Shown piece after piece: positions 1-64,000 of a stretch of DNA of 64,000 nt. The translations under genes were made by a program, and so were the position numbers. The stretch covers positions 1 to 64,000 of the forward strand of contig NZ_JWLL01000004.1 of NCBI RefSeq assembly GCF_000814025.1. Reading direction: 5' to 3'. The stretch comes from Tateyamaria sp. ANG-S1. GTDB taxonomy: Bacteria > Pseudomonadota > Alphaproteobacteria > Rhodobacterales > Rhodobacteraceae. Numbering within the stretch: position 1 is the stretch's first letter; every line of letters begins with the position of its first letter. Under the pieces are notes generated by a model. It ran no database searches. It was given only the letters and a program-made list of their open reading frames with translations, and had not been told where the DNA came from.

Positions 1-254
1 TTATCCTGTTTATCCTCGCGTTCATTCCGCAGTTCGTGGACCCGGCACAGCCGATCCTGCCGCAATTCCTGATCTACGGCGGCACAATTGCGGTGTTGGG
101 CTTCATCGTGAAGTCAGGCGTGGGCATGACCGCCGGTGGTCTGGGTCGCGCGCTGGCCCGGAACCCGATCATTGAACGTGTGCTGCGCTGGGTAACGGCG
201 GGGGGCTTTGGCGCCCTGGCTGCCCGCGTCGCCTTTGCCGGAGCGCGCCCATGA
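1..254 (+). CDS. LysE/RhtB family amino acid exporter, C-terminal fragment
   Basis: Only the last 80 or so residues are in the window; the start lies upstream of position 1. The frame reads a membrane segment ending FIPQFVDP, followed by a second hydrophobic stretch and a short tail. The F-x-P-Q-F motif after a membrane helix is typical of the second half of LysE/RhtB exporters, inner-membrane proteins that export amino acids or homoserine lactone-like compounds. The substrate cannot be told from this fragment. The stop codon overlaps the moaB start (ATGA), so the two are probably translated from one message. Confidence 0.75.
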   Translation, partial: ILFILAFIPQFVDPAQPILPQFLIYGGTIAVLGFIVKSGVGMTAGGLGRALARNPIIERVLRWVTAGGFGALAARVAFAGARP

Positions 255-793
255 GCCGTATTGACGAAAGCCTTGATTTCATTGCCATTCGGATCGCCGT
301 TCTGACGGTCAGTGACACGCGGTCGCTGGACGAGGACCGGTCGGGTGACGTGCTGGTAGGCAGGTTGACGGATGCGGGGCATGTGCTGGCCGATCGCAAG
401 GTGCTTCCGGATGAACGGGCGCTGATTGCAGCGCAGTTGCGTGCCTGGTGCGATGATCCGGAGATTGACGTGGTTCTGTCCACCGGTGGCACCGGTCTAA
501 CGGGCCGCGATGTGACGGTCGAAGCGCATCGTGATGTCTATGAAAAAGAGATCGACGCCTTCGGCACAGTCTTCACCATTGTGTCGATGCAAAAGATCGG
601 GACCAGCGCGGTGCAAAGCCGCGCGACAGGGGGCGTGTGCAACGGCACCTACCTTTTTGCGCTGCCGGGCAGTCCGGGGGCGTGCAAGGATGCGTGGGAC
701 GAAATTCTGGGCCGCCAGCTCGATTATCGGCACCGGCCCTGCAATTTCGTCGAAATTTTACCGCGTTTGGACGAACATCAGCGACGGAAATAG
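251..793 (+). CDS. moaB: Molybdenum cofactor biosynthesis protein MoaB
   Basis: 180 residues, the normal length for the MoaB/MogA family of the MoCF-binding fold. The nucleotide/molybdopterin-binding motif STGGTGLTGRD is visible at about residues 77-87. The family binds molybdopterin, and MogA-type members adenylylate it before molybdate insertion. In bacteria lacking MogA the MoaB protein may do this work. The start overlaps the stop of the upstream LysE gene by four bases. It is separate from the main Moco operon at 13.8-18 kb, which carries mobA, mobB and moeA, and the two loci would act in the same pathway. Confidence 0.9.
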   Translation: MSRIDESLDFIAIRIAVLTVSDTRSLDEDRSGDVLVGRLTDAGHVLADRKVLPDERALIAAQLRAWCDDPEIDVVLSTGGTGLTGRDVTVEAHRDVYEKEIDAFGTVFTIVSMQKIGTSAVQSRATGGVCNGTYLFALPGSPGACKDAWDEILGRQLDYRHRPCNFVEILPRLDEHQRRK

Positions 794-889
794 CGCGCCG
801 CTGCGTAACAGCTTTGTTGCTTGGACATTTTCCGGGCGCTCCTAGATTATGATACGATGCCGTAGAGGCGACTAAGGGCGTACAACGAA

Positions 890-2356
890 ATGAGATTTTT
901 GAGGCAAAGCGTGATCGGCCTGGTGTTGGCCGCGCTCAGTCTGGGGCTGCTTGCCTATGCCGGGTCCATCGTGGGCAGCGCCGTGCAGGCACGGCTGTCT
1001 GAGGAACCGCGCACACCGCCCGCCCGCGAGCGTGTCTTTGCCGTAGGTGTGGTACGGGCCGAGGCGGCGACAGAGACGCCCGTGCTCGAAGCGTTTGGCG
1101 AGATTGCGAGCCGCCGCACGCTGGAACTGCGCGCTGCAACCGCGGGCCGCGTGATCGAACTGGCCGACGGGTTCGAGGATGGCGGGGATGTGACCGAGGG
1201 TCAGGTGCTTGTGCGGATTGATCCTGCCAATGCCGAAGCAGCCTTTGCCCGGGCCGAAGCGGACCTTCTGGATGCGGAGGCCGAGGTGCGCGATGCAGAC
1301 CGCGCGCTGGTGCTGGCCCGGGACGAGGAACAGGCCGCACAAGTGCAGGCCAACCTGCAGGAACGTGCATTCCAGCGGCAACAGGACCTGCAAACGCGCG
1401 GTGTCGGCACCGCCGCAGCCGTCGAAAGCGCGGAATTGGCCGCATCCTCCGCACGTCAGGCGGTGTTGGCACGGCGGCAGGTTGTGACCAGCGCAGAGGC
1501 GCGCATTGATCAGGCCGCAACCCAACTGGCCCGCGCCCGCATCGCGCTGGACGAGGCGCAGCGGACGCTGGATGACACGACTGTTACGGCCCCTTTTGAT
1601 GGTACGCTCAATGACACCAGCGTCGTGGCCGGGCGTCTTGTGTCCGCCAACGAACAATTGGCCACGCTGATCGACCCCGGTGCGCTTGAGGTACGCTTTC
1701 GCGTCTCGACCGCGCAGTTCTCGCGTCTGTTGAATGAAGAGGGCGGCGTGATCCGCGCACCGGTGACGGTGACATTGGATGTGGTTGGCATTGATCTGGC
1801 GGCCACCGGCACGGTCAGCCGTGCCAGCGCCGGTGGCGGGGATATGCAGACGGGTCGTCTGGTCTTTGCCCGGCTGGATACCGGGCTGGGGTTCAAGCCC
1901 GGCGATTTCGTAACCGTTGCCGTGGCAGAGCCGCCGCTGGATGCGGTCGTGCGCCTGCCCGCATCGGCGGTCGATGCGGCAAACACGGTTCTGGTTCTGG
2001 GGGAGGACAACCGTCTGGAGGAAGCAGACGTCACGCTTCTGCGTCGGCAGGGCGACGACGTGCTGGTTAGCGGTGATGCCATCGTGGGGCGCGACGTGGT
2101 CGAGGCACGCTCGCCCCTGCTGGGCGCGGGTATCTCCGTGCGGCCCCTGCGTCCGGAGGCAGATGCGGCTTCCGACGCGCCACTCGAACCCGAGATGGTG
2201 GAGTTGACCGAGGAACGACGCGCCCGGCTCGTCGCCTTTGTCGAGGCGAACCAGCGGATGCCAGCAGACGCCAAGGAACGGGTTTTGGCAAGCCTTGCCG
2301 AAACCCGCGTGCCTGCGCAGATGGTCGCCCGGCTGGAAAGCCGGATGGGGGGCTAG
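890..2356 (+). CDS. RND efflux system periplasmic adaptor (HlyD/MFP family)
   Basis: 488 residues. One N-terminal membrane anchor or signal (about residues 8-28) is followed by a lipoyl-like half-motif near residues 68-90, a long Ala/Glu-rich alpha-hairpin (about 105-230) and the second half-motif VTAPFDGTL (about 232-240). Beta-barrel and membrane-proximal domains follow. This is the usual membrane fusion protein plan, linking an inner-membrane RND pump to an outer-membrane channel. AAGGGCG at 874-880 can serve as ribosome site. The RND permease starts at the base after its stop codon. No outer-membrane TolC partner is in the window. The substrate is not predictable. Confidence 0.9.
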   Translation: MRFLRQSVIGLVLAALSLGLLAYAGSIVGSAVQARLSEEPRTPPARERVFAVGVVRAEAATETPVLEAFGEIASRRTLELRAATAGRVIELADGFEDGGDVTEGQVLVRIDPANAEAAFARAEADLLDAEAEVRDADRALVLARDEEQAAQVQANLQERAFQRQQDLQTRGVGTAAAVESAELAASSARQAVLARRQVVTSAEARIDQAATQLARARIALDEAQRTLDDTTVTAPFDGTLNDTSVVAGRLVSANEQLATLIDPGALEVRFRVSTAQFSRLLNEEGGVIRAPVTVTLDVVGIDLAATGTVSRASAGGGDMQTGRLVFARLDTGLGFKPGDFVTVAVAEPPLDAVVRLPASAVDAANTVLVLGEDNRLEEADVTLLRRQGDDVLVSGDAIVGRDVVEARSPLLGAGISVRPLRPEADAASDAPLEPEMVELTEERRARLVAFVEANQRMPADAKERVLASLAETRVPAQMVARLESRMGG

Positions 2357-5300
2357 GTGGCGCGGCAGATACCAGAGGCAGCGGGGGGCATCCTCAGCTA
2401 TTTTGTCCGTCACCGGACCGTTGCCAACCTGCTTCTGCTGGTCATGCTGGTCGCGGGTGTTGCCGCTGTACCCAACATGCGGGCCCAGTTTTTCCCCGAT
2501 GTGATCGTCGACAATGTGCGCGTGAACGTGTCCTGGGACGGGGCAGGGGCCGAGGACGTGGATGCAGGCATCGTGCAGGTGCTGGAACCGGGTCTTTTGG
2601 CGGTCGAAGGGGTTGAGAGCACTGAATCCCGATCTACCGAAGGGTCGGCCACCATCACGCTGGAGTTCGAGCCGGGCTGGGATATGGCCCGTGCCGCGGA
2701 TGACGTGCAGACCGCGGTGGATGCGGTCACGACCCTGCCGGACGACGCGGACGAGCCGACCGTCCGACGCGGCGCATGGCGCGACCGGGTGACGGATGTT
2801 GTGATCACCGGGCCAGTCGGCCCGCAGCAATTGGGCCTGTTTGCCGATGAATTCGTAGTGCGCCTCTTTGCGGCGGGCGTCACCCGCACCACTATTCGCG
2901 GTTTCGCCGCGCCGCAGGTGCTGGTCGAGGTGCCGTCGCTTTCGCTGATCGCGAACGAAGTCACTATGTCCGAGATTGCCGCCGCCATCGCCGCAGAGGT
3001 TGATACCGACCCCGCCGGTAATGTGACCGGCGCCAATGCCCGTGTGCGCACCGGTACGCAAAAGCGCACGCCCGAAGAGATTGGAGGCATTGTCGTGCGC
3101 TCGAACCCCGATGGTTCGAAGCTGCTGGTGCGCGATGTCGCGACAGTCCTGCAACTTGGGGCGGCGCGGAACCGCAGCTATTTCGTGGGCGATGATCCCG
3201 CCGTGTCCATCCGTGTGGACCGGTCCAACAACGGCGACGCCATTGCCATGCAGGCGACAGTGACAGAGGTCGCGGCCGAGTTGCAGGCCACTTTGCCGCC
3301 CTCCGTCTCGGTCGAATTGATCCGCACGCGGGCAGAGGCAATTTCGGCGCGCCTGAATATCCTGCTCGACAATGCGATGGTGGGTCTGGGTCTCGTCATC
3401 GCTTTGCTCTTCCTCTTTTTGAACGCACGCACGGCCTTTTGGGTCGCAGCAGGCATTCCGGTGGCTCTGCTTGCCGCTATCGCTCTGATGTATGTGGGTG
3501 GGATCACCATCAACATGGTGTCGCTTTTCGGGTTGATCATTACGCTGGGGATCGTCGTCGATGACGCCATCGTCGTGGGCGAACATGCCGACCATCGCCA
3601 CCGCGCATGGGGCGAACCGCCGCTCGTCGCGGCGGAAAATGCGGCGCGGCGCATGGCGATGCCAGTATTTGCTGCGACCCTGACGACGGTCATTGCCTTC
3701 TTTGGTCTGATCGCTGTCGGCGGGCGCTTTGGTGATCTGATCCGCGACATTCCTTTTACCGTGATTGCGGTGCTGGTGGCATCCCTTGTCGAATGCTTCC
3801 TGATCCTGCCGCACCATATGGGCCATGCACTGGCCGCGTCGGACAAGCCGCGCTTCAGCCGTTTGAAGCTGGCCGTTGCCCTTGCGAGCGTGGCCGTTCT
3901 GTCGGCCGTCGTGTCGGGGGCCGTCGGCTATGTCATCTGGTCCGAAAGCATCGCCGGTTTCGTTGATGCGTGGCCTTATATGTTGGCCGGGCCCACCATT
4001 ATGGCGGCGGCTTTCCTACTGGCCCCGCGTCGGCTCAAGGCGCGTTGGGTGCTGGCAATGGGCACCAAAGGGCTCGATACCCCGTCAGTTATCGTGAACG
4101 CCGGGTTCGAATGGATGCGCGAGCGGCTCTTCCGCCCGATGATGGCGGGCGTCATCGCCGCCCGTTATGTCGTGCTGGCGGGCGTGTGCGTTGTGTTGGC
4201 AAGCCAACTGGCCCTGTTCATAGAGCGCGACGTGCAATGGCGGTTTTTCAACGCGCCCGAGCGTGGATCGGTCACCGGCAATTTCGCCATGGTCGAAGGC
4301 GCAACCCGCGCCGACACGCTCGCCATGATGCGCGAGATGCAGCGCGCGACCGAGGCGCTGGGCGCGCAATATGAAGAGCGCTATGGCCGCAATCCGCTCG
4401 TTTACGTGATCGCCGAGATTGGCGGGAATGCGGGCCGTGGCCTAAGCGGGGTCGAGGCGAAGGATGCCGATCTGCTGGGCGGTATCTCCATCGAGTTGAT
4501 TGACGCCGACCTGCGCCCCTATTCTTCCTTCGCCTTCGTGGCCGAGTTGCAGGACACGGTCGTGCGCCACCCACTGGTCGAAACCATCAGCTTCCGCGGT
4601 TGGCGGTCAGGGCCAGGCGGTGATGCGCTGGACGTGCAGTTCTATGGCAACGACACCGACACGTTAAAGGCCGCAGCGGAGGATCTGAAGCGCGCGCTGT
4701 TGCAGTACCCGGAGGTGAGCGCGGTCGAGGACAATCTCGCCTTCGACAAGGAGGAGTTGATCCTTGATCTGACCGCCCAAGGCCAGGCGCTGGGCTTCAC
4801 CATCGACACCCTGGGCAGCGCGCTGCGCGACCGGCTGAACGGGATCGAAGCGGCGACCTTCCCCGACGGCCCCCGCAGTGCGACCATCCGGGTAGAACTG
4901 CCCGAGGGCGAGTTGACCGCCGACTTCCTGGACCGCACGCAAATGCGCACGCCTGATGGCGGCTACGTCCCCCTCGCTGACATCGTGAGCGTCGAGCAGC
5001 GCACGGGCTTTTCGACCGTCCGGCGTGAAAACGGCATCCGCCTCATCTCCGTCACGGGCGACATCTCCGAAGACGACCCGGCCCGTGCGACCGAGATCAA
5101 CCGCGCGCTTGAGGAAGAAATCTTGCCCACCATCGCTGCCGAACGGCAGGTGGAGTTCCGCAAGGCCGGACTGAGCGAGCAGGAAGATGAATTCCTGTCT
5201 GACAGCCTGACCGGCCTCGTCCTGTGCCTGACAGGCATCTATCTCGTCCTCGCCTGGGTCTTTGCCAGTTGGACCCGGCCCATTGTTGTGATGGCGATCA

Positions 5301-5974
5301 TCCCCTTCGGCCTTGTGGGTACCATCTATGGCCACCATTTGTGGGACGTACCGCTCAGCATGTTCACGGTCGTGGGCCTGCTGGGTATGACGGGGATCAT
5401 CATCAACGACAGTATCGTGCTGGTCACGACCATCGACGACTACGCGAAGGATCGGGGGCTGGTCCCGTCGATCATTGACGGCGCGGCGGACCGTCTGCGG
5501 CCCGTGATGCTGACGACACTGACCACCGTGCTCGGCATGACCCCGCTGCTGTACGAGACATCGCAACAGGCGCAGTTCCTGAAACCCACAATCATCACAC
5601 TGGTCTACGGTCTGGGCTTCGGCATGGTGCTGGTGCTCTTGGTGGTGCCTGCGCTTGTGGCCGTGCAGCACGATGTCTCGCGCCAGATCAAGGCGATGCG
5701 GCGGGGGTTGGCGGCCCCGGCAGCCGCCGTGCGCTGGGGATTTGTGGCACTTTGGGCGATCGTTCTGGGTTGGTTCGGCGCGACCATGGGGTACACGCTG
5801 ATCACGGGGGATTTGCTGCCCGCGCTGACAGAGGCGCTGCCCGCCCTTGCAGACCGGGCGGAATTGAGTGCGGCGCTGATTGTGTTTGCAGCCGGGGTTC
5901 TGACGCTGGGTTTTGTGGGTTACGTGGTCGGCGCGCTTGTCTTGCAGATCACGCGGTGGCGCAGCGCGGTTTAA
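2357..5974 (+). CDS. RND family efflux permease (AcrB/hydrophobe-amphiphile type), enlarged
   Basis: 1205 residues, against about 1030-1050 for usual HAE permeases. TM1 is at about residues 20-38. The TM4 proton-relay motif GIVVDDAIVVGE is at about 398-409 with both aspartates present, and the symmetrical repeat has GIIINDSIVLV near 1012. Additional hydrophobic segments follow the first TM bundle (about 500-570), and two more lie at the C-terminus (about 1128-1150 and 1172-1196). These account for the extra length. GTG start directly abuts the adaptor stop. It is the proton-driven inner-membrane pump of the pair. Its stop overlaps that of the convergent downstream gene by three bases. Confidence 0.9.
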   Translation: MARQIPEAAGGILSYFVRHRTVANLLLLVMLVAGVAAVPNMRAQFFPDVIVDNVRVNVSWDGAGAEDVDAGIVQVLEPGLLAVEGVESTESRSTEGSATITLEFEPGWDMARAADDVQTAVDAVTTLPDDADEPTVRRGAWRDRVTDVVITGPVGPQQLGLFADEFVVRLFAAGVTRTTIRGFAAPQVLVEVPSLSLIANEVTMSEIAAAIAAEVDTDPAGNVTGANARVRTGTQKRTPEEIGGIVVRSNPDGSKLLVRDVATVLQLGAARNRSYFVGDDPAVSIRVDRSNNGDAIAMQATVTEVAAELQATLPPSVSVELIRTRAEAISARLNILLDNAMVGLGLVIALLFLFLNARTAFWVAAGIPVALLAAIALMYVGGITINMVSLFGLIITLGIVVDDAIVVGEHADHRHRAWGEPPLVAAENAARRMAMPVFAATLTTVIAFFGLIAVGGRFGDLIRDIPFTVIAVLVASLVECFLILPHHMGHALAASDKPRFSRLKLAVALASVAVLSAVVSGAVGYVIWSESIAGFVDAWPYMLAGPTIMAAAFLLAPRRLKARWVLAMGTKGLDTPSVIVNAGFEWMRERLFRPMMAGVIAARYVVLAGVCVVLASQLALFIERDVQWRFFNAPERGSVTGNFAMVEGATRADTLAMMREMQRATEALGAQYEERYGRNPLVYVIAEIGGNAGRGLSGVEAKDADLLGGISIELIDADLRPYSSFAFVAELQDTVVRHPLVETISFRGWRSGPGGDALDVQFYGNDTDTLKAAAEDLKRALLQYPEVSAVEDNLAFDKEELILDLTAQGQALGFTIDTLGSALRDRLNGIEAATFPDGPRSATIRVELPEGELTADFLDRTQMRTPDGGYVPLADIVSVEQRTGFSTVRRENGIRLISVTGDISEDDPARATEINRALEEEILPTIAAERQVEFRKAGLSEQEDEFLSDSLTGLVLCLTGIYLVLAWVFASWTRPIVVMAIIPFGLVGTIYGHHLWDVPLSMFTVVGLLGMTGIIINDSIVLVTTIDDYAKDRGLVPSIIDGAADRLRPVMLTTLTTVLGMTPLLYETSQQAQFLKPTIITLVYGLGFGMVLVLLVVPALVAVQHDVSRQIKAMRRGLAAPAAAVRWGFVALWAIVLGWFGATMGYTLITGDLLPALTEALPALADRAELSAALIVFAAGVLTLGFVGYVVGALVLQITRWRSAV

Positions 5975-6783
5975 CCGGCGGTGCAGCCCTGCACATCCAC
6001 CGCATAGTTTGCGCCCAGAATGGTGATACGCACATCGGACCGGTCCACGGCAAAGGCACCGCCGCTGGCGTGCACCATGTCGGACACAGCCACAACCGTA
6101 TTGCCGGAACGCGAGGTGCGCGCCTCGCTCACCCAGACATCGGGGACGCCGGGTTCGATCACGGCCACCTCCGTCCCACCGGTGTGGGGCAGGGCCACAT
6201 GAGCCTCAATCTGCATGCCGTGCTCTGTCGGACGCAGACGGCACGTGGCGGATTGCACCTCGGCCTCAGACGCCGAATACGGCATGTCTGCCAGTGCTGC
6301 TACGATGCTGGGCGTGGGGGTCAGATCGGGGCTGTCCAGCATTTCGTCAATCTTGACCGTATGCGGGATGCACACGTCGGAACAGACGCCCATGGAAAGG
6401 GTCGTACGCAACCGCATGGGCTGACCCGGTTTGGCTGGGGTAATGTGCATGGGGATGACCACCTGATCGGTATACCCGATCGAACGCATCCCGTTCTGCT
6501 TATGAACCTCCGGCGTTGGCCAACTCAGGCTGACAGCGCCGATATTGCGGGCGCGGGACCAGTCGAAATGCGGCGGAATGCCGGCATCGCCCGGCGCGCG
6601 CCAGTACGTCTTCCACCCCGGAGCAAGCACAAGCCGCACGGCAGCGAGCCGTTGACCATTAGGCAGGTCCCAGCCCTGAATAACCTCGGTCTGCACGACA
6701 TCGTCAAACCGGCCCTGTGCAAAGCTGGGCAGGGCGGTCACAGCAGCAAGGGCTGCAGCAAGGCAAAGAACACGTTTTTTCAT
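5971..6783 (-). CDS. Periplasmic protein-disulfide reductase domain protein (DsbD N-terminal-like)
   Basis: 270 residues from the ATG of MKKRVLC. An in-frame upstream start seven codons earlier is possible but would spoil the signal peptide. A clear signal peptide (Lys-Lys-Arg, hydrophobic core, cleavage after A-x-A-like SFAQ) sends it to the periplasm. The central motif GVCSDVCIP (about residues 129-137) matches the cysteine pair of the DsbD-alpha/COG4233 group, which passes electrons in thiol-disulfide exchange or copper handling. There is no transmembrane or thioredoxin domain, so it is only the N-terminal module of DsbD. The partner is unknown and the C-terminal Cys near the end is unexplained. 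Confidence 0.75.
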   Translation of the reverse strand: MKKRVLCLAAALAAVTALPSFAQGRFDDVVQTEVIQGWDLPNGQRLAAVRLVLAPGWKTYWRAPGDAGIPPHFDWSRARNIGAVSLSWPTPEVHKQNGMRSIGYTDQVVIPMHITPAKPGQPMRLRTTLSMGVCSDVCIPHTVKIDEMLDSPDLTPTPSIVAALADMPYSASEAEVQSATCRLRPTEHGMQIEAHVALPHTGGTEVAVIEPGVPDVWVSEARTSRSGNTVVAVSDMVHASGGAFAVDRSDVRITILGANYAVDVQGCTAG

Positions 6784-6922
6784 ACTCTCTACATGCAGAG
6801 TCACCTGTTCAAAGCCAAGTCACGTCCCGGTCAACTCGCTGTAACGAAACGGTGCGCGATGGCTCGCCTGCGGCACATCCTCCAGTTGCGCCGGGCGTGC
6901 CCTCACGTCATGTTATGTGCAA

Positions 6923-7510
6923 ATGACACATGAACAGGCGATAGCGGGGGCCACGACCCTGGATTTGACCGGACAGCTTCTGGTCGCCATGCCGGGCATG
7001 GGCGATCCGCGCTTTGACCGTTCGGTGGTCTTTATCTGCGCGCATTCGGACGATGGGGCCATGGGCCTGATCGTGAACAAGCCCGCGGTTGACATGACCC
7101 TTGGCGAATTGCTGGACCAGCTTGAGATTTCGGGCAGCGATCCGGCCCGCAAGCACCCAGTGCATTTCGGTGGCCCGGTCGAAACCCAGCGCGGCTTTGT
7201 CCTGCACGGGGCTGACTACACCTCGCGCCTGCAAACGCTTGAGGTTGGCGCATTCGGGATGACGGCAACGCAGGACGTGCTTGAAGACATTGCCATCGGC
7301 GACGGTCCGGAGCGTGCGCTTGTCATGCTGGGCTATGCGGGATGGGGCCCGGGGCAGCTGGAGGGTGAGATTGCCCGCAATGGCTGGCTGACCGTTGGTG
7401 CCACCCCGCAGCTTGTGTTCGGCACCGGTGATACGTCGAAATGGATAAAGGCGCTGAATGCGCTGGGGATCGACCCGCTGGGCCTGTCCGGTGCGGCAGG
7501 GCGCGCCTAG
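6923..7510 (+). CDS. YqgE/AlgH family protein (UPF0301)
   Basis: 195 residues starting at MTHEQAIA; a GTG two codons upstream is an alternative. The protein shows the family hallmarks [12 protein letters not shown], the acidic [12 protein letters not shown] motif, and the later [14 protein letters not shown] and [11 protein letters not shown] blocks. The fold is known, but no biochemical function is firmly established for the family. It was linked to alginate regulation in Pseudomonas. No close functional partner is adjacent. Its stop overlaps the stop of the convergent Sua5 gene by four bases. Confidence 0.9.
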
Positions 7511-8442
7511 CCGCGCGGCGCCGCTGCGCGACGCAATCTGTCATTGATGGCCTGACCCAGCCCGCAATTCGGGATCGGTGCCACGGCGATGGGTTTGCCC
7601 GTGGCATCCAGCGTATGCAGATGATCAAACAGGTTCGCCGCCGCCTCGACCAGATCGCCCGCTACAGACAGGTTCAGGTCCGACTGCATGGGGCCAAAGC
7701 CCAATAGCAGCTCGCCCGGATTAGCGATGTTCGCATTCAACCTGACGATGGCATCGGGTGCATAGTGTGACGACAGCTGCCCCGGTGCCGTGATCGCCTC
7801 GCCCGCTTGTGCCAAGGGGCCGGTGACCGCTTCGATGTCTTCTTTGGCCAGGCCACCCGGGCGCAAAAGCGCAAGCGGCGCGCCTCCGACGATGGTGGAT
7901 TCCAGGCCAACATCACACGCGCCCGCATCCACCACCGCGTCGATCCGACCGTGCAGCCCGGCCATCACATGCGCTGCCGTCGTGGGGCTGATCCGCCCGG
8001 ACGGATTGGCCGATGGTGCCGCGACCGGCCCGTCGAACACGCGCAGCACATCCTGTGCCACGGGATGCGACGGCACCCGGATCGCAAGCGTCTCAAGCCC
8101 CGCCGTCACCAGCGGTGACAAGCCGTGCCCGTCTTTCAGCGGTGCCACCAGCGTCAGGGGACCGGGCCAGAACCGCCGTGCGAGGGTCTCCAGCGTGCCT
8201 GAAATGTCAGCATAGCGCCGCGCCGTGTCCACATCCGGCACATGCACAATCAGCGGGTTGAAACTGGGCCGCCCTTTGGCCTCGAATATCCGCGCAACGG
8301 CGGTTCCGTTCCGCGCATCCCCACCCAGGCCATAGACCGTCTCCGTCGGAAACGACACAAGCCCACCCGCGCTCAGCAGCCGTGCGGCCTCGGCAATCCC
8401 GGCAGCGTCGGGCGCGAGGAGGGCTGTTTCAATGTTGGGCAT
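7507..8442 (-). CDS. L-threonylcarbamoyladenylate synthase (Sua5/TsaC long form)
   Basis: 311 residues from the ATG of MPNIETALL; an upstream ATG would add an unconserved 21-residue tail. The N-terminal YrdC domain carries [13 protein letters not shown] and [13 protein letters not shown]. The C-terminal Sua5 extension (about residues 200-311) makes this the long two-domain form. The enzyme makes threonylcarbamoyl-AMP from threonine, bicarbonate and ATP for the t6A37 modification of ANN-decoding tRNAs. It is divergent from the acyl-CoA dehydrogenase gene, with a 136-bp gap that contains a near-perfect 16-bp palindrome at 8479-8494. Confidence 0.92.
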
Positions 8443-8478
8443 CGGTGTTGACCTGTCGTCGCGTGACGCGGCGTTTGA

Positions 8479-8494
8479 GTTGCGATATCGCGAC
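8479..8494. promoter_or_regulatory. Near-perfect 16-bp palindrome between divergent genes
   Basis: GTTGCGAT at 8479-8486 faces ATCGCGAC at 8487-8494; seven of the eight positions pair perfectly and one is T-G. It lies in the only non-coding gap between the Sua5 gene (minus) and the acyl-CoA dehydrogenase operon (plus), where a dimeric repressor site would be expected. No regulator gene is adjacent, so the binding protein is unknown. Confidence 0.35.
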
Positions 8495-8578
8495 ACCAGT
8501 CGCATTTATGATTTCAAACATGGCCCTTTAAGCGCCCTCGTGTCGCTTGCCAAGACTTTGCTACTCCGGAGCTGATCC

Positions 8579-10285
8579 ATGCCGTACCGCGCCCCCGTTG
8601 ATGATTACACCTTTCTCTTTGACCACGTCGTCGGGTTGGACCAGGTCGTGGCGACCGAGCGCTTTGCCGATGCGACACCGGATGTCACCACTGCGATCGT
8701 GACCGAAGCGGGCAAGCTCTGCGAGGACGTGATCGCGCCCCTGCAACGCGCCGGTGACCTGCACCCCGCGCATCTCGAAAACGGTGTCGTACGGACCTCT
8801 CCCGGCTTTGCCGAAGGCTACCGCGCCATCGCCGAAGGGGGTTGGGTCGGTATCGCGGCGGATCCCGAATATGGCGGCATGGGCCTGCCCATGACCGTGA
8901 CGACAGCGGTGAACGAGATGATGAGCGCAGCCTGCCTGTCGCTGCAACTCGCGCCCCTGATGACCCAGGGCCAGATCGAGGCGCTGGAGCATCACGCCTC
9001 GGACGCGATCAAGGACCTCTACCTGCCCAAGCTGATCTCGGGCGAGTGGACGGGCACCATGAACCTGACCGAGCCGCAGGCGGGCTCGGACGTGGGTGCG
9101 CTGAGTTCCAAGGCCGAAGACAATGGCGACGGCACCTACGCCGTCACCGGCCAAAAGATCTACATCTCCTGGGGTGACAACGACATCACCGACAACGTCT
9201 GCCACCTCGTGCTCGCCCGCCTGCCGGGCGCACCTGCCGGAACCAAAGGCATCAGCCTGTTTCTTGTACCGCGCAACATCCCCGACGAGAACGGCAATGC
9301 GGGGGTGGCCAACTCGCTCAAGGTCGTCAGCCTCGAACACAAGATGGGCCTGCACGGCTCGCCGACCTGCGTGATGCAGTACGATGGCGCCAAGGGCTGG
9401 CTTGTCGGCCCCGAGGGCGGCGGCATGGCGGCCATGTTCACCATGATGAACAACGCGCGCCTTGGTGTGGGCGGTCAGGGCGTGGGGGCAGCCGAAGGCG
9501 CCTACCAGCACGCACTGGGCTACGCGCTCGACCGCAAGCAGGGCAAGACTGAGGGCGATACCGGCACCATCATCGATCACGCCGACGTACGCCGCATGCT
9601 GATGACCATGCGGGCCGAAACCTACGCCGCCCGTGGCATCGCACTGATGTGCGCGGTGGCCATCGACATGACGACGGCAACGGATGAGGACACGTGGAAG
9701 GCGCGCGCAGCACTCCTGACCCCAATCGCCAAAGCCTTCGGCACCGACATCGGCAACGAAGTGGCTGGCATGGGCATCCAGGTCCACGGCGGCATGGGTT
9801 TTGTCGAGGAAACGGGCGCTGCTCAATACGCCCGCGACGTGCGTGTGACCACGATTTACGAAGGCACCAATGGCATTCAGGCCATGGACCTTGTCGCCCG
9901 CAAGATGATGGACGGGGGCGAAGCCGCCGCCCGCATCTTTGACGAAATCGAAGCGGCGGCAGAAGAGGCCCGCGCGACCTTCCCCAAGATGGCGGAAGCC
10001 GTCTGGCAGGCCAGCGAAACCCTGCGCGAAACAACCGAATGGATGATCGCACAAAACCACCGCGTCCGCTTTGCCGGTGCCGTGCCCTACCTTCGCGCCT
10101 TCGCGCGGGTGCTCGGCGGGCACATCCACCTCGCCTCCGCCCTCAACGACCAGGGCGGTGCGCACGAGAAGGTGGCGCGCTTCTACATCCAGCGGCTCCT
10201 GCCCGAGCATGACAGCCTGCTTGCGCAGGCGCAGGCGGGCGACTACGACGTCTATGCACTGACGCCAGAAGAGTTCGCCGCCTGA
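8579..10285 (+). CDS. Acyl-CoA dehydrogenase with extended C-terminal domain (DmdC-like)
   Basis: 568 residues, longer than the about 380 of ordinary acyl-CoA dehydrogenases. The layout is an N-terminal cap, a helical domain, a beta domain with MNLTEPQAGSDVG (FAD/substrate), a C-terminal helical domain with YARDVRVTTIYEGTNG, and an extra C-terminal domain. This is the group that includes 3-methylmercaptopropionyl-CoA dehydrogenase (DmdC) of DMSP demethylation and related FadE-like enzymes. Substrate assignment from sequence alone is uncertain. Electrons would go to ETF and then to the ETF-QO encoded at 21.3 kb. The stop overlaps the start of the MBL gene by one base. Confidence 0.85.
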   Translation: MPYRAPVDDYTFLFDHVVGLDQVVATERFADATPDVTTAIVTEAGKLCEDVIAPLQRAGDLHPAHLENGVVRTSPGFAEGYRAIAEGGWVGIAADPEYGGMGLPMTVTTAVNEMMSAACLSLQLAPLMTQGQIEALEHHASDAIKDLYLPKLISGEWTGTMNLTEPQAGSDVGALSSKAEDNGDGTYAVTGQKIYISWGDNDITDNVCHLVLARLPGAPAGTKGISLFLVPRNIPDENGNAGVANSLKVVSLEHKMGLHGSPTCVMQYDGAKGWLVGPEGGGMAAMFTMMNNARLGVGGQGVGAAEGAYQHALGYALDRKQGKTEGDTGTIIDHADVRRMLMTMRAETYAARGIALMCAVAIDMTTATDEDTWKARAALLTPIAKAFGTDIGNEVAGMGIQVHGGMGFVEETGAAQYARDVRVTTIYEGTNGIQAMDLVARKMMDGGEAAARIFDEIEAAAEEARATFPKMAEAVWQASETLRETTEWMIAQNHRVRFAGAVPYLRAFARVLGGHIHLASALNDQGGAHEKVARFYIQRLLPEHDSLLAQAQAGDYDVYALTPEEFAA

Positions 10286-11331
10286 TGAAAGACCTCCCGC
10301 CCACCGGACTGAGATACCCGTGGGCGGAGCCGCCGGAGCATGGGCAGGCCATCGAAGTGGCCCCCGGCATCCTGTGGATGCGACTACCGCTGCCGATGAA
10401 GCTCGACCACGTGAACGTCTACGCGCTGGATGACGGCGACGGCTGGACGGTGATCGACACCGGCTTTGCATCGAAGAAAACGAAAGCCATCTGGCAATCC
10501 CTGATGGACGGCCCGCTCGGCGGCAAGCCGATCACACGGGTCATCGTCACACACCATCACCCCGACCATGTCGGCCTCGCAGGCTGGCTGCAATCCGACT
10601 TCGGCGCGGACCTCATCACCACGCGCACCGCGTGGCTCTTCGCCCGAATGCTGACGCTGGACGTACAGGACACCCCGACCGAAGAGTCACTCAATTTCTA
10701 CCGCAGTGCAGGCATGGACCCTGCGATGTTGGCCCAAAGGGCCAAAGAGCGCCCGTTCAACTTCGGCGACATCGTCGCCCCCATGCCGCTTGGCTACACA
10801 CGGATCAAACAGGGCGACACGATCCGGATCGGTGGGCGCACCTGGGACATCCATATCGGCAACGGTCACGCCCCCGAACATGCGACCTTCTGGAGCCGGG
10901 ATGACAATATCGTCCTGTCGGGCGATCAGATTCTGCCCTCGATCAGCCCGAACATCGGCGTCTACGCCACCGAACCCATGGCCGATCCCATCGCTGACTG
11001 GCTGGAAGCCTGCGAACGGCTGCGGCTGCTGGCGCAGGACGACCACCTCGTCCTCGGCGGTCACAAGTTGCCCTTCACCGGCCTGCCCACGCGGATGCGG
11101 CAACTGATCGACAACCATCATGGCGCGCTCAAACGCCTCATAGAGTACATCGACACGCCCAAGGCTGCCTCCGAGTGTTTCGCCCCGCTCTTCAAGCGGA
11201 CCATCGGCGACGGTGAATACGGCCTCGCCCTGGTTGAAGCCGTCGCGCATCTGTCGCACCTTTACCAAGAAGGGCGGGCCACCCGCCACAAACGCGAGGA
11301 CGGCGCCTGGGTCTACCAAGCCGCCGAATAG
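10285..11331 (+). CDS. MBL-fold metallo-hydrolase
   Basis: 348 residues. The zinc-binding motif THHHPDHVG is at about residues 88-96, GNGHAPEHA supplies the next histidine, LSGDQILP the bridging aspartate, and LGGHKLP the last histidine. All metal ligands of the metallo-beta-lactamase fold are therefore present. The C-terminal about 90 residues form a helical extension as in LACTB2/glyoxalase II-like members. It is translationally coupled to the acyl-CoA dehydrogenase, so thioester hydrolysis in the same pathway is a plausible but unproven role. Confidence 0.85.
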   Translation: MKDLPPTGLRYPWAEPPEHGQAIEVAPGILWMRLPLPMKLDHVNVYALDDGDGWTVIDTGFASKKTKAIWQSLMDGPLGGKPITRVIVTHHHPDHVGLAGWLQSDFGADLITTRTAWLFARMLTLDVQDTPTEESLNFYRSAGMDPAMLAQRAKERPFNFGDIVAPMPLGYTRIKQGDTIRIGGRTWDIHIGNGHAPEHATFWSRDDNIVLSGDQILPSISPNIGVYATEPMADPIADWLEACERLRLLAQDDHLVLGGHKLPFTGLPTRMRQLIDNHHGALKRLIEYIDTPKAASECFAPLFKRTIGDGEYGLALVEAVAHLSHLYQEGRATRHKREDGAWVYQAAE

Positions 11332-11342
11332 GGGGCAGAACC

Positions 11343-11813
11343 ATGACCGACGACATCACCAGCCAGATCAACACCGCCGCCGAAGCGGTCGAGGCGGCGG
11401 CCCTGCCGCGCGCACACGAGGTCCATTGCGAACCCGGTGCGCGCAACGCGGCCGATCAGCCGGTGCCCAAAGGCGTCACCAAGACACCCACCGAACAGAA
11501 AAGCCCCGCGCAATGGGCCTATGAACGCATCATCCTCTACCTCAAGAACTTCGAGGAAAGCCTGGATAACGAACACGAGATGGCGATGGGGTTCACGGGC
11601 GGCGATGCGGGCGTGCTGCGAATCGAAGGCATGGGATACTTCCCGCCAGACATCGTGACCTTCTACGGGATGGACGGGGCAGGGGCCAAAACGCAGGCGA
11701 TCCAGCATGTGAGCCAACTCAACGTCATGCTGCGGGCCCTGCCAAAGGCCGTGGAACAGGCCGAACCGCGCCGCATCGGCTTCCGGCTCGCGCAGGATCT
11801 GGAAGATGACTAG
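11343..11813 (+). CDS. DUF6173 family protein, function unknown
   Basis: 156 residues, cytoplasmic, with no signal or membrane segment. The first 50 residues are low-complexity and probably disordered. The rest has the conserved-looking stretches AQWAYERIILYLKNFE and GYFPPDIVTFYGMD, which I associate with DUF6173 of Rhodobacteraceae. It follows the MBL gene by 11 bases and is probably the last gene of that operon. No function can be assigned. Confidence 0.7.
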   Translation: MTDDITSQINTAAEAVEAAALPRAHEVHCEPGARNAADQPVPKGVTKTPTEQKSPAQWAYERIILYLKNFEESLDNEHEMAMGFTGGDAGVLRIEGMGYFPPDIVTFYGMDGAGAKTQAIQHVSQLNVMLRALPKAVEQAEPRRIGFRLAQDLEDD

Positions 11814-11894
11814 GGCGTGCTGCAAAGACGCAGTGACAGGGTGCGCGTGATGCTTTAAAGCGCGGCCCAAGCTGAATTCGAAGGGAACCGGAAC

Positions 11895-12029
11895 ATGGCG
11901 GAACACAAAATCGGTGAGATGGACATCGAAGCGCAGGAAAAGACCTTTGACGGGTTCATGTCCTGGGTGACGTGGTCGGTGGTCATCATCCTCGTCCTGC
12001 TGGTCGGCATGGCGATCTTTATTTCCTGA
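11895..12029 (+). CDS. aa3-type cytochrome c oxidase subunit IV (bacterial small subunit)
   Basis: 44 residues, too short for most automatic gene calls. The start is MAEHKIGEMDIEAQEKTF, followed by one transmembrane helix (about residues 23-43, VTWSVVIILVLLVGMAIFI). The M-D-x-x-x-Q-E-x-T-F pattern before a single helix is the signature of the bacterial aa3 oxidase subunit IV (COX4_pro_2), known from the Paracoccus and Rhodobacter oxidase structures. AAGGGAA at 11881-11887 serves as ribosome site. The major oxidase subunits are not nearby, which is usual for this gene. Confidence 0.85.
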   Translation: MAEHKIGEMDIEAQEKTFDGFMSWVTWSVVIILVLLVGMAIFIS

Positions 12030-12086
12030 TCTAAGCGCGTTTTTTCAAACTACGTGATTTAAGAAAGTCATTGGGGAGTGTCGGGA

Positions 12087-12692
12087 ATGCGTTGGTTTGC
12101 AGTCCTTGCGGTGTGCGGCGTGCTTGCAGGCTGTGCCGCACCGCCCGAAGCCCCCTATGCCTCTGACGCGCGCGTTGCCTCTGTCGCCTATCGCGAACCG
12201 GGGCCCGCAACGCTGACCGTTCTGACGATGGTGTCAAACCGCGACGGCTCGGGCGGGCATTCGGCCCTGATGATCAACGGCAGCCAGCGGGTGATCTTTG
12301 ACCCCGCGGGCTCTTTCGTGAACGACCGTGTGCCGGAACAGGAAGACGTGCTTTACGGCGTGTCGCCCGCCGTGCTGAAGGGCTACAAAAGCGCCCATGC
12401 CCGCAGCACCTATCACGTGGTCAGCCAGACGGTCGAAGTGACCCCCGAACAGGCCGAAGTCGCCTTGCGTCTGGCGCAAAGCAATGGTGCTGTGCCCCGT
12501 GCCTTCTGCACCAGCGCCAACACCGCATTGCTGCGCCAGGTGCCAGGATTCGAAAGCATCAAAAGCACATTCTTTCCCACCAAACTGATGGAGCAGATGG
12601 CCTCCTATCCCGGTGTGGTCGAGGAAAAGTATTTCGAGGATGATGAAGGCACCATCGTCGACGGCATCGAAAAGCTGGTGATCGCCGACTGA
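12087..12692 (+). CDS. Predicted lipoprotein with His...Cys motif pair, function unknown
   Basis: 201 residues from ATG 12087, chosen because GGGGAG at 12073-12078 is correctly spaced. A lipobox LAGC puts the modified cysteine at residue 16, so the protein is anchored in a membrane facing the periplasm. The mature part has GSGGHSALMI and, about 75 residues later, RAFCTSANTALL. A conserved-looking His before a Cys in this order recalls circularly permuted NlpC/P60 (YiiX-like) papain-fold enzymes, but this is only an inference. It stands alone between the cox gene and the convergent azlCD pair. Confidence 0.7.
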   Translation: MRWFAVLAVCGVLAGCAAPPEAPYASDARVASVAYREPGPATLTVLTMVSNRDGSGGHSALMINGSQRVIFDPAGSFVNDRVPEQEDVLYGVSPAVLKGYKSAHARSTYHVVSQTVEVTPEQAEVALRLAQSNGAVPRAFCTSANTALLRQVPGFESIKSTFFPTKLMEQMASYPGVVEEKYFEDDEGTIVDGIEKLVIAD

Positions 12693-12743
12693 CGGGGCCG
12701 GACGCTGTTTGACTGCGTCAAAGCCGCCCCGCCCACCGTCCCG

Positions 12744-13064
12744 TCAAAGGACGTAGACCAGCACGATCAGCGTGACAGCACCCGCACCAATGGCCGCAAA
12801 CACATTTCGTGTCCACATGCCCACCCCGAGCGTCGCCAGCGCAGCGACCACGCGCGTGATGTCCGTACTGCCGTTCTCACCAGAATAGACCACCAATGGA
12901 GCGACAAGCGCTGGCAGGATTGCGACCGCCGTGTAGCGCAGGTGCCGCAACAGCCATTCGGGCAGGGGCCTGTCCCCCACGAAACCCAGAAAGGTGAAGC
13001 GCAGCAAGAAGCTGCCCACGCCCAGCCCAATGATCACCGTCCAGAGGGTCGCACTGTCGATCAT
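12744..13064 (-). CDS. azlD: AzlD family branched-chain amino acid exporter subunit
   Basis: 106 residues with four hydrophobic segments (starting about residues 5, 40, 65 and 85), the size and layout of AzlD. AzlD works with the larger AzlC to export branched-chain amino acids or their analogues across the inner membrane. Its start overlaps the azlC stop by four bases, so the two are translationally coupled. Confidence 0.85.
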   Translation of the reverse strand: MIDSATLWTVIIGLGVGSFLLRFTFLGFVGDRPLPEWLLRHLRYTAVAILPALVAPLVVYSGENGSTDITRVVAALATLGVGMWTRNVFAAIGAGAVTLIVLVYVL

Positions 13065-13771
13065 GCCCCGCGCCCCTTCAGCATCACCTCGGCCTGCGCG
13101 CCCGCCATCATGCCCGCCGCCCCCGCGATGATCAGGCCCAGCGAGTAGGGGACCGGCACAGCCAGTAGTCCCACGATCACCGCCACCACGGCCGCCACAA
13201 GATGCGGCAGGGTCCGGACCATCGGTGCGACCATCGACAGGAACGCGATGGGTAGGGCAAAGTCGAGCGGCAGGTCCTGCGGCAATTGCGTGCCCACAGC
13301 GGCGCCCAGATAGCTCATCCCGAACCAGACGATCATGACCAGCAGGCAGCTGCCAAAGTAGTACGCCATCCGCTGCGGCACGCTCAGCTCCGGCTCCGCG
13401 TCAAACTTCGCGTGGCTCAGGGCATAGCTTTGATCGACCAGCAGATACGCCGCAAACACCCGCTGCCACAGCGGCGCGCGACCCAAGTACGGGGTCAAGG
13501 CGGCGGAATACATCGCCACCCGCAGGTTCACCGCCAACGCCGACAGGATCACAATAACGGTCGGCGCATCATTCTCCATGACCTGCAATGCGGTAAACTG
13601 CGCTGCCCCCGCAATCACCACCAGGGAAAACGTCATCACCTCGAACACATTCAGCCCGGCCTCGGTCGCCAACACACCAAAGAGCAGCGCAAAGGGGCCA
13701 GCCACGAAGATAAACGGTGCGCCGTCGCGCACGCCCGCCCAAAAAGCGGATTTGGTGGTGGTGATGGGCAT
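13061..13771 (-). CDS. azlC: AzlC family branched-chain amino acid permease
   Basis: 236 residues. The N-terminal half has GVRDGAPFIFVAGPFALLFGV, then FSLVVIAGAAQFTALQ, the classic AzlC membrane motif, and LRVAMYSAALTPYLG. Six or so membrane helices are visible. It is the main subunit of the AzlCD exporter and is followed directly by azlD. The 49-bp gap to the divergent fdhD gene must hold promoters for both directions; I see no clear consensus in it. Confidence 0.88.
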   Translation of the reverse strand: MPITTTKSAFWAGVRDGAPFIFVAGPFALLFGVLATEAGLNVFEVMTFSLVVIAGAAQFTALQVMENDAPTVIVILSALAVNLRVAMYSAALTPYLGRAPLWQRVFAAYLLVDQSYALSHAKFDAEPELSVPQRMAYYFGSCLLVMIVWFGMSYLGAAVGTQLPQDLPLDFALPIAFLSMVAPMVRTLPHLVAAVVAVIVGLLAVPVPYSLGLIIAGAAGMMAGAQAEVMLKGRGA

Positions 13772-13820
13772 GAGGGGGCCTTAATGTAACCCGGCAAGAT
13801 GTAGGCGCTGCCCGGGGAGG

Positions 13821-14708
13821 ATGCAATTGGCACGTGACAGCGACACGACTGGATACCTGATCGCGCCCGATCCCGGGGCCGCGCGGCTCACCCGTGCGGT
13901 GACGGGCCACGACCACACCGGGGCCGAAACGCAGATCAGCGTGGTCGAAGAACGCCCCCTTACCATCTACCTGAATTCACAGGAGATTGTGACGGCCATG
14001 ACCATCGGGGACTACCCTGATTACCTGGCCCTCGGCTTCTTGCGCAACCAACGGATGCTGACCGATGCCGACACCGTTACGCGCGTGGACTATGACGAGG
14101 AACTCGAAACCGTCGTCGTGCGCACCGCCACGCCCACCAACCACGAAGACAAGCTGAAGAAGAAAACCCGCACCAGCGGCTGCGCCGTCGGCACCGTCTT
14201 CGGTGACATGATGGAGGGGCTGGAGGACACCACGCTGCCACAGGCCGAGGTCCGCACCTCCTGGCTCTATGCCCTCTCAGCCACCATCAACCGCACCCCA
14301 TCCCTCTACCTCGAAGCGGGCGCGATCCACGGCACGGTGCTCTGCCAGCAGGACCAGCCGCTTGTCTACATGGAGGATGTGGGCCGCCACAACGCCGTCG
14401 ACAAAGTGGCCGGCTGGATGCTGCAGAACGGGTCCGACCCGGCGGACAAGATCCTCTACACCACTGGCCGCCTTACCTCGGAAATGGTCATAAAAACGGC
14501 GCTCATGGGTATCCCCGTCCTCGCCTCCCGCTCCGGCTTCACCGCCTGGGGCGTTGAGATCGCACGCGAGGTGGGCCTCACCCTCATCGGGCGCATGCGC
14601 GGCCAACGCTTCGTCTGCCTGAGCGGAGAAGAACGGCTGATCCGCGACACTGACCCCGCTAGCGTCCGCGATGAACCCAAGGGCGCAGGACGCAAGGGCG
14701 CGGCATGA
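13821..14708 (+). CDS. fdhD: Formate dehydrogenase accessory sulfurtransferase FdhD
   Basis: 295 residues. FdhD passes sulfur from IscS to the molybdenum cofactor of formate dehydrogenase. ERPLTIYLNSQ, the sulfur-carrying cysteine in TSGCAVGT (about residue 121), and DVGRHNAVDKV with LYTTGRLTSEMV are all family landmarks. E. coli has a CxxC pair here; this protein has only the first cysteine (C-A-V-G). It starts a five-gene Moco operon; mobA begins within its stop codon (ATGA overlap). No formate dehydrogenase structural genes are in the window. Confidence 0.92.
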   Translation: MQLARDSDTTGYLIAPDPGAARLTRAVTGHDHTGAETQISVVEERPLTIYLNSQEIVTAMTIGDYPDYLALGFLRNQRMLTDADTVTRVDYDEELETVVVRTATPTNHEDKLKKKTRTSGCAVGTVFGDMMEGLEDTTLPQAEVRTSWLYALSATINRTPSLYLEAGAIHGTVLCQQDQPLVYMEDVGRHNAVDKVAGWMLQNGSDPADKILYTTGRLTSEMVIKTALMGIPVLASRSGFTAWGVEIAREVGLTLIGRMRGQRFVCLSGEERLIRDTDPASVRDEPKGAGRKGAA

Positions 14709-15319
14709 AACCACCTTTGGGCGTGATCCTCGCGGGCGGGCAAGCCACGCGCATGGGCGGTGGCGACAAAGGGTTGCTGCGTGCTGGCGACACGCGCCTG
14801 ATCGACCACGTCATCGACCGGCTGTCACCCCAAGTGGACGGGCTCGCGCTCAACGCCAACGGCGACCCGGCGCGCTTTGCCGACCTGAAAATGCCTGTCA
14901 TCCCCGACAGCATCAACGGTTTCGCAGGCCCCCTCGCGGGCGTACTGGCCGGTCTCGACTGGGCGGCAACCCAAGGCGCTGACACCATCGTCACCGCCGC
15001 CGCCGATACACCCTTCTTCCCCTGCGATCTCGTGCCACGCCTGCAACTCGCGACCGAAGGGATGCAGCACCCGCTCGCCCTCGCCGCCACGCCCGACCTG
15101 AAACGGGGCAAGGCGCGGCACCCCACCTTCGGCCTCTGGCCCGTGGCACTCCGCGACGACCTGCGGGCGGCCCTTCAGGACGGTCTGCGCAAGGTCGTCC
15201 TCTGGACCGATAAACACGATGGCCGCACAGCACTCTTCCCCGACGAAGATGCCTTTTTCAACGTGAACACCCCCGCTGATCTGGAGCGGGCCAAGACCAT
15301 AGCCAAGGAACTACAATGA
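14705..15319 (+). CDS. mobA: Molybdenum cofactor guanylyltransferase MobA
   Basis: 204 residues. The GTP-binding N-terminus LAGGQATRMGGGDKGLL has the L-A-G-G-x-x-x-R-M-G-G-x-D-K signature. MobA joins GMP to Mo-molybdopterin, making the MGD cofactor used by DMSO reductase-family enzymes such as formate dehydrogenase. This fits the upstream fdhD. It overlaps both neighbours by four bases. Confidence 0.95.
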   Translation: MKPPLGVILAGGQATRMGGGDKGLLRAGDTRLIDHVIDRLSPQVDGLALNANGDPARFADLKMPVIPDSINGFAGPLAGVLAGLDWAATQGADTIVTAAADTPFFPCDLVPRLQLATEGMQHPLALAATPDLKRGKARHPTFGLWPVALRDDLRAALQDGLRKVVLWTDKHDGRTALFPDEDAFFNVNTPADLERAKTIAKELQ

Positions 15320-15807
15320 AGATTTACGGCGTCGTTGGCTGGAAAAATGCAGGCAAAACCGGCCTGATGGAACGGCTCGTGACCGAAATCACCGGGCGCG
15401 GCATCACCGTTTCGACCGTCAAGCATGCCCACCACACCTTCGACGTGGACCACCCGGGCAAGGACAGCCACCGCCACCGCGTCGCGGGGGCCTCCGAGGT
15501 TCTGCTGGCTTCCCGCAACCGCGTTGCGCTGATGCAGGAGCTGCGCGATCAAGACGAACCGACGCTCGATCACCTGCTCAAACGGCTCAGCCCCGTCGAT
15601 CTGGTGCTGGTCGAGGGCTATAAGCGCGACGCCCACCCCAAGGTCGAGGCGCACAGGGCCGAGACGGGCAATCCGCTTATCGCCCCTGACGACCCCACGA
15701 TCCGCGCGATCGCCAGTGATACGGCACTCGACATGGATCGCCCGGTCTTCGACCTGAACGACACCAAGTCGATTGCCGATTTCATCCTGTCCGAGGTCGG
15801 GCTTTGA
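15316..15807 (+). CDS. mobB: Molybdopterin-guanine dinucleotide biosynthesis protein MobB
   Basis: 163 residues. The P-loop is GWKNAGKTGLM near the N-terminus. The later VKHAHHTFDVDHPGKDSHRH and LVLVEGYKR blocks are typical of MobB, a GTP-binding helper of MobA. The start overlaps mobA by four bases. The stop overlaps the TTG start of the next gene by four bases. Confidence 0.94.
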   Translation: MKIYGVVGWKNAGKTGLMERLVTEITGRGITVSTVKHAHHTFDVDHPGKDSHRHRVAGASEVLLASRNRVALMQELRDQDEPTLDHLLKRLSPVDLVLVEGYKRDAHPKVEAHRAETGNPLIAPDDPTIRAIASDTALDMDRPVFDLNDTKSIADFILSEVGL

Positions 15808-16715
15808 ATGTCAGCGACACCGGCGCGGTGTGCGACACCGGCGCGGTGTTCGACACCATTGTCGTGGCCGACTGGTCCGCAGGCAAACGCCGCCCCGCGC
15901 GGCCCAGCAAGGATGCGATCTGGCTGGGGATTGCGCGCCACGGCGTCGCCAAAGACCCGATCTACTGCCGGTCGCGGCAGGACGCCGAGGCACAGATAAG
16001 GCAGATCATCGACGCCGAAGTAGCCGCAGGGCGCAGGCTTCTTCTCAGTTTCGATTTTCCCTTCGGATACCCGCAGGGTCTCGCCCGTCACATCACCGGC
16101 AGCGACGATCCCTTCGCCCTTTGGGACTGGATCAGTACGCGCATCACTGACACGCCAGACGGCACGAACAATCGTTACGCCGTGGCCGAAGAGATGAACG
16201 CGCAATTCGAAGGCCCGGGCCCGTTCTGGGGCAAGCCCAACCAGACCGACTGGTCGGGCGTGCCCTACCGCAAAGCCGGGATCATCTACGACACGATCCC
16301 CGAACGGCGCACCTGCGATCTGGCGGCCAAGGCCGCCTCAAGCTGTTTTCAATTGGCCTTTCCGCCGACTGTAGGCGGACAAATCCTGATGGGACTGCCC
16401 ACATTGAACCGGCTGCGCCAGCGCCCCGACGTCGCCGTCTGGCCCTTTGAAGATTTTACCTATGCGCCTGTTGTGTTGGCCGAGATTTGGCCCGGTCTTA
16501 TCGAACCAGCGGTCAAGACCACACAATCGGACGACATCCGCGACGCAGTGCAGGTCCGCCTGCTCGCCACCGCCCTGTCACGCCTGCCCGCCGCCACGCT
16601 CCATGCATGGATGACCGACTTGCCGGACGCCGCACGCGAAGAAGCCTGGATACTTGGCGCGGGTCACACTGCCGAGCTTGTTTCCCATGCCGAGGACACC
16701 GATGCCGCCGCTTAA
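15804..16715 (+). CDS. Unknown protein of the Moco operon, possible RNase H/DUF429-like fold
   Basis: 303 residues; I do not recognise a characterised family. The TTG start at 15804 overlaps the mobB stop (TTGA) and has GAGG at 15793-15796; in-frame GTG codons at 15828 and 15846 are alternatives. Visible features are VVADWSAG at about residues 20-27, LLLSFDFPFGYP near 78, TNNRYAVAEEMN and AVWPFEDF. Two aspartates in beta-strand contexts (ADWSA and SFDFPFG) recall RNase H-like/DUF429 proteins, but that is inference. It is locked between mobB and moeA by overlaps on both sides, so a role in molybdopterin enzyme maturation is the simplest guess. A perfect 18-bp duplication lies at its 5-prime end. 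Confidence 0.7.
   Translation: MNVSDTGAVCDTGAVFDTIVVADWSAGKRRPARPSKDAIWLGIARHGVAKDPIYCRSRQDAEAQIRQIIDAEVAAGRRLLLSFDFPFGYPQGLARHITGSDDPFALWDWISTRITDTPDGTNNRYAVAEEMNAQFEGPGPFWGKPNQTDWSGVPYRKAGIIYDTIPERRTCDLAAKAASSCFQLAFPPTVGGQILMGLPTLNRLRQRPDVAVWPFEDFTYAPVVLAEIWPGLIEPAVKTTQSDDIRDAVQVRLLATALSRLPAATLHAWMTDLPDAAREEAWILGAGHTAELVSHAEDTDAAA
15814..15849 (+). repeat. Perfect 18-bp in-frame tandem duplication
   Basis: The unit GCGACACCGGCGCGGTGT occurs at 15814-15831 and again at 15832-15849, adding six codons (DTGAV plus one). Each unit contains the palindrome ACACCG-GCG-CGGTGT. It covers the region where alternative GTG starts of the unknown Moco-operon gene lie. Confidence 0.9.
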
Positions 16716-17946
16716 GAACGACTGTTTTGCCTTGCCGCCCGGTGTCCACTGGACCCCCGTGGACGAGGCGCTCGCCGACCTCCGCACCCGGCTCTCCTGC
16801 GTGGTGGGTACCGAAACAGTACCCGTCTCGGGCGCCCTCGACCGCATCCTCGCAACTGACATCACAGCCCCGCGCGCGCATCCTCCACTGCCGAACACCG
16901 CCGTAGATGGTTACGGTTTCCTTAACGGACGCGGGGAGGGTGGCCACCACATCTCGCTCGTCGCGCAACATATGCCCGCCGGAGCGACCCCCGACACAAG
17001 TGTCCCCGCGGGGACAGCCATCCGCATCCTCACCGGCGCCGCCCTTCCCCCTGGCGTCGACACGGTCATCTTGCAAGAGGATGTCGAGGTCAAAGACAGC
17101 GCCATCCACTTCACCGGCCCGATCAAGCAAGGCGCCAACACGCGCAAGGCGGGCGAGGATGTGAAAGCTGGCGACGTGATCGCGCGTGCAGGGCGCAAGC
17201 TGACGCCTGCCGACCTTGCCTTGCTGTCCGCCGTCGGTGTGTCCGAAGTGACCGCCCGCCGCCCGCTGCGGGTGGGTATCCTATCGACAGGTGACGAATT
17301 GGTGCAGCCCGGTGATGACGCCGGGCCGGGCCAGATCTATGATGCGAACCGGCCCATGCTGATGGGCCTGATGTCCCGGCTGGGACGTGCAGCCGTTGAC
17401 CTCGGTCACGTCCGCGATGACCGCGATGCCTTGCGTGCGCGGCTTGATGATGCGGCGAGGCAGGTGGACGTGATCTTTACCAGCGGTGGTGCGTCGGCAG
17501 GGGATGCGGACCATGTCTCGGCCCTGTTGAACGAAGCGGGGGCGATGGCGCTGTGGCGCATCGCGATCAAGCCGGGGCGGCCCTTGGCGCTGGGGATGTG
17601 GCAGGGCAAGCCGGTCTTTGGCCTGCCAGGCAACCCGGTGGCGGCCATGGTGTGCACCCTCGTTTTCGGCGCACCTGCACTGGCTACTCTGGCCGGGGCG
17701 GAGTGGTTGCAGCCTGAAGGTTTCATGGTGCCCGCCGCGTTTTCCAAAACGAAGAAAGCGGGGCGGCGCGAGTTTCTGCGGGCGCGGATGCGCGGCGGTC
17801 GGGTAGACGTTTTTGCCTCCGAAGGATCGGGCCGGATCAGCGGGCTCAGTTGGGCCGAAGGGCTGGTGGAGCTGCCCGATGAGGCGATGAGCGTTGCGCC
17901 GGGCGATCCGGTGCGCTTCATTCCTTGGTCGGGCTTTGGCGCTTAG
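16702..17946 (+). CDS. moeA: Molybdopterin molybdotransferase MoeA
   Basis: 414 residues from ATG 16702, chosen because GAGG at 16692-16695 is well spaced. It overlaps the previous gene by 14 bases. MoeA inserts molybdate into adenylylated molybdopterin. Landmarks are LPNTAVDGYGF, ILTGAALPPGVDTV, VGILSTGDELVQPG, IYDANRPML, FTSGGASAGDADHV and KPGRPLALG with FGLPGNPVAAMV. Together with moaB, mobA and mobB the window covers the late steps of Moco synthesis. Confidence 0.95.
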   Translation: MPPLKNDCFALPPGVHWTPVDEALADLRTRLSCVVGTETVPVSGALDRILATDITAPRAHPPLPNTAVDGYGFLNGRGEGGHHISLVAQHMPAGATPDTSVPAGTAIRILTGAALPPGVDTVILQEDVEVKDSAIHFTGPIKQGANTRKAGEDVKAGDVIARAGRKLTPADLALLSAVGVSEVTARRPLRVGILSTGDELVQPGDDAGPGQIYDANRPMLMGLMSRLGRAAVDLGHVRDDRDALRARLDDAARQVDVIFTSGGASAGDADHVSALLNEAGAMALWRIAIKPGRPLALGMWQGKPVFGLPGNPVAAMVCTLVFGAPALATLAGAEWLQPEGFMVPAAFSKTKKAGRREFLRARMRGGRVDVFASEGSGRISGLSWAEGLVELPDEAMSVAPGDPVRFIPWSGFGA

Positions 17947-17985
17947 GCGTGGCAATCCCCGGCCCGCACCCTATGCTTTGGCCGC

Positions 17986-18579
17986 ATGACCCAATCACAC
18001 AATCAAGAGCACATCATCGTCATCGGCGCGTCCGCTGGCGGTCTCAAGCCGATGACCGAAGTGCTGAGCGTCCTGCCGCACAACCTTAATGCGCCCATTG
18101 TGGTGGCGATCCACGGTGGACGGCTGAGCCAGTTGACCGAGGTCCTGACCCGGACGGCATCGTTGCCGGTGCGCAAGGCCACCGACGGGCAGGCGCTGGA
18201 GCGGGGTGTGATCGCGGTCTGTCCTGGCGGGGAACACACGCGGATCGAAGGGCGTGTGCTGCGCCTTGGGCGTCTGCCCGATGCGGCGCGGTTCCAGCCC
18301 TCGGTCAACCTGCTGTTTCGCAGCGCGGCCGAACATTACGGCGCGGGCACGGTCGCGGTTGTTCTGTCGGGCAACCTCAATGACGGCACCGAAGGGGCGC
18401 AGGACGTCCACGCTGTGGGAGGGGTGATGCTGGTGCAGGCCCCGGCAGAGGCGGACTATCCGTCGATGCCAGCCAGCATTGTGCTGCATGATCACCCGGA
18501 CGCGGTGCTTCAGGCCGAGGATATTGCAGGGCGGCTGCTTGAGCTTGTGGGGTCGCGCGGTTTGGTGCGGGCCAGCTAG
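17986..18579 (+). CDS. Orphan CheB-type protein-glutamate methylesterase domain
   Basis: 197 residues, only the catalytic CheB domain; the N-terminal receiver domain of chemotaxis CheB is missing. The triad residues are visible: Ser16 in GASAGG, His43 in AIHGG and Asp133 in LNDGTEG. CheB enzymes remove methyl groups from receptor glutamates. With no CheR, receptor or other chemotaxis gene nearby, this orphan may act on another target or in a two-component pathway encoded elsewhere. It follows moeA by 39 bases and ends immediately before the convergent next gene. Confidence 0.85.
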   Translation: MTQSHNQEHIIVIGASAGGLKPMTEVLSVLPHNLNAPIVVAIHGGRLSQLTEVLTRTASLPVRKATDGQALERGVIAVCPGGEHTRIEGRVLRLGRLPDAARFQPSVNLLFRSAAEHYGAGTVAVVLSGNLNDGTEGAQDVHAVGGVMLVQAPAEADYPSMPASIVLHDHPDAVLQAEDIAGRLLELVGSRGLVRAS

Positions 18580-19590
18580 CTAGTCAAACGTGCCCGCCAC
18601 CCGGCCCAGCAGCATGAACGCGCGCGCGGTACGGGTGTCGCTGAGGGCTGAAATCTCGGCATCCGTGGCGGTTTCTGTGAAGGCCGAAACCGTCTGATCA
18701 AAGCGGCGCAGGAAGTGGTGCGCGGCGTCGCGGAAAATCGGGTCCTGCTTCATCCGACCCGCCGAGAGGGCCAAGGATGAACGATCCCTTACACCACCGA
18801 GCGGTGCCACGGCGCGGCCACGGGCACCTTGGGCAAACTGGCGCCACACCTCGGGGCGCGCGCGATCGGGGCGCAGATCGTCCATGTAGATGCCGTCCTG
18901 GCTGAGCAGGGTGAGGATGTCCTGAGCGGCCTGAACCAGTTGCGCGGTCGTGCGGTCGCGCATGGCCTTGCGCAGCGCCGCGAACCCTTCCTCGTCCTCC
19001 GCCGTTTCGGGGAAGTTGAGGGCGCGGATAAAATCCTCCGCGGCGAGGGGCGGGGCGATGTCCTCGGCGCTGGTGCCGAGGGCGAGGGCGGGTTGATCGC
19101 CTGTGACCTCGGGCTGTGCGACCTGCTGGGGTGCGGGGGCCTGTTCGCGCCTGCTTTGGAACGTGGCGAGCGCGGTTTCCGTTTTGCGCGTGGCGGCGGC
19201 GATCTCGTCGAGCTTGCGGGCGACCGAGGGCTCATCCGCCACGTTGCGGCCCTGGTTTTGCGCAATATAGGCCTGCCGGATCGCATCGATGGCGGTTTGC
19301 AGGCGCTGGCTTTCCTCGCGCATCACCTTGCTGGAGCGGGCGGCCGTGGCCGCGACCCAGATCATCGCCACCGGCATGAAGATGGCGAGCATCGTGATCA
19401 GAAAGCGCAACCCCTCGCCGGTTCCCGCCGGATCATCACCGGCAAGCAGGAAATAGGCGGCAGCCCCCACGAGCCAGACGGCTGTCAGGATCAGGGCAGC
19501 GACTTCGATGCCTGTGATGCCTTCGGCGCTGGGTTTGTCGTAGATTCCCAGCGGTGTCGGGCGCGTCTGTGGTTCGGGCTTTTCGGCCAT
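18580..19590 (-). CDS. Conserved membrane protein with coiled-coil region, function unknown
   Basis: 336 residues. Two transmembrane helices lie at about residues 28-50 and 62-84 (IEVAALILTAVWLVGAAAYFL and FLITMLAIFMPVAMIWVAA). A charged region about 90-150 then looks able to form a coiled coil. The C-terminal 140 residues are helical and soluble. I do not recognise the family. It is five bases downstream of greA on the same strand and may be cotranscribed with it. Confidence 0.7.
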   Translation of the reverse strand: MAEKPEPQTRPTPLGIYDKPSAEGITGIEVAALILTAVWLVGAAAYFLLAGDDPAGTGEGLRFLITMLAIFMPVAMIWVAATAARSSKVMREESQRLQTAIDAIRQAYIAQNQGRNVADEPSVARKLDEIAAATRKTETALATFQSRREQAPAPQQVAQPEVTGDQPALALGTSAEDIAPPLAAEDFIRALNFPETAEDEEGFAALRKAMRDRTTAQLVQAAQDILTLLSQDGIYMDDLRPDRARPEVWRQFAQGARGRAVAPLGGVRDRSSLALSAGRMKQDPIFRDAAHHFLRRFDQTVSAFTETATDAEISALSDTRTARAFMLLGRVAGTFD

Positions 19591-19594
19591 GGCC

Positions 19595-20065
19595 TCAGCT
19601 ATAGCTGATTTTCAGGACTTCATAGGACTTTTCACCGCCCGGTGTGCGCACCTCGACGCTGTCGCCCTCTTCCTTGCCGATCAGTGCCCGCGCGATGGGC
19701 GATTTTATGTTCAAAAGGCCTTTTTCGATGTTGGCCTCGTATTCGCCTACGATCTGGTAGGTCTTTTCCTCGTCCGTGTCCTCGTCCACGAGCGTGACGG
19801 TGGCGCCGAACTTGATGGCGCCTGACATCTTTGACGTGTCGATGATGTCGGCGAGCGAAATCACGCCTTCGAGTTCTTTGATCCGGCCCTCGACAAAGGA
19901 CTGCTTTTCCTTGGCCGAGTGGTATTCGGCGTTTTCCGACAGGTCACCATGTTCGCGCGCCTCGGCAATCGCCTTGATGATGGCGGGGCGTTCCTCGGTC
20001 TTGAGGTGCTTGAGTTCCGTTTCCAGTGCGGTGGCACCGGCGCGGGTCATCGGGATCTTTTCCAT
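19595..20065 (-). CDS. greA: Transcription elongation factor GreA
   Basis: 156 residues, the normal GreA length. The N-terminal coiled coil (about residues 1-75) includes the acidic tip motif [19 protein letters not shown], whose acidic residues reach into the RNA polymerase secondary channel and stimulate cleavage of backtracked RNA. The C-terminal FKBP-like domain has the usual end [11 protein letters not shown]. This start gives the typical MEKIPMT N-terminus. Confidence 0.96.
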
Positions 20066-20164
20066 CGGCGTCGTCCTAATAAACTGCGGCGGCCCGCGTT
20101 GGAGCCGCCGTTGTTTGCGATGGGTGTTACCTGACCCAATGGGGCGGGGGAATGCAAGGGGGTA

Positions 20165-20226
20165 TGGGGGCCAGCCCCGGTCGCTTGCGCGACTCCCCCG
20201 AAGTATTTTCAGCCAGAAGAAAGAGA
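20165..20226 (+). repeat. Rhodobacteraceae-type intergenic hairpin repeat, copy 1
   Basis: The stretch contains two small hairpins (GGGGGCCAGCCCC and GTCGCTTGCGCGAC), a CCCCC run able to close on the initial GGGGG, then a tail GAAGTATTTTCAGCCAGAAG. The same layout (GC hairpin, CCCC-g/a-AGT-A/T-rich, C-x-GC-x-AGA-x-GAA tail) recurs at 41474-41520. From memory, tails of this kind are frequent in Roseobacter/Rhodobacter intergenic DNA. It lies between the VOC gene stop and the greA start. Confidence 0.6.
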
Positions 20227-20241
20227 CTGGCGCAGGCTGGC

Positions 20242-20622
20242 CTAGTCGTATTGGACCACTTCGAATTCGATATTGTCGTCGTCGTGGAAGTAGAAGCGGC
20301 GGCCTGGTTCGTAGTCGTGGTGCTGGCCCACGCGGAACCCTTTGGCCCGCGCGCCGTTTTCGATCTGTTCAAGGTCGTCCGTCACGATGGCGATGTGGTT
20401 CAGCCCGCCGATGGTGGCGTAGGAGCTTTCACTGCCCTTTGCCGCCGTGGCCTGCGTGTAGAGCGCGAGATAATGCTTGTCCGTTCCGACGTGGACGGTG
20501 CGCCCGTCCTCCATCGCGTTGCCGGCCCACCGGATGTGCCAGCCAAAGAGGTCGCACATCCATGCGGCGGTTGTATCGGGGTTCGAGACGGTCAGATTGG
20601 TGTGTTCGAGCATGGCTGGCAT
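20242..20622 (-). CDS. VOC family (glyoxalase/bleomycin-resistance fold) protein, likely SoxR target
   Basis: 126 residues, one complete VOC module of paired beta-alpha-beta-beta-beta repeats. Likely metal ligands are His in LEHTNLTV, His in GGLNHIAIV and Glu in NIEFEVVQ. The family includes glyoxalase I, dioxygenases and antibiotic-binding proteins; the substrate here is unknown. AAAGGA sits just before the ATG. The promoter (20672-20702) has -35 TTGACC and -10 CAGGAT separated by 19 bp that hold a SoxR box, so induction by redox-cycling compounds through the divergent soxR is strongly suggested. Confidence 0.85.
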
Positions 20623-20671
20623 GGTTTGGTCCTTTCGTCATTTTACCTTCCCTTTGCGGTTGGGTGAGGGC

Positions 20672-20702
20672 ATCCTGCGACCTCAAGTCAACTTGAGGTC
20701 AA
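20672..20702 (-). promoter_or_regulatory. SoxR-type promoter of the VOC gene
   Basis: On the minus strand TTGACC (20702-20697) and CAGGAT (20677-20672) are separated by 19 bp. This overlong spacer is the hallmark of MerR/SoxR-activated promoters, and the operator sits inside it, as in the E. coli soxS promoter. On the plus strand the equivalent boxes are poor. The predicted RNA start is about 45 bases before the VOC start codon. Confidence 0.7.
20679..20700. promoter_or_regulatory. SoxR box
   Basis: A perfect inverted repeat: GACCTCAAGT and ACTTGAGGTC separated by CA. The core CCTCAAGT...ACTTGAGG is the established SoxR operator sequence known from soxS of E. coli. It lies in the 93-bp gap between the VOC gene and soxR, 16 bp before the soxR start. 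Confidence 0.9.
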
Positions 20703-20715
20703 GAGGTTTTTTTTC

Positions 20716-21180
20716 ATGACGCCATCCGAGGGGTTGAGCATTGGCGAGATTGCGGAGCGGACCGGTTTGGCGGTGTCTGCCATCCGCTATTACGAGGACG
20801 AGGGGCTGGTGGCCCCGTTGCGCAATGCGTCTGGGCGGCGGCGGTTTCAGCGCGCCGACATCCGGCGGCTGAGTTTCATCATGGTGGCGCAGCAGTTCGG
20901 GTTCACGCTGGCGCAGATCAAGGCAGAGCTGGACCTGCTGCCGCGCCACCGTGCGCCCAACAAACGCGACTGGGCGCGTATCAGCACCGAGTTTCGGGAG
21001 GGGTTGGATGCCCGCATCGCGCGGTTGGAAAAGCTGCGCGATACGCTGGATGGCTGTATCGGGTGCGGGTGTCTGAGTCTGGAGGCTTGTGCGCTTTACA
21101 ATCCGCGCGATGCGGCGGCCGAAAAGGGGCAGGGCCCCCGCTATTTGCTGGGAGATCGCCCATCAGATGTCACGTCGTAG
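20716..21180 (+). CDS. soxR: Redox-sensitive transcriptional activator SoxR
   Basis: 154 residues. The MerR-type winged HTH LSIGEIAERTGLAVSAIRYY is followed by the dimerisation helix and the [2Fe-2S] cluster motif CIGCGCLSLEAC with all four cysteines (C-x2-C-x-C-x5-C). SoxR activates transcription when its cluster is oxidised by redox-cycling drugs. No soxS is present, as usual outside enterics, so SoxR acts directly on targets. Its operator lies between it and the VOC gene. AAGAGG at 20701-20706 is the ribosome site. Confidence 0.95.
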   Translation: MTPSEGLSIGEIAERTGLAVSAIRYYEDEGLVAPLRNASGRRRFQRADIRRLSFIMVAQQFGFTLAQIKAELDLLPRHRAPNKRDWARISTEFREGLDARIARLEKLRDTLDGCIGCGCLSLEACALYNPRDAAAEKGQGPRYLLGDRPSDVTS

Positions 21181-21327
21181 CGTAATTTTGCGTAACGTGT
21201 CGTCGTTTCGTGAATTTTTTGTGGATTTTTTCACGGGGACAGTTCACCACATTGCGGAAGCCCTATCTAACAGGTAGCGACGACCAAATTTGCGCAGATG
21301 CGCCGGGAGCAAGAGGGGAGCCACCGG

Positions 21328-22977
21328 ATGGCCGAGATTGAACGCGAAGCGATGGAATATGACGTGGTGATCGTGGGGGCGGGCCCTGCTGGTCTATCCG
21401 CCGCCATTCGTCTCAAGCAGTTGGATGCCGATCTGAACGTTGTGGTTCTTGAGAAGGGATCTGAGGTTGGTGCGCATATCCTGTCGGGTGCTGTTCTGGA
21501 TCCCGTGGGTCTGGATGCGCTGATCCCGGACTGGAAGGAGAAGGGCGCGCCGCTGAACGTGCCCGTCAAGGACGACAACTTCTACATGCTGGGTGAGGCG
21601 GGGCAGATCCGCATCCCCAACGCGCCCATGCCGCCGCTGATGAACAACCACGGCAACTACATCGTGTCGATGGGCAATGTCTGCCGCTGGATGGCGGAGC
21701 AGGCCGAGGAAATGGGGGTTGAGATCTTCCCCGGTATGGCGTGTTCCGAGCTGGTCTATGGCGACAATGGCGAGGTGAAGGGCGTTGTTGCTGGTGTCTT
21801 TGGCCTAGAAGAAGATGGGTCGATTGGCGAGAACACCGAGCCGGGGATGGAGCTGCACGGCAAGTATGTGTTCCTGTCCGAAGGCGTGCGCGGGTCGCTG
21901 TCGAAGGAAGTCATCGCCAAGTACGATCTGGCCGAGGGCAAGGAGCCTCAGAAATACGGCCTTGGCATGAAAGAGATCTGGGAGATTGACCCCGAGAAGC
22001 ACAAGGAAGGGTCTGTCACCCACACGATGGGCTGGCCGCTGGAATCCAATGCGGGCGGTGGGTCCTTCATCTATCACCTTGATAACAATCAGGTTTATGT
22101 CGGGTTTGTGGTTCACTTGAACTACAAGAACCCGCACCTGTTCCCCTACATGGAATTCCAGCGCTTCAAGCATCACCCGATGGTGGCTGAGCTTTTGAAG
22201 GGCGGGAAGCGCGTGGCCTATGGCGCGCGGGCGATTTCCGAGGGTGGTTACCAGTCGATGCCGAAGATGGTGGCCCCCGGTGTGGCGCTGCTGGGCTGTT
22301 CTGTGGGCATGGTCAACGTGCCGCGGATCAAGGGCAATCACAACGCGATGCTGTCGGGTAAGGCGGCGGCCGAGGCGGCCTTTGACGCGATCAAGGCGGA
22401 GCGGTCGGGTGACGAGCTGACCGCCTATGAGACCGAGGTGCGCGAAGGAGCCATCGGCAAGGACCTCAAGAAAGTGCGCAACGTGAAGCCGATTTGGTCC
22501 AAGTATGGACTGACGGCGTCGCTGGTGCTGGGCGGGTTCGACATGTGGACCAACACTCTGGGCTTTTCGCTTTTTGGCACCGTGGGGCATGGTAAGAACG
22601 ATGCGGACGCCACGGAAGAGGCCAGCAAACACAAGCCCATCGACTATCCCAAGCCCGATGGCACGCTGTCCTTTGACAGGCTGACCAACGTGTCGTTCAG
22701 CTTTACCAACCACGAGGAAAGCCAGCCTGCGCACCTCAAGCTGACCGATGCTGCGGTGCCGGTGGCGCAGAACCTGCCGAAATATGCAGGCCCCTCGGCG
22801 CGGTATTGTCCGGCAGGCGTGTATGAGTTCGTGGAAGAAGAGGGCAAGGACACGCGCTTTGTCATCAACTTCCAGAACTGCGTGCACTGCAAGACCTGTG
22901 ACATCAAGGATCCCGCGCAGAACATCACCTGGACCACGCCGCAGGGCGGGGACGGTCCGAACTACCCGAACATGTGA
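21328..22977 (+). CDS. Electron transfer flavoprotein-ubiquinone oxidoreductase
   Basis: 549 residues from ATG 21328, preceded by AAGAGGGGAG at 21311-21320. The FAD-binding VVIVGAGPAGLSAA is near residues 14-27. At the C-terminus four cysteines (YCPAGVY and NCVHCKTCDI) bind the 4Fe-4S cluster. The enzyme sits on the inner membrane and passes electrons from ETF, reduced by acyl-CoA and other dehydrogenases, to ubiquinone. It completes the electron route from the acyl-CoA dehydrogenase at 8.6 kb. A strong terminator follows. Confidence 0.96.
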   Translation: MAEIEREAMEYDVVIVGAGPAGLSAAIRLKQLDADLNVVVLEKGSEVGAHILSGAVLDPVGLDALIPDWKEKGAPLNVPVKDDNFYMLGEAGQIRIPNAPMPPLMNNHGNYIVSMGNVCRWMAEQAEEMGVEIFPGMACSELVYGDNGEVKGVVAGVFGLEEDGSIGENTEPGMELHGKYVFLSEGVRGSLSKEVIAKYDLAEGKEPQKYGLGMKEIWEIDPEKHKEGSVTHTMGWPLESNAGGGSFIYHLDNNQVYVGFVVHLNYKNPHLFPYMEFQRFKHHPMVAELLKGGKRVAYGARAISEGGYQSMPKMVAPGVALLGCSVGMVNVPRIKGNHNAMLSGKAAAEAAFDAIKAERSGDELTAYETEVREGAIGKDLKKVRNVKPIWSKYGLTASLVLGGFDMWTNTLGFSLFGTVGHGKNDADATEEASKHKPIDYPKPDGTLSFDRLTNVSFSFTNHEESQPAHLKLTDAAVPVAQNLPKYAGPSARYCPAGVYEFVEEEGKDTRFVINFQNCVHCKTCDIKDPAQNITWTTPQGGDGPNYPNM

Positions 22978-22984
22978 TCATCAA

Positions 22985-23014
22985 AACGCCGGGCCACGCA
23001 GCCCGGCGTTTTTT
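22985..23014 (+). terminator. Rho-independent terminator after ETF-QO
   Basis: A perfect 10-bp stem (AACGCCGGGC at 22985-22994 and GCCCGGCGTT at 23001-23010) with loop CACGCA, followed by a run of six T residues ending at 23014. Confidence 0.92.
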
Positions 23015-23110
23015 CTGGCGCGCAATCGCTGACCATTTCGCGAGGTCGGATTGCACATATGCCCAGACGTGCTAGCCTTTGGTTCAAACAGCAAGAAGGC
23101 AGTGCATCCC

Positions 23111-24823
23111 GTGATCCGATCGCTTTTGTCCAGTGTCGCTTTGGCCGCCGTGTTGGCTGCAACGCCGCATATCGCGGCAGCCCAGTCGGTTGCAGGGTCG
23201 TACCTGGCCGCGCGGCAAGCCGCGATGACCAGCGATTTCGAGGCGGCGGCCCGCTATTACACCCAAGCGCTGGCGCGTGATCCCGGCAATGTGGAATTGA
23301 TGGAGGATGCCATCGTCGCGCAAATGGCGCTGGGTCGTATTGACCGAGCCCTGCCCATCGCGCAGGCCATTGAAGAGCGTGAGGCCCGCAGTCAGGCCGC
23401 GCATATGGTCATCATCGCCGACATGCTCGCGCAGGAAGACTATGCCGGATACCTTGAACGTGATGCGGACACCCAGGGCATCGGACCGCTGGTTGATGGG
23501 CTGCTGAACGCCTGGGCACTGGTCGGCGCAGATCGCGTGGATGAGGCGATGGCCGGGTTCGATGCCGTGTCCGAACAGCGCGGCGTGCGCGGGTTCGCCA
23601 TGTATCACAAGGCGATGGCCCTGGCCGGTCTGGGCCAGTTCCAAGAGGCCAGCGAGATTTTCGAGAGCGATGGCTCCGGCCCCCTGCAACAGACACGGCG
23701 TGGCGCCATGGCACGGGCTGAGGTGCTGTCGCAGCTTGGCCGGAACGAGGAAGCGGCGGCGTCGCTTGATGCTGCGTTTGGCACCGTGACGGACCCGGAG
23801 CTTGACGCCATGCACCTGGCGCTAGAGGCGGGAGAGACGCTGGCCTTTACCCATATCACGTCGGCCCGGGACGGGATGGCGGAGGTGTTCTATTCGCTGG
23901 CCGGTGCGTTGCGGCAGGATGCCGGGGCGGATTACACGCTGCTCTACGGGCGCCTCGCAAAGCACTTGCGGCCCGATCACGTAGACGCGCTGCTGTTGAA
24001 CGCGGATCTTTTGGAAACGCTTGAGCAGTATGATCTTGCCAATGCGACCTACAAGCAGGTGCCCGCGGATCATCCGGCATTCCATGCAGCTGAACTGGGC
24101 CGGGCGGCGGCGTTGCGCGAATCCGGCAAGCCCGACGCGGCGATCGAGGTCTTGGAACAATTGGCCAAGCGCTTTGGCGATCTGCCCCTTGTGCACTCTA
24201 CGCTTGGCGATGTCTTGCGTCAGCAAAGCGACTTCGAAGCGGCCGTTGCTGCCTATGATCGGGCGCTGGAGCTGACGGACCCGGAGGCGCGGGGGGCATG
24301 GTTCCTGCACTACGCCCGCGCGATTTCCTATGAGCGGCTGAAGGAGTGGCCGCAGGCGGAGGCTGATTTCCGGCGTGCGCTTGAGCTGAACCCCGGCCAG
24401 CCGCAGGTGCTGAATTACCTTGGCTATTCGCTGGTTGAAAAGCAGATCAAGCTGGATGAAGCGCTTGAGATGATCGAAGAGGCCGTCGCGGCCAGCCCGG
24501 ACAGCGGCTACATTGTCGATAGCCTCGGATGGGTTCTGTACCGCCTTGGCCGCTATGACGAAGCGGTCGAGCATATGGAACGCGCGGTGGAGTTGATGCC
24601 GGTCGATCCGGTTGTGAACGATCATCTTGGCGACGTCTATTGGGCCGTGGGACGCGAGCGAGAGGCGCGGTTCCAGTGGATGCGCGCGCTGAGCTTTGTT
24701 GATCCGGCCGATACGGATGGCGAGGCTGATCCTGACCGGATGCGCCGCAAGTTGGAAGTGGGCTTGGACGCTGTGCTGGCCGAGGAAGGTGCGGAGCCCC
24801 TGCAGGTGGCGAATGACAATTGA
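23111..24823 (+). CDS. Exported tetratricopeptide repeat protein
   Basis: 570 residues from GTG 23111 (AAGG at 23096-23099); GTG 23102 is possible. A signal peptide (IRSLLSSVALAAVLAATPHIAAAQS) precedes TPR helices. The repeats are clearest in the last 250 residues, for example AIEVLEQLAKRFGDLP, YDRALELTDPEARG, ADFRRALELNPGQPQVLNYL and AVEHMERAVELMPVDPVV. It is a periplasmic or envelope scaffold of a type common in alphaproteobacteria, sometimes placed next to ispE. Its last four codons overlap ispE, so the two are coupled. Confidence 0.85.
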   Translation: MIRSLLSSVALAAVLAATPHIAAAQSVAGSYLAARQAAMTSDFEAAARYYTQALARDPGNVELMEDAIVAQMALGRIDRALPIAQAIEEREARSQAAHMVIIADMLAQEDYAGYLERDADTQGIGPLVDGLLNAWALVGADRVDEAMAGFDAVSEQRGVRGFAMYHKAMALAGLGQFQEASEIFESDGSGPLQQTRRGAMARAEVLSQLGRNEEAAASLDAAFGTVTDPELDAMHLALEAGETLAFTHITSARDGMAEVFYSLAGALRQDAGADYTLLYGRLAKHLRPDHVDALLLNADLLETLEQYDLANATYKQVPADHPAFHAAELGRAAALRESGKPDAAIEVLEQLAKRFGDLPLVHSTLGDVLRQQSDFEAAVAAYDRALELTDPEARGAWFLHYARAISYERLKEWPQAEADFRRALELNPGQPQVLNYLGYSLVEKQIKLDEALEMIEEAVAASPDSGYIVDSLGWVLYRLGRYDEAVEHMERAVELMPVDPVVNDHLGDVYWAVGREREARFQWMRALSFVDPADTDGEADPDRMRRKLEVGLDAVLAEEGAEPLQVANDN

Positions 24824-25613
24824 GGCCTTTGCGCCCGCCAAGATCAACCTGACCCTGCATGTGACTGGCCAGCGAGATGGTGGCTATCATCTTCTTGATT
24901 CCCTTGTGGTTTTTGCCGACGTGGGCGACCGGATCGGGTTTGTTCTGGCCCCATCGATGCAGATTGAAGTGTCCGGGCCATTCTCGGTCGGGGTTCCTGA
25001 CGATGACCGAAATCTGATCTGGCGCGCCGCTGTGCTGGCGGGTGTCACGGGGCAGTTTTCCCTTGAAAAGAATTTGCCCCATGGGGCTGGGATTGGGGGC
25101 GGATCGTCAGATGCCGCGGCTGTGCTGCGGCTGATGGGGGCGGAGGCGCATGCGCTTGCGCTGGGTGCGGATGTGCCTGTGTGCCTGCTGGATCTACCGC
25201 AACGAATGCGGGGGATTGGCGAGGATGTGACGCCTGTGGGTGGTGTACCTGCGCTGGACATGGTGTTGGTCAACCCGGGCGTTCACGTACCGACGCCCGA
25301 TGTGTTCAAGCGTTTGCGGCAGAAAGAAAATTCCGGGATGGACAGCAAGCTTGGCTGGTCGGGTCGCGCCGGTTTCGTGGACTGGTTGAGGGCACAGCGT
25401 AACGATCTTCAAGCGCCCGCAGCATCTGGCAATCCGGCAATCTCTGCGGCGCTGACTGCCTTGAAAGGCGCAGAGGTGTCGCGCATGTCCGGTTCGGGAT
25501 CGACGTGTTTTGGTGTCTATCCGGATGCTGCTGCTGCGCGGGCTGCAGCAGACCAAATCGCCGCAAGCCAGCCGCGCTGGTGGGTTCGGGCGGTGCAAAC
25601 GGTCGGGGCCTAG
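24813..25613 (+). CDS. ispE: 4-diphosphocytidyl-2-C-methyl-D-erythritol kinase IspE
   Basis: 266 residues from ATG 24813, within the end of the TPR gene. The substrate motif FAPAKINLTLHV and the GHMP ATP loop LPHGAGIGGGSSDAAA are both present, and the end has SGSGSTCFGVY. It phosphorylates CDP-methylerythritol in the MEP isoprenoid pathway. The convergent neighbour encodes a polyprenyl synthase that uses the products of this pathway. The next base after its stop begins the structured repeat element. Confidence 0.95.
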   Translation: MTIEAFAPAKINLTLHVTGQRDGGYHLLDSLVVFADVGDRIGFVLAPSMQIEVSGPFSVGVPDDDRNLIWRAAVLAGVTGQFSLEKNLPHGAGIGGGSSDAAAVLRLMGAEAHALALGADVPVCLLDLPQRMRGIGEDVTPVGGVPALDMVLVNPGVHVPTPDVFKRLRQKENSGMDSKLGWSGRAGFVDWLRAQRNDLQAPAASGNPAISAALTALKGAEVSRMSGSGSTCFGVYPDAAAARAAADQIAASQPRWWVRAVQTVGA

Positions 25614-25782
25614 CCCGGCACGGAATCAAGGGCGTCAGCCCGCCGTGCCAGCGGCTGCCCGCCCCACCGGGCGGCCGCTACGCCAGCCAATGCGCGCCAC
25701 ACGAGCGTCATAGGCAAATGACAGGCATAAATCGCTTGGAACGAGTGTCGGTGCGGCCCCCCGCGGGCAGCCGCTGGCACGG
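25614..25782. repeat. Structured intergenic element, copy A (possible ncRNA or palindromic repeat)
   Basis: It fills the whole gap between the ispE stop and the octaprenyl synthase stop. Perfect 20-bp inverted arms lie at 25643-25662 and 25763-25782 (140 bp end to end). Inside are a 12-pair local hairpin (25650-25661 with 25668-25679, six-base loop) and the invariant 12-mer TAGGCAAATGAC at 25711-25722. GGCACGG at 25617-25623 repeats the outer part of the right arm and can also pair with CCGTGCC of the left arm. No T-run follows, so it is not a simple terminator. Copy B at 38465-38628 has the same length and architecture with different but complementary arms. Confidence 0.85.
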
Positions 25783-26781
25783 TTAGTTGATCCGTTCGAC
25801 CACGTAGTCGGCGAGGTCAATCAGCATGTCGCGCAGGTCATGTGCGGGCAGTGTGGCGAGAGACGACTTGGCCTTGTTCGCCCAGCCGATGGCGTCTGCC
25901 TTGGTTGCTTCAAGTGCGCCGTGTTTGTGCAGGAGCGACAGGGCGTGGTCGAGGTCCGCGTCCTTTTGCTGGCCCTTTTCGATGGTGCGGGACCAGAAGG
26001 CGCGCTCTTCGCTGTTGCTCATCGCGACGGCTTTGATCACTGGGAGCGTAAGTTTGCGTTCCCGGAAATCGTCGCCAACGTTTTTGCCGGTGGCCGAGGA
26101 TTGGCCCTGGTAGTCGAGCAGGTCGTCCACGATCTGGAACGCGATGCCGAGCGCGTCGCCGTAGTCGAAGAGCGCTTGCGTCGTCGCCGCATCCTTGCCT
26201 GCGATCACACCGCCGACCTCCATCGCCGCGGAGAACAGCGCCGCCGTCTTGCCGCGCACCACCTGTAGGTAGATGGCCTCATTGGTGGCCAGATCCTGGG
26301 CTGCGGTCATTTGCAGGACTTCACCTTCGGCAATCGTCGCAGCCGCGTCCGAAAGGATGCGCAGGACGTCCATATTGCCGGTCTCCGTCATCAACTGGAA
26401 CGAGCGGGCAAAGAGGTAGTCGCCCACCAGCACCGACGACTTGTTGTCCCAGAGCAGGTTGGCCGTGGGCCGCCCGCGCCGCTGGGCGCTTTCGTCGACC
26501 ACGTCGTCATGCAGCAGGGTGGCGGTGTGGATGAACTCGACCGTGGCGGCGAGATGTACGTGATAGGGGCCCGGATAGCCGCACATTTGCGCTGAGGCGA
26601 GGGTGAGCATGGGGCGCAACCGCTTGCCGCCTGCTTCCACGAGGTGCTGTGTCACTTCGGGGATACGGGGCGCGTGTTCTGAGGCCATGCGCTCGCGGAT
26701 CAGGGCGTTCACGCCCTCCAGATCCTCTGCCAGATAGGCAGCCAGACGGTCATGCGGTTTTGCGATTGTGGACGCGTCCAT
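25783..26781 (-). CDS. Polyprenyl (octaprenyl/decaprenyl) diphosphate synthase
   Basis: 332 residues from the ATG of MDASTIAKP, preceded by GGGGAAAG. Both Asp-rich motifs are visible: LLHDDVVDES (first, magnesium and allylic substrate) and QIVDDLLDYQ (second), plus GGKRLRPML near the N-terminus. It makes the long isoprenoid tail of ubiquinone; Rhodobacteraceae use a ten-unit tail, but chain length cannot be read directly. Its stop codon directly abuts repeat element A. Confidence 0.93.
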   Translation of the reverse strand: MDASTIAKPHDRLAAYLAEDLEGVNALIRERMASEHAPRIPEVTQHLVEAGGKRLRPMLTLASAQMCGYPGPYHVHLAATVEFIHTATLLHDDVVDESAQRRGRPTANLLWDNKSSVLVGDYLFARSFQLMTETGNMDVLRILSDAAATIAEGEVLQMTAAQDLATNEAIYLQVVRGKTAALFSAAMEVGGVIAGKDAATTQALFDYGDALGIAFQIVDDLLDYQGQSSATGKNVGDDFRERKLTLPVIKAVAMSNSEERAFWSRTIEKGQQKDADLDHALSLLHKHGALEATKADAIGWANKAKSSLATLPAHDLRDMLIDLADYVVERIN

Positions 26782-26837
26782 CACTTTCCCCATAGCACCC
26801 CTCGACACGTAGGCCGGTGTGCCCCTACATCCATGAT

Positions 26838-27053
26838 ATGAAGGAACTTTTGCGCACGACTGACCCGACGATCATCGCCTTTGCCTCTGCCCTTCTTAAA
26901 GGCGAGGATATAGACTGCTTTCAGATGGACGTAAATATGAGCGTCCTTGAAGGTGGGATCGGAATTTTCCCCCGTCGCCTGATGGTGCGGACGGATGATT
27001 ATGATGCGGCCCTGCGGGTGATGACGGACAATGATATCGACCTTGGACGCTGA
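26838..27053 (+). CDS. DUF2007 domain protein
   Basis: 71 residues starting MKELLRTTDP. DUF2007 proteins are small with an ACT-like or signal-transduction-like fold. Here the family features are a conserved start (E-L-x-R-T-x-D), SALLKGEDIDCF and VRTDDYDAALRV. Function is not established. It overlaps the following methyltransferase by 23 bases and is divergent from the polyprenyl synthase. Confidence 0.85.
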   Translation: MKELLRTTDPTIIAFASALLKGEDIDCFQMDVNMSVLEGGIGIFPRRLMVRTDDYDAALRVMTDNDIDLGR

Positions 27054-27774
27054 TCTGACCCACGATGCCTTTCTGGGCGGACGGTTGCACCTATGGCAGC
27101 CCCGTTTGGGGTATCGCGCGGGTGTTGACCCAGTGCTGTTGGCAGCGTCGGTGCCTGCGAAACCTGGCCAATCCGTGCTGGATTTGGGTTGTGGGGTGGG
27201 CACTGCGGCATTGTGTCTGGGGGCGCGGGTGGCCGGTCTGGAATTGGTGGGCGTAGAGCGGCAGGCCGAGTACGCGGCGCTGGCGCAACGCAACGGGCTG
27301 GAGACTTTCGCCGCTGATCTGGCGGACTTGCCCGAGGCTTTGAAGGCGCGCAGCTTTGATCATGTGCTGGCGAACCCGCCCTTCTTTGATCGCGGGGCGG
27401 GACATGTGGCGTCCGACATTGGGCGCGAGGCCGGGCGCGGGGTAGAGACCCCGGTGGCCGCATGGATCGATGCGGCAGCACGGCGGTTGCGGCACAAGGG
27501 CTATCTGCACATCATTCACCGGGCCGAACGGGTGCCAGAGTTGCTGTCGGCTGCATCGGGCCGGTTGGGCAGCCCGGAGATCTGGCCGCTTTGTCCACGG
27601 GTCGGAAAACCGGCAGAGCTGGTGATTTTCCGGGCGCGCAAGAACGGTCGGGCGGATTTTAGGCTGCATTTTCCGATTATTCTACATGAAGGTGCGCGAC
27701 ATGAACGGGACGCCGAAAGCTACACGCCTGAAATCCAAGCGATTTTGCGCGAAGGAGCGGCTCTGCACCTTTAA
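27031..27774 (+). CDS. tRNA1(Val) (adenine-N6)-methyltransferase-like protein (TrmN6 family)
   Basis: 247 residues. SAM motif I is VLDLGCGVGTAALCLG, motif IV is the N6-adenine type NPPFFDRG, and the N-terminus has the family block GGRLHLWQPRLGYRAGVDPVLLAA. This fits COG4123/TrmN6, which methylates A37 of tRNA1(Val) in E. coli; the exact tRNA target here is inferred. A TTG four codons in is an alternative start. Confidence 0.85.
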   Translation: MISTLDADLTHDAFLGGRLHLWQPRLGYRAGVDPVLLAASVPAKPGQSVLDLGCGVGTAALCLGARVAGLELVGVERQAEYAALAQRNGLETFAADLADLPEALKARSFDHVLANPPFFDRGAGHVASDIGREAGRGVETPVAAWIDAAARRLRHKGYLHIIHRAERVPELLSAASGRLGSPEIWPLCPRVGKPAELVIFRARKNGRADFRLHFPIILHEGARHERDAESYTPEIQAILREGAALHL

Positions 27775-27888
27775 TGGGCCATTAACCGCTCCTACATTTA
27801 GCTTATCCACATGCTGCGCCTGCGGCGTGACTTGTACACAAAGCTGTGCTTGGCTGTGGCTGCAACTTTATCAGCAAGGAGGACCCGA

Positions 27889-28053
27889 ATGAGCGTCATT
27901 GCCCATCTCGAAGAGTTGAAAAAGAAGCACCAGAGCCTGAGTGATCAGGTCGATATGGCCCAACGATCGCCCGGCATCGATCAAATGGAAGTGGCCACCA
28001 TGAAAAAGCAGAAGCTGAAGCTGAAAGAGGAAATTACCCGACTTTCGAGTTGA
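27889..28053 (+). CDS. DUF465 (YdcH-like) small coiled-coil protein
   Basis: 54 residues from ATG 27889, with a strong ribosome site AAGGAGGA ending nine bases before. The sequence is highly charged and helical: HLEELKKKHQSLSDQVD and KKQKLKLKEEITRL are the two arms of the helical hairpin of DUF465. No function is established. Its 3-prime end overlaps the convergent DMT transporter by 20 bases. Confidence 0.88.
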   Translation: MSVIAHLEELKKKHQSLSDQVDMAQRSPGIDQMEVATMKKQKLKLKEEITRLSS

Positions 28054-28918
28054 GGCTGACCCTCAGGCTGGCGCGGGCTGCCAGCAACGCACCGCCCGTG
28101 ATCAACAGGGCCGCAAGGGCCAATGACCATGTCGGCACGGCAACGCCAGCCACCACCAATACCACAGTCGACAAGAGCGGCGCCGCGTAGGACGCGGTGC
28201 CCAACATCTGGATATCCCCGCGTTTGACGCCGATGTCCCAGACGTAAAACGCAAGGCCGACAGGGCCAAGCCCCAGCAGGATCGCACTGATCCACGCCAG
28301 GTGGCCCACGGGCCAAACCGTTTCCTCTAATGCAATATGTAATGGCACCGAAAGCACAGCGCTCGCCACGCAAAACACCGCGACAGAGGCGGTGGGCACA
28401 GTGCCGAAGCGCCGTGACAGGACGGAATAGCTGGACCACGTGAGCGCACAGGCCATGGCCAGCAGGTAGCCGGGCAGCGCATCCCCATCAAATCCAGCCG
28501 AGCCGCCCGTCACGATCAGGGCCGCACCCGCAAATCCGATCAACGCGCCCAAGATGTGACCGGCCCGCAAGGTCTCTCCCGGCAAGAGGCCGGAGAACAG
28601 CACGATCAGCAGGGGCCATAGATAGGCGATCAGGCTCGCCTCGGCCGCTGGCGCAAGGCGCAGGGCCGAGAAATACAGCGCGTGGTAGCCAAAGAGCCCC
28701 AGCGTTCCCATGACATAGACGTGCACCGGCACGGTGCGCAGCTGTCCCAGCCCGCCGCTCAACGCCGTCCAGATCAGCCCCAACGTGCCGCCGATGGCAA
28801 AGCACAGCGCATTGAGCAGAAAGGGCGGCGTCGGCGCGGACCCCACCGTCAGCAAGGCCAGCACGCCCCACAGCAGTACGGCGACAAAGCCGATCAGGGT
28901 GGCTGTGCGGCGTGTCAT
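28034..28918 (-). CDS. DMT family (EamA) metabolite exporter
   Basis: 294 residues with about ten hydrophobic helices in two homologous EamA halves. Examples are LIGFVAVLLWGVLALL at the start, EASLIAYLWPLLIVLFSG in the first half and AILLGLGPVGLAFYVWDIG in the second. Such inner-membrane carriers export amino acids or other metabolites. The start overlaps the LysR regulator stop by four bases, so regulator and exporter form one unit. The substrate is unknown. Confidence 0.88.
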   Translation of the reverse strand: MTRRTATLIGFVAVLLWGVLALLTVGSAPTPPFLLNALCFAIGGTLGLIWTALSGGLGQLRTVPVHVYVMGTLGLFGYHALYFSALRLAPAAEASLIAYLWPLLIVLFSGLLPGETLRAGHILGALIGFAGAALIVTGGSAGFDGDALPGYLLAMACALTWSSYSVLSRRFGTVPTASVAVFCVASAVLSVPLHIALEETVWPVGHLAWISAILLGLGPVGLAFYVWDIGVKRGDIQMLGTASYAAPLLSTVVLVVAGVAVPTWSLALAALLITGGALLAARASLRVSLNSKVG

Positions 28919-29865
28919 TCGGGCTGAAAGTCCGATGAGGGTTGGCGGATCATGCGGTCAGTGATGTGTTCGGTCTTGGCGATTTCGGTCAGGATCCAGT
29001 CGCGGAAGGCCACGATCTGGGGGCGCATTTCGGCGCCCTGGTTGCACAGAAAACGGAAGCGCACGCCGGTGTCGAGTGCATGGGGGAAGGGCGCGATAAG
29101 GCGGCCGTCGTCCAGATCCTTGATCACCACAGAGCGCCGTCCCAGCGCCACGCCAACCCCCGCCAGGGCAGCGTCGATGGCGTGATCCGCCTGGCTGAAG
29201 CGGGGCCCGGCCTTGGGCGCGAAGTCGATGTCCATCATGCGGAACCATGTGTCCCAATTGGCCGGTGGTTTCAGGAAAGCGATACTGTCGTCAAAGATCA
29301 GTGTTGCGTCACGCAGGCTGTCCGGCGTTGGAAAACGTGCGGCCATTTCGGGTGTCATCACCGGACAGACCCATTCATCGGCGGGCAGCGGATAGGAGTA
29401 GACGCCTTCGTCCGTGCCGGTCCCGAAGCGGATGGCGACATCAATCCCGTCGCGTGTCAGGTCCACCAGTTTCAGGGTCGCCGAAAAGCGCAATTCGATC
29501 TCTGGATGCGCCTGCGCAAACTCGTAAAGGCGTGGTGCCAGCCATTTGGCGGTGAAGGCCGGACCTGCCGTCACCGTTAGTGTTTCATTGTCCAAAGTGC
29601 GCTCTGCTGCGCGCCACGCGGCGGCGAGCGTTTGGAAGCCGTCGGCCATGCCGGGCGCCATGGCGCGGCCTGCCTCGGTGAGTTCCACGGCGCGGTTGAG
29701 GCGGCGGAAGACTTGTGTGCCCAAGTGTTCTTCCAGTGATTTGATCTGGAAGCTGAGGGCGGCGGGGGTGACGTGCAGTTCCTCTGCCGCCTTGGCGAAG
29801 GACATGTGCCGGGCAGCGGCGTCAAAGGCGCGCAAGGCGGTGAGGGGCGGTAGGCGGTCTGGCAT
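28915..29865 (-). CDS. LysR family transcriptional regulator (GcvA-like)
   Basis: 316 residues from the ATG of MPDRLPPLTALRAFDA; a GTG two codons upstream would place the start inside the palindrome. The N-terminal winged HTH MSFAKAAEELHVTPAALSFQ is followed by the linker helix and a type-2 periplasmic-binding-like effector domain. The start LPPLTALRAFDAAAR is characteristic of the GcvA/AmpR-like subgroup. It probably controls the coupled exporter downstream and, through the palindrome at 29868-29890, its own promoter. Confidence 0.92.
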   Translation of the reverse strand: MPDRLPPLTALRAFDAAARHMSFAKAAEELHVTPAALSFQIKSLEEHLGTQVFRRLNRAVELTEAGRAMAPGMADGFQTLAAAWRAAERTLDNETLTVTAGPAFTAKWLAPRLYEFAQAHPEIELRFSATLKLVDLTRDGIDVAIRFGTGTDEGVYSYPLPADEWVCPVMTPEMAARFPTPDSLRDATLIFDDSIAFLKPPANWDTWFRMMDIDFAPKAGPRFSQADHAIDAALAGVGVALGRRSVVIKDLDDGRLIAPFPHALDTGVRFRFLCNQGAEMRPQIVAFRDWILTEIAKTEHITDRMIRQPSSDFQPE

Positions 29866-29867
29866 GG

Positions 29868-29890
29868 TCACTTAAGTACAGCTTAAGTGA
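29868..29890. promoter_or_regulatory. Palindrome, probable LysR operator
   Basis: TCACTTAAG and CTTAAGTGA are perfect 9-bp arms around TACAG, and they contain the LysR-type T-N11-A pattern. It is directly upstream of the LysR regulator start and in the gap to the small divergent ORF at 29978, the usual place for autoregulation. Confidence 0.6.
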
Positions 29891-29977
29891 AGGCTTGGAA
29901 AGTCTCGTTTGTTGGCTGCCATGCAAAGGTGCATATTTGGGTCAATCCAGAAACACTGATCCAAGAGGATACCGCAT

Positions 29978-30097
29978 ATGTTCGAGACATCCGCAAATCC
30001 CGCCATCCGCCAGGGTTTGGAACGCGCCCACGCAGAGCGCGGCGCAGCACTTGCTGGCGCCTGGACCTGGCTGTTTGGGAGCAAGACTTCCCGCTGA
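29978..30097 (+). CDS. 39-residue ORF, function unknown
   Basis: ATG 29978 has the ribosome site AAGAGGA just upstream (29963-29969). The peptide MFETSANPAIRQGLERAHAERG continues with ALAGAWTWLFGSKTSR. It is amphipathic, with a short hydrophobic stretch (about residues 24-34), but has no convincing full membrane helix. A strong Rho-independent terminator follows within 30 bases, so this is a complete single-gene transcription unit. I do not recognise the protein. Confidence 0.6.
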   Translation: MFETSANPAIRQGLERAHAERGAALAGAWTWLFGSKTSR

Positions 30098-30126
30098 TGG
30101 GCGCGCGCCATCTTACGGGATAAAGG

Positions 30127-30159
30127 AAGGGCCGGTGCAGCAACGCACCGGCCCTTTTT
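30127..30159 (+). terminator. Rho-independent terminator after the small ORF
   Basis: A 12-bp stem (AAGGGCCGGTGC at 30127-30138 with GCACCGGCCCTT at 30145-30156), loop AGCAAC, and five T residues at the stem end. Confidence 0.92.
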
Positions 30160-30183
30160 GTTCGAAACAGGGGGGTGACATCC

Positions 30184-30227
30184 GTACACCCCTTGTGCAC
30201 CCCCCGTACACCGGGTGTGCACCCCCT
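30184..30227. repeat. Four-unit 11-bp tandem repeat
   Basis: GTACACCCC, GTGCACCCC, GTACACCGG and GTGCACCCC begin at 30184, 30195, 30206 and 30217, exactly 11 bp apart (consensus GTRCACCCCNN). It lies between the small ORF terminator and the end of phaB. One repeat per helical turn would place all units on one DNA face. Confidence 0.8.
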
Positions 30228-30243
30228 GAGCAATTTCAGGTGC

Positions 30244-30966
30244 TTAGACGAAGAACTGAGCGCCGTTGGCCGAGATGGTCGAGCCGTTGATGAAGCCCGA
30301 ATCGTCGGATGCGAGGAAGACGACGCAGCGTGCAATCTCTTCCGGCTCACCCAAACGGCCCGTGGGGATCTGGCCGATGATCGACTCGCGCACTTTTTCC
30401 GGCACGGCCATGACCATTTCGGTGGCAATGTAGCCGGGGCAGATCGCGTTGGCAGTAATGCCTGCGCGTGCGCCTTCCTGGGCCAGCGATTTGACGATGC
30501 CCAGATCGCCAGCCTTGGTCGCGGCATAGTTCACTTGCGCAAACTGGCCCTTCTGGCCGTTGATGGACGAGATCACGATGACGCGGCCGAACTTGCGCTC
30601 GCGCATGCCGGGCCAGAGCGGGTGGACGGTGTTGAACACGCCCGTGAGGTTCGTGTCGATGACCTGGTGCCATTGCTCCGGCGTCATCTTGTGGAAGGGG
30701 GCGTCGCGGGTGATGCCCGCGTTGGCGACGACCACGTCGATGGGGCCGAGGTCAGCCTCGACCTGTGCCAGACCCGCTTTCGATTCGTCGTAGTCAGCGA
30801 CGTTCCACTTGTAGGTTTTGATGCCGGTTTCGTCCGTGAACTTGGCCGCAGCTTCGTCATTGCCCGCATATGTGGCGGCGACGGTATAGCCTGCGTCTTT
30901 CAGGGCTTTGGAAATGGCTTCACCGATACCACGGCTACCGCCGGTGACGAGGGCTACACGGGACAT
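30244..30966 (-). CDS. phaB: Acetoacetyl-CoA reductase PhaB
   Basis: 240 residues, a short-chain dehydrogenase. The NADPH loop is TGGSRGIGEA, the catalytic serine is in VISSINGQ, and the catalytic Tyr/Lys are in NYAATKAG. The PHA-specific end NGAQFFV is visible. It reduces acetoacetyl-CoA to (R)-3-hydroxybutyryl-CoA, the monomer for PHB storage granules. GGAGTC just before the start is the ribosome site. It follows phaA, with an intervening hairpin and T-run. The PHA synthase is not in the window. Confidence 0.95.
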   Translation of the reverse strand: MSRVALVTGGSRGIGEAISKALKDAGYTVAATYAGNDEAAAKFTDETGIKTYKWNVADYDESKAGLAQVEADLGPIDVVVANAGITRDAPFHKMTPEQWHQVIDTNLTGVFNTVHPLWPGMRERKFGRVIVISSINGQKGQFAQVNYAATKAGDLGIVKSLAQEGARAGITANAICPGYIATEMVMAVPEKVRESIIGQIPTGRLGEPEEIARCVVFLASDDSGFINGSTISANGAQFFV

Positions 30967-31067
30967 GGGGGAGACTCCTTCTGGGGTATGTTTCGCATTG
31001 TTTCGCTTAAATGCGGTCAGAGCGCAACATTATTACGCGCCTACTTTGGTGCTGTCTTTGGTCTGGT

Positions 31068-31103
31068 GGAAAAAAGATAGGCGGCGCTGGGATGCGCCGC
31101 CTT
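31068..31103 (-). terminator. Terminator or attenuator between phaA and phaB
   Basis: On the minus strand GGCGGCGC (31101-31094) pairs with GCGCCGCC (31087-31080) around a six-base loop, followed by TATC and a T-run (31075-31070). It lies downstream of phaA and upstream of phaB, so phaB may be only partly read through or have its own promoter. Confidence 0.8.
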
Positions 31104-31128
31104 GATATGTGTCAGACGCTGGGACCGA

Positions 31129-32304
31129 TCAGTCGCGTTCGAGGCACATGGCAACGCCCATGCCGCCACCGATGCAGAGCGTGGCGAGACCTTTCTTGGC
31201 GTCGCGGCGCTTCATTTCGAACAGCAGGGTGTTGAGGATGCGCGCGCCCGAGGCACCGATGGGGTGGCCGATGGCGATGGCGCCGCCGTTGACGTTCACG
31301 ATTGCCGGGTCCCAACCCATGTCCTTGTTCACCGCGCAGGCTTGGGCGGCGAAGGCTTCGTTGGCTTCGACGAGGTCGAGGTCTTCGGGCTTCCAACCGG
31401 CTTTTTCCAATGCCTTGCGGCTGGCATAGATCGGACCGACGCCCATGATCGACGGGTCAAGGCCGACGGTGGCGTAGCTGGCGATGCGTGCGAGCGGTTC
31501 GATCCCGCGCTTTTCGGCGTTCTCGGCGCTCATCAGCAGAGCGGCGGCAGCGCCGTCGTTCAGGCCGGAGGCGTTGGCGGCCGTGACCGACCCGTCCTTG
31601 GTGAAGGCGGGGCGCAGTTTCTGCATGGCTTCCATGTTGGCGCCGTGGCGGATGTATTCGTCACTGTCGACCACGATGTCACCCTTGCGGGTTTTCACGG
31701 TGAAGGCGGTGATTTCGTCGGCGAACTTGCCGTCCTTCTGGGCGGCTTCGGCCTTGTTCTGGCTGGCCACGGCGAATTCGTCCTGCATGTCGCGAGTGAT
31801 CTGCCACTGATCGGCAACATTCTCTGCCGTCTGGCCCATGTGGTAGCCGTTGAAGGCGTCCCACAGCCCGTCGCGGATCATCGTGTCGATGTATTTGAGG
31901 TCGCCCATCTTGTGACCGGCGCGCAGGGCTGCGGCGTGGGGCGAGAGCGTCATGTTTTCCTGGCCACCGGCGGCGACGATGTCGGCGTCACCAAGGGCGA
32001 TGTGCTGTGCGCCGAGGGCCACGGCGCGCAGGCCGGAACCGCAGACCTGGTTGATGGACCAGGCGGCAGATTCTTTGGGCAGACCGGCGTTAATGTGCGC
32101 CTGACGGGCGGGGTTCTGGCCCTGTGCCGCGGTCAGCACCTGGCCGAGAATGGTTTCGGATACGTCAGATTTGTCGATCCCTGCGCGCCCCACCACCGCT
32201 TCGAGCACGGTTGCGCCAAGGTCATGGGCGGGGGTGTTGGCGAAAGAGCCACCAAAGCTGCCGACGGCAGTCCGGGCGGCCGAAGCGATGACGATGTTGG
32301 TCAT
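31129..32304 (-). CDS. phaA: Acetyl-CoA C-acetyltransferase PhaA
   Basis: 391 residues, a biosynthetic thiolase. The acylated cysteine is in [14 protein letters not shown] (about residue 89). The His and second Cys of the active site are in [11 protein letters not shown] and [11 protein letters not shown]. It condenses two acetyl-CoA to acetoacetyl-CoA, the first step to PHB, and feeds PhaB. A possible promoter is upstream at 32411-32439. Confidence 0.95.
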
Positions 32305-32410
32305 GGGGGTCGGGTCCTCTGTCAGTTACCTTGAGGACCACTCCGAGACTTCGCACGTCTAAAGGCGCTGCACGCCTGTGCGGGCCTCAGAATGGTCCCG
32401 CGTCGCGTGT

Positions 32411-32439
32411 GGCGTACCGGATTCGCTGCTGTGCGGCAA
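32411..32439 (-). promoter_or_regulatory. Possible phaA promoter
   Basis: On the minus strand TTGCCG (32439-32434) and TACGCC (32416-32411) are separated by 17 bp, a fair match to a housekeeping promoter. It is about 107 bases before the phaA start. Confidence 0.3.
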
Positions 32440-32452
32440 CTGACGTTATGTC

Positions 32453-33340
32453 TCAGGCCCGCTGGCCTGCCCGTTTTGCCGTCTTGCTTTTGTCCATCAA
32501 CCATGTCGGCCTGACTTGCGGGGCCTGGAAATAGAAGCCTTGCAGGCAGTCGGCCCCCATCTGCGTCAGCATGCGGACATCCTCCTGCCGTTCGACGCCT
32601 TCCGCGACGACGAGCATGTCGAAATGATGCCCGATCTGGATGATGGCCGACGTCAGCGCCTGGGTATCGGGGTCGTCTGCGATGCCATGGCAAAACTCCA
32701 TGTCGATCTTGAGCACGTCGAAGAAGAAATCCTTGAAGTAGCGCAGCGCCGTGTAGCCCGCGCCAAAGTCATCAAGGGCAAAGCAGATGCCGCGGTTGCT
32801 GAGCCGGTCCATGAAATCGACAACCAGTTCGGGCTGGTCCATGGCGGACCCCTCGGTGATCTCAAGGATCAGCCGTTCGCCGATGTTGGCATCCTTCTTC
32901 AGCCAGCGGTTCATGGTCTGCATCCAGCGCTGATACCCGATGGAGCGGGCAGACATGTTGATAGAGAGGCGGATATTGGAATGCTCGTAGAGCGTACGCA
33001 TCCCCATATTGAGCGCCACCACATCAATCTCGCGCCCCAGTTCTGCCCGTTCGACGACGGGCATGAAATCCTTGGCCGGGATGATGCGGCCGGTGTCGTC
33101 CATGACGCGAATGAGCCCCTCGTAAAAGCCGACGCGCTTGGGATCGTTCGCGATCACGACTGGCTGGAATGCCAGCAGCGTCTGTTGATGTTTGACGGCC
33201 TGTTCCACCATCTGCAGCGTGCTTCGGTCGCGGGCTGAGACGGCGGCATTCAAAGGATTGTCAGCGCCCGCGGGCACGTTTTGGAACCTTTTATTCTTCA
33301 TGGGCTGGCAGCGACCCTTGTGTTCGAAATCTATGGTCAC
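32453..33340 (-). CDS. EAL domain protein, probable cyclic-di-GMP phosphodiesterase
   Basis: 295 residues, one EAL domain without GGDEF or sensor domain. Catalytic positions appear intact: Glu in YEGLIR (the EAL motif reads EGL), Asn in SINMSA, Glu in LEITEG, the two Asp in DDFGAGY, Lys in LKIDME, Glu in VAEGVE and Gln in LQGFYF. It should hydrolyse c-di-GMP to pGpG in the cytoplasm. AAAGGTG precedes ATG 33340; a second ATG at 33301 is an alternative. No c-di-GMP partner gene is adjacent. Confidence 0.88.
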   Translation of the reverse strand: MTIDFEHKGRCQPMKNKRFQNVPAGADNPLNAAVSARDRSTLQMVEQAVKHQQTLLAFQPVVIANDPKRVGFYEGLIRVMDDTGRIIPAKDFMPVVERAELGREIDVVALNMGMRTLYEHSNIRLSINMSARSIGYQRWMQTMNRWLKKDANIGERLILEITEGSAMDQPELVVDFMDRLSNRGICFALDDFGAGYTALRYFKDFFFDVLKIDMEFCHGIADDPDTQALTSAIIQIGHHFDMLVVAEGVERQEDVRMLTQMGADCLQGFYFQAPQVRPTWLMDKSKTAKRAGQRA

Positions 33341-33422
33341 CTTTGCGTTAAAGCCGTAAAAGCAGTCTTAATGTTTGCATTTTGTTCCAATTTTATCTGT
33401 TAACCAAAACGGGGGATTTCGC

Positions 33423-33995
33423 ATGGTGCACAGGTGCGGATGGGAGGGCGATGCGCCCGACTACGTGGCCTATCACGACACCGAATGGGGTGTGCCGGAA
33501 TATGATCCGCGCGCCTTGTGGGAAAAGCTGATCCTGGATGGGTTTCAAGCGGGATTGAGCTGGATCACGATCCTGAGGAAGCGTGACGCCTTTCGCGCGG
33601 CCTTTGCCGAGTTTGATCCTGCGGTCGTCGCCACTTGGGGCGAGGCGGATGTGCAGCGGCTGCTGGCCGACCCGGGCATCATCCGCCACCGGGGCAAGAT
33701 CGAGGCGACGATTACCAACGCCCGCGCCTATCTCGAGGTTAACGAGGCCATCGGGTTCGATAAATTCTTATGGAACTATGTGGATGGCCAGCCGCTTCAG
33801 ACGAATTTTTCCAGTCGGGATCAGGTGCCGCCCAAGACGAAACTGAGCGAACAGGTGTCCAAGGATCTGCGTGCGCGGGGGTTCAAGTTTGTGGGCCCCA
33901 CGATTGTCTATGCCTTCATGGAGGCGACGGGGCTGGTCAACGATCATATCACGCCCTGCTTCCGCCATACGGAATGTGCAGCGATGGGTCGTTGA
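33423..33995 (+). CDS. tag: DNA-3-methyladenine glycosylase I (Tag)
   Basis: 190 residues from ATG 33423 (MVHRCGW). The zinc-snap residues are visible: Cys5 and His in YHDTEWG at the N-terminus, and His/Cys in CFRHTEC at the C-terminus. GLSWITILRKRDAFR and KFVGPTIVYAFMEATG are family motifs. It removes 3-methyladenine from alkylated DNA in base excision repair. It is divergent from the EAL gene. Confidence 0.94.
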   Translation: MVHRCGWEGDAPDYVAYHDTEWGVPEYDPRALWEKLILDGFQAGLSWITILRKRDAFRAAFAEFDPAVVATWGEADVQRLLADPGIIRHRGKIEATITNARAYLEVNEAIGFDKFLWNYVDGQPLQTNFSSRDQVPPKTKLSEQVSKDLRARGFKFVGPTIVYAFMEATGLVNDHITPCFRHTECAAMGR

Positions 33996-34077
33996 CTCTG
34001 GCGAATCCCGGCGTATAAGCGCGGCTTCATTGGTGTTGGTGGCCCGCGCGAGCGGACGCCTGTCGGCCATGGCTCTT

Positions 34078-34153
34078 CAAGCTCTCTGAGCTTGCATCGC
34101 CATCGGCAAAGGACAACGCCCTTCAACATGGCGAGGAAGGCTCAACCGAGCCT
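34078..34153 (+). promoter_or_regulatory. rpsD leader hairpins
   Basis: Upstream of rpsD there is a 7-bp hairpin CAAGCTC-TCT-GAGCTTG (34078-34094), then a GGCTC-AACC-GAGCC hairpin (about 34139-34152). S4 is known to autoregulate through leader RNA in several bacteria. Whether these hairpins do this is not shown. Confidence 0.35.
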
Positions 34154-34184
34154 GACGAGCCGTTCAAACCGAAGGAGATCAGCC

Positions 34185-34805
34185 GTGACCAAACGCACGT
34201 CTGCCAAGTACAAGATTGATCGCCGCATGGGCGAAAACATTTGGGGCCGCCCCAAATCCCCCGTCAACCGTCGTGAATATGGCCCCGGCCAGCACGGGCA
34301 GCGCCGCAAGGGCAAGTTGTCCGACTTCGGAATCCAGCTGCGCGCCAAGCAGAAGCTCAAGGGCTACTACGGCGATCTGACCGAAAAGCAGTTCCGCCGC
34401 ATCTATGCCGAAGCGGAGCGGGTCAAGGGCGATACCGGTGAAAACCTGATCGGCCTGCTAGAGCGTCGCCTGGACGCCGTCGTCTACCGCGCGAAGTTCG
34501 TGCCGACCGTCTTTGCCGCCCGTCAGTTCGTGAACCATGGCCACGTCAAAGTGAACGGCAAAAAGGTCAACATCCCCTCCTACCGCGTGAAGGAAGGCGA
34601 CGTGATCGAGGTCCGCGACCGGTCGAAGCAACTGGCTGTCCTGCTGGAAGCCACGCAACTGCCCGAGCGTGACGTGCCCGACTACATCGACGCCGACCAC
34701 TCGAAAATGACCGCCACCTTCACCCGCACCCCCACGCTGGGCGATGTGCCGTACCCGGTGATGATGGAACCGAACCTGGTCGTCGAATTCTACGCCAAGA
34801 ACTAA
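34185..34805 (+). CDS. rpsD: 30S ribosomal protein S4
   Basis: 206 residues from GTG 34185, chosen because GAAGGAGA at 34171-34178 is correctly placed and the N-terminus [20 protein letters not shown] is that of alphaproteobacterial S4. The S4 RNA-binding domain ([17 protein letters not shown]...) is in the middle. S4 binds 16S rRNA early in 30S assembly. As is common in alphaproteobacteria it is outside the main ribosomal operon. It is followed by a good terminator. Confidence 0.97.
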
Positions 34806-34843
34806 AGCCGGGGGCCTTCGGGCCCGCGCACCAGACGTTACAG

Positions 34844-34871
34844 GGCCGCTCCGATCCGGGGCGGCCTTTTT
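34844..34871 (+). terminator. Rho-independent terminator after rpsD
   Basis: A nine-pair stem, GGCCGCTCC (34844-34852) with GGGGCGGCC (34858-34866, one G-T pair), loop GATCC, then five T residues. It runs into the last codons of the convergent tail-tube gene. Confidence 0.88.
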
Positions 34872-35330
34872 CTATGCGTTGTCGATGGTGATCCCTTCGT
34901 AGGCCAGTTCGACAGTCTCGACAGCGATCTCGTTGCCTTCGGCTTTCAGGTCTGTGCCGGTGATCTTGGTCGGAAACGCATTCTTGAGTGTCCATTGCAT
35001 GGTCGGCGCGCCGGTCGTGTCCACCAGCGCGATAGCCACATCCGTGCGCTTCATTGTGTTCATCTTGATGCCGCTGAACCAGTCCCAGAATGCGCCTTGC
35101 CTCGCGAACACGCCATGTTTGAGCGTGACGTGTCCAGAGCTGACCATGCCGGGCATTTTGATGGTCGAGAACACTTTGGAATTGCCAGCGCGATACTCGA
35201 TGACCTCCGTTTCGATGTCCAACCCGCTGACCTCCTGAAACGTAACCTCTTCGCCCGCGATTGTTACGCGAAACGCGAATGCAGGAACGGGCCATACGGC
35301 CTGTGATGCGGGGGAATTGTCGTCTGCCAT
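34872..35330 (-). CDS. Orphan contractile-tail tube protein (T4 gp19-like)
   Basis: 152 residues. FRVTIAGEEVTFQEVSGLDIETEVIEYRAG shows the typical pattern of the T4 gp19-like/PF06841 tube family: a strand with F-x-V-x-I, then S-G-L-x-x-E and E-Y-R-x-G. It also has VTLKHGVF and FWDWF in order. These proteins form the inner tube of phage tails and extracellular contractile injection systems. No sheath, baseplate, spike, ATPase or capsid gene is nearby, so it is an isolated gene or the remnant of such a cluster. Confidence 0.85.
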   Translation of the reverse strand: MADDNSPASQAVWPVPAFAFRVTIAGEEVTFQEVSGLDIETEVIEYRAGNSKVFSTIKMPGMVSSGHVTLKHGVFARQGAFWDWFSGIKMNTMKRTDVAIALVDTTGAPTMQWTLKNAFPTKITGTDLKAEGNEIAVETVELAYEGITIDNA

Positions 35331-35461
35331 GTCGCGGCTCCTGCAAAGGTGGTTATGTACGAGTATAGCAGGGTTTGACCCCCGCTTGTGATTTCATGTC
35401 ACAGGGGCAGGCGCCGCGCGCGCCACTAAGCTGATACCGCATTGCCAAAGGAGCGTGTCCC

Positions 35462-35944
35462 ATGTCCGCACCGCGTGTCACCGCCACCCGTTTGTCGTCC
35501 GACAGCGTTCTGCATAACAGAATGGGGCGGGGCGATTTTCTGGATTGCTATTCCGTGGCCAACGCCGCCAGCCCACGCACGGCGGCCCAGATCATCACGG
35601 CCTTTCCCGGCTGGGCGCAGGTTCTGGTCAAGCTGCGGGGGCTGATCACATCCCCCTTCGGTTTGTCGCAGGACGGGCCGGAGGCGGCGGACAAGCTGGG
35701 CCCGTTCCCGGTGGAAAGCGACACCGGGACCGAGCTGATCGCCGGGTTTGACGACAAGCATCTCGACTTTCGGGTGTCGGTGCGCTCGGAGAACGGGACC
35801 GTGTCACTGGCCACATGGGTGCATCCGCACAATGTGGGTGGGCGGATCTACCTGGCGGCCATCATGCCGTTTCACATCCTGATCGCGCGCAATGCACTGG
35901 CGCGTGTGGCGCGAGCACCGCAGACACCGCCGCATCCTGTCTGA
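35462..35944 (+). CDS. DUF2867 domain protein
   Basis: 160 residues, soluble, no signal. Recognised by the pattern D-x-Y-S-V..., FPGWAQVLVKLRGLITSPFGL, HLDFRVSVR and YLAAIMPFHILIARNAL, which I associate with DUF2867. These proteins have an SRPBCC-like shape, but no function is established. AAAGGAG sits 11 bases before the ATG. Its neighbours are the tail-tube and Hint genes, both on the other strand. Confidence 0.8.
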   Translation: MSAPRVTATRLSSDSVLHNRMGRGDFLDCYSVANAASPRTAAQIITAFPGWAQVLVKLRGLITSPFGLSQDGPEAADKLGPFPVESDTGTELIAGFDDKHLDFRVSVRSENGTVSLATWVHPHNVGGRIYLAAIMPFHILIARNALARVARAPQTPPHPV

Positions 35945-35971
35945 TCACTCTGTCTGGTCACTGGGGCCTGA

Positions 35972-37066
35972 TCACAGCGCGGTCAGCGTTGCCTGGCTGC
36001 GCGATGGTCCGCTTGCACGCAATTCATATCCGCGCACACGCCTGCGCGCGCGCGGGAAGGGTGCCGGCGCATCCGGGTCGGCCAGGCTCGGGTATTTCGC
36101 GACCAGCCGCGCGCGGGCCATGGGATCGAGGCTCTTGCGGGCCACGGGACCGGGATAGAAGGTCTCGGCCACCATGCCGTTGGCCCAGATCAACCCGTGG
36201 CCATCGACCATGAAGTGAAAATACTCGATCGCCTTGCCATCAAGGTCCTGCGTGATGGCGTCGCCATCTATACAGTCCCGTGCGGCAACGAGGATCTCGG
36301 ATGTGTCGAACATCAGTTGGAAGGCCGGATCCGTGCGCAGCAGGCAGTGGCGCGGGGACAGCGCCGTCGGTGCATAGGGCTTGTCCGGACCAAATGTGTC
36401 CGGCGCGACCCAGACGGGCACATCGTCCCCCTTGGGAAACAGGATCATCCGTTGGGCGGCCCAGGTGATGCGTTGCGCCCCTTCGTCCAGCGTCAGCACG
36501 CGAGAGCCGACGCGCAAGGTCTCCACCGGCACATCACCCGCCGGTGTCCGGATCAGGGTGCCGCGGGCAAAACACACAATCTCGCCATAAGGGGTGCCGC
36601 CCCCGTCATTCTTGAAGGCGATGTCGTAGGTCGCGCCCGGGACCAGCGGTGCCGTGGACACCACCAGCGTCAGATTGCCCTGGTTTTCGCCCGGACCTGC
36701 CGCAACGAACAGCAGGTCGATGGGGGTACCCCCGCCCACGGGCGTGGCGGTCAGGGTGAATTCAACCTCAAGCACCGCACCCGCACCGATCTGGATCGGG
36801 TTTCCGGACGCATCGGTCGTGTTGATGTCGTCCCGCAGGATCTGGTTCAGGGCTGTCCCGTTCGGATCGTCCTGAAAGCCGTCATCGAATTCCGCGTCAT
36901 CGTCGGTTACGTTGATGTCGATGGTCGTCGCCCCGCTCGCCAGCGTCGCCTGTGCGTTGCTAGGCAGGGAAAACGGCCCGTTCTGGCCCGGGGTCAACTG
37001 ATTGTTGTCATTCACAAAGGTGAAGTCCTGAAACAGGAACCCGGTGATGGATCCACCATTTGGCAT
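35972..37066 (-). CDS. Hint domain protein
   Basis: 364 residues from the ATG of MPNGGSITG; a longer start adds 18 unlikely residues. The N-terminal 190 residues are beta-rich and acidic with no signal peptide. The Hint (Hedgehog/intein) domain starts at the cysteine of VCFARGTLIRTPAGDVPVE and includes VGSRVLTLDEG and the later LSPRHCLL. Proteins of this type are abundant in Rhodobacteraceae and are presumed self-processing and secreted by type I systems. Cleavage partner and cargo are unknown. The RTX protein at 51.4 kb is a second candidate type I substrate. Confidence 0.85.
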   Translation of the reverse strand: MPNGGSITGFLFQDFTFVNDNNQLTPGQNGPFSLPSNAQATLASGATTIDINVTDDDAEFDDGFQDDPNGTALNQILRDDINTTDASGNPIQIGAGAVLEVEFTLTATPVGGGTPIDLLFVAAGPGENQGNLTLVVSTAPLVPGATYDIAFKNDGGGTPYGEIVCFARGTLIRTPAGDVPVETLRVGSRVLTLDEGAQRITWAAQRMILFPKGDDVPVWVAPDTFGPDKPYAPTALSPRHCLLRTDPAFQLMFDTSEILVAARDCIDGDAITQDLDGKAIEYFHFMVDGHGLIWANGMVAETFYPGPVARKSLDPMARARLVAKYPSLADPDAPAPFPRARRRVRGYELRASGPSRSQATLTAL

Positions 37067-37424
37067 GTGCGCCACTCCCAATGAGGACTGCATTCTGCAG
37101 GATGAAGTTGAATAATACACGCGGAGCGGGAATTTACCTACGCGACCGGCACTCTAGTCTGGAAACACACCGTTTCCGCTCGGAAAATGCGTTTGACCGC
37201 GCAGTATGGCTGTTTTTTGCTCGTTTCAAGGGCAGTTCAGGGCAGGCTTGGCGCTATGCATGGCCAGTAGCGCGGTCAGCCTGTCGTCAGAGGTAACCCG
37301 CCGAACGGCTTGGCTCTGCCCTGCGGCTCTATGCGTATCAATGACTTGTTGCGAAGATTTCACCTGTATCTTCGACAACCTGTGGTAGCCTCTCTGCATT
37401 GATTGATGAGAATTGGAGACTGCC
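37067..37424. other. 358-bp gap without gene
   Basis: No convincing ORF or RNA gene. The only structure I see is an inverted repeat CGAAGAT (37352-37358) and ATCTTCG (37368-37374) with a nine-base centre, about 50 bp before the endonuclease start. The composition is less GC-rich than neighbouring genes. It must contain the divergent promoters of the Hint and nuclease genes. Confidence 0.6.
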
Positions 37425-38462
37425 ATGGGCGCCCGCGACATTTCATTTGCGAGCTTCAACCTGCTGAATCTGCAAACCCCCGGTGATGCCATTTACGGCG
37501 ATACTGACGGCTGGGACCCGGTCATCTACCAGCGCAAGGTCGATTTTACCGCCAGCGTGATGGGACGGCTTGATGCCGATGTGGTGGGCCTGCAAGAGCT
37601 GTGGGCGACCGAGGCGCTGGACCACGTGCTGGAGGAGGCGGGGATGACCGCCGATTTCGATCCCCTCGTGCCACCCGATCATAACGGCAACGGGATCGTC
37701 TGTGCCGCTGCGGTACGCAAGGGGATGCTGGTCGGCGAACCGGAGTGGATCGTCGATTTCCCCGATGAATACGTGCTGAAGACCGGCGGCGACGATCCAC
37801 AACAGGATTATCTTGAGGTCAACCTCAGCACCTTTTCCCGCCCCGTGCTGCACTTTCAGGTCCAGCCCGACGACCGCACGCCCGTCATCCACGTCTTTGT
37901 GTGCCATTTCAAATCGCGCCGCCCGACGCAGATCTGGCGCGAGCGGAGCTGGTACGAAAAGGAGGTGCACGGGCCCCACGCCACGGCCCTTGGCTACGCC
38001 ATATCGACCGTGCGCCGCACGGCAGAGGCGGCTGCCCTACGAGTGATCATCACCAAGCTGACGAAAAAGACCGATACGCCGGTTGTCGTCATCGGCGACA
38101 TGAACGACGGCAAGAACAGCAATACGCTGAACATCCTGTCGGAACAGCCCACCTACCTGTCGCCCTTGTCCTCGGGTGGTGGGGACAACGCGCTGTATAC
38201 TGCGCAGACAATACAGGAATACCGGTCGGTCCGGGATGTATACTACACCCATGTGTTCCAGGGGCAGCGCGAGAGCCTGGATCACATCCTGTTCAGTCAG
38301 GAGTTCTATGACAATTCCAAGCGCCGGAAGTGGGCATTTGACGAGATGGTGGTGCAGAACGACCACCTGAATTTTGATGACCATAAGGAAAGCGGCACGA
38401 ACGATCACGGTGTGATCCGGGTGGGGTTCAAATGGAAGCCTGCGTCGGGGGCGACCAGCTAG
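37425..38462 (+). CDS. Endonuclease/exonuclease/phosphatase (EEP) family protein
   Basis: 345 residues from ATG 37425, with TTGGAGA upstream. EEP landmarks are ISFASFNLLNL (Asn), VVGLQELW (metal-binding Glu), VFVCHFKSRR, VVVIGDMNDG (catalytic Asp/Asn) and TNDHGVIRV near the end (Asp-His). There is no signal peptide, so it is cytoplasmic or leaderless. The substrate (DNA, RNA or phosphate ester) cannot be chosen. Structured repeat copy B begins just after its stop. Confidence 0.85.
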   Translation: MGARDISFASFNLLNLQTPGDAIYGDTDGWDPVIYQRKVDFTASVMGRLDADVVGLQELWATEALDHVLEEAGMTADFDPLVPPDHNGNGIVCAAAVRKGMLVGEPEWIVDFPDEYVLKTGGDDPQQDYLEVNLSTFSRPVLHFQVQPDDRTPVIHVFVCHFKSRRPTQIWRERSWYEKEVHGPHATALGYAISTVRRTAEAAALRVIITKLTKKTDTPVVVIGDMNDGKNSNTLNILSEQPTYLSPLSSGGGDNALYTAQTIQEYRSVRDVYYTHVFQGQRESLDHILFSQEFYDNSKRRKWAFDEMVVQNDHLNFDDHKESGTNDHGVIRVGFKWKPASGATS

Positions 38463-38464
38463 AC

Positions 38465-38628
38465 CGGACCGGAATCAAGCCGAAGGCGCCGGTCCAGCGG
38501 CGGACCGTCCCGGCGGGCTGCCGCTACATTGCCGTTTGTGCGCAACATTGGCGTCTTAGGCAAATGACCACAATAAACCGCACTGTTTCAGCGTTGGAGC
38601 GCCAGCCCACGGTCCGCCGCTGGACCGG
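38465..38628. repeat. Structured intergenic element, copy B (possible ncRNA or palindromic repeat)
   Basis: Perfect 20-bp arms at 38489-38508 and 38609-38628 span 140 bp, as in copy A. The 100-bp interior aligns to copy A without gaps at 65 of 100 positions. The 12-mer TAGGCAAATGAC is at 38557-38568. A local hairpin (38496-38507 with 38514-38525, one A-G mismatch) corresponds to the 12-pair hairpin of copy A. GGACCGG at 38466-38472 can pair with CCGGTCC of the left arm and repeats part of the right arm. The element lies between the nuclease gene and hisC. Confidence 0.85.
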
Positions 38629-38706
38629 CTGGGGACACGCGCGCTTTTGCCCCTAGCCACTCCGGCGCTGCAGCCCTAAAACCTCTCTGACATATGGAGA
38701 GGACCA

Positions 38707-39789
38707 ATGACACGCATCACACCGCAACCCGGTATCATGGACATCGCGCTCTACCAGGGCGGGGCGTCGCATCTGGCCGGTGTGAGCGAAGTTCTGAAAC
38801 TGTCATCCAACGAGAACCCCGCCGGTCCGCCGCCCGCCGCCATTGATGCGCTGAGCCAGGCGGCCCGCGACATGCACCTCTATCCCTCCACCGACCACGC
38901 CGCCCTGCGCACGGCCATTGCCGAGGTCTGGAACGTGGACGCCGACCGCGTGATCTGCGGCGTCGGCAGTGACGAGGTGTTGCAGTTCGTAACCCAAGCC
39001 TTCTCCGGTCCGGGGGACGAGATCATCCACACCGCCCATGGCTTTTCCATGTACCCGATCCTCGCCAACATGGCGGGGGCCACGCCGGTTTGCGTGCCGG
39101 AGGCCGACCGGGTTGTAGACGTCGATGCGATCCTGAATGCCGTGACCGAACGCACCCGTATCGTGTTGCTCACCAACCCGGGCAACCCGACGGGTACACG
39201 TCTGCCGGATGAAGAGATTGTGCGCCTTGCCGACAACTTGCCGGAACACGTGATCCTTGTAATCGACGGGGCCTATACCGAATATGCCGAAGGGTATGAT
39301 GGCGGGCTGTCGCTGGCTGAAACCCGGCCCAACGTGTTGATGACACGCACCTTTTCCAAGATCTACGGTCTGGGTGGGCTGCGCGTCGGATGGGGTTACG
39401 GTCCCAAGGACATGATCGACGTGATGACGCGCATCCGCCAGCCCTTCAACCTGTCGACCGTTGCGCTTGCAGCCGCCGAGGCGGCGGTGCGCGACATCCA
39501 ATGGGTTGAGGAGTGTGCCGCACTCAATGCCGATCAACGGGCGCGTCTGACCGGGGCCCTGCGTCAGTTGGGTCTGGCCTGCGATGACAGCGACACGAAT
39601 TTCGTGCTGGCCCGCGCAGCATCGGTGGCTGAGGCTGACGCGGCAGAGGCGGCGCTGAACGCCGATGGTATCCTCGTGCGCCGGGTTGCGGGCTACGGCT
39701 TTCCTGAGGGCATCCGCATCACCGTGGGCAATGCTGAACAGACCGAGCGTGTGATCGCGGCGCTGACAGAATGGCGGAACGCATCGTGA
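38707..39789 (+). CDS. hisC: Histidinol-phosphate aminotransferase HisC
   Basis: 360 residues, a fold-type I PLP enzyme. The lysine that binds PLP is in TRTFSKIYGLGGLRVGW. KLSSNENPAGP at the N-terminus and LTNPGNPTGTRL in the middle are family motifs. It works in histidine synthesis and often also on aromatic amino acids. The coupling to the prephenate dehydrogenase gene immediately downstream suggests use in tyrosine/phenylalanine synthesis here. GGAGAGG at 38696-38702 is the ribosome site. Confidence 0.93.
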   Translation: MTRITPQPGIMDIALYQGGASHLAGVSEVLKLSSNENPAGPPPAAIDALSQAARDMHLYPSTDHAALRTAIAEVWNVDADRVICGVGSDEVLQFVTQAFSGPGDEIIHTAHGFSMYPILANMAGATPVCVPEADRVVDVDAILNAVTERTRIVLLTNPGNPTGTRLPDEEIVRLADNLPEHVILVIDGAYTEYAEGYDGGLSLAETRPNVLMTRTFSKIYGLGGLRVGWGYGPKDMIDVMTRIRQPFNLSTVALAAAEAAVRDIQWVEECAALNADQRARLTGALRQLGLACDDSDTNFVLARAASVAEADAAEAALNADGILVRRVAGYGFPEGIRITVGNAEQTERVIAALTEWRNAS

Positions 39790-40703
39790 GTCTCATCTAC
39801 GACAAGATCGCCTTTATCGGGCTGGGCCTGATTGCCGGGTCCATGGCCTGGGCCACCAAGCGTGCCGGGGCGGCAACTACGATCAGCGGTTATGCGCGGT
39901 CTGATGCGACGCGCGAAACGACCCGGCGTCTCGGCTTTTGCGATGTGGTCACCGATACCGCGGCAGAGGCTGTGGCGGACGCAGACCTTGTCGTTCTGGC
40001 CGTCCCGGTCGGCGCGATGGGCGGGGTGATGGCCGAGATCAAGGGCGCGCTCAAACCCGGGGCGACCGTGATCGACGTCGGTTCGGTCAAGCAGTCCGTC
40101 TTTGATGAGGTCATGCCGCACGTGCCGGATAACGTGCATTTTGTCGGCACGCACCCCATGGCGGGGACCGAACACAGCGGACCCGAGGCTGGCTTTGCCG
40201 AGCTCTACGACAACCGCTGGACGTTGATCGTCAAGCTAGAGGGCGCGGATGCAAGCGTTGTCGACAAGGTTGAGCAATACTGGGCGGCCCTTGGAGCGAT
40301 GACGGACCAGATGGACGTGCAACACCATGACCGCGTCTGCGCCGTGGTCAGCCACATCCCCCACCTCATTGCCTACACGATGGTCGGCGTGGCCGACGAC
40401 CTGCGCCGCGTGACGGACAGCGAGGTCATCAAATTCTCTGCCGCGGGTTTTCGGGATTTCACCCGGATTGCGGCCAGCGATCCAACCATGTGGCGCGACG
40501 TGTTCTTGACGAACAAGGACGCGACGCTCGAAATCCTGGGCCGCTTCACCGAAGAGCTCTTTGCCCTGCAACGCGCCATTCGCACCGGCGATGGCGACCA
40601 TCTGTTCGACTATTTCACCCGTACCCGCGCGATCCGACGCGGCATCATCGAGGCGGGGCAGGACACCGACGCGCCAGACTTCGGCCGTGGGGCCGCACGA
40701 TGA
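39786..40703 (+). CDS. Prephenate/arogenate dehydrogenase (TyrC/TyrA family)
   Basis: 305 residues from GTG 39786, which overlaps the hisC stop (GTGA); an ATG five codons upstream is also possible. The Rossmann loop is IGLGLIAGSMAWA. VGTHPMAGTEHSGPEAGF is the strictly conserved substrate region of prephenate/arogenate dehydrogenases, and VSHIPHLIAYTMV follows. It makes 4-hydroxyphenylpyruvate or tyrosine with NAD(P). There is no fused chorismate mutase or ACT domain. Confidence 0.92.
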   Translation: MSLIYDKIAFIGLGLIAGSMAWATKRAGAATTISGYARSDATRETTRRLGFCDVVTDTAAEAVADADLVVLAVPVGAMGGVMAEIKGALKPGATVIDVGSVKQSVFDEVMPHVPDNVHFVGTHPMAGTEHSGPEAGFAELYDNRWTLIVKLEGADASVVDKVEQYWAALGAMTDQMDVQHHDRVCAVVSHIPHLIAYTMVGVADDLRRVTDSEVIKFSAAGFRDFTRIAASDPTMWRDVFLTNKDATLEILGRFTEELFALQRAIRTGDGDHLFDYFTRTRAIRRGIIEAGQDTDAPDFGRGAAR

Positions 40704-41467
40704 GAGGGCTGGCGCTGGGCTTGATGCTGTTTGCCGGCGTCGCCTCTGCCGCGCCGGAGACGTCGAAGCGACCCGTCGCGCGCGCGAGTGCCGATGCGGG
40801 CACGGCGGATATTGCGACTGTGATCCCGGCAGGCCCCTCCATGGCCTTTGCCGCGACCCTGCCGGAACCGGCCATATCCCTGCGCCCGTTTCTGCGCCCC
40901 AAGGCGATCATTGAACGGGCCATGGCCCGCCGGGCGGAGCGGCGGCGCGGACAAGTCTGCGGTGACCCGGACCTGCAGGGGGACGTGGTGGGCTATGTCC
41001 CGGGTCGCATCAGTGGCTGCGGTATTCAAGAGGCTGTGCGGCTCCGTTCCGTTTCGGGCGTAACGCTTAGCCAGTCGGCTTTGATGGACTGCACCACCGC
41101 CAAGGCGTTGAAACAGTGGACGGAAAAGGGGGCAAAGCCCGCCCTGCGCGGAACGGGCGGCGGGCTGGTCGGCTACCGCGTGGCGGCGCATTACGCGTGC
41201 CGCACCCGCAACAACCGGCCCGGCGCGCGGATTTCGGAACATGGCAAGGGGCGGGCCATCGACATCTCGGGCTTTCAGTTGAAGGACGGCACCAGCCTGA
41301 CGGTCCTGAACGACTGGAACTCACGCCACCGCCGCGCGATGCGGAAGATGCACAAGGCGGCATGCGGCCCGTTTGGTACCGTGCTTGGGCCAGAGTCGGA
41401 CCGGTTCCATCGGGACCACTTCCATTTCGATACGGCGCGGTATCGCAGCGGTGCGTATTGCCGATAG
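40700..41467 (+). CDS. Exported extensin-like C-terminal domain protein
   Basis: 255 residues. A signal peptide (MRGLALGLMLFAGVASAAP) sends it out of the cytoplasm. The C-terminal half is the extensin-like domain: CGIQEAVRLRSVSGV, MDCTTAKALKQW, HYACRTRNNRPGARISEHGKG with RAIDISGF, and the end DRFHRDHFHFDTARY. The SEHGKGRAIDIS and HRDHFHFD histidine/aspartate sites resemble the zinc site of D-Ala-D-Ala metallopeptidases, so a cell-wall role is possible. It overlaps the dehydrogenase by four bases although no functional link is obvious. Confidence 0.88.
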   Translation: MRGLALGLMLFAGVASAAPETSKRPVARASADAGTADIATVIPAGPSMAFAATLPEPAISLRPFLRPKAIIERAMARRAERRRGQVCGDPDLQGDVVGYVPGRISGCGIQEAVRLRSVSGVTLSQSALMDCTTAKALKQWTEKGAKPALRGTGGGLVGYRVAAHYACRTRNNRPGARISEHGKGRAIDISGFQLKDGTSLTVLNDWNSRHRRAMRKMHKAACGPFGTVLGPESDRFHRDHFHFDTARYRSGAYCR

Positions 41468-41473
41468 ACGATG

Positions 41474-41520
41474 GACTGGGGCGCTGCCCCAGACCCCGGA
41501 GTTTATCCGGCAAGATGAAG
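41474..41520 (+). repeat. Rhodobacteraceae-type intergenic hairpin repeat, copy 2
   Basis: The hairpin TGGGGCGCTGCCCCA is followed by GACCCCGGAGTTTATCCGG and the tail CAAGATGAAG. It fills the gap between the convergent extensin and DUF2125 genes and matches the layout of the copy at 20165-20226. Confidence 0.6.
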
Positions 41521-41524
41521 GGGA

Positions 41525-42523
41525 TCAGCGCAGGATCAGGCGCGGGGCCGGGGCCAGCGGGATAAAGCCCAGCCGAACAGCACCATCGCGGACGGTCAAT
41601 TCCACATCCAGTGTATCCTCATTTCCGGAGGCCTCGGCCAAAGCCTGAAACACGCTCTCCACCTGACCCCGCAGTTGAACGGGCAGGGCACCGACATTCT
41701 GGGCCAGATCCAGCATCGTGCGCCAGTTCTCGGCCTGAACAGCGATTGTCCCCGCGGGCATCCCTTGGGCATCGACCGTCAGATCTGCGCTCAGGTTGAA
41801 TTGCAGATCGCCCCAGATCGCCTCGGCCAGACGCAGGTCGATGACGCGCGGTTGCGGGCGGCGCTGGTCCAGCGCGCGCCGATCCCACGGTTTGTCGAAC
41901 GTGATGTCGGCGCGCATTTGCAGGCTGTCAAAGGCGCTGGGGAACGTGTCGGGCAGGCGCAAGTTACGCCGGGCGGCGCTGCCGGGGGCAAAGGCATTGG
42001 CGGTCGTGGTCAGGGCATATGTGGCCCCTTCGGTCTGCACCATGGTTAGGGTCAGATCATCGGCCTGCGCCACGATACCCTCAGCATCGTCCACCTGCCA
42101 CGCGCCCGCCGTCCATCCCAGCGCCTCAAGTTCAAGCGCGGTACCGGGATGCAGGTTCAGGGCCATGACGCCGTCGGCCATGGTCAGCATGGACCGGCCA
42201 AAGGGCGAGGCGATCAGGATCGGCTCACTGTCCAGCGCCACTGACACGTCGCCGGGCCAATAGGCAGGCGCGGAAATGTCCAGCGCGCGCGTGCGCATCG
42301 CGAGGCCCGCGTCCGGGTCGGCGAGGGCTACATCGCGCAGACCTGCCTTCAGCGTGATGGGAAAGCCGCCGCCGGTCACGTCCTGCACCTCGGCCTGCCA
42401 GCCTTCGGCAGCGCGGGCATCGAACCACGCGGCAAGGCCGCCGCGCAGGCCGGAGGATGCGGCCCACCACCATCCGCACCAGGCCAGAACAGCCAGTGCA
42501 ACGATCCACATCAGCTTGCGCAT
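41525..42523 (-). CDS. DUF2125 family exported protein
   Basis: 332 residues. A single N-terminal hydrophobic segment (MRKLMWIVALAVLAWCGWWW) anchors or exports it. The mature part is beta-rich with repeated A-D-x-L-T/A-x-D-I-S patterns (ALDISAPAYWPGDVSV, RADITFDKPWDRRAL). DUF2125 is found almost only in alphaproteobacteria and has no established function; an AsmA-like envelope role is a guess. It is divergent from the cyclotransferase gene. Confidence 0.85.
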   Translation of the reverse strand: MRKLMWIVALAVLAWCGWWWAASSGLRGGLAAWFDARAAEGWQAEVQDVTGGGFPITLKAGLRDVALADPDAGLAMRTRALDISAPAYWPGDVSVALDSEPILIASPFGRSMLTMADGVMALNLHPGTALELEALGWTAGAWQVDDAEGIVAQADDLTLTMVQTEGATYALTTTANAFAPGSAARRNLRLPDTFPSAFDSLQMRADITFDKPWDRRALDQRRPQPRVIDLRLAEAIWGDLQFNLSADLTVDAQGMPAGTIAVQAENWRTMLDLAQNVGALPVQLRGQVESVFQALAEASGNEDTLDVELTVRDGAVRLGFIPLAPAPRLILR

Positions 42524-42590
42524 ACGCGCCCCTTTCCCTTTGCGGTCAAATCGGGTCTACCCCACCCGGCAACGAGAGGACCAGTAAACA

Positions 42591-43121
42591 ATGACCATGT
42601 GGGTGTTCGGCTATGGTAGCCTGCTTTGGAACCCCGGCTTCGAGGTTGCGGAGTCGGTGCGCGGGACCCTGCCGGGCTGGGCGCGGTCATTCTGCATGCG
42701 GTCAATCCACCACCGCGGATCTGAAACCGAGCCGGGCCTCGTGCTGGCGCTTGATGCCGCCGCGCAGGCGGCGTGTGACGGCGTGGCCCTGCGCGTCGCA
42801 CCGGGGACCGAAGATGCGACATTGGACTACCTGCGTGAACGCGAGCTGATTTCGTCGGCTTATCTTGAGCGGATGTTGCAGGTCGGGCTGAGCGATGGGC
42901 GGCAGGTCACGGCGGTGACCTACGTCATCGACCCGGATCACGTGCAATATTGCGGCGGCCTGCCGCTGGAAGAGCAGGCGCAGATCATCGCCCATGCCCG
43001 TGGCGGGCGCGGTCCCAACAGCGAATATCTTTACAATACCGCCCAGCATCTGAGCGCACTGGGCGTGGCCGACCCCGACCTTGACTGGCTGTCGCGCCGC
43101 GTTGCAGCAATCCTGGGATAA
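42591..43121 (+). CDS. Gamma-glutamylcyclotransferase (ChaC-like)
   Basis: 176 residues. WVFGYGSLLWNPGF is the YGSL substrate-binding motif of the family. The catalytic glutamate is most likely in LRERELISSAY. ChaC-type enzymes cleave gamma-glutamyl bonds of glutathione to 5-oxoproline and Cys-Gly. GAGGACC lies 12 bases before the first ATG; a second ATG two codons in is also possible. Confidence 0.9.
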   Translation: MTMWVFGYGSLLWNPGFEVAESVRGTLPGWARSFCMRSIHHRGSETEPGLVLALDAAAQAACDGVALRVAPGTEDATLDYLRERELISSAYLERMLQVGLSDGRQVTAVTYVIDPDHVQYCGGLPLEEQAQIIAHARGGRGPNSEYLYNTAQHLSALGVADPDLDWLSRRVAAILG

Positions 43122-43195
43122 ATCCTTGGCGCTTTTGCACAAAAGCCGATAGGCTGCTGCGAAAGCAAAACAGAGCAGGGGTCAGGAGCCACCGC

Positions 43196-44401
43196 ATGGC
43201 ACGGACCACACCCGACGCGCAGCCGCATTTTTCCCAGCCCGTTCAACAGATTTTCGCGATGGTCTTTGTGCTGGGCCTATCGCTTTTTGGCGCGATCATC
43301 GCATTGCCGCGCGTCCTGCCTGTGTTCGAGGCGAACCCCTATCTGAACGGGTTCATCCTCGTGGTCTTTTTCATCGGCGTGATCGCCTGTTTCTGGCAGG
43401 TGTTTTCGCTGATCTCTTCCGTACGTTGGATCGAGGAGTTTGCGAGCGACAGGGCGGACGCTCAGACGCAGGCGCCGCAGCTTCTGGCCTCACTCGCCTC
43501 GCTCTTGCGGTCGCGTGGCGCGCGGATGCAGCTGTCGGCGACCTCCACACGCTCCATTCTGGACTCAGTGGCCACACGGATTGACGAGGTGCGGGACATC
43601 ACGCGCTACATCGTCAACATGCTGATTTTCCTGGGTCTTCTGGGCACATTCTATGGCCTCGCCACCACCGTGCCCGCCGTGGTCGACACGATCCGCAGCC
43701 TCGCGCCGCAAGAGGGCGAAGGCGGGGTCGAGGTGTTCAACCGGCTGATGACCGGCCTGGAAACGCAGTTGGGTGGCATGGGTGTCGCCTTCGCCTCGTC
43801 CCTGTTGGGTCTGGCCGGGTCCCTGATCGTGGGGCTGTTGGAGTTGTTCGCGGGCCGCGGCCAGAACCGGTTCTATCGCGAGCTTGAGGAGTGGTTGAGT
43901 TCGATCACCCGCGTCGGGCTCACCGATGCTGAGGGCGGCACCGATCAAAGTGCCATGGCGGGTGTGATTGACCATCTGGCGGAGCAGATGGAAAGCCTGC
44001 AAACCATGTTCACGCAGTCCGACATCAGCCGCGCCATGGTCGATGAAAAGCTGGGCACGCTGGCCGATGCGGTGGACCGGATGACCACGCGGCTGGAGGC
44101 GCAGGGGGGCGGCAATGACGCCCTGATGCGCGTGGCCGAAGGGCAGGACCGGCTGATCGAGGTGATCGAACGGCAGGGCACGGGCGAGGGGATCGATGCC
44201 GAAAGCCGAATGCGCCTGCGCTCCATCGACGTGCAGATGCTGCGCATCCTTGAGGAAATCAGCGCGGGCCGGCAGGAAAGCATGGCCGAGCTGCGCACCG
44301 ACATCTCGGCGCTGGCCACAGCCCTTAGCCAGCCGCGTGGGCAAAACCGCAGGGCAGGCGGGGGCCGCAACCGGCAGGATCAACCGGCAGGGGATAGCTG
44401 A
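43196..44401 (+). CDS. MotA/TolQ/ExbB proton-channel-like protein with long C-terminal tail
   Basis: 401 residues. Hydrophobic helices lie at about residues 20-40, 45-65, 140-165 and 195-220. The second pair (LIFLGLLGTFYGLA and GVAFASSLLGLAGSLIVG) matches the ExbB/TolQ/MotA core that forms the proton channel with a MotB/ExbD-type partner. The last 150 residues are a cytoplasmic coiled coil. The next gene, two bases away, encodes an OmpA-type peptidoglycan-binding protein, so the pair is a MotAB/TolQR-like ion-driven motor unit of unknown output. Confidence 0.85.
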   Translation: MARTTPDAQPHFSQPVQQIFAMVFVLGLSLFGAIIALPRVLPVFEANPYLNGFILVVFFIGVIACFWQVFSLISSVRWIEEFASDRADAQTQAPQLLASLASLLRSRGARMQLSATSTRSILDSVATRIDEVRDITRYIVNMLIFLGLLGTFYGLATTVPAVVDTIRSLAPQEGEGGVEVFNRLMTGLETQLGGMGVAFASSLLGLAGSLIVGLLELFAGRGQNRFYRELEEWLSSITRVGLTDAEGGTDQSAMAGVIDHLAEQMESLQTMFTQSDISRAMVDEKLGTLADAVDRMTTRLEAQGGGNDALMRVAEGQDRLIEVIERQGTGEGIDAESRMRLRSIDVQMLRILEEISAGRQESMAELRTDISALATALSQPRGQNRRAGGGRNRQDQPAGDS

Positions 44402-44403
44402 TC

Positions 44404-46350
44404 ATGGCGCTGTCCCGTCGCACAGGACAACGGTTCCAGGCCTCGATCTGGCCGGGCTTTGTCGATGCGATGACAGGCCTCTTGCTGGTGCTGATGTTCG
44501 TACTCACGATTTTCATGATCGTGCAGTTCGTGCTGCGCGAGACGATCTCGGGCCAGGAAAACGAACTGGATCAGCTTGCGGGCGAGGTGGCGGCACTGGC
44601 CCAGGCTCTGGGGCTTGAGGAACGGCGCGCGAACGAGCTTGATGCGCGCCTTCTGGAACTGAACACGACGCTGACGGACACAAGGGCACAGCTTGACCAG
44701 CAATCAGCCACAATTGCTGCCCTGACGGCAGAGCGCGATGCGCAGGCCACAGCTCTCGCGCAGGCCGAAACGCGCATCACCAGCTTTGAGGCTCAGGTGG
44801 CCGCCCTGATCGCGGATCGCGACGCAGCGCTCGACACCGTGGCGGGGCTCGAGGCCGAACAGACACGGCTTTTGTCCGAGCAAGAGGCGCTGAACCTCGC
44901 CCTTGCCGCCGCGCGCGACGAGGTCAGCGCACAGGAAGAAACGGCGCGCCTCGCAGCGGCCCGCACAGAGGCATTGCAGGCGCTGATCACGGACCTGCGC
45001 AATCGCAACGCCGAAAACGCCGACCAGACGGCAGCGCTGCAGGCCGATCTGAATGCCGCGCGTGAGGCACTGACCGAAGAAGAGGCCGCGCGCCTCGCCG
45101 AGGCCGCCGCCGCACAGGCGCTGCGCGACCGGCTGGAAAACGCGGATGCGGAACTGACCGCGATGACGCTGGCACTCGAAGCCCAGCGGCAAGAGGCCGA
45201 AGACACGCTCACCCTGCTGGCCGCAGCACGCGCAGCGGAAGAGGATCTGACCGACCGCCTTGCCGTGGCGCTGCTTGCTGCGGAAGCGGCCGAGGCGGCG
45301 GAAGCGCAATTGGCAGAACAGGGCACCGACCTGGCCGACCTGCGCGCGCAACTTGCCGCTGCCCTTGTGGAACGGGATGCGGCCCTCGCGGATGCAGAGG
45401 CGGCAGGCAGCACCAATGCCGAGGTGCGCGATCAATTGGCGGCGGCCCTCGCAGCCAAACTGGCGGCAGAGACCGATCTGGAAAGCCTCGGTGCCGACAC
45501 GCAAGAATTGCGCGCAGCACTCGCGGCGGCACTGGCCGAAAAGACGCAGGCCGAAGACGCACTGGCCACCCAGACCTCCGCCACCGAAGAGCGCGCCGCC
45601 CTCCTGGCCGCCGCGCGCGAGGCCCTGAGCGCAGAGGAAGCTGCGACGCAAGATGCGCAGCGCCAGACGGAACTCCTGAACCAGCAGGTCGCCAGCCTCC
45701 GCACCCAGCTGGGCCAGCTTCAGGCCCTGCTGGATGATGCGGTGTCGCGCGATGCGGCCAAGGACGTGCAACTCAGCACGCTCGGGCGCGACCTGAACAC
45801 CGCACTCGCCCGCGCAGCGCTCGAAGAGCGGCGCAGGCGCGAATTGGAAGAGGAAGAGCGCAAGCGGCTCGAAGCCGAGGCGCAGGATCTGGAACGCTAC
45901 CGGTCCGAGTTCTTCGGCGAGTTGCGTGACGTGCTCGGCGCACAGGAAGGCGTGCGGATCGTGGGCGACCGCTTTGTGTTCTCGTCCGAGGTTCTGTTCC
46001 CGCCCGGTGGCGCGGACCTGTCGGCCGAGGGGCGCGGCGAAATCGCCAAGATCGCCGACATTCTGCGCGGGGTGGCCGACGACATCCCGCAAGGGATCGA
46101 CTGGGTGCTTCAGGTGGACGGGCACACCGACAACGTGCCACTGTCCGGATTTGGAGAATTTGCGGACAACTGGGAACTCAGCCAGGCGCGGGCCTTGTCG
46201 GTCGTGCGCTATATGGTCAGCGCCCTCGGCCTGCCGCCGAACCGGCTGTCGGCCAACGGGTTTGGGCAATACCAGCCCATCGCGGCGGGCAATTCGCCCG
46301 ATGCACGCGCCCAGAACCGCCGGATTGAGTTGAAATTCACCGAGAAATAG
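44404..46350 (+). CDS. MotB/OmpA-type peptidoglycan-binding protein with long coiled coil
   Basis: 648 residues. One transmembrane helix near residues 19-40 (FVDAMTGLLLVLMFVLTIFM), whose Asp22 could be the proton site by position, as in MotB and ExbD. About 400 residues of Ala/Glu/Leu coiled coil follow, then an OmpA domain with FSSEVLFPPGGADLS, VDGHTDNVP, NWELSQARALSVVRYM and GFGQYQPIAAGNS. It would span the periplasm and hold peptidoglycan while driven by the upstream channel protein. The coiled coil is far longer than in MotB or TolR. Confidence 0.87.
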   Translation: MALSRRTGQRFQASIWPGFVDAMTGLLLVLMFVLTIFMIVQFVLRETISGQENELDQLAGEVAALAQALGLEERRANELDARLLELNTTLTDTRAQLDQQSATIAALTAERDAQATALAQAETRITSFEAQVAALIADRDAALDTVAGLEAEQTRLLSEQEALNLALAAARDEVSAQEETARLAAARTEALQALITDLRNRNAENADQTAALQADLNAAREALTEEEAARLAEAAAAQALRDRLENADAELTAMTLALEAQRQEAEDTLTLLAAARAAEEDLTDRLAVALLAAEAAEAAEAQLAEQGTDLADLRAQLAAALVERDAALADAEAAGSTNAEVRDQLAAALAAKLAAETDLESLGADTQELRAALAAALAEKTQAEDALATQTSATEERAALLAAAREALSAEEAATQDAQRQTELLNQQVASLRTQLGQLQALLDDAVSRDAAKDVQLSTLGRDLNTALARAALEERRRRELEEEERKRLEAEAQDLERYRSEFFGELRDVLGAQEGVRIVGDRFVFSSEVLFPPGGADLSAEGRGEIAKIADILRGVADDIPQGIDWVLQVDGHTDNVPLSGFGEFADNWELSQARALSVVRYMVSALGLPPNRLSANGFGQYQPIAAGNSPDARAQNRRIELKFTEK

Positions 46351-46368
46351 GGCGCACCAGGGTGCGCC
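46351..46368. terminator. Hairpin between convergent genes, possible bidirectional terminator
   Basis: GGCGCAC-CAGG-GTGCGCC with one more flanking base pair. It sits directly after the OmpA-like gene stop and before the M23 gene stop. There is no T-run, so confidence is low. Confidence 0.4.
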
Positions 46369-46374
46369 TTACGA

Positions 46375-47340
46375 TCAGCGCACCGTCGTGGTCCCCTGCA
46401 CGCGATCAATCTCGCGCCCATCGCGGCGCAGGATCACCGTGCCAGTATAGCGGCCCGTGGGCCAGCTTGCCGTCGTTAGCCTCTTGCCCACCGCACGGAA
46501 AAACTGCGCCTGATTGCGATCAAGCTCAACAGTTTGCTCAATCAATTCACCGCCGGGCCCATCAATGCGCAACTGCATCCTGTCACCCGCCTTGCCGCCA
46601 AAGGCATAGCCAAAAACCACGATAGCCGGGGCATCCACCGGCATCTGGGGCGCGGCCGCCGCGCCTGCCTTGATGTCATCATATTCGGGGACCGCGTCTG
46701 CAAACCCGACCTCCAATATCCCGCCGGGGCGATAGGCGGGCGGTGTCGTCCATAGGGTCGCGGTGCTGGGCGCGCCGCATTCAATCTGTCCGTCGGGATC
46801 AAAGGGATCGACGACCAGATTATCCTTGCGCAGCGTCATGTGGACATGGGGAAACTGCGTCCGCCCCGACAGGCCAATCTGCCCAAGCACGGTTCCGGTT
46901 TCGACACGGTCTCCTTTCCTGACAGTCACACTGCCGCGTTTGAGGTGACAATACTGCGTGCTCCACCCGCCCTCATGTTCAATCCGGACACCGTTGCCGC
47001 ATTCGCGCCCATCGACGCGGTTTTCGTCACCTTTGCGGTAGAGCCGGTCCTGCATCCCGTTCCGTGTGCCAGCAACAACGCCCGGGGCTACCGCGATCAC
47101 ATCAACACCGCGCCGCATCTGGTCCAGTGACCGCAGGGCAAAATCGGTACCCTGGTGCGTGTCGTAGCTCAGGCTGGAGCAGCGGTAATCCATCGCTCCG
47201 CGCGACGGATCGTGGTCTACATACTGCTGGATAAAGCAGTCGCGCCCCAGATCGCAGTCAATGGGCAGGCTCAAAGAAATATCCCCCGCAGCGACTGGCG
47301 CAGCGAGGGACAGGATCAGTGCAGCAAGGGCTGCGCGCAT
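46375..47340 (-). CDS. Exported M23 family metallopeptidase
   Basis: 321 residues from ATG 47340, whose first base is shared with the clpA stop (TGATG). A signal peptide ([19 protein letters not shown]) leads to the periplasm. The LytM/M23 zinc motifs are visible: HQGTDFALRS (His, Asp) and HVHMTLRKD (H-x-H), with QYCHLKRGSV and GQIGLSGRTQ between. Such enzymes cut peptidoglycan cross-links. A link to the upstream ClpA is only positional. Confidence 0.88.
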   Translation of the reverse strand: MRAALAALILSLAAPVAAGDISLSLPIDCDLGRDCFIQQYVDHDPSRGAMDYRCSSLSYDTHQGTDFALRSLDQMRRGVDVIAVAPGVVAGTRNGMQDRLYRKGDENRVDGRECGNGVRIEHEGGWSTQYCHLKRGSVTVRKGDRVETGTVLGQIGLSGRTQFPHVHMTLRKDNLVVDPFDPDGQIECGAPSTATLWTTPPAYRPGGILEVGFADAVPEYDDIKAGAAAAPQMPVDAPAIVVFGYAFGGKAGDRMQLRIDGPGGELIEQTVELDRNQAQFFRAVGKRLTTASWPTGRYTGTVILRRDGREIDRVQGTTTVR

Positions 47341-49661
47341 CAATCCGCCGTCAGAAGCGGGGGCTTGTCGCCCGAAATGCGCGGGTTGTCCGGACCAGAA
47401 AGTTTCAGGTCCAACTCGCCATTCTTGACGCCCACGCGGACAACGCCGCCCTTCATCAACTTGCCAAAGAGCAATTCTTCGGCCAGCGGCTTCTTGATAT
47501 GTTCCTGGATCACGCGGCCCAAGGGGCGCGCGCCCATCTTGTCGTCATAGCCCTTGTCGGCCAGCCATTCGGCAGCAGGCTTCGTCAATTCGATGGTCAC
47601 GTTGCGGTCCATCAGCTGCGCTTCCAGTTGCAGCACGAACTTCTCGACCACGGACAGGATCACATCCTTGCTCAGCGGTGCAAAGCTGATCACCGCGTCC
47701 AGACGGTTGCGGAACTCCGGCGTGAACGTGCGCTCGATGGCGGCGGTATCCTCGCCCTCGCGCCGCTCGCGGCCAAAGCCGACAGCGGCCTTCGCCATGT
47801 CCGAGGCACCGGCGTTCGACGTCATGATCAGGATCACGTTGCGGAAATCCACCGTGCGCCCATTGTGGTCGGTCAGCTGGCCGTTGTCCATGACCTGCAA
47901 CAGGATATTGTAGACATCTGGGTGCGCCTTTTCGATCTCGTCCAGCAGCAGCACGCAATGCGGATGCTGATCGACGCCATCGGTCAGCAGACCACCCTGG
48001 TCAAAGCCGACATAGCCCGGAGGGGCACCGATCAGGCGCGAAACAGCATGCTTCTCCATGTATTCCGACATGTCGAAGCGCAGCATTTCCACACCCAGGG
48101 TGTCCGCCAGTTGCTTGGCCACTTCGGTCTTCCCCACGCCCGTCGGCCCGGCAAAGAGGTAGTTGCCGATGGGCTTTTCAGGCTCACGCAGCCCTGCGCG
48201 CGCCAGTTTGATGGCCGAGGACAGCGCCTCGATCGCCGGGTCCTGACCGAACACCACGCGTTTCAATGACACTTCGAGGTCCTTGAGGGTCTCGGCATCG
48301 TCCTTGGACACGTTTTTCGGAGGAATGCGGGCGATCTTGGCCACAACATTCTCGATCTCCTTGGTGCCGATGGTCTTGCGACGCTTGGCGGCGGCGACCA
48401 GATGCTGGGCCGCACCCGCTTCGTCGATCACGTCAATCGCGCTGTCGGGTAGCTTGCGGTCATTGATGTAGCGGCTTGCCAGTTCGACAGAGGTCTTGAT
48501 CGCATCCGAGGTGTATTTGACGCCGTGGTGATCCTCGAAATAGGGCTTGAGGCCCTTGAGGATCTTGGTGGCATCTTCCACCGAAGGCTCATTCACATCG
48601 ATCTTCTGGAAGCGACGGCTCAGCGCGCGGTCCTTCTCGAAATGCTGGCGGAACTCTTTGTAGGTGGTCGAGCCCATGGTCCGCAGCTTGCCGCCCTGCA
48701 AGGCCGGTTTCAGCAGGTTCGATGCATCCATCGCACCACCCGAGGTGGCACCAGCACCGATCACGGTGTGGATCTCGTCGATGAACAGAACAGCATCCTT
48801 GTGCTCTTCCAACTCGGTCACAACGGCTTTCAGGCGCTCCTCAAAATCACCGCGATACCGCGTACCAGCAAGCAGCGCGCCCATGTCGAGCGAATAGATG
48901 GTCGTGCCAGACAGCACTTCCGGCGTCTCACCCGCCACGATCTTGCGCGCCAAACCCTCGGCGATGGCTGTCTTGCCCACACCGGGATCACCCACCAGCA
49001 GCGGGTTGTTCTTCCGGCGGCGGCACAGCACCTGAATGCAGCGCTCGACCTCGTCGGACCGGCCGATCAGCGGGTCAATATCTCCCTCGCGCGACTTCTC
49101 GTTCAGGTCCACGCAATACTTGGCCAGCGCGCTTTCTTTCTTCTCGCCCTCGGTCACGCCCTGCGGCTCTTCCTCGGCCTCCGGCGCACCGGAAACAGGG
49201 CGGCTTTCGCCAAAGGCGGGGTCCTTCGCCACGCCATGTGCAATAAAGTTCACGGCATCATAGCGGGTCATGTCCTGCTCCTGCAGGAAATAGGCCGCGT
49301 TCGATTCGCGCTCGGCAAAAATAGCGACCAGCACGTTGGCGCCGGTGACCTCTGTGCGGCCCGACGATTGCACGTGGATCGCCGCGCGCTGGATCACGCG
49401 CTGGAAGGCAGCAGTCGGCACCGCTTCGGAGCCGTCAATGTCTGTGACCAGGTTCGACAGATCGTCGTCCACAAACTCCTCAAGCGTGCCGCGCAGTTCA
49501 TCAATATCGACCGAACAGGCCTGCATGACACGGCGTGCATCGGGTTCGTCGATCAAAGACAGCAATAGGTGCTCGAGCGTTGCGAATTCGTGCCGGCGTT
49601 CGTTGGCCAGCGCAAGCGCCTGGTGGATGGCTTTTTCGAGTGTCGTCGAGAATGAAGGCAC
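47340..49661 (-). CDS. clpA: ATP-dependent Clp protease ATP-binding subunit ClpA
   Basis: 773 residues from GTG 49661, chosen because AAAGGAGC lies correctly upstream and the product begins [17 protein letters not shown]. There is a Clp N-domain (about 1-145). The first AAA module has Walker [10 protein letters not shown] and [10 protein letters not shown]; the second has GPTGVGKTE and [15 protein letters not shown]. ClpA unfolds proteins and feeds them to ClpP. The adaptor gene clpS, often next to it, is not seen in the flanking sequence. Confidence 0.96.
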
Positions 49662-49856
49662 GAGCGTGCTCCTTTCGATCGGGGTCGGGTGGGGGCGCCA
49701 AGGAATGTCGAGGCCCCGTACCAACCATGGCCTCATGTGTTTAAGTTTGGTTGAAGATCGCGCGGCTTCAAGGACTTTTTACGCCTTGACCCTCACAATG
49801 TCCGTGAGTGACGTTACGATGGTGTCGTTTTGGGCGTGTTGGTGGACCTGTCCGTC

Positions 49857-50624
49857 TCAGAAGTTGTCCTTCCGGGTGCGGATTTCGGCAAACACGTCGG
49901 CGGCGTTGGCACCTTTCATGCCCAAATGGGCCTGAATGGCGGGATCATGGGCGCGCAGAAATGGATTTGTGGCCAGTTCTTCGGACAAAAGCGATGGAAC
50001 GGTCGGGGTGCCCGATGCGCGTTTTTCGGCCACCTCGCGGACCCGATATATAAGATCGGGATTTTCGGGATCAATGGTCAGGGCGAATTTCCCGTTGGCG
50101 GCGGTGTATTCGTGGCCCGAGTAAACCACCGTGTCGCCGGGCAGGGCGGCCAGCTTCTGCAGGCTCTCATGCATCTGCGGCTTGGTGCCCTCAAACACGC
50201 GGCCACAGCCCAGGGCCATCAGGCTGTCGGCGGTGAAAACGGCCTTCGATCCTGCGAAATGAAAGGCGATATGCCCGACCGTGTGGCCAGAGACGTCGAT
50301 GACCGTTCCCACCTCGTCGCCGACTGAAATCGTATCACCTTCGACCACCTTCACATCCAGCGCAGGCAAACGCTCCGCATCCGCAGCGGCACCGACAACG
50401 CGGGCAGGGTGGGCGGCCAGGATCGCGGCCAGCCCGTCCACATGGTCGTAGTGGTGATGGGTCAGCAGCACGTCGGTCAGCCGCCAGCCGGTCTCGTCCA
50501 GCACCTCAAGGATGGGTGCCGCCTCGGGCGCATCAATCAGCGCGGTGGATTCAGTTGCCGCATCATGGGCGAGAAAGGCGTAATTGTCGCTCAGGCAGGG
50601 GATCGTGCGGATGTCGAGGGGCAT
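49857..50624 (-). CDS. gloB: Hydroxyacylglutathione hydrolase (glyoxalase II)
   Basis: 255 residues, the standard length of glyoxalase II. The zinc motif [12 protein letters not shown] is near residues 53-64. [30 protein letters not shown] and [14 protein letters not shown] supply the remaining ligands and substrate site. It hydrolyses S-lactoylglutathione to lactate and glutathione, completing methylglyoxal detoxification. The first enzyme, glyoxalase I, could be the VOC protein at 20.2 kb or lie elsewhere. Confidence 0.95.
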
Positions 50625-50697
50625 GGCAATTCGGCTCTTTGTGCTTACTGTTAGGGTTCAAGGTGGTCCCAAAGGGCCAGATGGACAAGGGACGATC

Positions 50698-51441
50698 ATG
50701 CATCTCGACGTGCAGGACCTGCGCAACTTCTACTATCGCAGTGCGCTGGGGCGGGCGGCGCAGGCCTCGCTGCGGCGCAGGCTGGTGGAATTGTGGCCCG
50801 AGGCCAAGGGGCAGACGGTGGCGGGCTTCGGTTTTGCCGCGCCGCTCTTGCGTCCCTACATGGCCGATGCGCGGCGGGTGATTGCGCTGATGCCGGGCCC
50901 TCAAGGGGTGATGCCGTGGCCTGCGGACATGAACAACGTCTCGGTCCTGACCGAAGAAACCCTCTGGCCCATTGAAACCGGTCACGTGGACAAGCTGGTG
51001 ATGCTGCACGGGCTGGAAACATCCGAACGGGCCTACGACCTGCTGGAAGAGGCGTGGCGCGTGCTGGGGCCGGGGGGCAAGGCGCTGTTCATCGTGCCCA
51101 ACCGCGCCGGGTTCTGGAGCCGCCGGGACCGCACGCCCTTTGGCTACGGGCGACCCTATTCCGCAAGTCAGCTCGAAACCCAGTTGCGCAAACACCAGTT
51201 CCTGCCCGAACGGCATGTGGGCGCGCTGTACCAGATGCCCTCGGGGCGGCGGGTGTGGATGAAATCGGCCGCTATGTTCGAAAAGGTGGGGCGGCTCATG
51301 CCGGGCATGGTCGCAGGCGGCGCATTCATGGTCGAAGCCTCGAAACTGGTCTACCCGCCCAAGGGCAAGGTCGCCCGCTCCAAGGCCAAGCGGCAAACCG
51401 TGCCGCAGGGCGTCACAGCCCCGGTCGCGGGACGGGTCTAG
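50698..51441 (+). CDS. Class I SAM-dependent methyltransferase-like protein
   Basis: 247 residues from ATG 50698 ([19 protein letters not shown]). The protein has a degenerate motif I ([15 protein letters not shown]) and the motif III-like [21 protein letters not shown], typical of methyltransferase type 11. Motif I lacks the usual G-x-G-x-G, so SAM binding may be altered. The C-terminal 80 residues are basic. It is divergent from gloB, a pairing I recall from other Rhodobacteraceae. The substrate is unknown. Confidence 0.8.
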
Positions 51442-52986
51442 TCACGCCGTCAGGACGATTTGATCCTCGGTGATTCCGGGCGTGCCCTCAAGCCGGACCA
51501 CGGTGATACCTGTTTCAACGCCATTCAGGGGTGGAAAGGTCACACGCACATCAGTGAAGGCACCACCGGGGTCCTCTACGATTTCGATATCCTCGACTTC
51601 GGCGCCGTTGAACGAGCTGATTTGCAGGACATCTTCGCTGGGATCGAAATCAGTGATCTGAAAAAACAGAACCTCGGTATCGCCGAACGGATTTCGTATC
51701 AGGGCTTCGATCGTATCGGCGCCTTCGCCGCCGGTGACCGTCGCGGGACCGTCTTCATTGTTGAAGAAGTCAAAGACGGTGATCTCGTCATCGCCAGCAC
51801 CGCCCAGGCCGGTTGCGCCCGCGCTGATGTTAAGCCTGTCATTGCCGGCACCACCAGAGCCAAGCGCGCCGGTGTCCACGCTCACAAAGTCGTCCCCATC
51901 GTCGCCATAGGCTTCGGATCCCGCGCCGCCAATGGTCAAACGGTCATTGCCCGCTTCCCCCAGAAGCGTAGCGACGCCGTCGCCTTGCGCGCTCAAACGG
52001 TCGTCGCCCTCACCACCGCGCACCTCGCCCCCGAACAGCCTCACACTGTCGTCGCCCGTGCCTGCGTCGATGGTCGCGTTTGAAGAGGTTATTGTGTCGT
52101 TACCGTCGCCACCGTCGATGACGATGGCCGGCTCAGTGCCGTTGATGCTGAACGATCCTTGGCTGCGTTCCACGAAAACACCCTGCAGCAGATCATCACC
52201 TGCACCGCCTGTCAGAGTTGTGTCTGCATGATCGGCAAACAGGATGTCGTCGCCATCCCCACCATCCAACGCGAGCCCTTCGGTGCCCGTTGTCAACCAG
52301 TCCGTACCGTTGGTCCCCGTCGTGCTCTCCGTAACCACCTGTTCGGTCACGCCTTGTCGTGTCACGACGTAGTCTTCGTTCAGAAAGGTGACCAGTTCAT
52401 CACCATCCGTGTTGGCTTCCAGATAGTGAACGGCGACCGGGGCGTTGGACTGAATGTCGGGCAAAACATCCCGCATGTTGCCTGGATCGGGCAGGGGGAC
52501 GCCGTCGTCTGGCAACTCCAATTGGACCGTCCCCAAAAGCTGTAGACCAAGAACCTGTTCAAAATCCTCCAGTTCATAGGCCAGCGGCGACCCGCCAAAC
52601 GCCTGTTGGCCGGGAATGTCGCCGCGTCGTTCATAGTCTGCGTCCGACAGGTCCGTGCCTTCGGGTACCAGATAGAACCGGGCCTCATACGTCTCGTAGA
52701 AATTGTCGGGGTTATCTTCGCTATCGACGTAAAAGATGCTGGCAAGGGTGCCTGTTTCATCCGCACCGACATCCAATGTGATCGTGCCCGCGGCGTCGTC
52801 GAAATCAAAGGTTGCGCCGGTGTCTTCCGGCTCGGGGGGCACGGGGTCACCGGTGCCAGGTTCAGGGGGGGCTGTTGGATCGGTCTCAGGTGTCTGCGAA
52901 TCCGAAACATCGTGCGCGTCATTGTCATGCGCTGCGGTCAGCATCAACGCGCCGCTCATCAAGGCGAGCAAAGCCAATGCACCCAT
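51442..52986 (-). CDS. RTX-type calcium-binding repeat protein
   Basis: 514 residues from ATG 52986, with GGGGGA upstream. A hydrophobic N-terminus (residues 1-20) is followed by an acidic proline-rich linker and a beta domain. A run of nonapeptide-like RTX repeats then begins around residue 240 (GGDGDDILFADHA, GGAGDDLLQG, GGDGNDTIT, GGEGDDRLSAQ, GDDGDDFVSV, GGAGNDRLN, GGAGDDEIT). These bind calcium and fold outside the cell. Some repeats are imperfect (DAGTGDDSV). The C-terminal 80 residues have no further repeats. No type I secretion genes are adjacent. Confidence 0.88.
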   Translation of the reverse strand: MGALALLALMSGALMLTAAHDNDAHDVSDSQTPETDPTAPPEPGTGDPVPPEPEDTGATFDFDDAAGTITLDVGADETGTLASIFYVDSEDNPDNFYETYEARFYLVPEGTDLSDADYERRGDIPGQQAFGGSPLAYELEDFEQVLGLQLLGTVQLELPDDGVPLPDPGNMRDVLPDIQSNAPVAVHYLEANTDGDELVTFLNEDYVVTRQGVTEQVVTESTTGTNGTDWLTTGTEGLALDGGDGDDILFADHADTTLTGGAGDDLLQGVFVERSQGSFSINGTEPAIVIDGGDGNDTITSSNATIDAGTGDDSVRLFGGEVRGGEGDDRLSAQGDGVATLLGEAGNDRLTIGGAGSEAYGDDGDDFVSVDTGALGSGGAGNDRLNISAGATGLGGAGDDEITVFDFFNNEDGPATVTGGEGADTIEALIRNPFGDTEVLFFQITDFDPSEDVLQISSFNGAEVEDIEIVEDPGGAFTDVRVTFPPLNGVETGITVVRLEGTPGITEDQIVLTA

Positions 52987-53413
52987 AACCAATCCCCCTA
53001 AAAAATATCCTTTTACGATGCCGGAAACTTCAGCATGCGATCCCGGCGCAAGTCAACAGAATGGCCAAACTGTTGCGTATGCAGAAACGATCGGGGTCAA
53101 CGGCCTAAATTGGGGCACGCGCCGTAAATCGTCGCTGTTCTGCCTGCAAATTGGGAGGAATCGCCCGCAAAGACGCACGTTTTGTGACTGAATTATTACA
53201 ATTCCTGCGAGCCAATAGGTCGCAGTTTTGTTAACCAATTGAAAAGTCTCAAGAAGCACCCAGACCGATGCTCACGAACACATGTTGCGGGGTGACAAAC
53301 CCTCTGCTACATCCCCCCTGATTTTCTCGCCTTGGCCACAATCAGGGCGGTCCAACACCCCGGGCCACGCATCCGTGTGCAGCAAACCGGGCCAAGACAT
53401 CGAAAGGGTGGAC
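52987..53413. other. 427-bp gap without gene, holds the ATP synthase promoter region
   Basis: No supported ORF or RNA gene lies here. It separates the divergent RTX gene and atpH. The stretch from about 53170 to 53260 is markedly more AT-rich than its surroundings, as expected for promoter DNA. A candidate atp promoter at 53285-53313 is listed separately. Confidence 0.6.
53285..53313 (+). promoter_or_regulatory. Possible atp operon promoter
   Basis: TTGCGG (53285-53290), a 17-bp spacer, then TACATC (53308-53313), about 100 bases before the atpH start. This is a fair housekeeping match in the only non-coding region in front of the operon. Confidence 0.35.
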
Positions 53414-53974
53414 GTGTCCGAACCAGCTTCGATCTCCACAGGCATCGCCGCGCGCTATGCCACTGCTGTCTACGAACTTGCCAAGGATGGCAAAGCCGTA
53501 AAATCCCTCGAAGGCGACATTGATACCCTGACAGCCGCCATGGCCGACAGCGGCGACTTCAATGCCCTGATCCACTCGCCCGTCTACAGCCGGGAAGAGC
53601 AGGCCGCCGCCATCACCGCGATCGCCAAGAAAGCCAAGCTGACGGACCTGATGGCCAACACGCTGGCACTCATGGCCGAAAAGCGCCGCCTGTTTGTGCT
53701 GCCGCAACTGGTGCAGGCGCTGCGCGACGTGATTGCCGAAGACAAGGGCGAGCTGACCGCCGACGTCACCTCGGCCAAGGCGCTGACCAAGACGCAAAGC
53801 GAAAAACTCGCCAAGACGCTCAAGGCCCGCATGGGCAAGGACGTCACCATCAATGCCTCCGTCGATGAAAGCCTCATCGGCGGTTTGATCGTTAAAGTGG
53901 GCTCGAAGATGATCGACACGTCGATCCGCTCCAAGCTCGCTTCACTCCAGAATGCAATGAAAGAGGTCGGATAA
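53414..53974 (+). CDS. atpH: ATP synthase F1 delta subunit
   Basis: 186 residues from GTG 53414 (VSEPASIS), with AAGGG at 53403-53407. The delta/OSCP pattern is present: [18 protein letters not shown] at the start, then [31 protein letters not shown], and the closing [21 protein letters not shown]. It connects the F1 head to the peripheral stalk. First gene of the five-gene F1 operon. Confidence 0.95.
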
Positions 53975-55516
<1,542 letters not shown>

Positions 55517-55528
55517 GGAGATCGGGCA

Positions 55529-57846
<2,318 letters not shown>

Positions 57847-57848
57847 TC

Positions 57849-57918
57849 GTAAGGCGGGTTTCAACCCGCCCTACATCTCCGAACGAACTCCGGGCGTAGG
57901 GTGGGGTTTCACCCCACC
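57849..57918 (+). repeat. Twin REP-like hairpins between atpD and atpC
   Basis: The first hairpin is GGCGGGTT-TC-AACCCGCC (57853-57870) with flanking GTA/TAC pairs out to 57849 and 57874. The second is GGTGGGGT-TTC-ACCCCACC (57900-57918). Both carry the GTA-GGG-like outer sequence seen in the other (GTAAGG/CCTAC and GTAGGG). Neither is followed by a T-run, so they are palindromic repeats or RNA-processing/stability sites rather than terminators. Confidence 0.8.
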
Positions 57919-57938
57919 GCCCATCACAGGAGAAGACG

Positions 57939-58364
57939 ATGCAATTTGATTTGGTATCGCCCGAGCGCAGCCTCGCGTCCATGGACGCCACAGCTGTGCA
58001 AATCCCCGGTGCCGATGGCGACATGACCGTGATGGCCGACCACGCGCCCACGATCACGACCCTGCGCCCCGGCGTGCTCAAGGTTGAGGCGGGCAGCGAC
58101 ACCCACGAATACGTGGTCACCGGCGGCTTTGCCGAGATCGGTGCTGCTGGCGTGTCAGTGCTGGCCGAGCAGGCCGTCGCGACGGTTGACATGACCCAGG
58201 ACCAGATGGACGCCCTGTTTGACGAGGCGCAGGAAACTTACACTCGCGCCAAGGACAACGCCGAAAACGAACCGGGTCGTGTTGACGAAGCAGCCAAGCT
58301 GCTGGCCGACATGGTCGCCATCGGCGGCCAGATTGGGTTCAGCACAAAACAGCCCAACCTCTGA
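57939..58364 (+). CDS. atpC: ATP synthase F1 epsilon subunit
   Basis: 141 residues. The N-terminal beta sandwich ([44 protein letters not shown]) is followed by the helical hairpin. It regulates the rotor and blocks futile hydrolysis. AGGAGAAG (57928-57935) is the ribosome site. Last gene of the operon; a terminator follows. Confidence 0.96.
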
Positions 58365-58385
58365 TCCTTCGGCAACGAATGGACA

Positions 58386-58413
58386 AAGGCCTCGCACTTC
58401 GCGGGGCCTTTTT
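58386..58413 (+). terminator. Rho-independent terminator of the atp operon
   Basis: A ten-pair stem (AAGGCCTCGC at 58386-58395 with GCGGGGCCTT at 58401-58410, one T-G pair), loop ACTTC, then a run of five T residues. Confidence 0.9.
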
Positions 58414-58479
58414 ACTTTTTTAGCCTTAAAATGCCACGCTGACGTGTTACGACATTGTGACACTCAAAAGAACGACCCA

Positions 58480-58830
58480 ATGAAACGACTGCGCAACCAC
58501 CTGATAGGGATTGATCAAGGCGATACGGTCCTGTTTTCCGACTTCGAAGACGGCGGAGAAATGTGGACCGGCCGGGGCCAACGCGAACGCCGCCGCCGCA
58601 TCGCCTTTTCCGAACCATTCCGGACGGAGCCGTCTGTTCACGTCTCGATCTCCATGTGGGACGTGGACACGAACATGCCCCTGCGCGCCGACATCGCGGC
58701 CGAAACGATCACGGCGGACGGGTTTGATCTGGTCTTTCGCACCTGGGGCGACACGCGGGTGGCGCGGGTCCGGGCGGCGTGGATGGCCATGGGTGAATTG
58801 CGTCAGGTCGATGACTGGGAATTGTACTGA
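58480..58830 (+). CDS. H-type lectin domain protein
   Basis: 116 residues from ATG 58480 (MKRLRNHLIGIDQG). VLFSDFEDGGEMWTGRG, RRIAFSEPFRTEPSVHVSI, WDVDTN and the end VRAAWMAMGE match the H-type lectin fold first seen in snail agglutinin, which binds N-acetylgalactosamine. There is no signal peptide. No good Shine-Dalgarno site is visible. The neighbouring sulfotransferase is convergent. Confidence 0.85.
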   Translation: MKRLRNHLIGIDQGDTVLFSDFEDGGEMWTGRGQRERRRRIAFSEPFRTEPSVHVSISMWDVDTNMPLRADIAAETITADGFDLVFRTWGDTRVARVRAAWMAMGELRQVDDWELY

Positions 58831-58887
58831 CGCGACCTGAGATGACGGCTCAGAACAGCCGGTGAGGGCAGGGCACCGGCAGTCCGA

Positions 58888-59724
58888 TCAGAATGATGCG
58901 CGAATGCGGTCCAGACCCCGGATCAGCCACTTGTTTTCCGCCCGAAAGCGGTCGGCAAACTCCGCGCTCTTTGACCCCGACAGCTTCTTGTGATCGCTCT
59001 GGGGCATGTGCGCGATCGGCACATCATATTCCAGATGATCGCTCAACATGCGCAACACCTCCGAAGGCGCCATCCCCGTGATCTGCTCATAGGTCAGGCG
59101 CAGCGGCTCAATGCCGAAATCACGAAAGAAACGCTCGGTTTCCATCTCCATCCACAAGGTGCGCTTCACCAACCCGCGAAGCTGAACCGGGTTGTACCGA
59201 ACCATGGACCGGGCCCGGGCAATGTCATCCTTGCTGGCGTTGGCGGTGTGGGACACGCCCGTCTGGCTCATGCTCATAATCGACACGGCCTGCGCGACAT
59301 AATCCTCGCGCTTCAGCCACACATAGCTTTCGGGCTGTACCAGATCGACAAACTGCTGCGGATCGCGGAACAGGAAATCGACATGGGTCCACGTCACCTC
59401 GGTGCTGAACACCCCCGACGTGTTGCGCGCGCGGACCAGGCTGTCCACGTAATCCTCAAGGGAAGTGCAGCCCATGGCCCCGGCCACATCCCAGGTGATT
59501 GGCGGATTGAACGTCTCTCCGGCGTCCCCCAGCAGTCCCGTGCTCTGGATCAGGTCGGTCAAGAACGATGATCCGCTGCGCGGCGTGAACAGAATGGCAT
59601 ATCTGAACTCCGCCGCGGGCCAGCTTTTGACATCTCTGAAATGGTTCTGCATCGGAACCGTGGTGGTGAACGGATCGTCCCATCCATAGGTCGGTCGGGA
59701 CAATAAAAGACGTTCAAGCAACAT
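58888..59724 (-). CDS. Stf0-type sulfotransferase
   Basis: 278 residues. The PAPS-binding loop TPRSGSSFLTDLI (5-prime phosphosulfate motif) is near residues 47-59. TSLEDYVDSLVRARNTSGVFS, WLKREDYVAQAVS and RLTYEQITG follow, as in Stf0, the mycobacterial trehalose 2-sulfotransferase. The actual acceptor here is not trehalose by any evidence in the sequence. Cytoplasmic, single gene. Confidence 0.85.
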   Translation of the reverse strand: MLLERLLLSRPTYGWDDPFTTTVPMQNHFRDVKSWPAAEFRYAILFTPRSGSSFLTDLIQSTGLLGDAGETFNPPITWDVAGAMGCTSLEDYVDSLVRARNTSGVFSTEVTWTHVDFLFRDPQQFVDLVQPESYVWLKREDYVAQAVSIMSMSQTGVSHTANASKDDIARARSMVRYNPVQLRGLVKRTLWMEMETERFFRDFGIEPLRLTYEQITGMAPSEVLRMLSDHLEYDVPIAHMPQSDHKKLSGSKSAEFADRFRAENKWLIRGLDRIRASF

Positions 59725-59841
59725 TCAGAAACTCTGTTTCGCGCGTAGAGTTAGACGGCCCACCTGCAGCCTTCAACCGGTGTTTCAAAGGGCGCAATGA
59801 AACGCCGGATCCCCGCCCGAATGGCAGCCGCCCGTGGCCGT

Positions 59842-60573
59842 TCACCGCGCAACGCTGCGCAAAAACTGCTGCGTCCGGGCGCGCTGCGGGTCAGAGAATA
59901 TGCGTTCCGGCGTGCCTTCCTCGGCCACAACACCCTGATCCATGAACACCACCCGATCCGCGACCTCACGGGCAAAGGACATCTCGTGCGTGGCCAGCAC
60001 CATCGTCATCCCGTCGTCCCGCAACCGGCGCAGCACGTCCAGCACCTCACCCACCAACTCCGGATCAAGGGCCGAGGTGATCTCGTCCAGCAGCATCGTC
60101 TGGGGCCGCATCGCCAGCGCCCGGATCACGGCCACCCGTTGTTGTTGCCCGCCCGACAACTGGTCCGGGTACTTCCTCATGTGATCGGCCAGCCCGAACC
60201 GGGCAAACAGCGCCTCGATCCGCTCCCGCGCCTCCTCACCCAGCACCCGGCGGGGGGCGAGGGCCACGTTGTCATATGCGGTCATATGCGGAAACAGGTT
60301 GAAGCTCTGGAACACGATCCCGATCCGCTGCCGTATGGGCCCCAGATCAAACCCCGGCTCGGCAATGTCCACCCCGTCCAGCAGCACTTCGCCATCATCG
60401 ACAGGCTCCAGCCCGTTCATACAGCGCAGCAGCGTCGACTTGCCGGAGCCCGACGCCCCGATCAGGCACACCATCTCGCCCGGTGCGATGTCCATGTCGA
60501 TCCCGCGCAGCACCTGCACGTCGTCAAAGCTCTTGGTCACGCCGCGCAGCGACAGCCTAGGATCTGGCATCAC
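59842..60573 (-). CDS. Polar amino acid ABC transporter ATP-binding protein
   Basis: 243 residues. Walker [14 protein letters not shown], signature [17 protein letters not shown], Walker [11 protein letters not shown] and the switch His in LATHEMSFA are present. The closely packed motif set and length are those of GlnQ/HisP-type importers of polar amino acids. The start overlaps the permease gene by 17 bases. Confidence 0.94.
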
Positions 60574-61366
60574 GGTCCTTGTTCAGCAGGTAATCGGCAT
60601 AGCGGGTCGCGGGCACGGTCACACACAGAAAGATGACCGCCGCCGCCACATAAGGCGTGAAATTCGCCAGCAGCGATTTGAAAATCCCCGCCTGCCGCAA
60701 GATCTCAACCGGCCCGATAAAGGACAAGAGCGCCACGTCCTTCTGCAACGCCACCAGCATGTTCATATTCGCAGGCACCACGCGCCGGATTGCTTGGGGC
60801 AGGATCACATAGCGCATCGTGTCCCGCTCGCTCAGGCCCAGACAGATGGCGGCATTGCGCTGGCTCGCATGGATGCTCTCGATCCCGGATCGCAGCACCT
60901 CGGCCACATAGGCCGAATAGGTTAGCACCAGCGCCACAGTGCCCCAGATATAGGGCGAGTTCCAGGGACGCGGCAGCCCAAGCCCCGGAATGCCGAAGCC
61001 CACCAGATAGACCAGCAGGACCACCGGAATGCCCCGAAACAGGTCCACATAGACAGCGCCGAAGATGCGCAGGGGAAACAGGGCCGGGTTCGCATTGCCA
61101 CGGGCCAGCGCGATGGCAAGGCCCAGGGCAAAGATCATCGGCACCGACCATGCGAATATCGCCACATCCAGCATGAACGCGCGCAACAGGTCCGGAAAGA
61201 CCCGCACAAACACCTCACCATTGAAGAACGAGGCGCGCACCGCCTCCCACCCCGGCGCAAGCGGGACCAGCACAATGACAAGGGCCAGCACGATCATTGT
61301 GCTGACCCCGGCAATCATGTTTGCCCGGCGTTTTTGCTGGGCCTCATAGGCGGCGCGCCGTGTCAT
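60557..61366 (-). CDS. Polar amino acid ABC transporter permease
   Basis: 269 residues. About five membrane helices; the coupling-loop EAA motif region is [25 protein letters not shown]. It is the HisM/GlnP type. Only one permease gene is present, so it probably forms a homodimer. It starts ten bases after the binding protein stop. Confidence 0.93.
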
Positions 61367-61376
61367 AGTTGATCTG

Positions 61377-62192
61377 TCACTGGATCAGCGGAACCCCGGT
61401 GGCTTCCTGCAGCCACTGCGCCTCGATCTCAGCCAGCTTGCCGCTGTCGGTCATGGCAGCCAGCGCCTCGTCCACACAGGCTTTCAGTGCCGACCCCTCA
61501 GGCATCAACATCCCGAACTGATCCGGGTTCTCCGCCGCCGCCGGATCAAACTGCCCCAGGATCGCGCCGCCTTCGACAACCACCGCGGACAGGTAAAGCG
61601 CCGTAGGCAAGTCGAACAGGGCGGCATCAATCTGCCCCGCCTGCAACGCGGCAGTGACGTTGGTGTTGTCATCATAGACCAGCGGGCTCGCATCAGGCTC
61701 AATCTGCTCCATCACCACAGGCAGCGCGGTGGTCGAGGCGACAACGCCCCATTTCAGCCCCTTCAGGCTCTCCATCGTGCCGGTTGCACCGCCATCGACA
61801 ATGGCCTGCGTCGTCAGCACAGCCTGTGGCGCGGTGTAGTAGGGGGCCGAAAAGTCCACGACCTTGTCACGCTCTTCGGTGATCGAGTATTGCTGCATGT
61901 TCAGATCGAAATTCTTGACCCCGGGCTGGATCGCCTCATCGAACGAGGTGCGCACCCACGTCACCTGATCAGCGCCAAACCCCATCTCCTTGGCCAAGGC
62001 ATAGGCCACTGCAGCCTCAAACCCCTCACCCGCCTCCGGCGCGTCGTTCAGAACCCAAGGGTAATAGGCCGGGTTGCCCGTCGCGATGGTCAGCGTTCCG
62101 TCGGTCAGGGTCTTTCCGGCGGCACAATGGTCCGCGGCAAAGGCGCCGGTGGCCACAGCGCTCAGCACGGCAGCGGTCAGAATGGTCTTCAT
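61377..62192 (-). CDS. Polar amino acid ABC transporter substrate-binding protein
   Basis: 271 residues from ATG 62192, with GGGGAG upstream. A signal peptide (MKTILTAAVLSAVATGAFAAD) leads to the periplasm. The SBP_bac_3 pattern is TLTIATGNPAYYPWVLND, GFEAAVAYALAKEMGF, FDLNMQQYSITEERDKVVDF and FDLPTALYLSAVV. The ligand is an amino acid or related compound, not predictable further. First gene of the three-gene importer operon. Confidence 0.93.
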   Translation of the reverse strand: MKTILTAAVLSAVATGAFAADHCAAGKTLTDGTLTIATGNPAYYPWVLNDAPEAGEGFEAAVAYALAKEMGFGADQVTWVRTSFDEAIQPGVKNFDLNMQQYSITEERDKVVDFSAPYYTAPQAVLTTQAIVDGGATGTMESLKGLKWGVVASTTALPVVMEQIEPDASPLVYDDNTNVTAALQAGQIDAALFDLPTALYLSAVVVEGGAILGQFDPAAAENPDQFGMLMPEGSALKACVDEALAAMTDSGKLAEIEAQWLQEATGVPLIQ

Positions 62193-62285
62193 GTGAAATC
62201 TCCCCATCATTTTGCGGCGATATTCAGGCAAGGGGGCAGGGCTGTCCAGAGGCGGCTGTAGCCCGTAGACCACGCAACGCTGTCG

Positions 62286-63191
62286 TTAGGTTAATATATG
62301 ATCAATTGCGGTCACGGGCGGCGGGGCCTCATCGCCCATCGCCTCGGCGGCGGCACTTTCGATGGCGCGGCAAATCGCATCCAGCGGCAAGCCGTTTTCG
62401 ACGTTCCGAAATGGCATCTCCAACTCGTTCGTGACGGCCTGCAACCCAAAGAAGACATAAGCCACGACAGCCGCAAAGATCGGGGCAAAAATGTCGGCCG
62501 CATCCAGAAGGGCGAAGGGCAGCAACCAGCAATAAAGATAGGTCGTCCGACGCACGAGCAGCGAATAGACAAAGGGCAGCGGCGTGTTTGCGATGCGTTC
62601 ACACCCCGCCTGTGACAGCGTAAGCGATGCCAATCGGTTCGCCAGCGTCATCTGACCAAAGCCGGACAGCTTGCCCTGATCCGCCAGCGCAGCCAGATGC
62701 GCGGTCGCGCCGCGCAGTGCTGCGTCCGCGGGCCGATGATGCTGCGCCAAAGCCTGCGCGATGTCCGCTCCGACCCATTTCGCAGCATCTTCGCCCGCGT
62801 TCACACCTCTCAAGTCGCCACGATGCAAATGCACACTAGCCACCGCGTGGTTCATCAACGCCCGCCGCTCGTCAGCGTCGCGGATAAACAACATCGCATC
62901 CCGCCCGAGACTGCGGACATCGGCGAGCATCGTGCCCCAAAGGATTCGCGCCTCCCACCAGCGGTCATAGGCCGCGTTGTTGCGAAACCCCAGAAACAGC
63001 GACAGCGCCACACCAAAAATCCCCATGGCCGGCACCGAGATGCGCGGCAGGGCAAGTAGATACGCATCCACGAAAACGACAATCAGGGAGAGGCAGGCAA
63101 CGGCAAGTATCTTGCCTGCGATCCTCGGCACGATTGAACCCTGCATCTCGTAAAACAGATGCAGGGAGGACGGTTGGTCTTTGACGATCAT
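62286..63191 (-). CDS. Bestrophin family chloride/anion channel-like protein
   Basis: 301 residues. Membrane segments lie around residues 24-45, 52-68, 205-225 and 228-250. SLFLGFRNNAAYDRWWEAR is the strictly conserved bestrophin block at the first cytoplasmic loop. PFRNVENGLPLDAICRAIE with NELEMPF comes near the end. Bacterial bestrophins form pentameric ion channels; ion selectivity differs from animal chloride channels and is not readable here. Confidence 0.9.
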   Translation of the reverse strand: MIVKDQPSSLHLFYEMQGSIVPRIAGKILAVACLSLIVVFVDAYLLALPRISVPAMGIFGVALSLFLGFRNNAAYDRWWEARILWGTMLADVRSLGRDAMLFIRDADERRALMNHAVASVHLHRGDLRGVNAGEDAAKWVGADIAQALAQHHRPADAALRGATAHLAALADQGKLSGFGQMTLANRLASLTLSQAGCERIANTPLPFVYSLLVRRTTYLYCWLLPFALLDAADIFAPIFAAVVAYVFFGLQAVTNELEMPFRNVENGLPLDAICRAIESAAAEAMGDEAPPPVTAIDHILT

Positions 63192-63243
63192 GCCATGTCC
63201 CCGTCACATCATGTGCAGCGGCACACGCCGGTTAGGAAGTGGA

Positions 63244-64000
63244 TCACTCCGCTGCGTACATCCCGTCATAGATCGGGCTCAGCGTCTCCGCCTCGAACAG
63301 CGACGACACGGATGTGCCATGCCAGATGTTCAGGATCGCCTGCGCAAACACGGGGGCGGTCGGCACAATCCGAATGTTAGGCGCAGCCTTCACCGCCTCG
63401 GTCGGCTGAATGCTGTCGGTGATCACCAGCGACTTCATCACCGACTTCGTCACGCGGTCCACAGCAGGGCCAGAAAGAACACCATGGGTGATGTAGGAGT
63501 GCACCTCTTTCGCCCCGTTCTCCATCAACACCTCAGCCGCCTTGCACAGCGTGCCAGCCGTGTCACAGATGTCATCGACAATGATACAGGTCTTGCCGGT
63601 CACGTCCCCGATCACAGTCATCTCGGCCACTTCACCGGCCTTCTCACGCCGCTTGTCCACGATCGACAGCGGCGCATTGATGCGCTTGGCCAGATCACGG
63701 GCACGGGCCACACCGCCCACGTCAGGCGACACGATCATCACGTCATCCATGTTGCCCGCAAACTGGGTCTTCAGATCCAGCGCAAACACGGGCGAGGCAT
63801 AAAGGTTGTCCACCGGAATATCGAAGAAGCCCTGGATCTGTGCGGCATGCAGGTCCATGGTCAGCACCCGCTCGATCCCCGCACCGACCAGCATATTGGC
63901 CACCAGCTTCGACGAAATCGGCGTCCGGGCCTTGGACCGGCGATCCTGCCGCGCATAGCCAAAATACGGGATCACGGCGGTGATGCGGGCAGCACTCGAC
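63244..64000 (-). CDS. prs: Ribose-phosphate pyrophosphokinase, C-terminal part
   Basis: Partial: the N-terminus lies beyond position 64000; about 252 residues are present. [12 protein letters not shown] and [13 protein letters not shown] precede [21 protein letters not shown], the class I PRPP synthase signature. [11 protein letters not shown] is the PRPP-binding loop. It makes PRPP from ribose-5-phosphate and ATP for nucleotide, histidine and tryptophan synthesis. Confidence 0.96.

Follow-up and report, generated by a model that had tools for sequence, protein, structure and literature searches.

In a window of 64,000 nucleotides from Tateyamaria sp. ANG-S1, which is the whole stretch of DNA analysed here, two intergenic regions (copies A and B) carry a palindrome whose arms differ between the copies and remain complementary within each. 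What kind of element is this, and on what does its complementarity depend? An earlier note on this DNA offered three guesses, a Roseobacter-specific non-coding RNA, a mobile palindromic unit and a 3' regulatory element, and took the compensatory changes as a sign of selection on a folded RNA. The mobile palindromic unit is the best of the three. A and B are likely, with a probability of about 0.62, to be copies of a family of non-coding dispersed palindromic repeats, specific to Rhodobacteraceae in the broad sense, that spreads as DNA.

The dimensions of the two copies were confirmed. Each has a body of 140 nt (A, 25643-25782; B, 38489-38628) bounded by perfect 20-bp arms, and the arms of B extend to 21 bp if 38488/38629 is counted. 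Five of the 20 arm positions differ between A and B (positions 4, 5, 14, 16 and 20), with complete complementarity in each copy, and the interiors of 100 nt each share 65 ungapped identities. A and B are the only perfect 20-bp inverted repeats with a gap of up to 160 in the whole window, and none was found in three letter shuffles. None of 200 dinucleotide shuffles folds as well as either copy (z = -4.72 and -4.73). The motif TAGGCAAATGAC, described earlier as invariant, is present in A and B and is conserved in one subfamily only; the constant letters of the element's middle are ATAAA in the consensus of copies. The element starts about 25 nt upstream of the left arm. The seven outer bases of the arm are present there a third time, about 20 nt before the left arm, in a copy that covaries with the others and had been missed (segment a in Table 1). 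Within A and within B, it has the same letters as the right arm at its 3' end.

Copy A occupies a gap between stop codons, as had been seen before; they belong to convergent genes (TAG ending at 25613 and TTA at 25783) and are 4 and 2 nt away from its two sides. Its neighbours are a gene with GHMP kinase domains on the plus strand and a polyprenyl synthetase gene on the minus strand. Copy B starts 4 nt after the stop codon of an Exo_endo_phos-domain gene and is followed by an aminotransferase gene.

Table 1. Positions of the parts of copies A and B in the window.
Copy	Feature	Positions	Strand	Remark
A	Core (5' hairpin and 140-nt body)	25617..25782	+	R1 match G000:C27:25613-25786, 144.4 bits
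A	Segment a, GGCACGG	25617..25623	+	Pairs with a' in hairpin I; same letters as a2
A	Inner mini-hairpin GGGC-GTCA-GCCC	25630..25641	+	c(GNNA)g loop; conserved AATCAA just before
A	Left arm (a' 25643-25649, and b')	25643..25662	+	
A	Hairpin II (b', loop, b)	25650..25679	+	Alternative to long-arm pairing
A	TAGGCAAATGAC	25711..25722	+	Subfamily motif
A	ATAAA	25727..25731	+	Most conserved middle-region letters (consensus)
A	Right arm (b2, and a2 25776-25782)	25763..25782	+	
B	Core	38466..38628	+	R1 match G000:C27:38462-38632, 168.9 bits
B	Segment a, GGACCGG	38466..38472	+	
B	Inner mini-hairpin GCC-GAA-GGC	38479..38487	+	c(GNA)g triloop
B	Left arm (a' 38489-38495, and b')	38489..38508	+	
B	Hairpin II	38496..38525	+	
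B	TAGGCAAATGAC	38557..38568	+	Subfamily motif
B	ATAAA	38573..38577	+	
B	Right arm (b2, and a2 38622-38628)	38609..38628	+	

A and B are not a private pair; this idea was rejected on finding 11 full copies in their own genome (G000, with the window on contig C27), accompanied by three opposite-strand echoes at the same places and one weak match. A DNA search of 61 genomes gave matches in 19. An alignment of 45 copies (A3) was used to construct the covariance model R1; L029, L030b and L050, which have no normal right arm, and L060, whose register is uncertain, had been left out. R1 matched 111 of 198 genomes from the same family (one per genus, G000 included), many of them with at least 14 matches, in a survey that scored the best 14 matches per genome. 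In a class-wide sample scored on the best eight matches, it matched 4 of 337 genomes, all four from Rhodobacteraceae in the broad sense. The filters of these surveys were stricter than for G000. The search of Rhodobacteraceae genomes with a covariance model, which the earlier note had set as a test, returned many further copies with complementarity largely maintained. The label "Roseobacter-specific" is right at the family level, as the class-wide matches fall in that family only. NCBI places Tateyamaria and Sulfitobacter in Roseobacteraceae, Rhodobacterales.

The number of R1 matches with E up to 1e-6 was 30 in G007, 14 in G001, 12 in G005, 21 in G092 and 132 in G169, and a further count of four genomes at the same threshold gave 38 (G028), 21, 95 (G227) and 28 (G216). 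The counts for G000 and the high-copy genomes were taken from at most the best 150 matches per genome, and per-genome counts may include a few opposite-strand echoes of one copy. A hand count found about 107 places listed singly in G169. A pattern scan gave at least 120 stretches at at least 80 loci, under titles of Sulfitobacter, Roseovarius, Litoreibacter, Leisingera, Tateyamaria, Pseudooceanicola and others, genera that we take to be Rhodobacteraceae in the broad sense; the matches listed also include a few bins with no closer title than Alphaproteobacteria, Proteobacteria or Paracoccaceae. The idea that phages or plasmids carry the element was rejected. No phage match was obtained by blastn with copy B, the 5'-hairpin pattern had no exact match in viral contigs, and plasmid matches were partial and came from two Salipiger plasmids only.

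The core of the element is about 170 nt and is composed, in this order, of a, AATCAA, a mini-hairpin, a', b', a loop, b, a middle region with ATAAA, b'', b2 and a2. The segment a' is complementary to a and a2, and both b' and b'' are complementary to b and b2. The left arm can pair locally, forming hairpin I (a:a') and hairpin II (b':b), or with the right arm (a':a2 and b':b2). RNAalifold and mutual information point to b'' as a further partner of b, beside b2. One strand can thus adopt either a set of small hairpins (I, II and a right-hand one) or a single long hairpin; the two forms are mutually exclusive. Such mutually exclusive pairings are the formal pattern of four-way branch migration.

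Both folds show covariation. Among the 45 copies, 92.6% of the cells of the long-arm structure are paired, and 157 cells have changed on both sides against 50.6 in shuffles. In the local structure, 92.4% of the cells are paired and 101 have changed on both sides against 32.8; its pair-count and pair-type measures are within the shuffle range (34 and 113 of 500 shuffles reach them). Slid controls were 27-45% paired. The a:a' helix is paired in 95.2% of the A3 cells, and the a':a2 pairing is partly decayed (34 of 44 at columns 38:177). A larger set of 204 distinct copies was analysed with no structure supplied; it had been gathered with the long-arm model R1 or BLAST, most of the larger sample coming from a model that contains the long-arm structure, after removal of 6 of 210 sequences as duplicates or longer than 199 nt and with copies below 70 bits unused. 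The best complementary column pairs were a:a' (Watson-Crick in 98% at 8:31), b':b2 (96% at 41:154), a':a2 (87% at 31:164), b':b (98% at 36:63) and b:b'' (94% at 63:138). Column pairs with the same letter, such as 8:164, rank high because of these complementary pairings. As top-strand RNA, the long fold is predicted at -93.3 kcal/mol in A and -83.8 kcal/mol in B, against -84.4 and -64.4 kcal/mol for the best fold with pair spans of up to 80. Predicted energy favours the long form on both strands of A and B with RNA and DNA parameters.

If selection acts on a top-strand RNA, G.U pairs should be tolerated and A.C mismatches should not, and wobble counts test this prediction. In hairpin II, there are 74 G.U against 9 A.C on the top strand, leaving out the poorly paired 41:58 and 47:52, and 130 against 13 with 41:58 included. 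C>T changes are found at 5.4% of its G-C pairs and G>A changes at 0.5% of its C-G pairs (p = 3e-11, a value that, like the other Fisher, shuffle and permutation values here, ignores the kinship of copies). In the long arms, the counts of G.U and A.C are 31 and 61 for b':b2 and 16 and 32 for a':a2, with rates that are not different, and a separate hand count of the long arms gave 21 and 22. Hairpin I has 10 G.U and 34 A.C. The strand-specific wobble signature is confined to hairpin II.

Template switching has been proposed as a creator and maintainer of hairpins (available text of PMC8794818). Compensatory change alone is therefore insufficient to indicate selection on RNA, since template switching can give the same pattern. 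The earlier reading of the compensatory changes as selection on a folded RNA is backed by the wobble in hairpin II, but the long arms, with no excess of G.U over A.C, do not bear it out; as an account of the base-pair relation throughout, it goes too far. Much of the long-arm covariation may be owed to template switching or conversion. Of 188 parsed copies, 153 close the mini-hairpin in hairpin I with c(GNA)g, and eight more have c(GNNA)g (16 of the 204 copies were unparsed). GNA and GNNA loops on G-C stems are described as extraordinarily stable DNA mini-hairpins in the available text of PMC4686876. The triloop hints at folded single-stranded DNA, but the wobble and the triloop fit RNA as well. 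Reading the TNC loops of the bottom strand as UUCG-type tetraloops was rejected, as by eye that register breaks the stem.

The presence of the element at a site differs between species. At locus A, it is present in G000 and G001, and its flanks overlap or are 7-20 bp apart in G003, G004, G012 and G002. At locus B, compared in 19 genomes of which six were not judgeable, it is in the plus orientation in G000, G001, G005 and G004, in the opposite orientation in G009, G012 and G007, and decayed in G002; spaces of 66-144 bp without a recognised copy are present in G003, G008, G010, G015 and G017. When the flanks of the nine further copies of G000 were compared with eight relatives, continuous flank matches were found for locus C only, which is filled in six and empty in three of nine genomes. 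No clean target-site duplication was seen at loci A, B and C, where the compared empty sites belong to other, diverged species. In G005, a run of N occupies locus A (C4, ~363533-363975; L237, L255), perhaps an assembly gap at the hairpin. Locus C of the same genome (L035/L297) has orthologous flanks around an element whose subfamily clearly differs from that in G000, which looks like a replacement of the core by conversion or a second insertion at that place.

The spread within genomes is also visible. Of 161 copies, 100 have their best match within their own genome, where permutations gave a mean of 4 and at most 11, and G169 has copies that are 94-97% identical at different sites. Most copies in G169 (L341-L357, L421-L460) are inside a longer palindrome with outer inverted repeats of approximately TTGGCCTGGAGCGGACGTT.../...AACGTCCGCTCCAGGCC. 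In this one profiled genome, 37 of 45 copies are flanked by the left outer repeat, 40 by the right one and 35 by the two together; 2 of 47 copies had been left out of the profile. Given these longer units, the core may not be the mobile unit everywhere. The contigs C42, C17 and C14 of G169 begin at copies.

The copies avoid gaps that separate divergent genes and are preferentially found at 3' ends. Among the 129 copies whose neighbours on both sides were called, 52 are between convergent genes, 71 between tandem genes and 6 between divergent genes, whereas 318 copy-free gaps of 10-600 bp in the same named loci are 47 convergent, 194 tandem and 77 divergent. If the copy-holding gaps are included, the background is 67, 225 and 78; the final background excludes them. 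Genes were called by a codon-usage script, not taken from annotation. Nine of 138 copies were left out because a neighbour was missing or they were inside a predicted gene, 3 of 68 loci were too short, and copies below 70 bits were unused. In the count of 129, each orthologous copy that a sister species has at locus A, B or C counts singly, and no copy counts twice between the named and unnamed sets. Copies A and C have stop codons at most 12 nt away on both sides.

In tandem contexts, 36 copies are in sense and 35 in antisense orientation. The lack of orientation bias disfavours a sense-strand 3' regulatory RNA. A preference for 3' ends with none for orientation is expected of a tolerated palindromic insertion or of a symmetric end signal, not of a sense-strand RNA. 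No sigma-70-like sites were found near A or B in a scan for this promoter type. No intrinsic terminator, that is, a GC-rich stem followed by a T run, was found on the arms of A or B, and the identity of the element as an intrinsic terminator was rejected on this ground. The sole terminator-like hit within either copy is weak; it falls in the interior of B, on the minus strand (38593-38581; two hits in that stretch, 0.6 expected).

Y1 transposases are known movers of REP-type hairpins. No match to the IS200/RAYT-type transposase (PF01797) was found in G000. PF01797 was found in 18 of 198 genomes of the family, and the element is present in 14 of the 18 with a PF01797 match and in 97 of the 180 without one; G097, G137 and G140, absent among the matches listed, were counted as element-free. 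Movement by RAYT/IS200 as a general rule was rejected, as PF01797 is matched in so few genomes and has no match in G000.

Movement as single-stranded DNA is expected to leave a bias for one replication strand. Such a bias was seen in 13 of 19 and 18 of 27 copies in two genomes (pooled p = 0.026, an unplanned comparison for which the replichores of each genome were drawn from 20 sampled stretches). Judged from local skew, it was 79 of 137 (p = 0.09), made up of 48 of 73 for loci of 8 kb and 31 of 64 for loci of 3 kb. The bias is weak and partly null, and it is not convincing. On contig C1 of G227, the 86 listed copies are oriented in blocks along the contig (for example, 11 plus and 4 minus, and 2 plus and 8 minus, in two tenths), as a replication effect might give; the sampled skew defines no replichores there. 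A palindrome, GTAGGGTGGGCATTCTGCCCACC, is present beside one copy (right flank of L072; query 2095-2130) and recurs in sister genomes, and G000 has no Y1_Tnp match. It resembles the GTAG-tagged REPs in the available text of PMC2817692.

No family in Rfam or in the literature searched was seen to account for these repeats. In Rfam 15, the window gave no match at the gathering threshold and the region of copy A none up to E = 5; six further loci with copies gave two sub-threshold hits, neither on a copy. An Rfam family identity was rejected, with no match on any copy tested. The family was not described in the literature searched, with preprints and most subscription journals outside its scope, nor in the available text of PMC3733652, PMC12306157, PMC3116915, PMC8794818, PMC4686876 and PMC2817692. 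The family is considered to be a non-autonomous palindromic interspersed repeat that is apparently undescribed. It was probably overlooked because its sequence varies while its folds are kept.

REPs are defined as GTAG- or CGTC-tagged palindromes of 20-40 bp (PMC3733652, text available in part), and their palindromy is preserved through complementary changes (PMC2817692, likewise in part). REPINs and BIMEs consist of two inverted palindromes around a spacer and are extragenic, multi-copy and non-coding, occur in tandem arrays and fold into hairpins or clovers (available parts of PMC3116915 and PMC2817692). The present family has in common with them an inverted doublet that can fold into one hairpin, seen in the b':b2 and b:b'' covariation, and it is likewise extragenic, multi-copy, in tandem arrays and non-coding. 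It differs in its longer (about 170 nt) and asymmetric core, in its extra 5' hairpin with AATCAA and the GNA triloop, in the conserved ATAAA in the middle, and in that most carriers have no PF01797 match. In the consensus of 204 copies, unlike in REPs, neither hairpin I nor hairpin II has a fixed GTAG or CGTC tag at its foot. With bacterial MITEs, the family shares short, non-coding, dispersed copies with inverted repeats at the ends; it differs in arm sequences that vary with complementarity kept. No terminal repeat common to the family was evident in the variable core arms, and recurrent outer repeats were seen in G169, the genome in which flanks were profiled.

RIME and Bru-RS of Rhizobiales are alphaproteobacterial intergenic palindromes of about 100 bp. 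They come from another order, and the present family is unmatched outside its own family in the class sample; the two are set apart here by description only. The ends of IS200/IS605 elements and their derivatives form strand-specific hairpins and use a guide mechanism. The present element resembles them in that its two ends share letters that are complementary, in a guide-like manner, to a segment inside it, but there is no Y1 match in G000. A guide role of a' is speculation by analogy.

Presence or absence at sites, reversed orientation, near-identical copies, enrichment between convergent genes and the lack of a sense bias argue for a mobile DNA repeat over a sense-strand 3' RNA. The element would spread as DNA, moved in trans by some enzyme, probably at a stage when the top strand is single-stranded and has hairpins I and II formed; an alternative resting fold would be the long hairpin. 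Build-up at 3' ends would arise because the element is tolerated there, and in places it may serve as an orientation-independent end signal. The arm complementarity is probably upheld by a folding requirement together with template switching or conversion between the arms. This explanation is weakened by several observations: the search for PF01797 found no mobilising enzyme, no clean target-site duplication was read, the replication-strand bias is weak, the wobble and triloop fit RNA as well as single-stranded DNA, hairpin I has more A.C than G.U, the core may not be the mobile unit everywhere, and most of the larger sample came through a model with the long-arm structure in it. A bolder version proposes a new kind of mobile DNA with a four-strand branch-migrating fold, in which a non-Y1 enzyme recognises the GNA-capped hairpins I and II of the single-stranded top strand, the long hairpin, with a' and b' captured by a2 and b2, is silent, and a, a' and a2 act as guide and target. 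It is unlikely. The REPIN/BIME organisation described above suggests mobilisation by a RAYT (Y1) transposase, but the rarity of PF01797, the lack of a match to it in G000, the distribution of the element over genomes with and without it and the untagged hairpin feet make this very unlikely, and as a general explanation it is largely refuted. It is also improbable that the outer inverted repeats of G169 mark the ends of a MITE, in the sense of an internally deleted DDE transposon, and that the core is only its interior. Those repeats accompany most copies in G169, but A and B, with stop codons so close to their cores, do not have these ends, and by eye the outer stretches vary and mix between copies.

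It is possible, if doubtful, that the arm covariation is mutational and the folds are not selected: template switching would correct imperfect palindromes and ectopic conversion would act on dispersed copies, so that the arms change in step while the fold has no function. Long-helix mismatches without significant strand preference, the other subfamily between orthologous flanks at locus C of G005, as conversion would give, and the proposed role of template switching in making and maintaining hairpins all agree with this. It does not predict strand-specific wobble, which is nevertheless present in hairpin II, and it leaves unexplained the conserved AATCAA, c(GNA)g triloop and ATAAA as well as the paired state of a:a' while some a':a2 pairs decay. 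Somewhat less probable is an orientation-independent 3'-end signal, in which the long hairpin ends transcription or protects mRNA 3' ends from either side and is kept by selection between convergent genes. The convergent enrichment and the stop codons close to both sides of copies A and C are as such a signal would have them, and the symmetry of the long hairpin would account for the orientation balance; the convergent bias follows equally, however, if insertions in promoter regions are harmful, orthologous sites in sister species manage without the element, and the one terminator-like hit is weak and off the arms. A structured RNA would have the core transcribed, in a putative 3'-UTR or small RNA, and selected as RNA; hairpins I and II would form during transcription and give way to the long hairpin after synthesis of the right arm. 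Covariation in both folds, the greater predicted stability of the long fold and the wobble tolerated on the top strand in hairpin II speak for it. The reading is nevertheless unlikely, given the even sense and antisense counts, a long helix and a hairpin I in which G.U does not exceed A.C, variable neighbours, presence that differs by species, no sigma-70-like site near A or B and no Rfam match.

The family is matched in more than half of the sampled genera, with more than 100 copies listed in one genome, and was not encountered in the searches of Rfam and the literature. Many carriers have no detected Y1 family, which offers a route to look for a new mover. Since one strand takes part in two competing helices, only one of them with a strand-specific signature, the copies are a natural data set for selected versus mutational covariation.

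Variation in the arrangement of the copies is observed as well. Tandem copies in the same orientation, with starts about 180-410 bp apart, were seen in G131, G180, G061, L173, L185, L125, L192 and L152. By eye, collapsed forms are found at L128, L153, L115, L171 and L029; in these, the right end comes almost immediately after hairpin II or after a portion of it. Extra hairpins in the loop of hairpin II were noticed by eye at ten loci (L116, L119, L132, L133, L138, L142, L154, L163, L166 and L180), and several of these variants have a CGAGAGGGGCCG-like stretch alongside.
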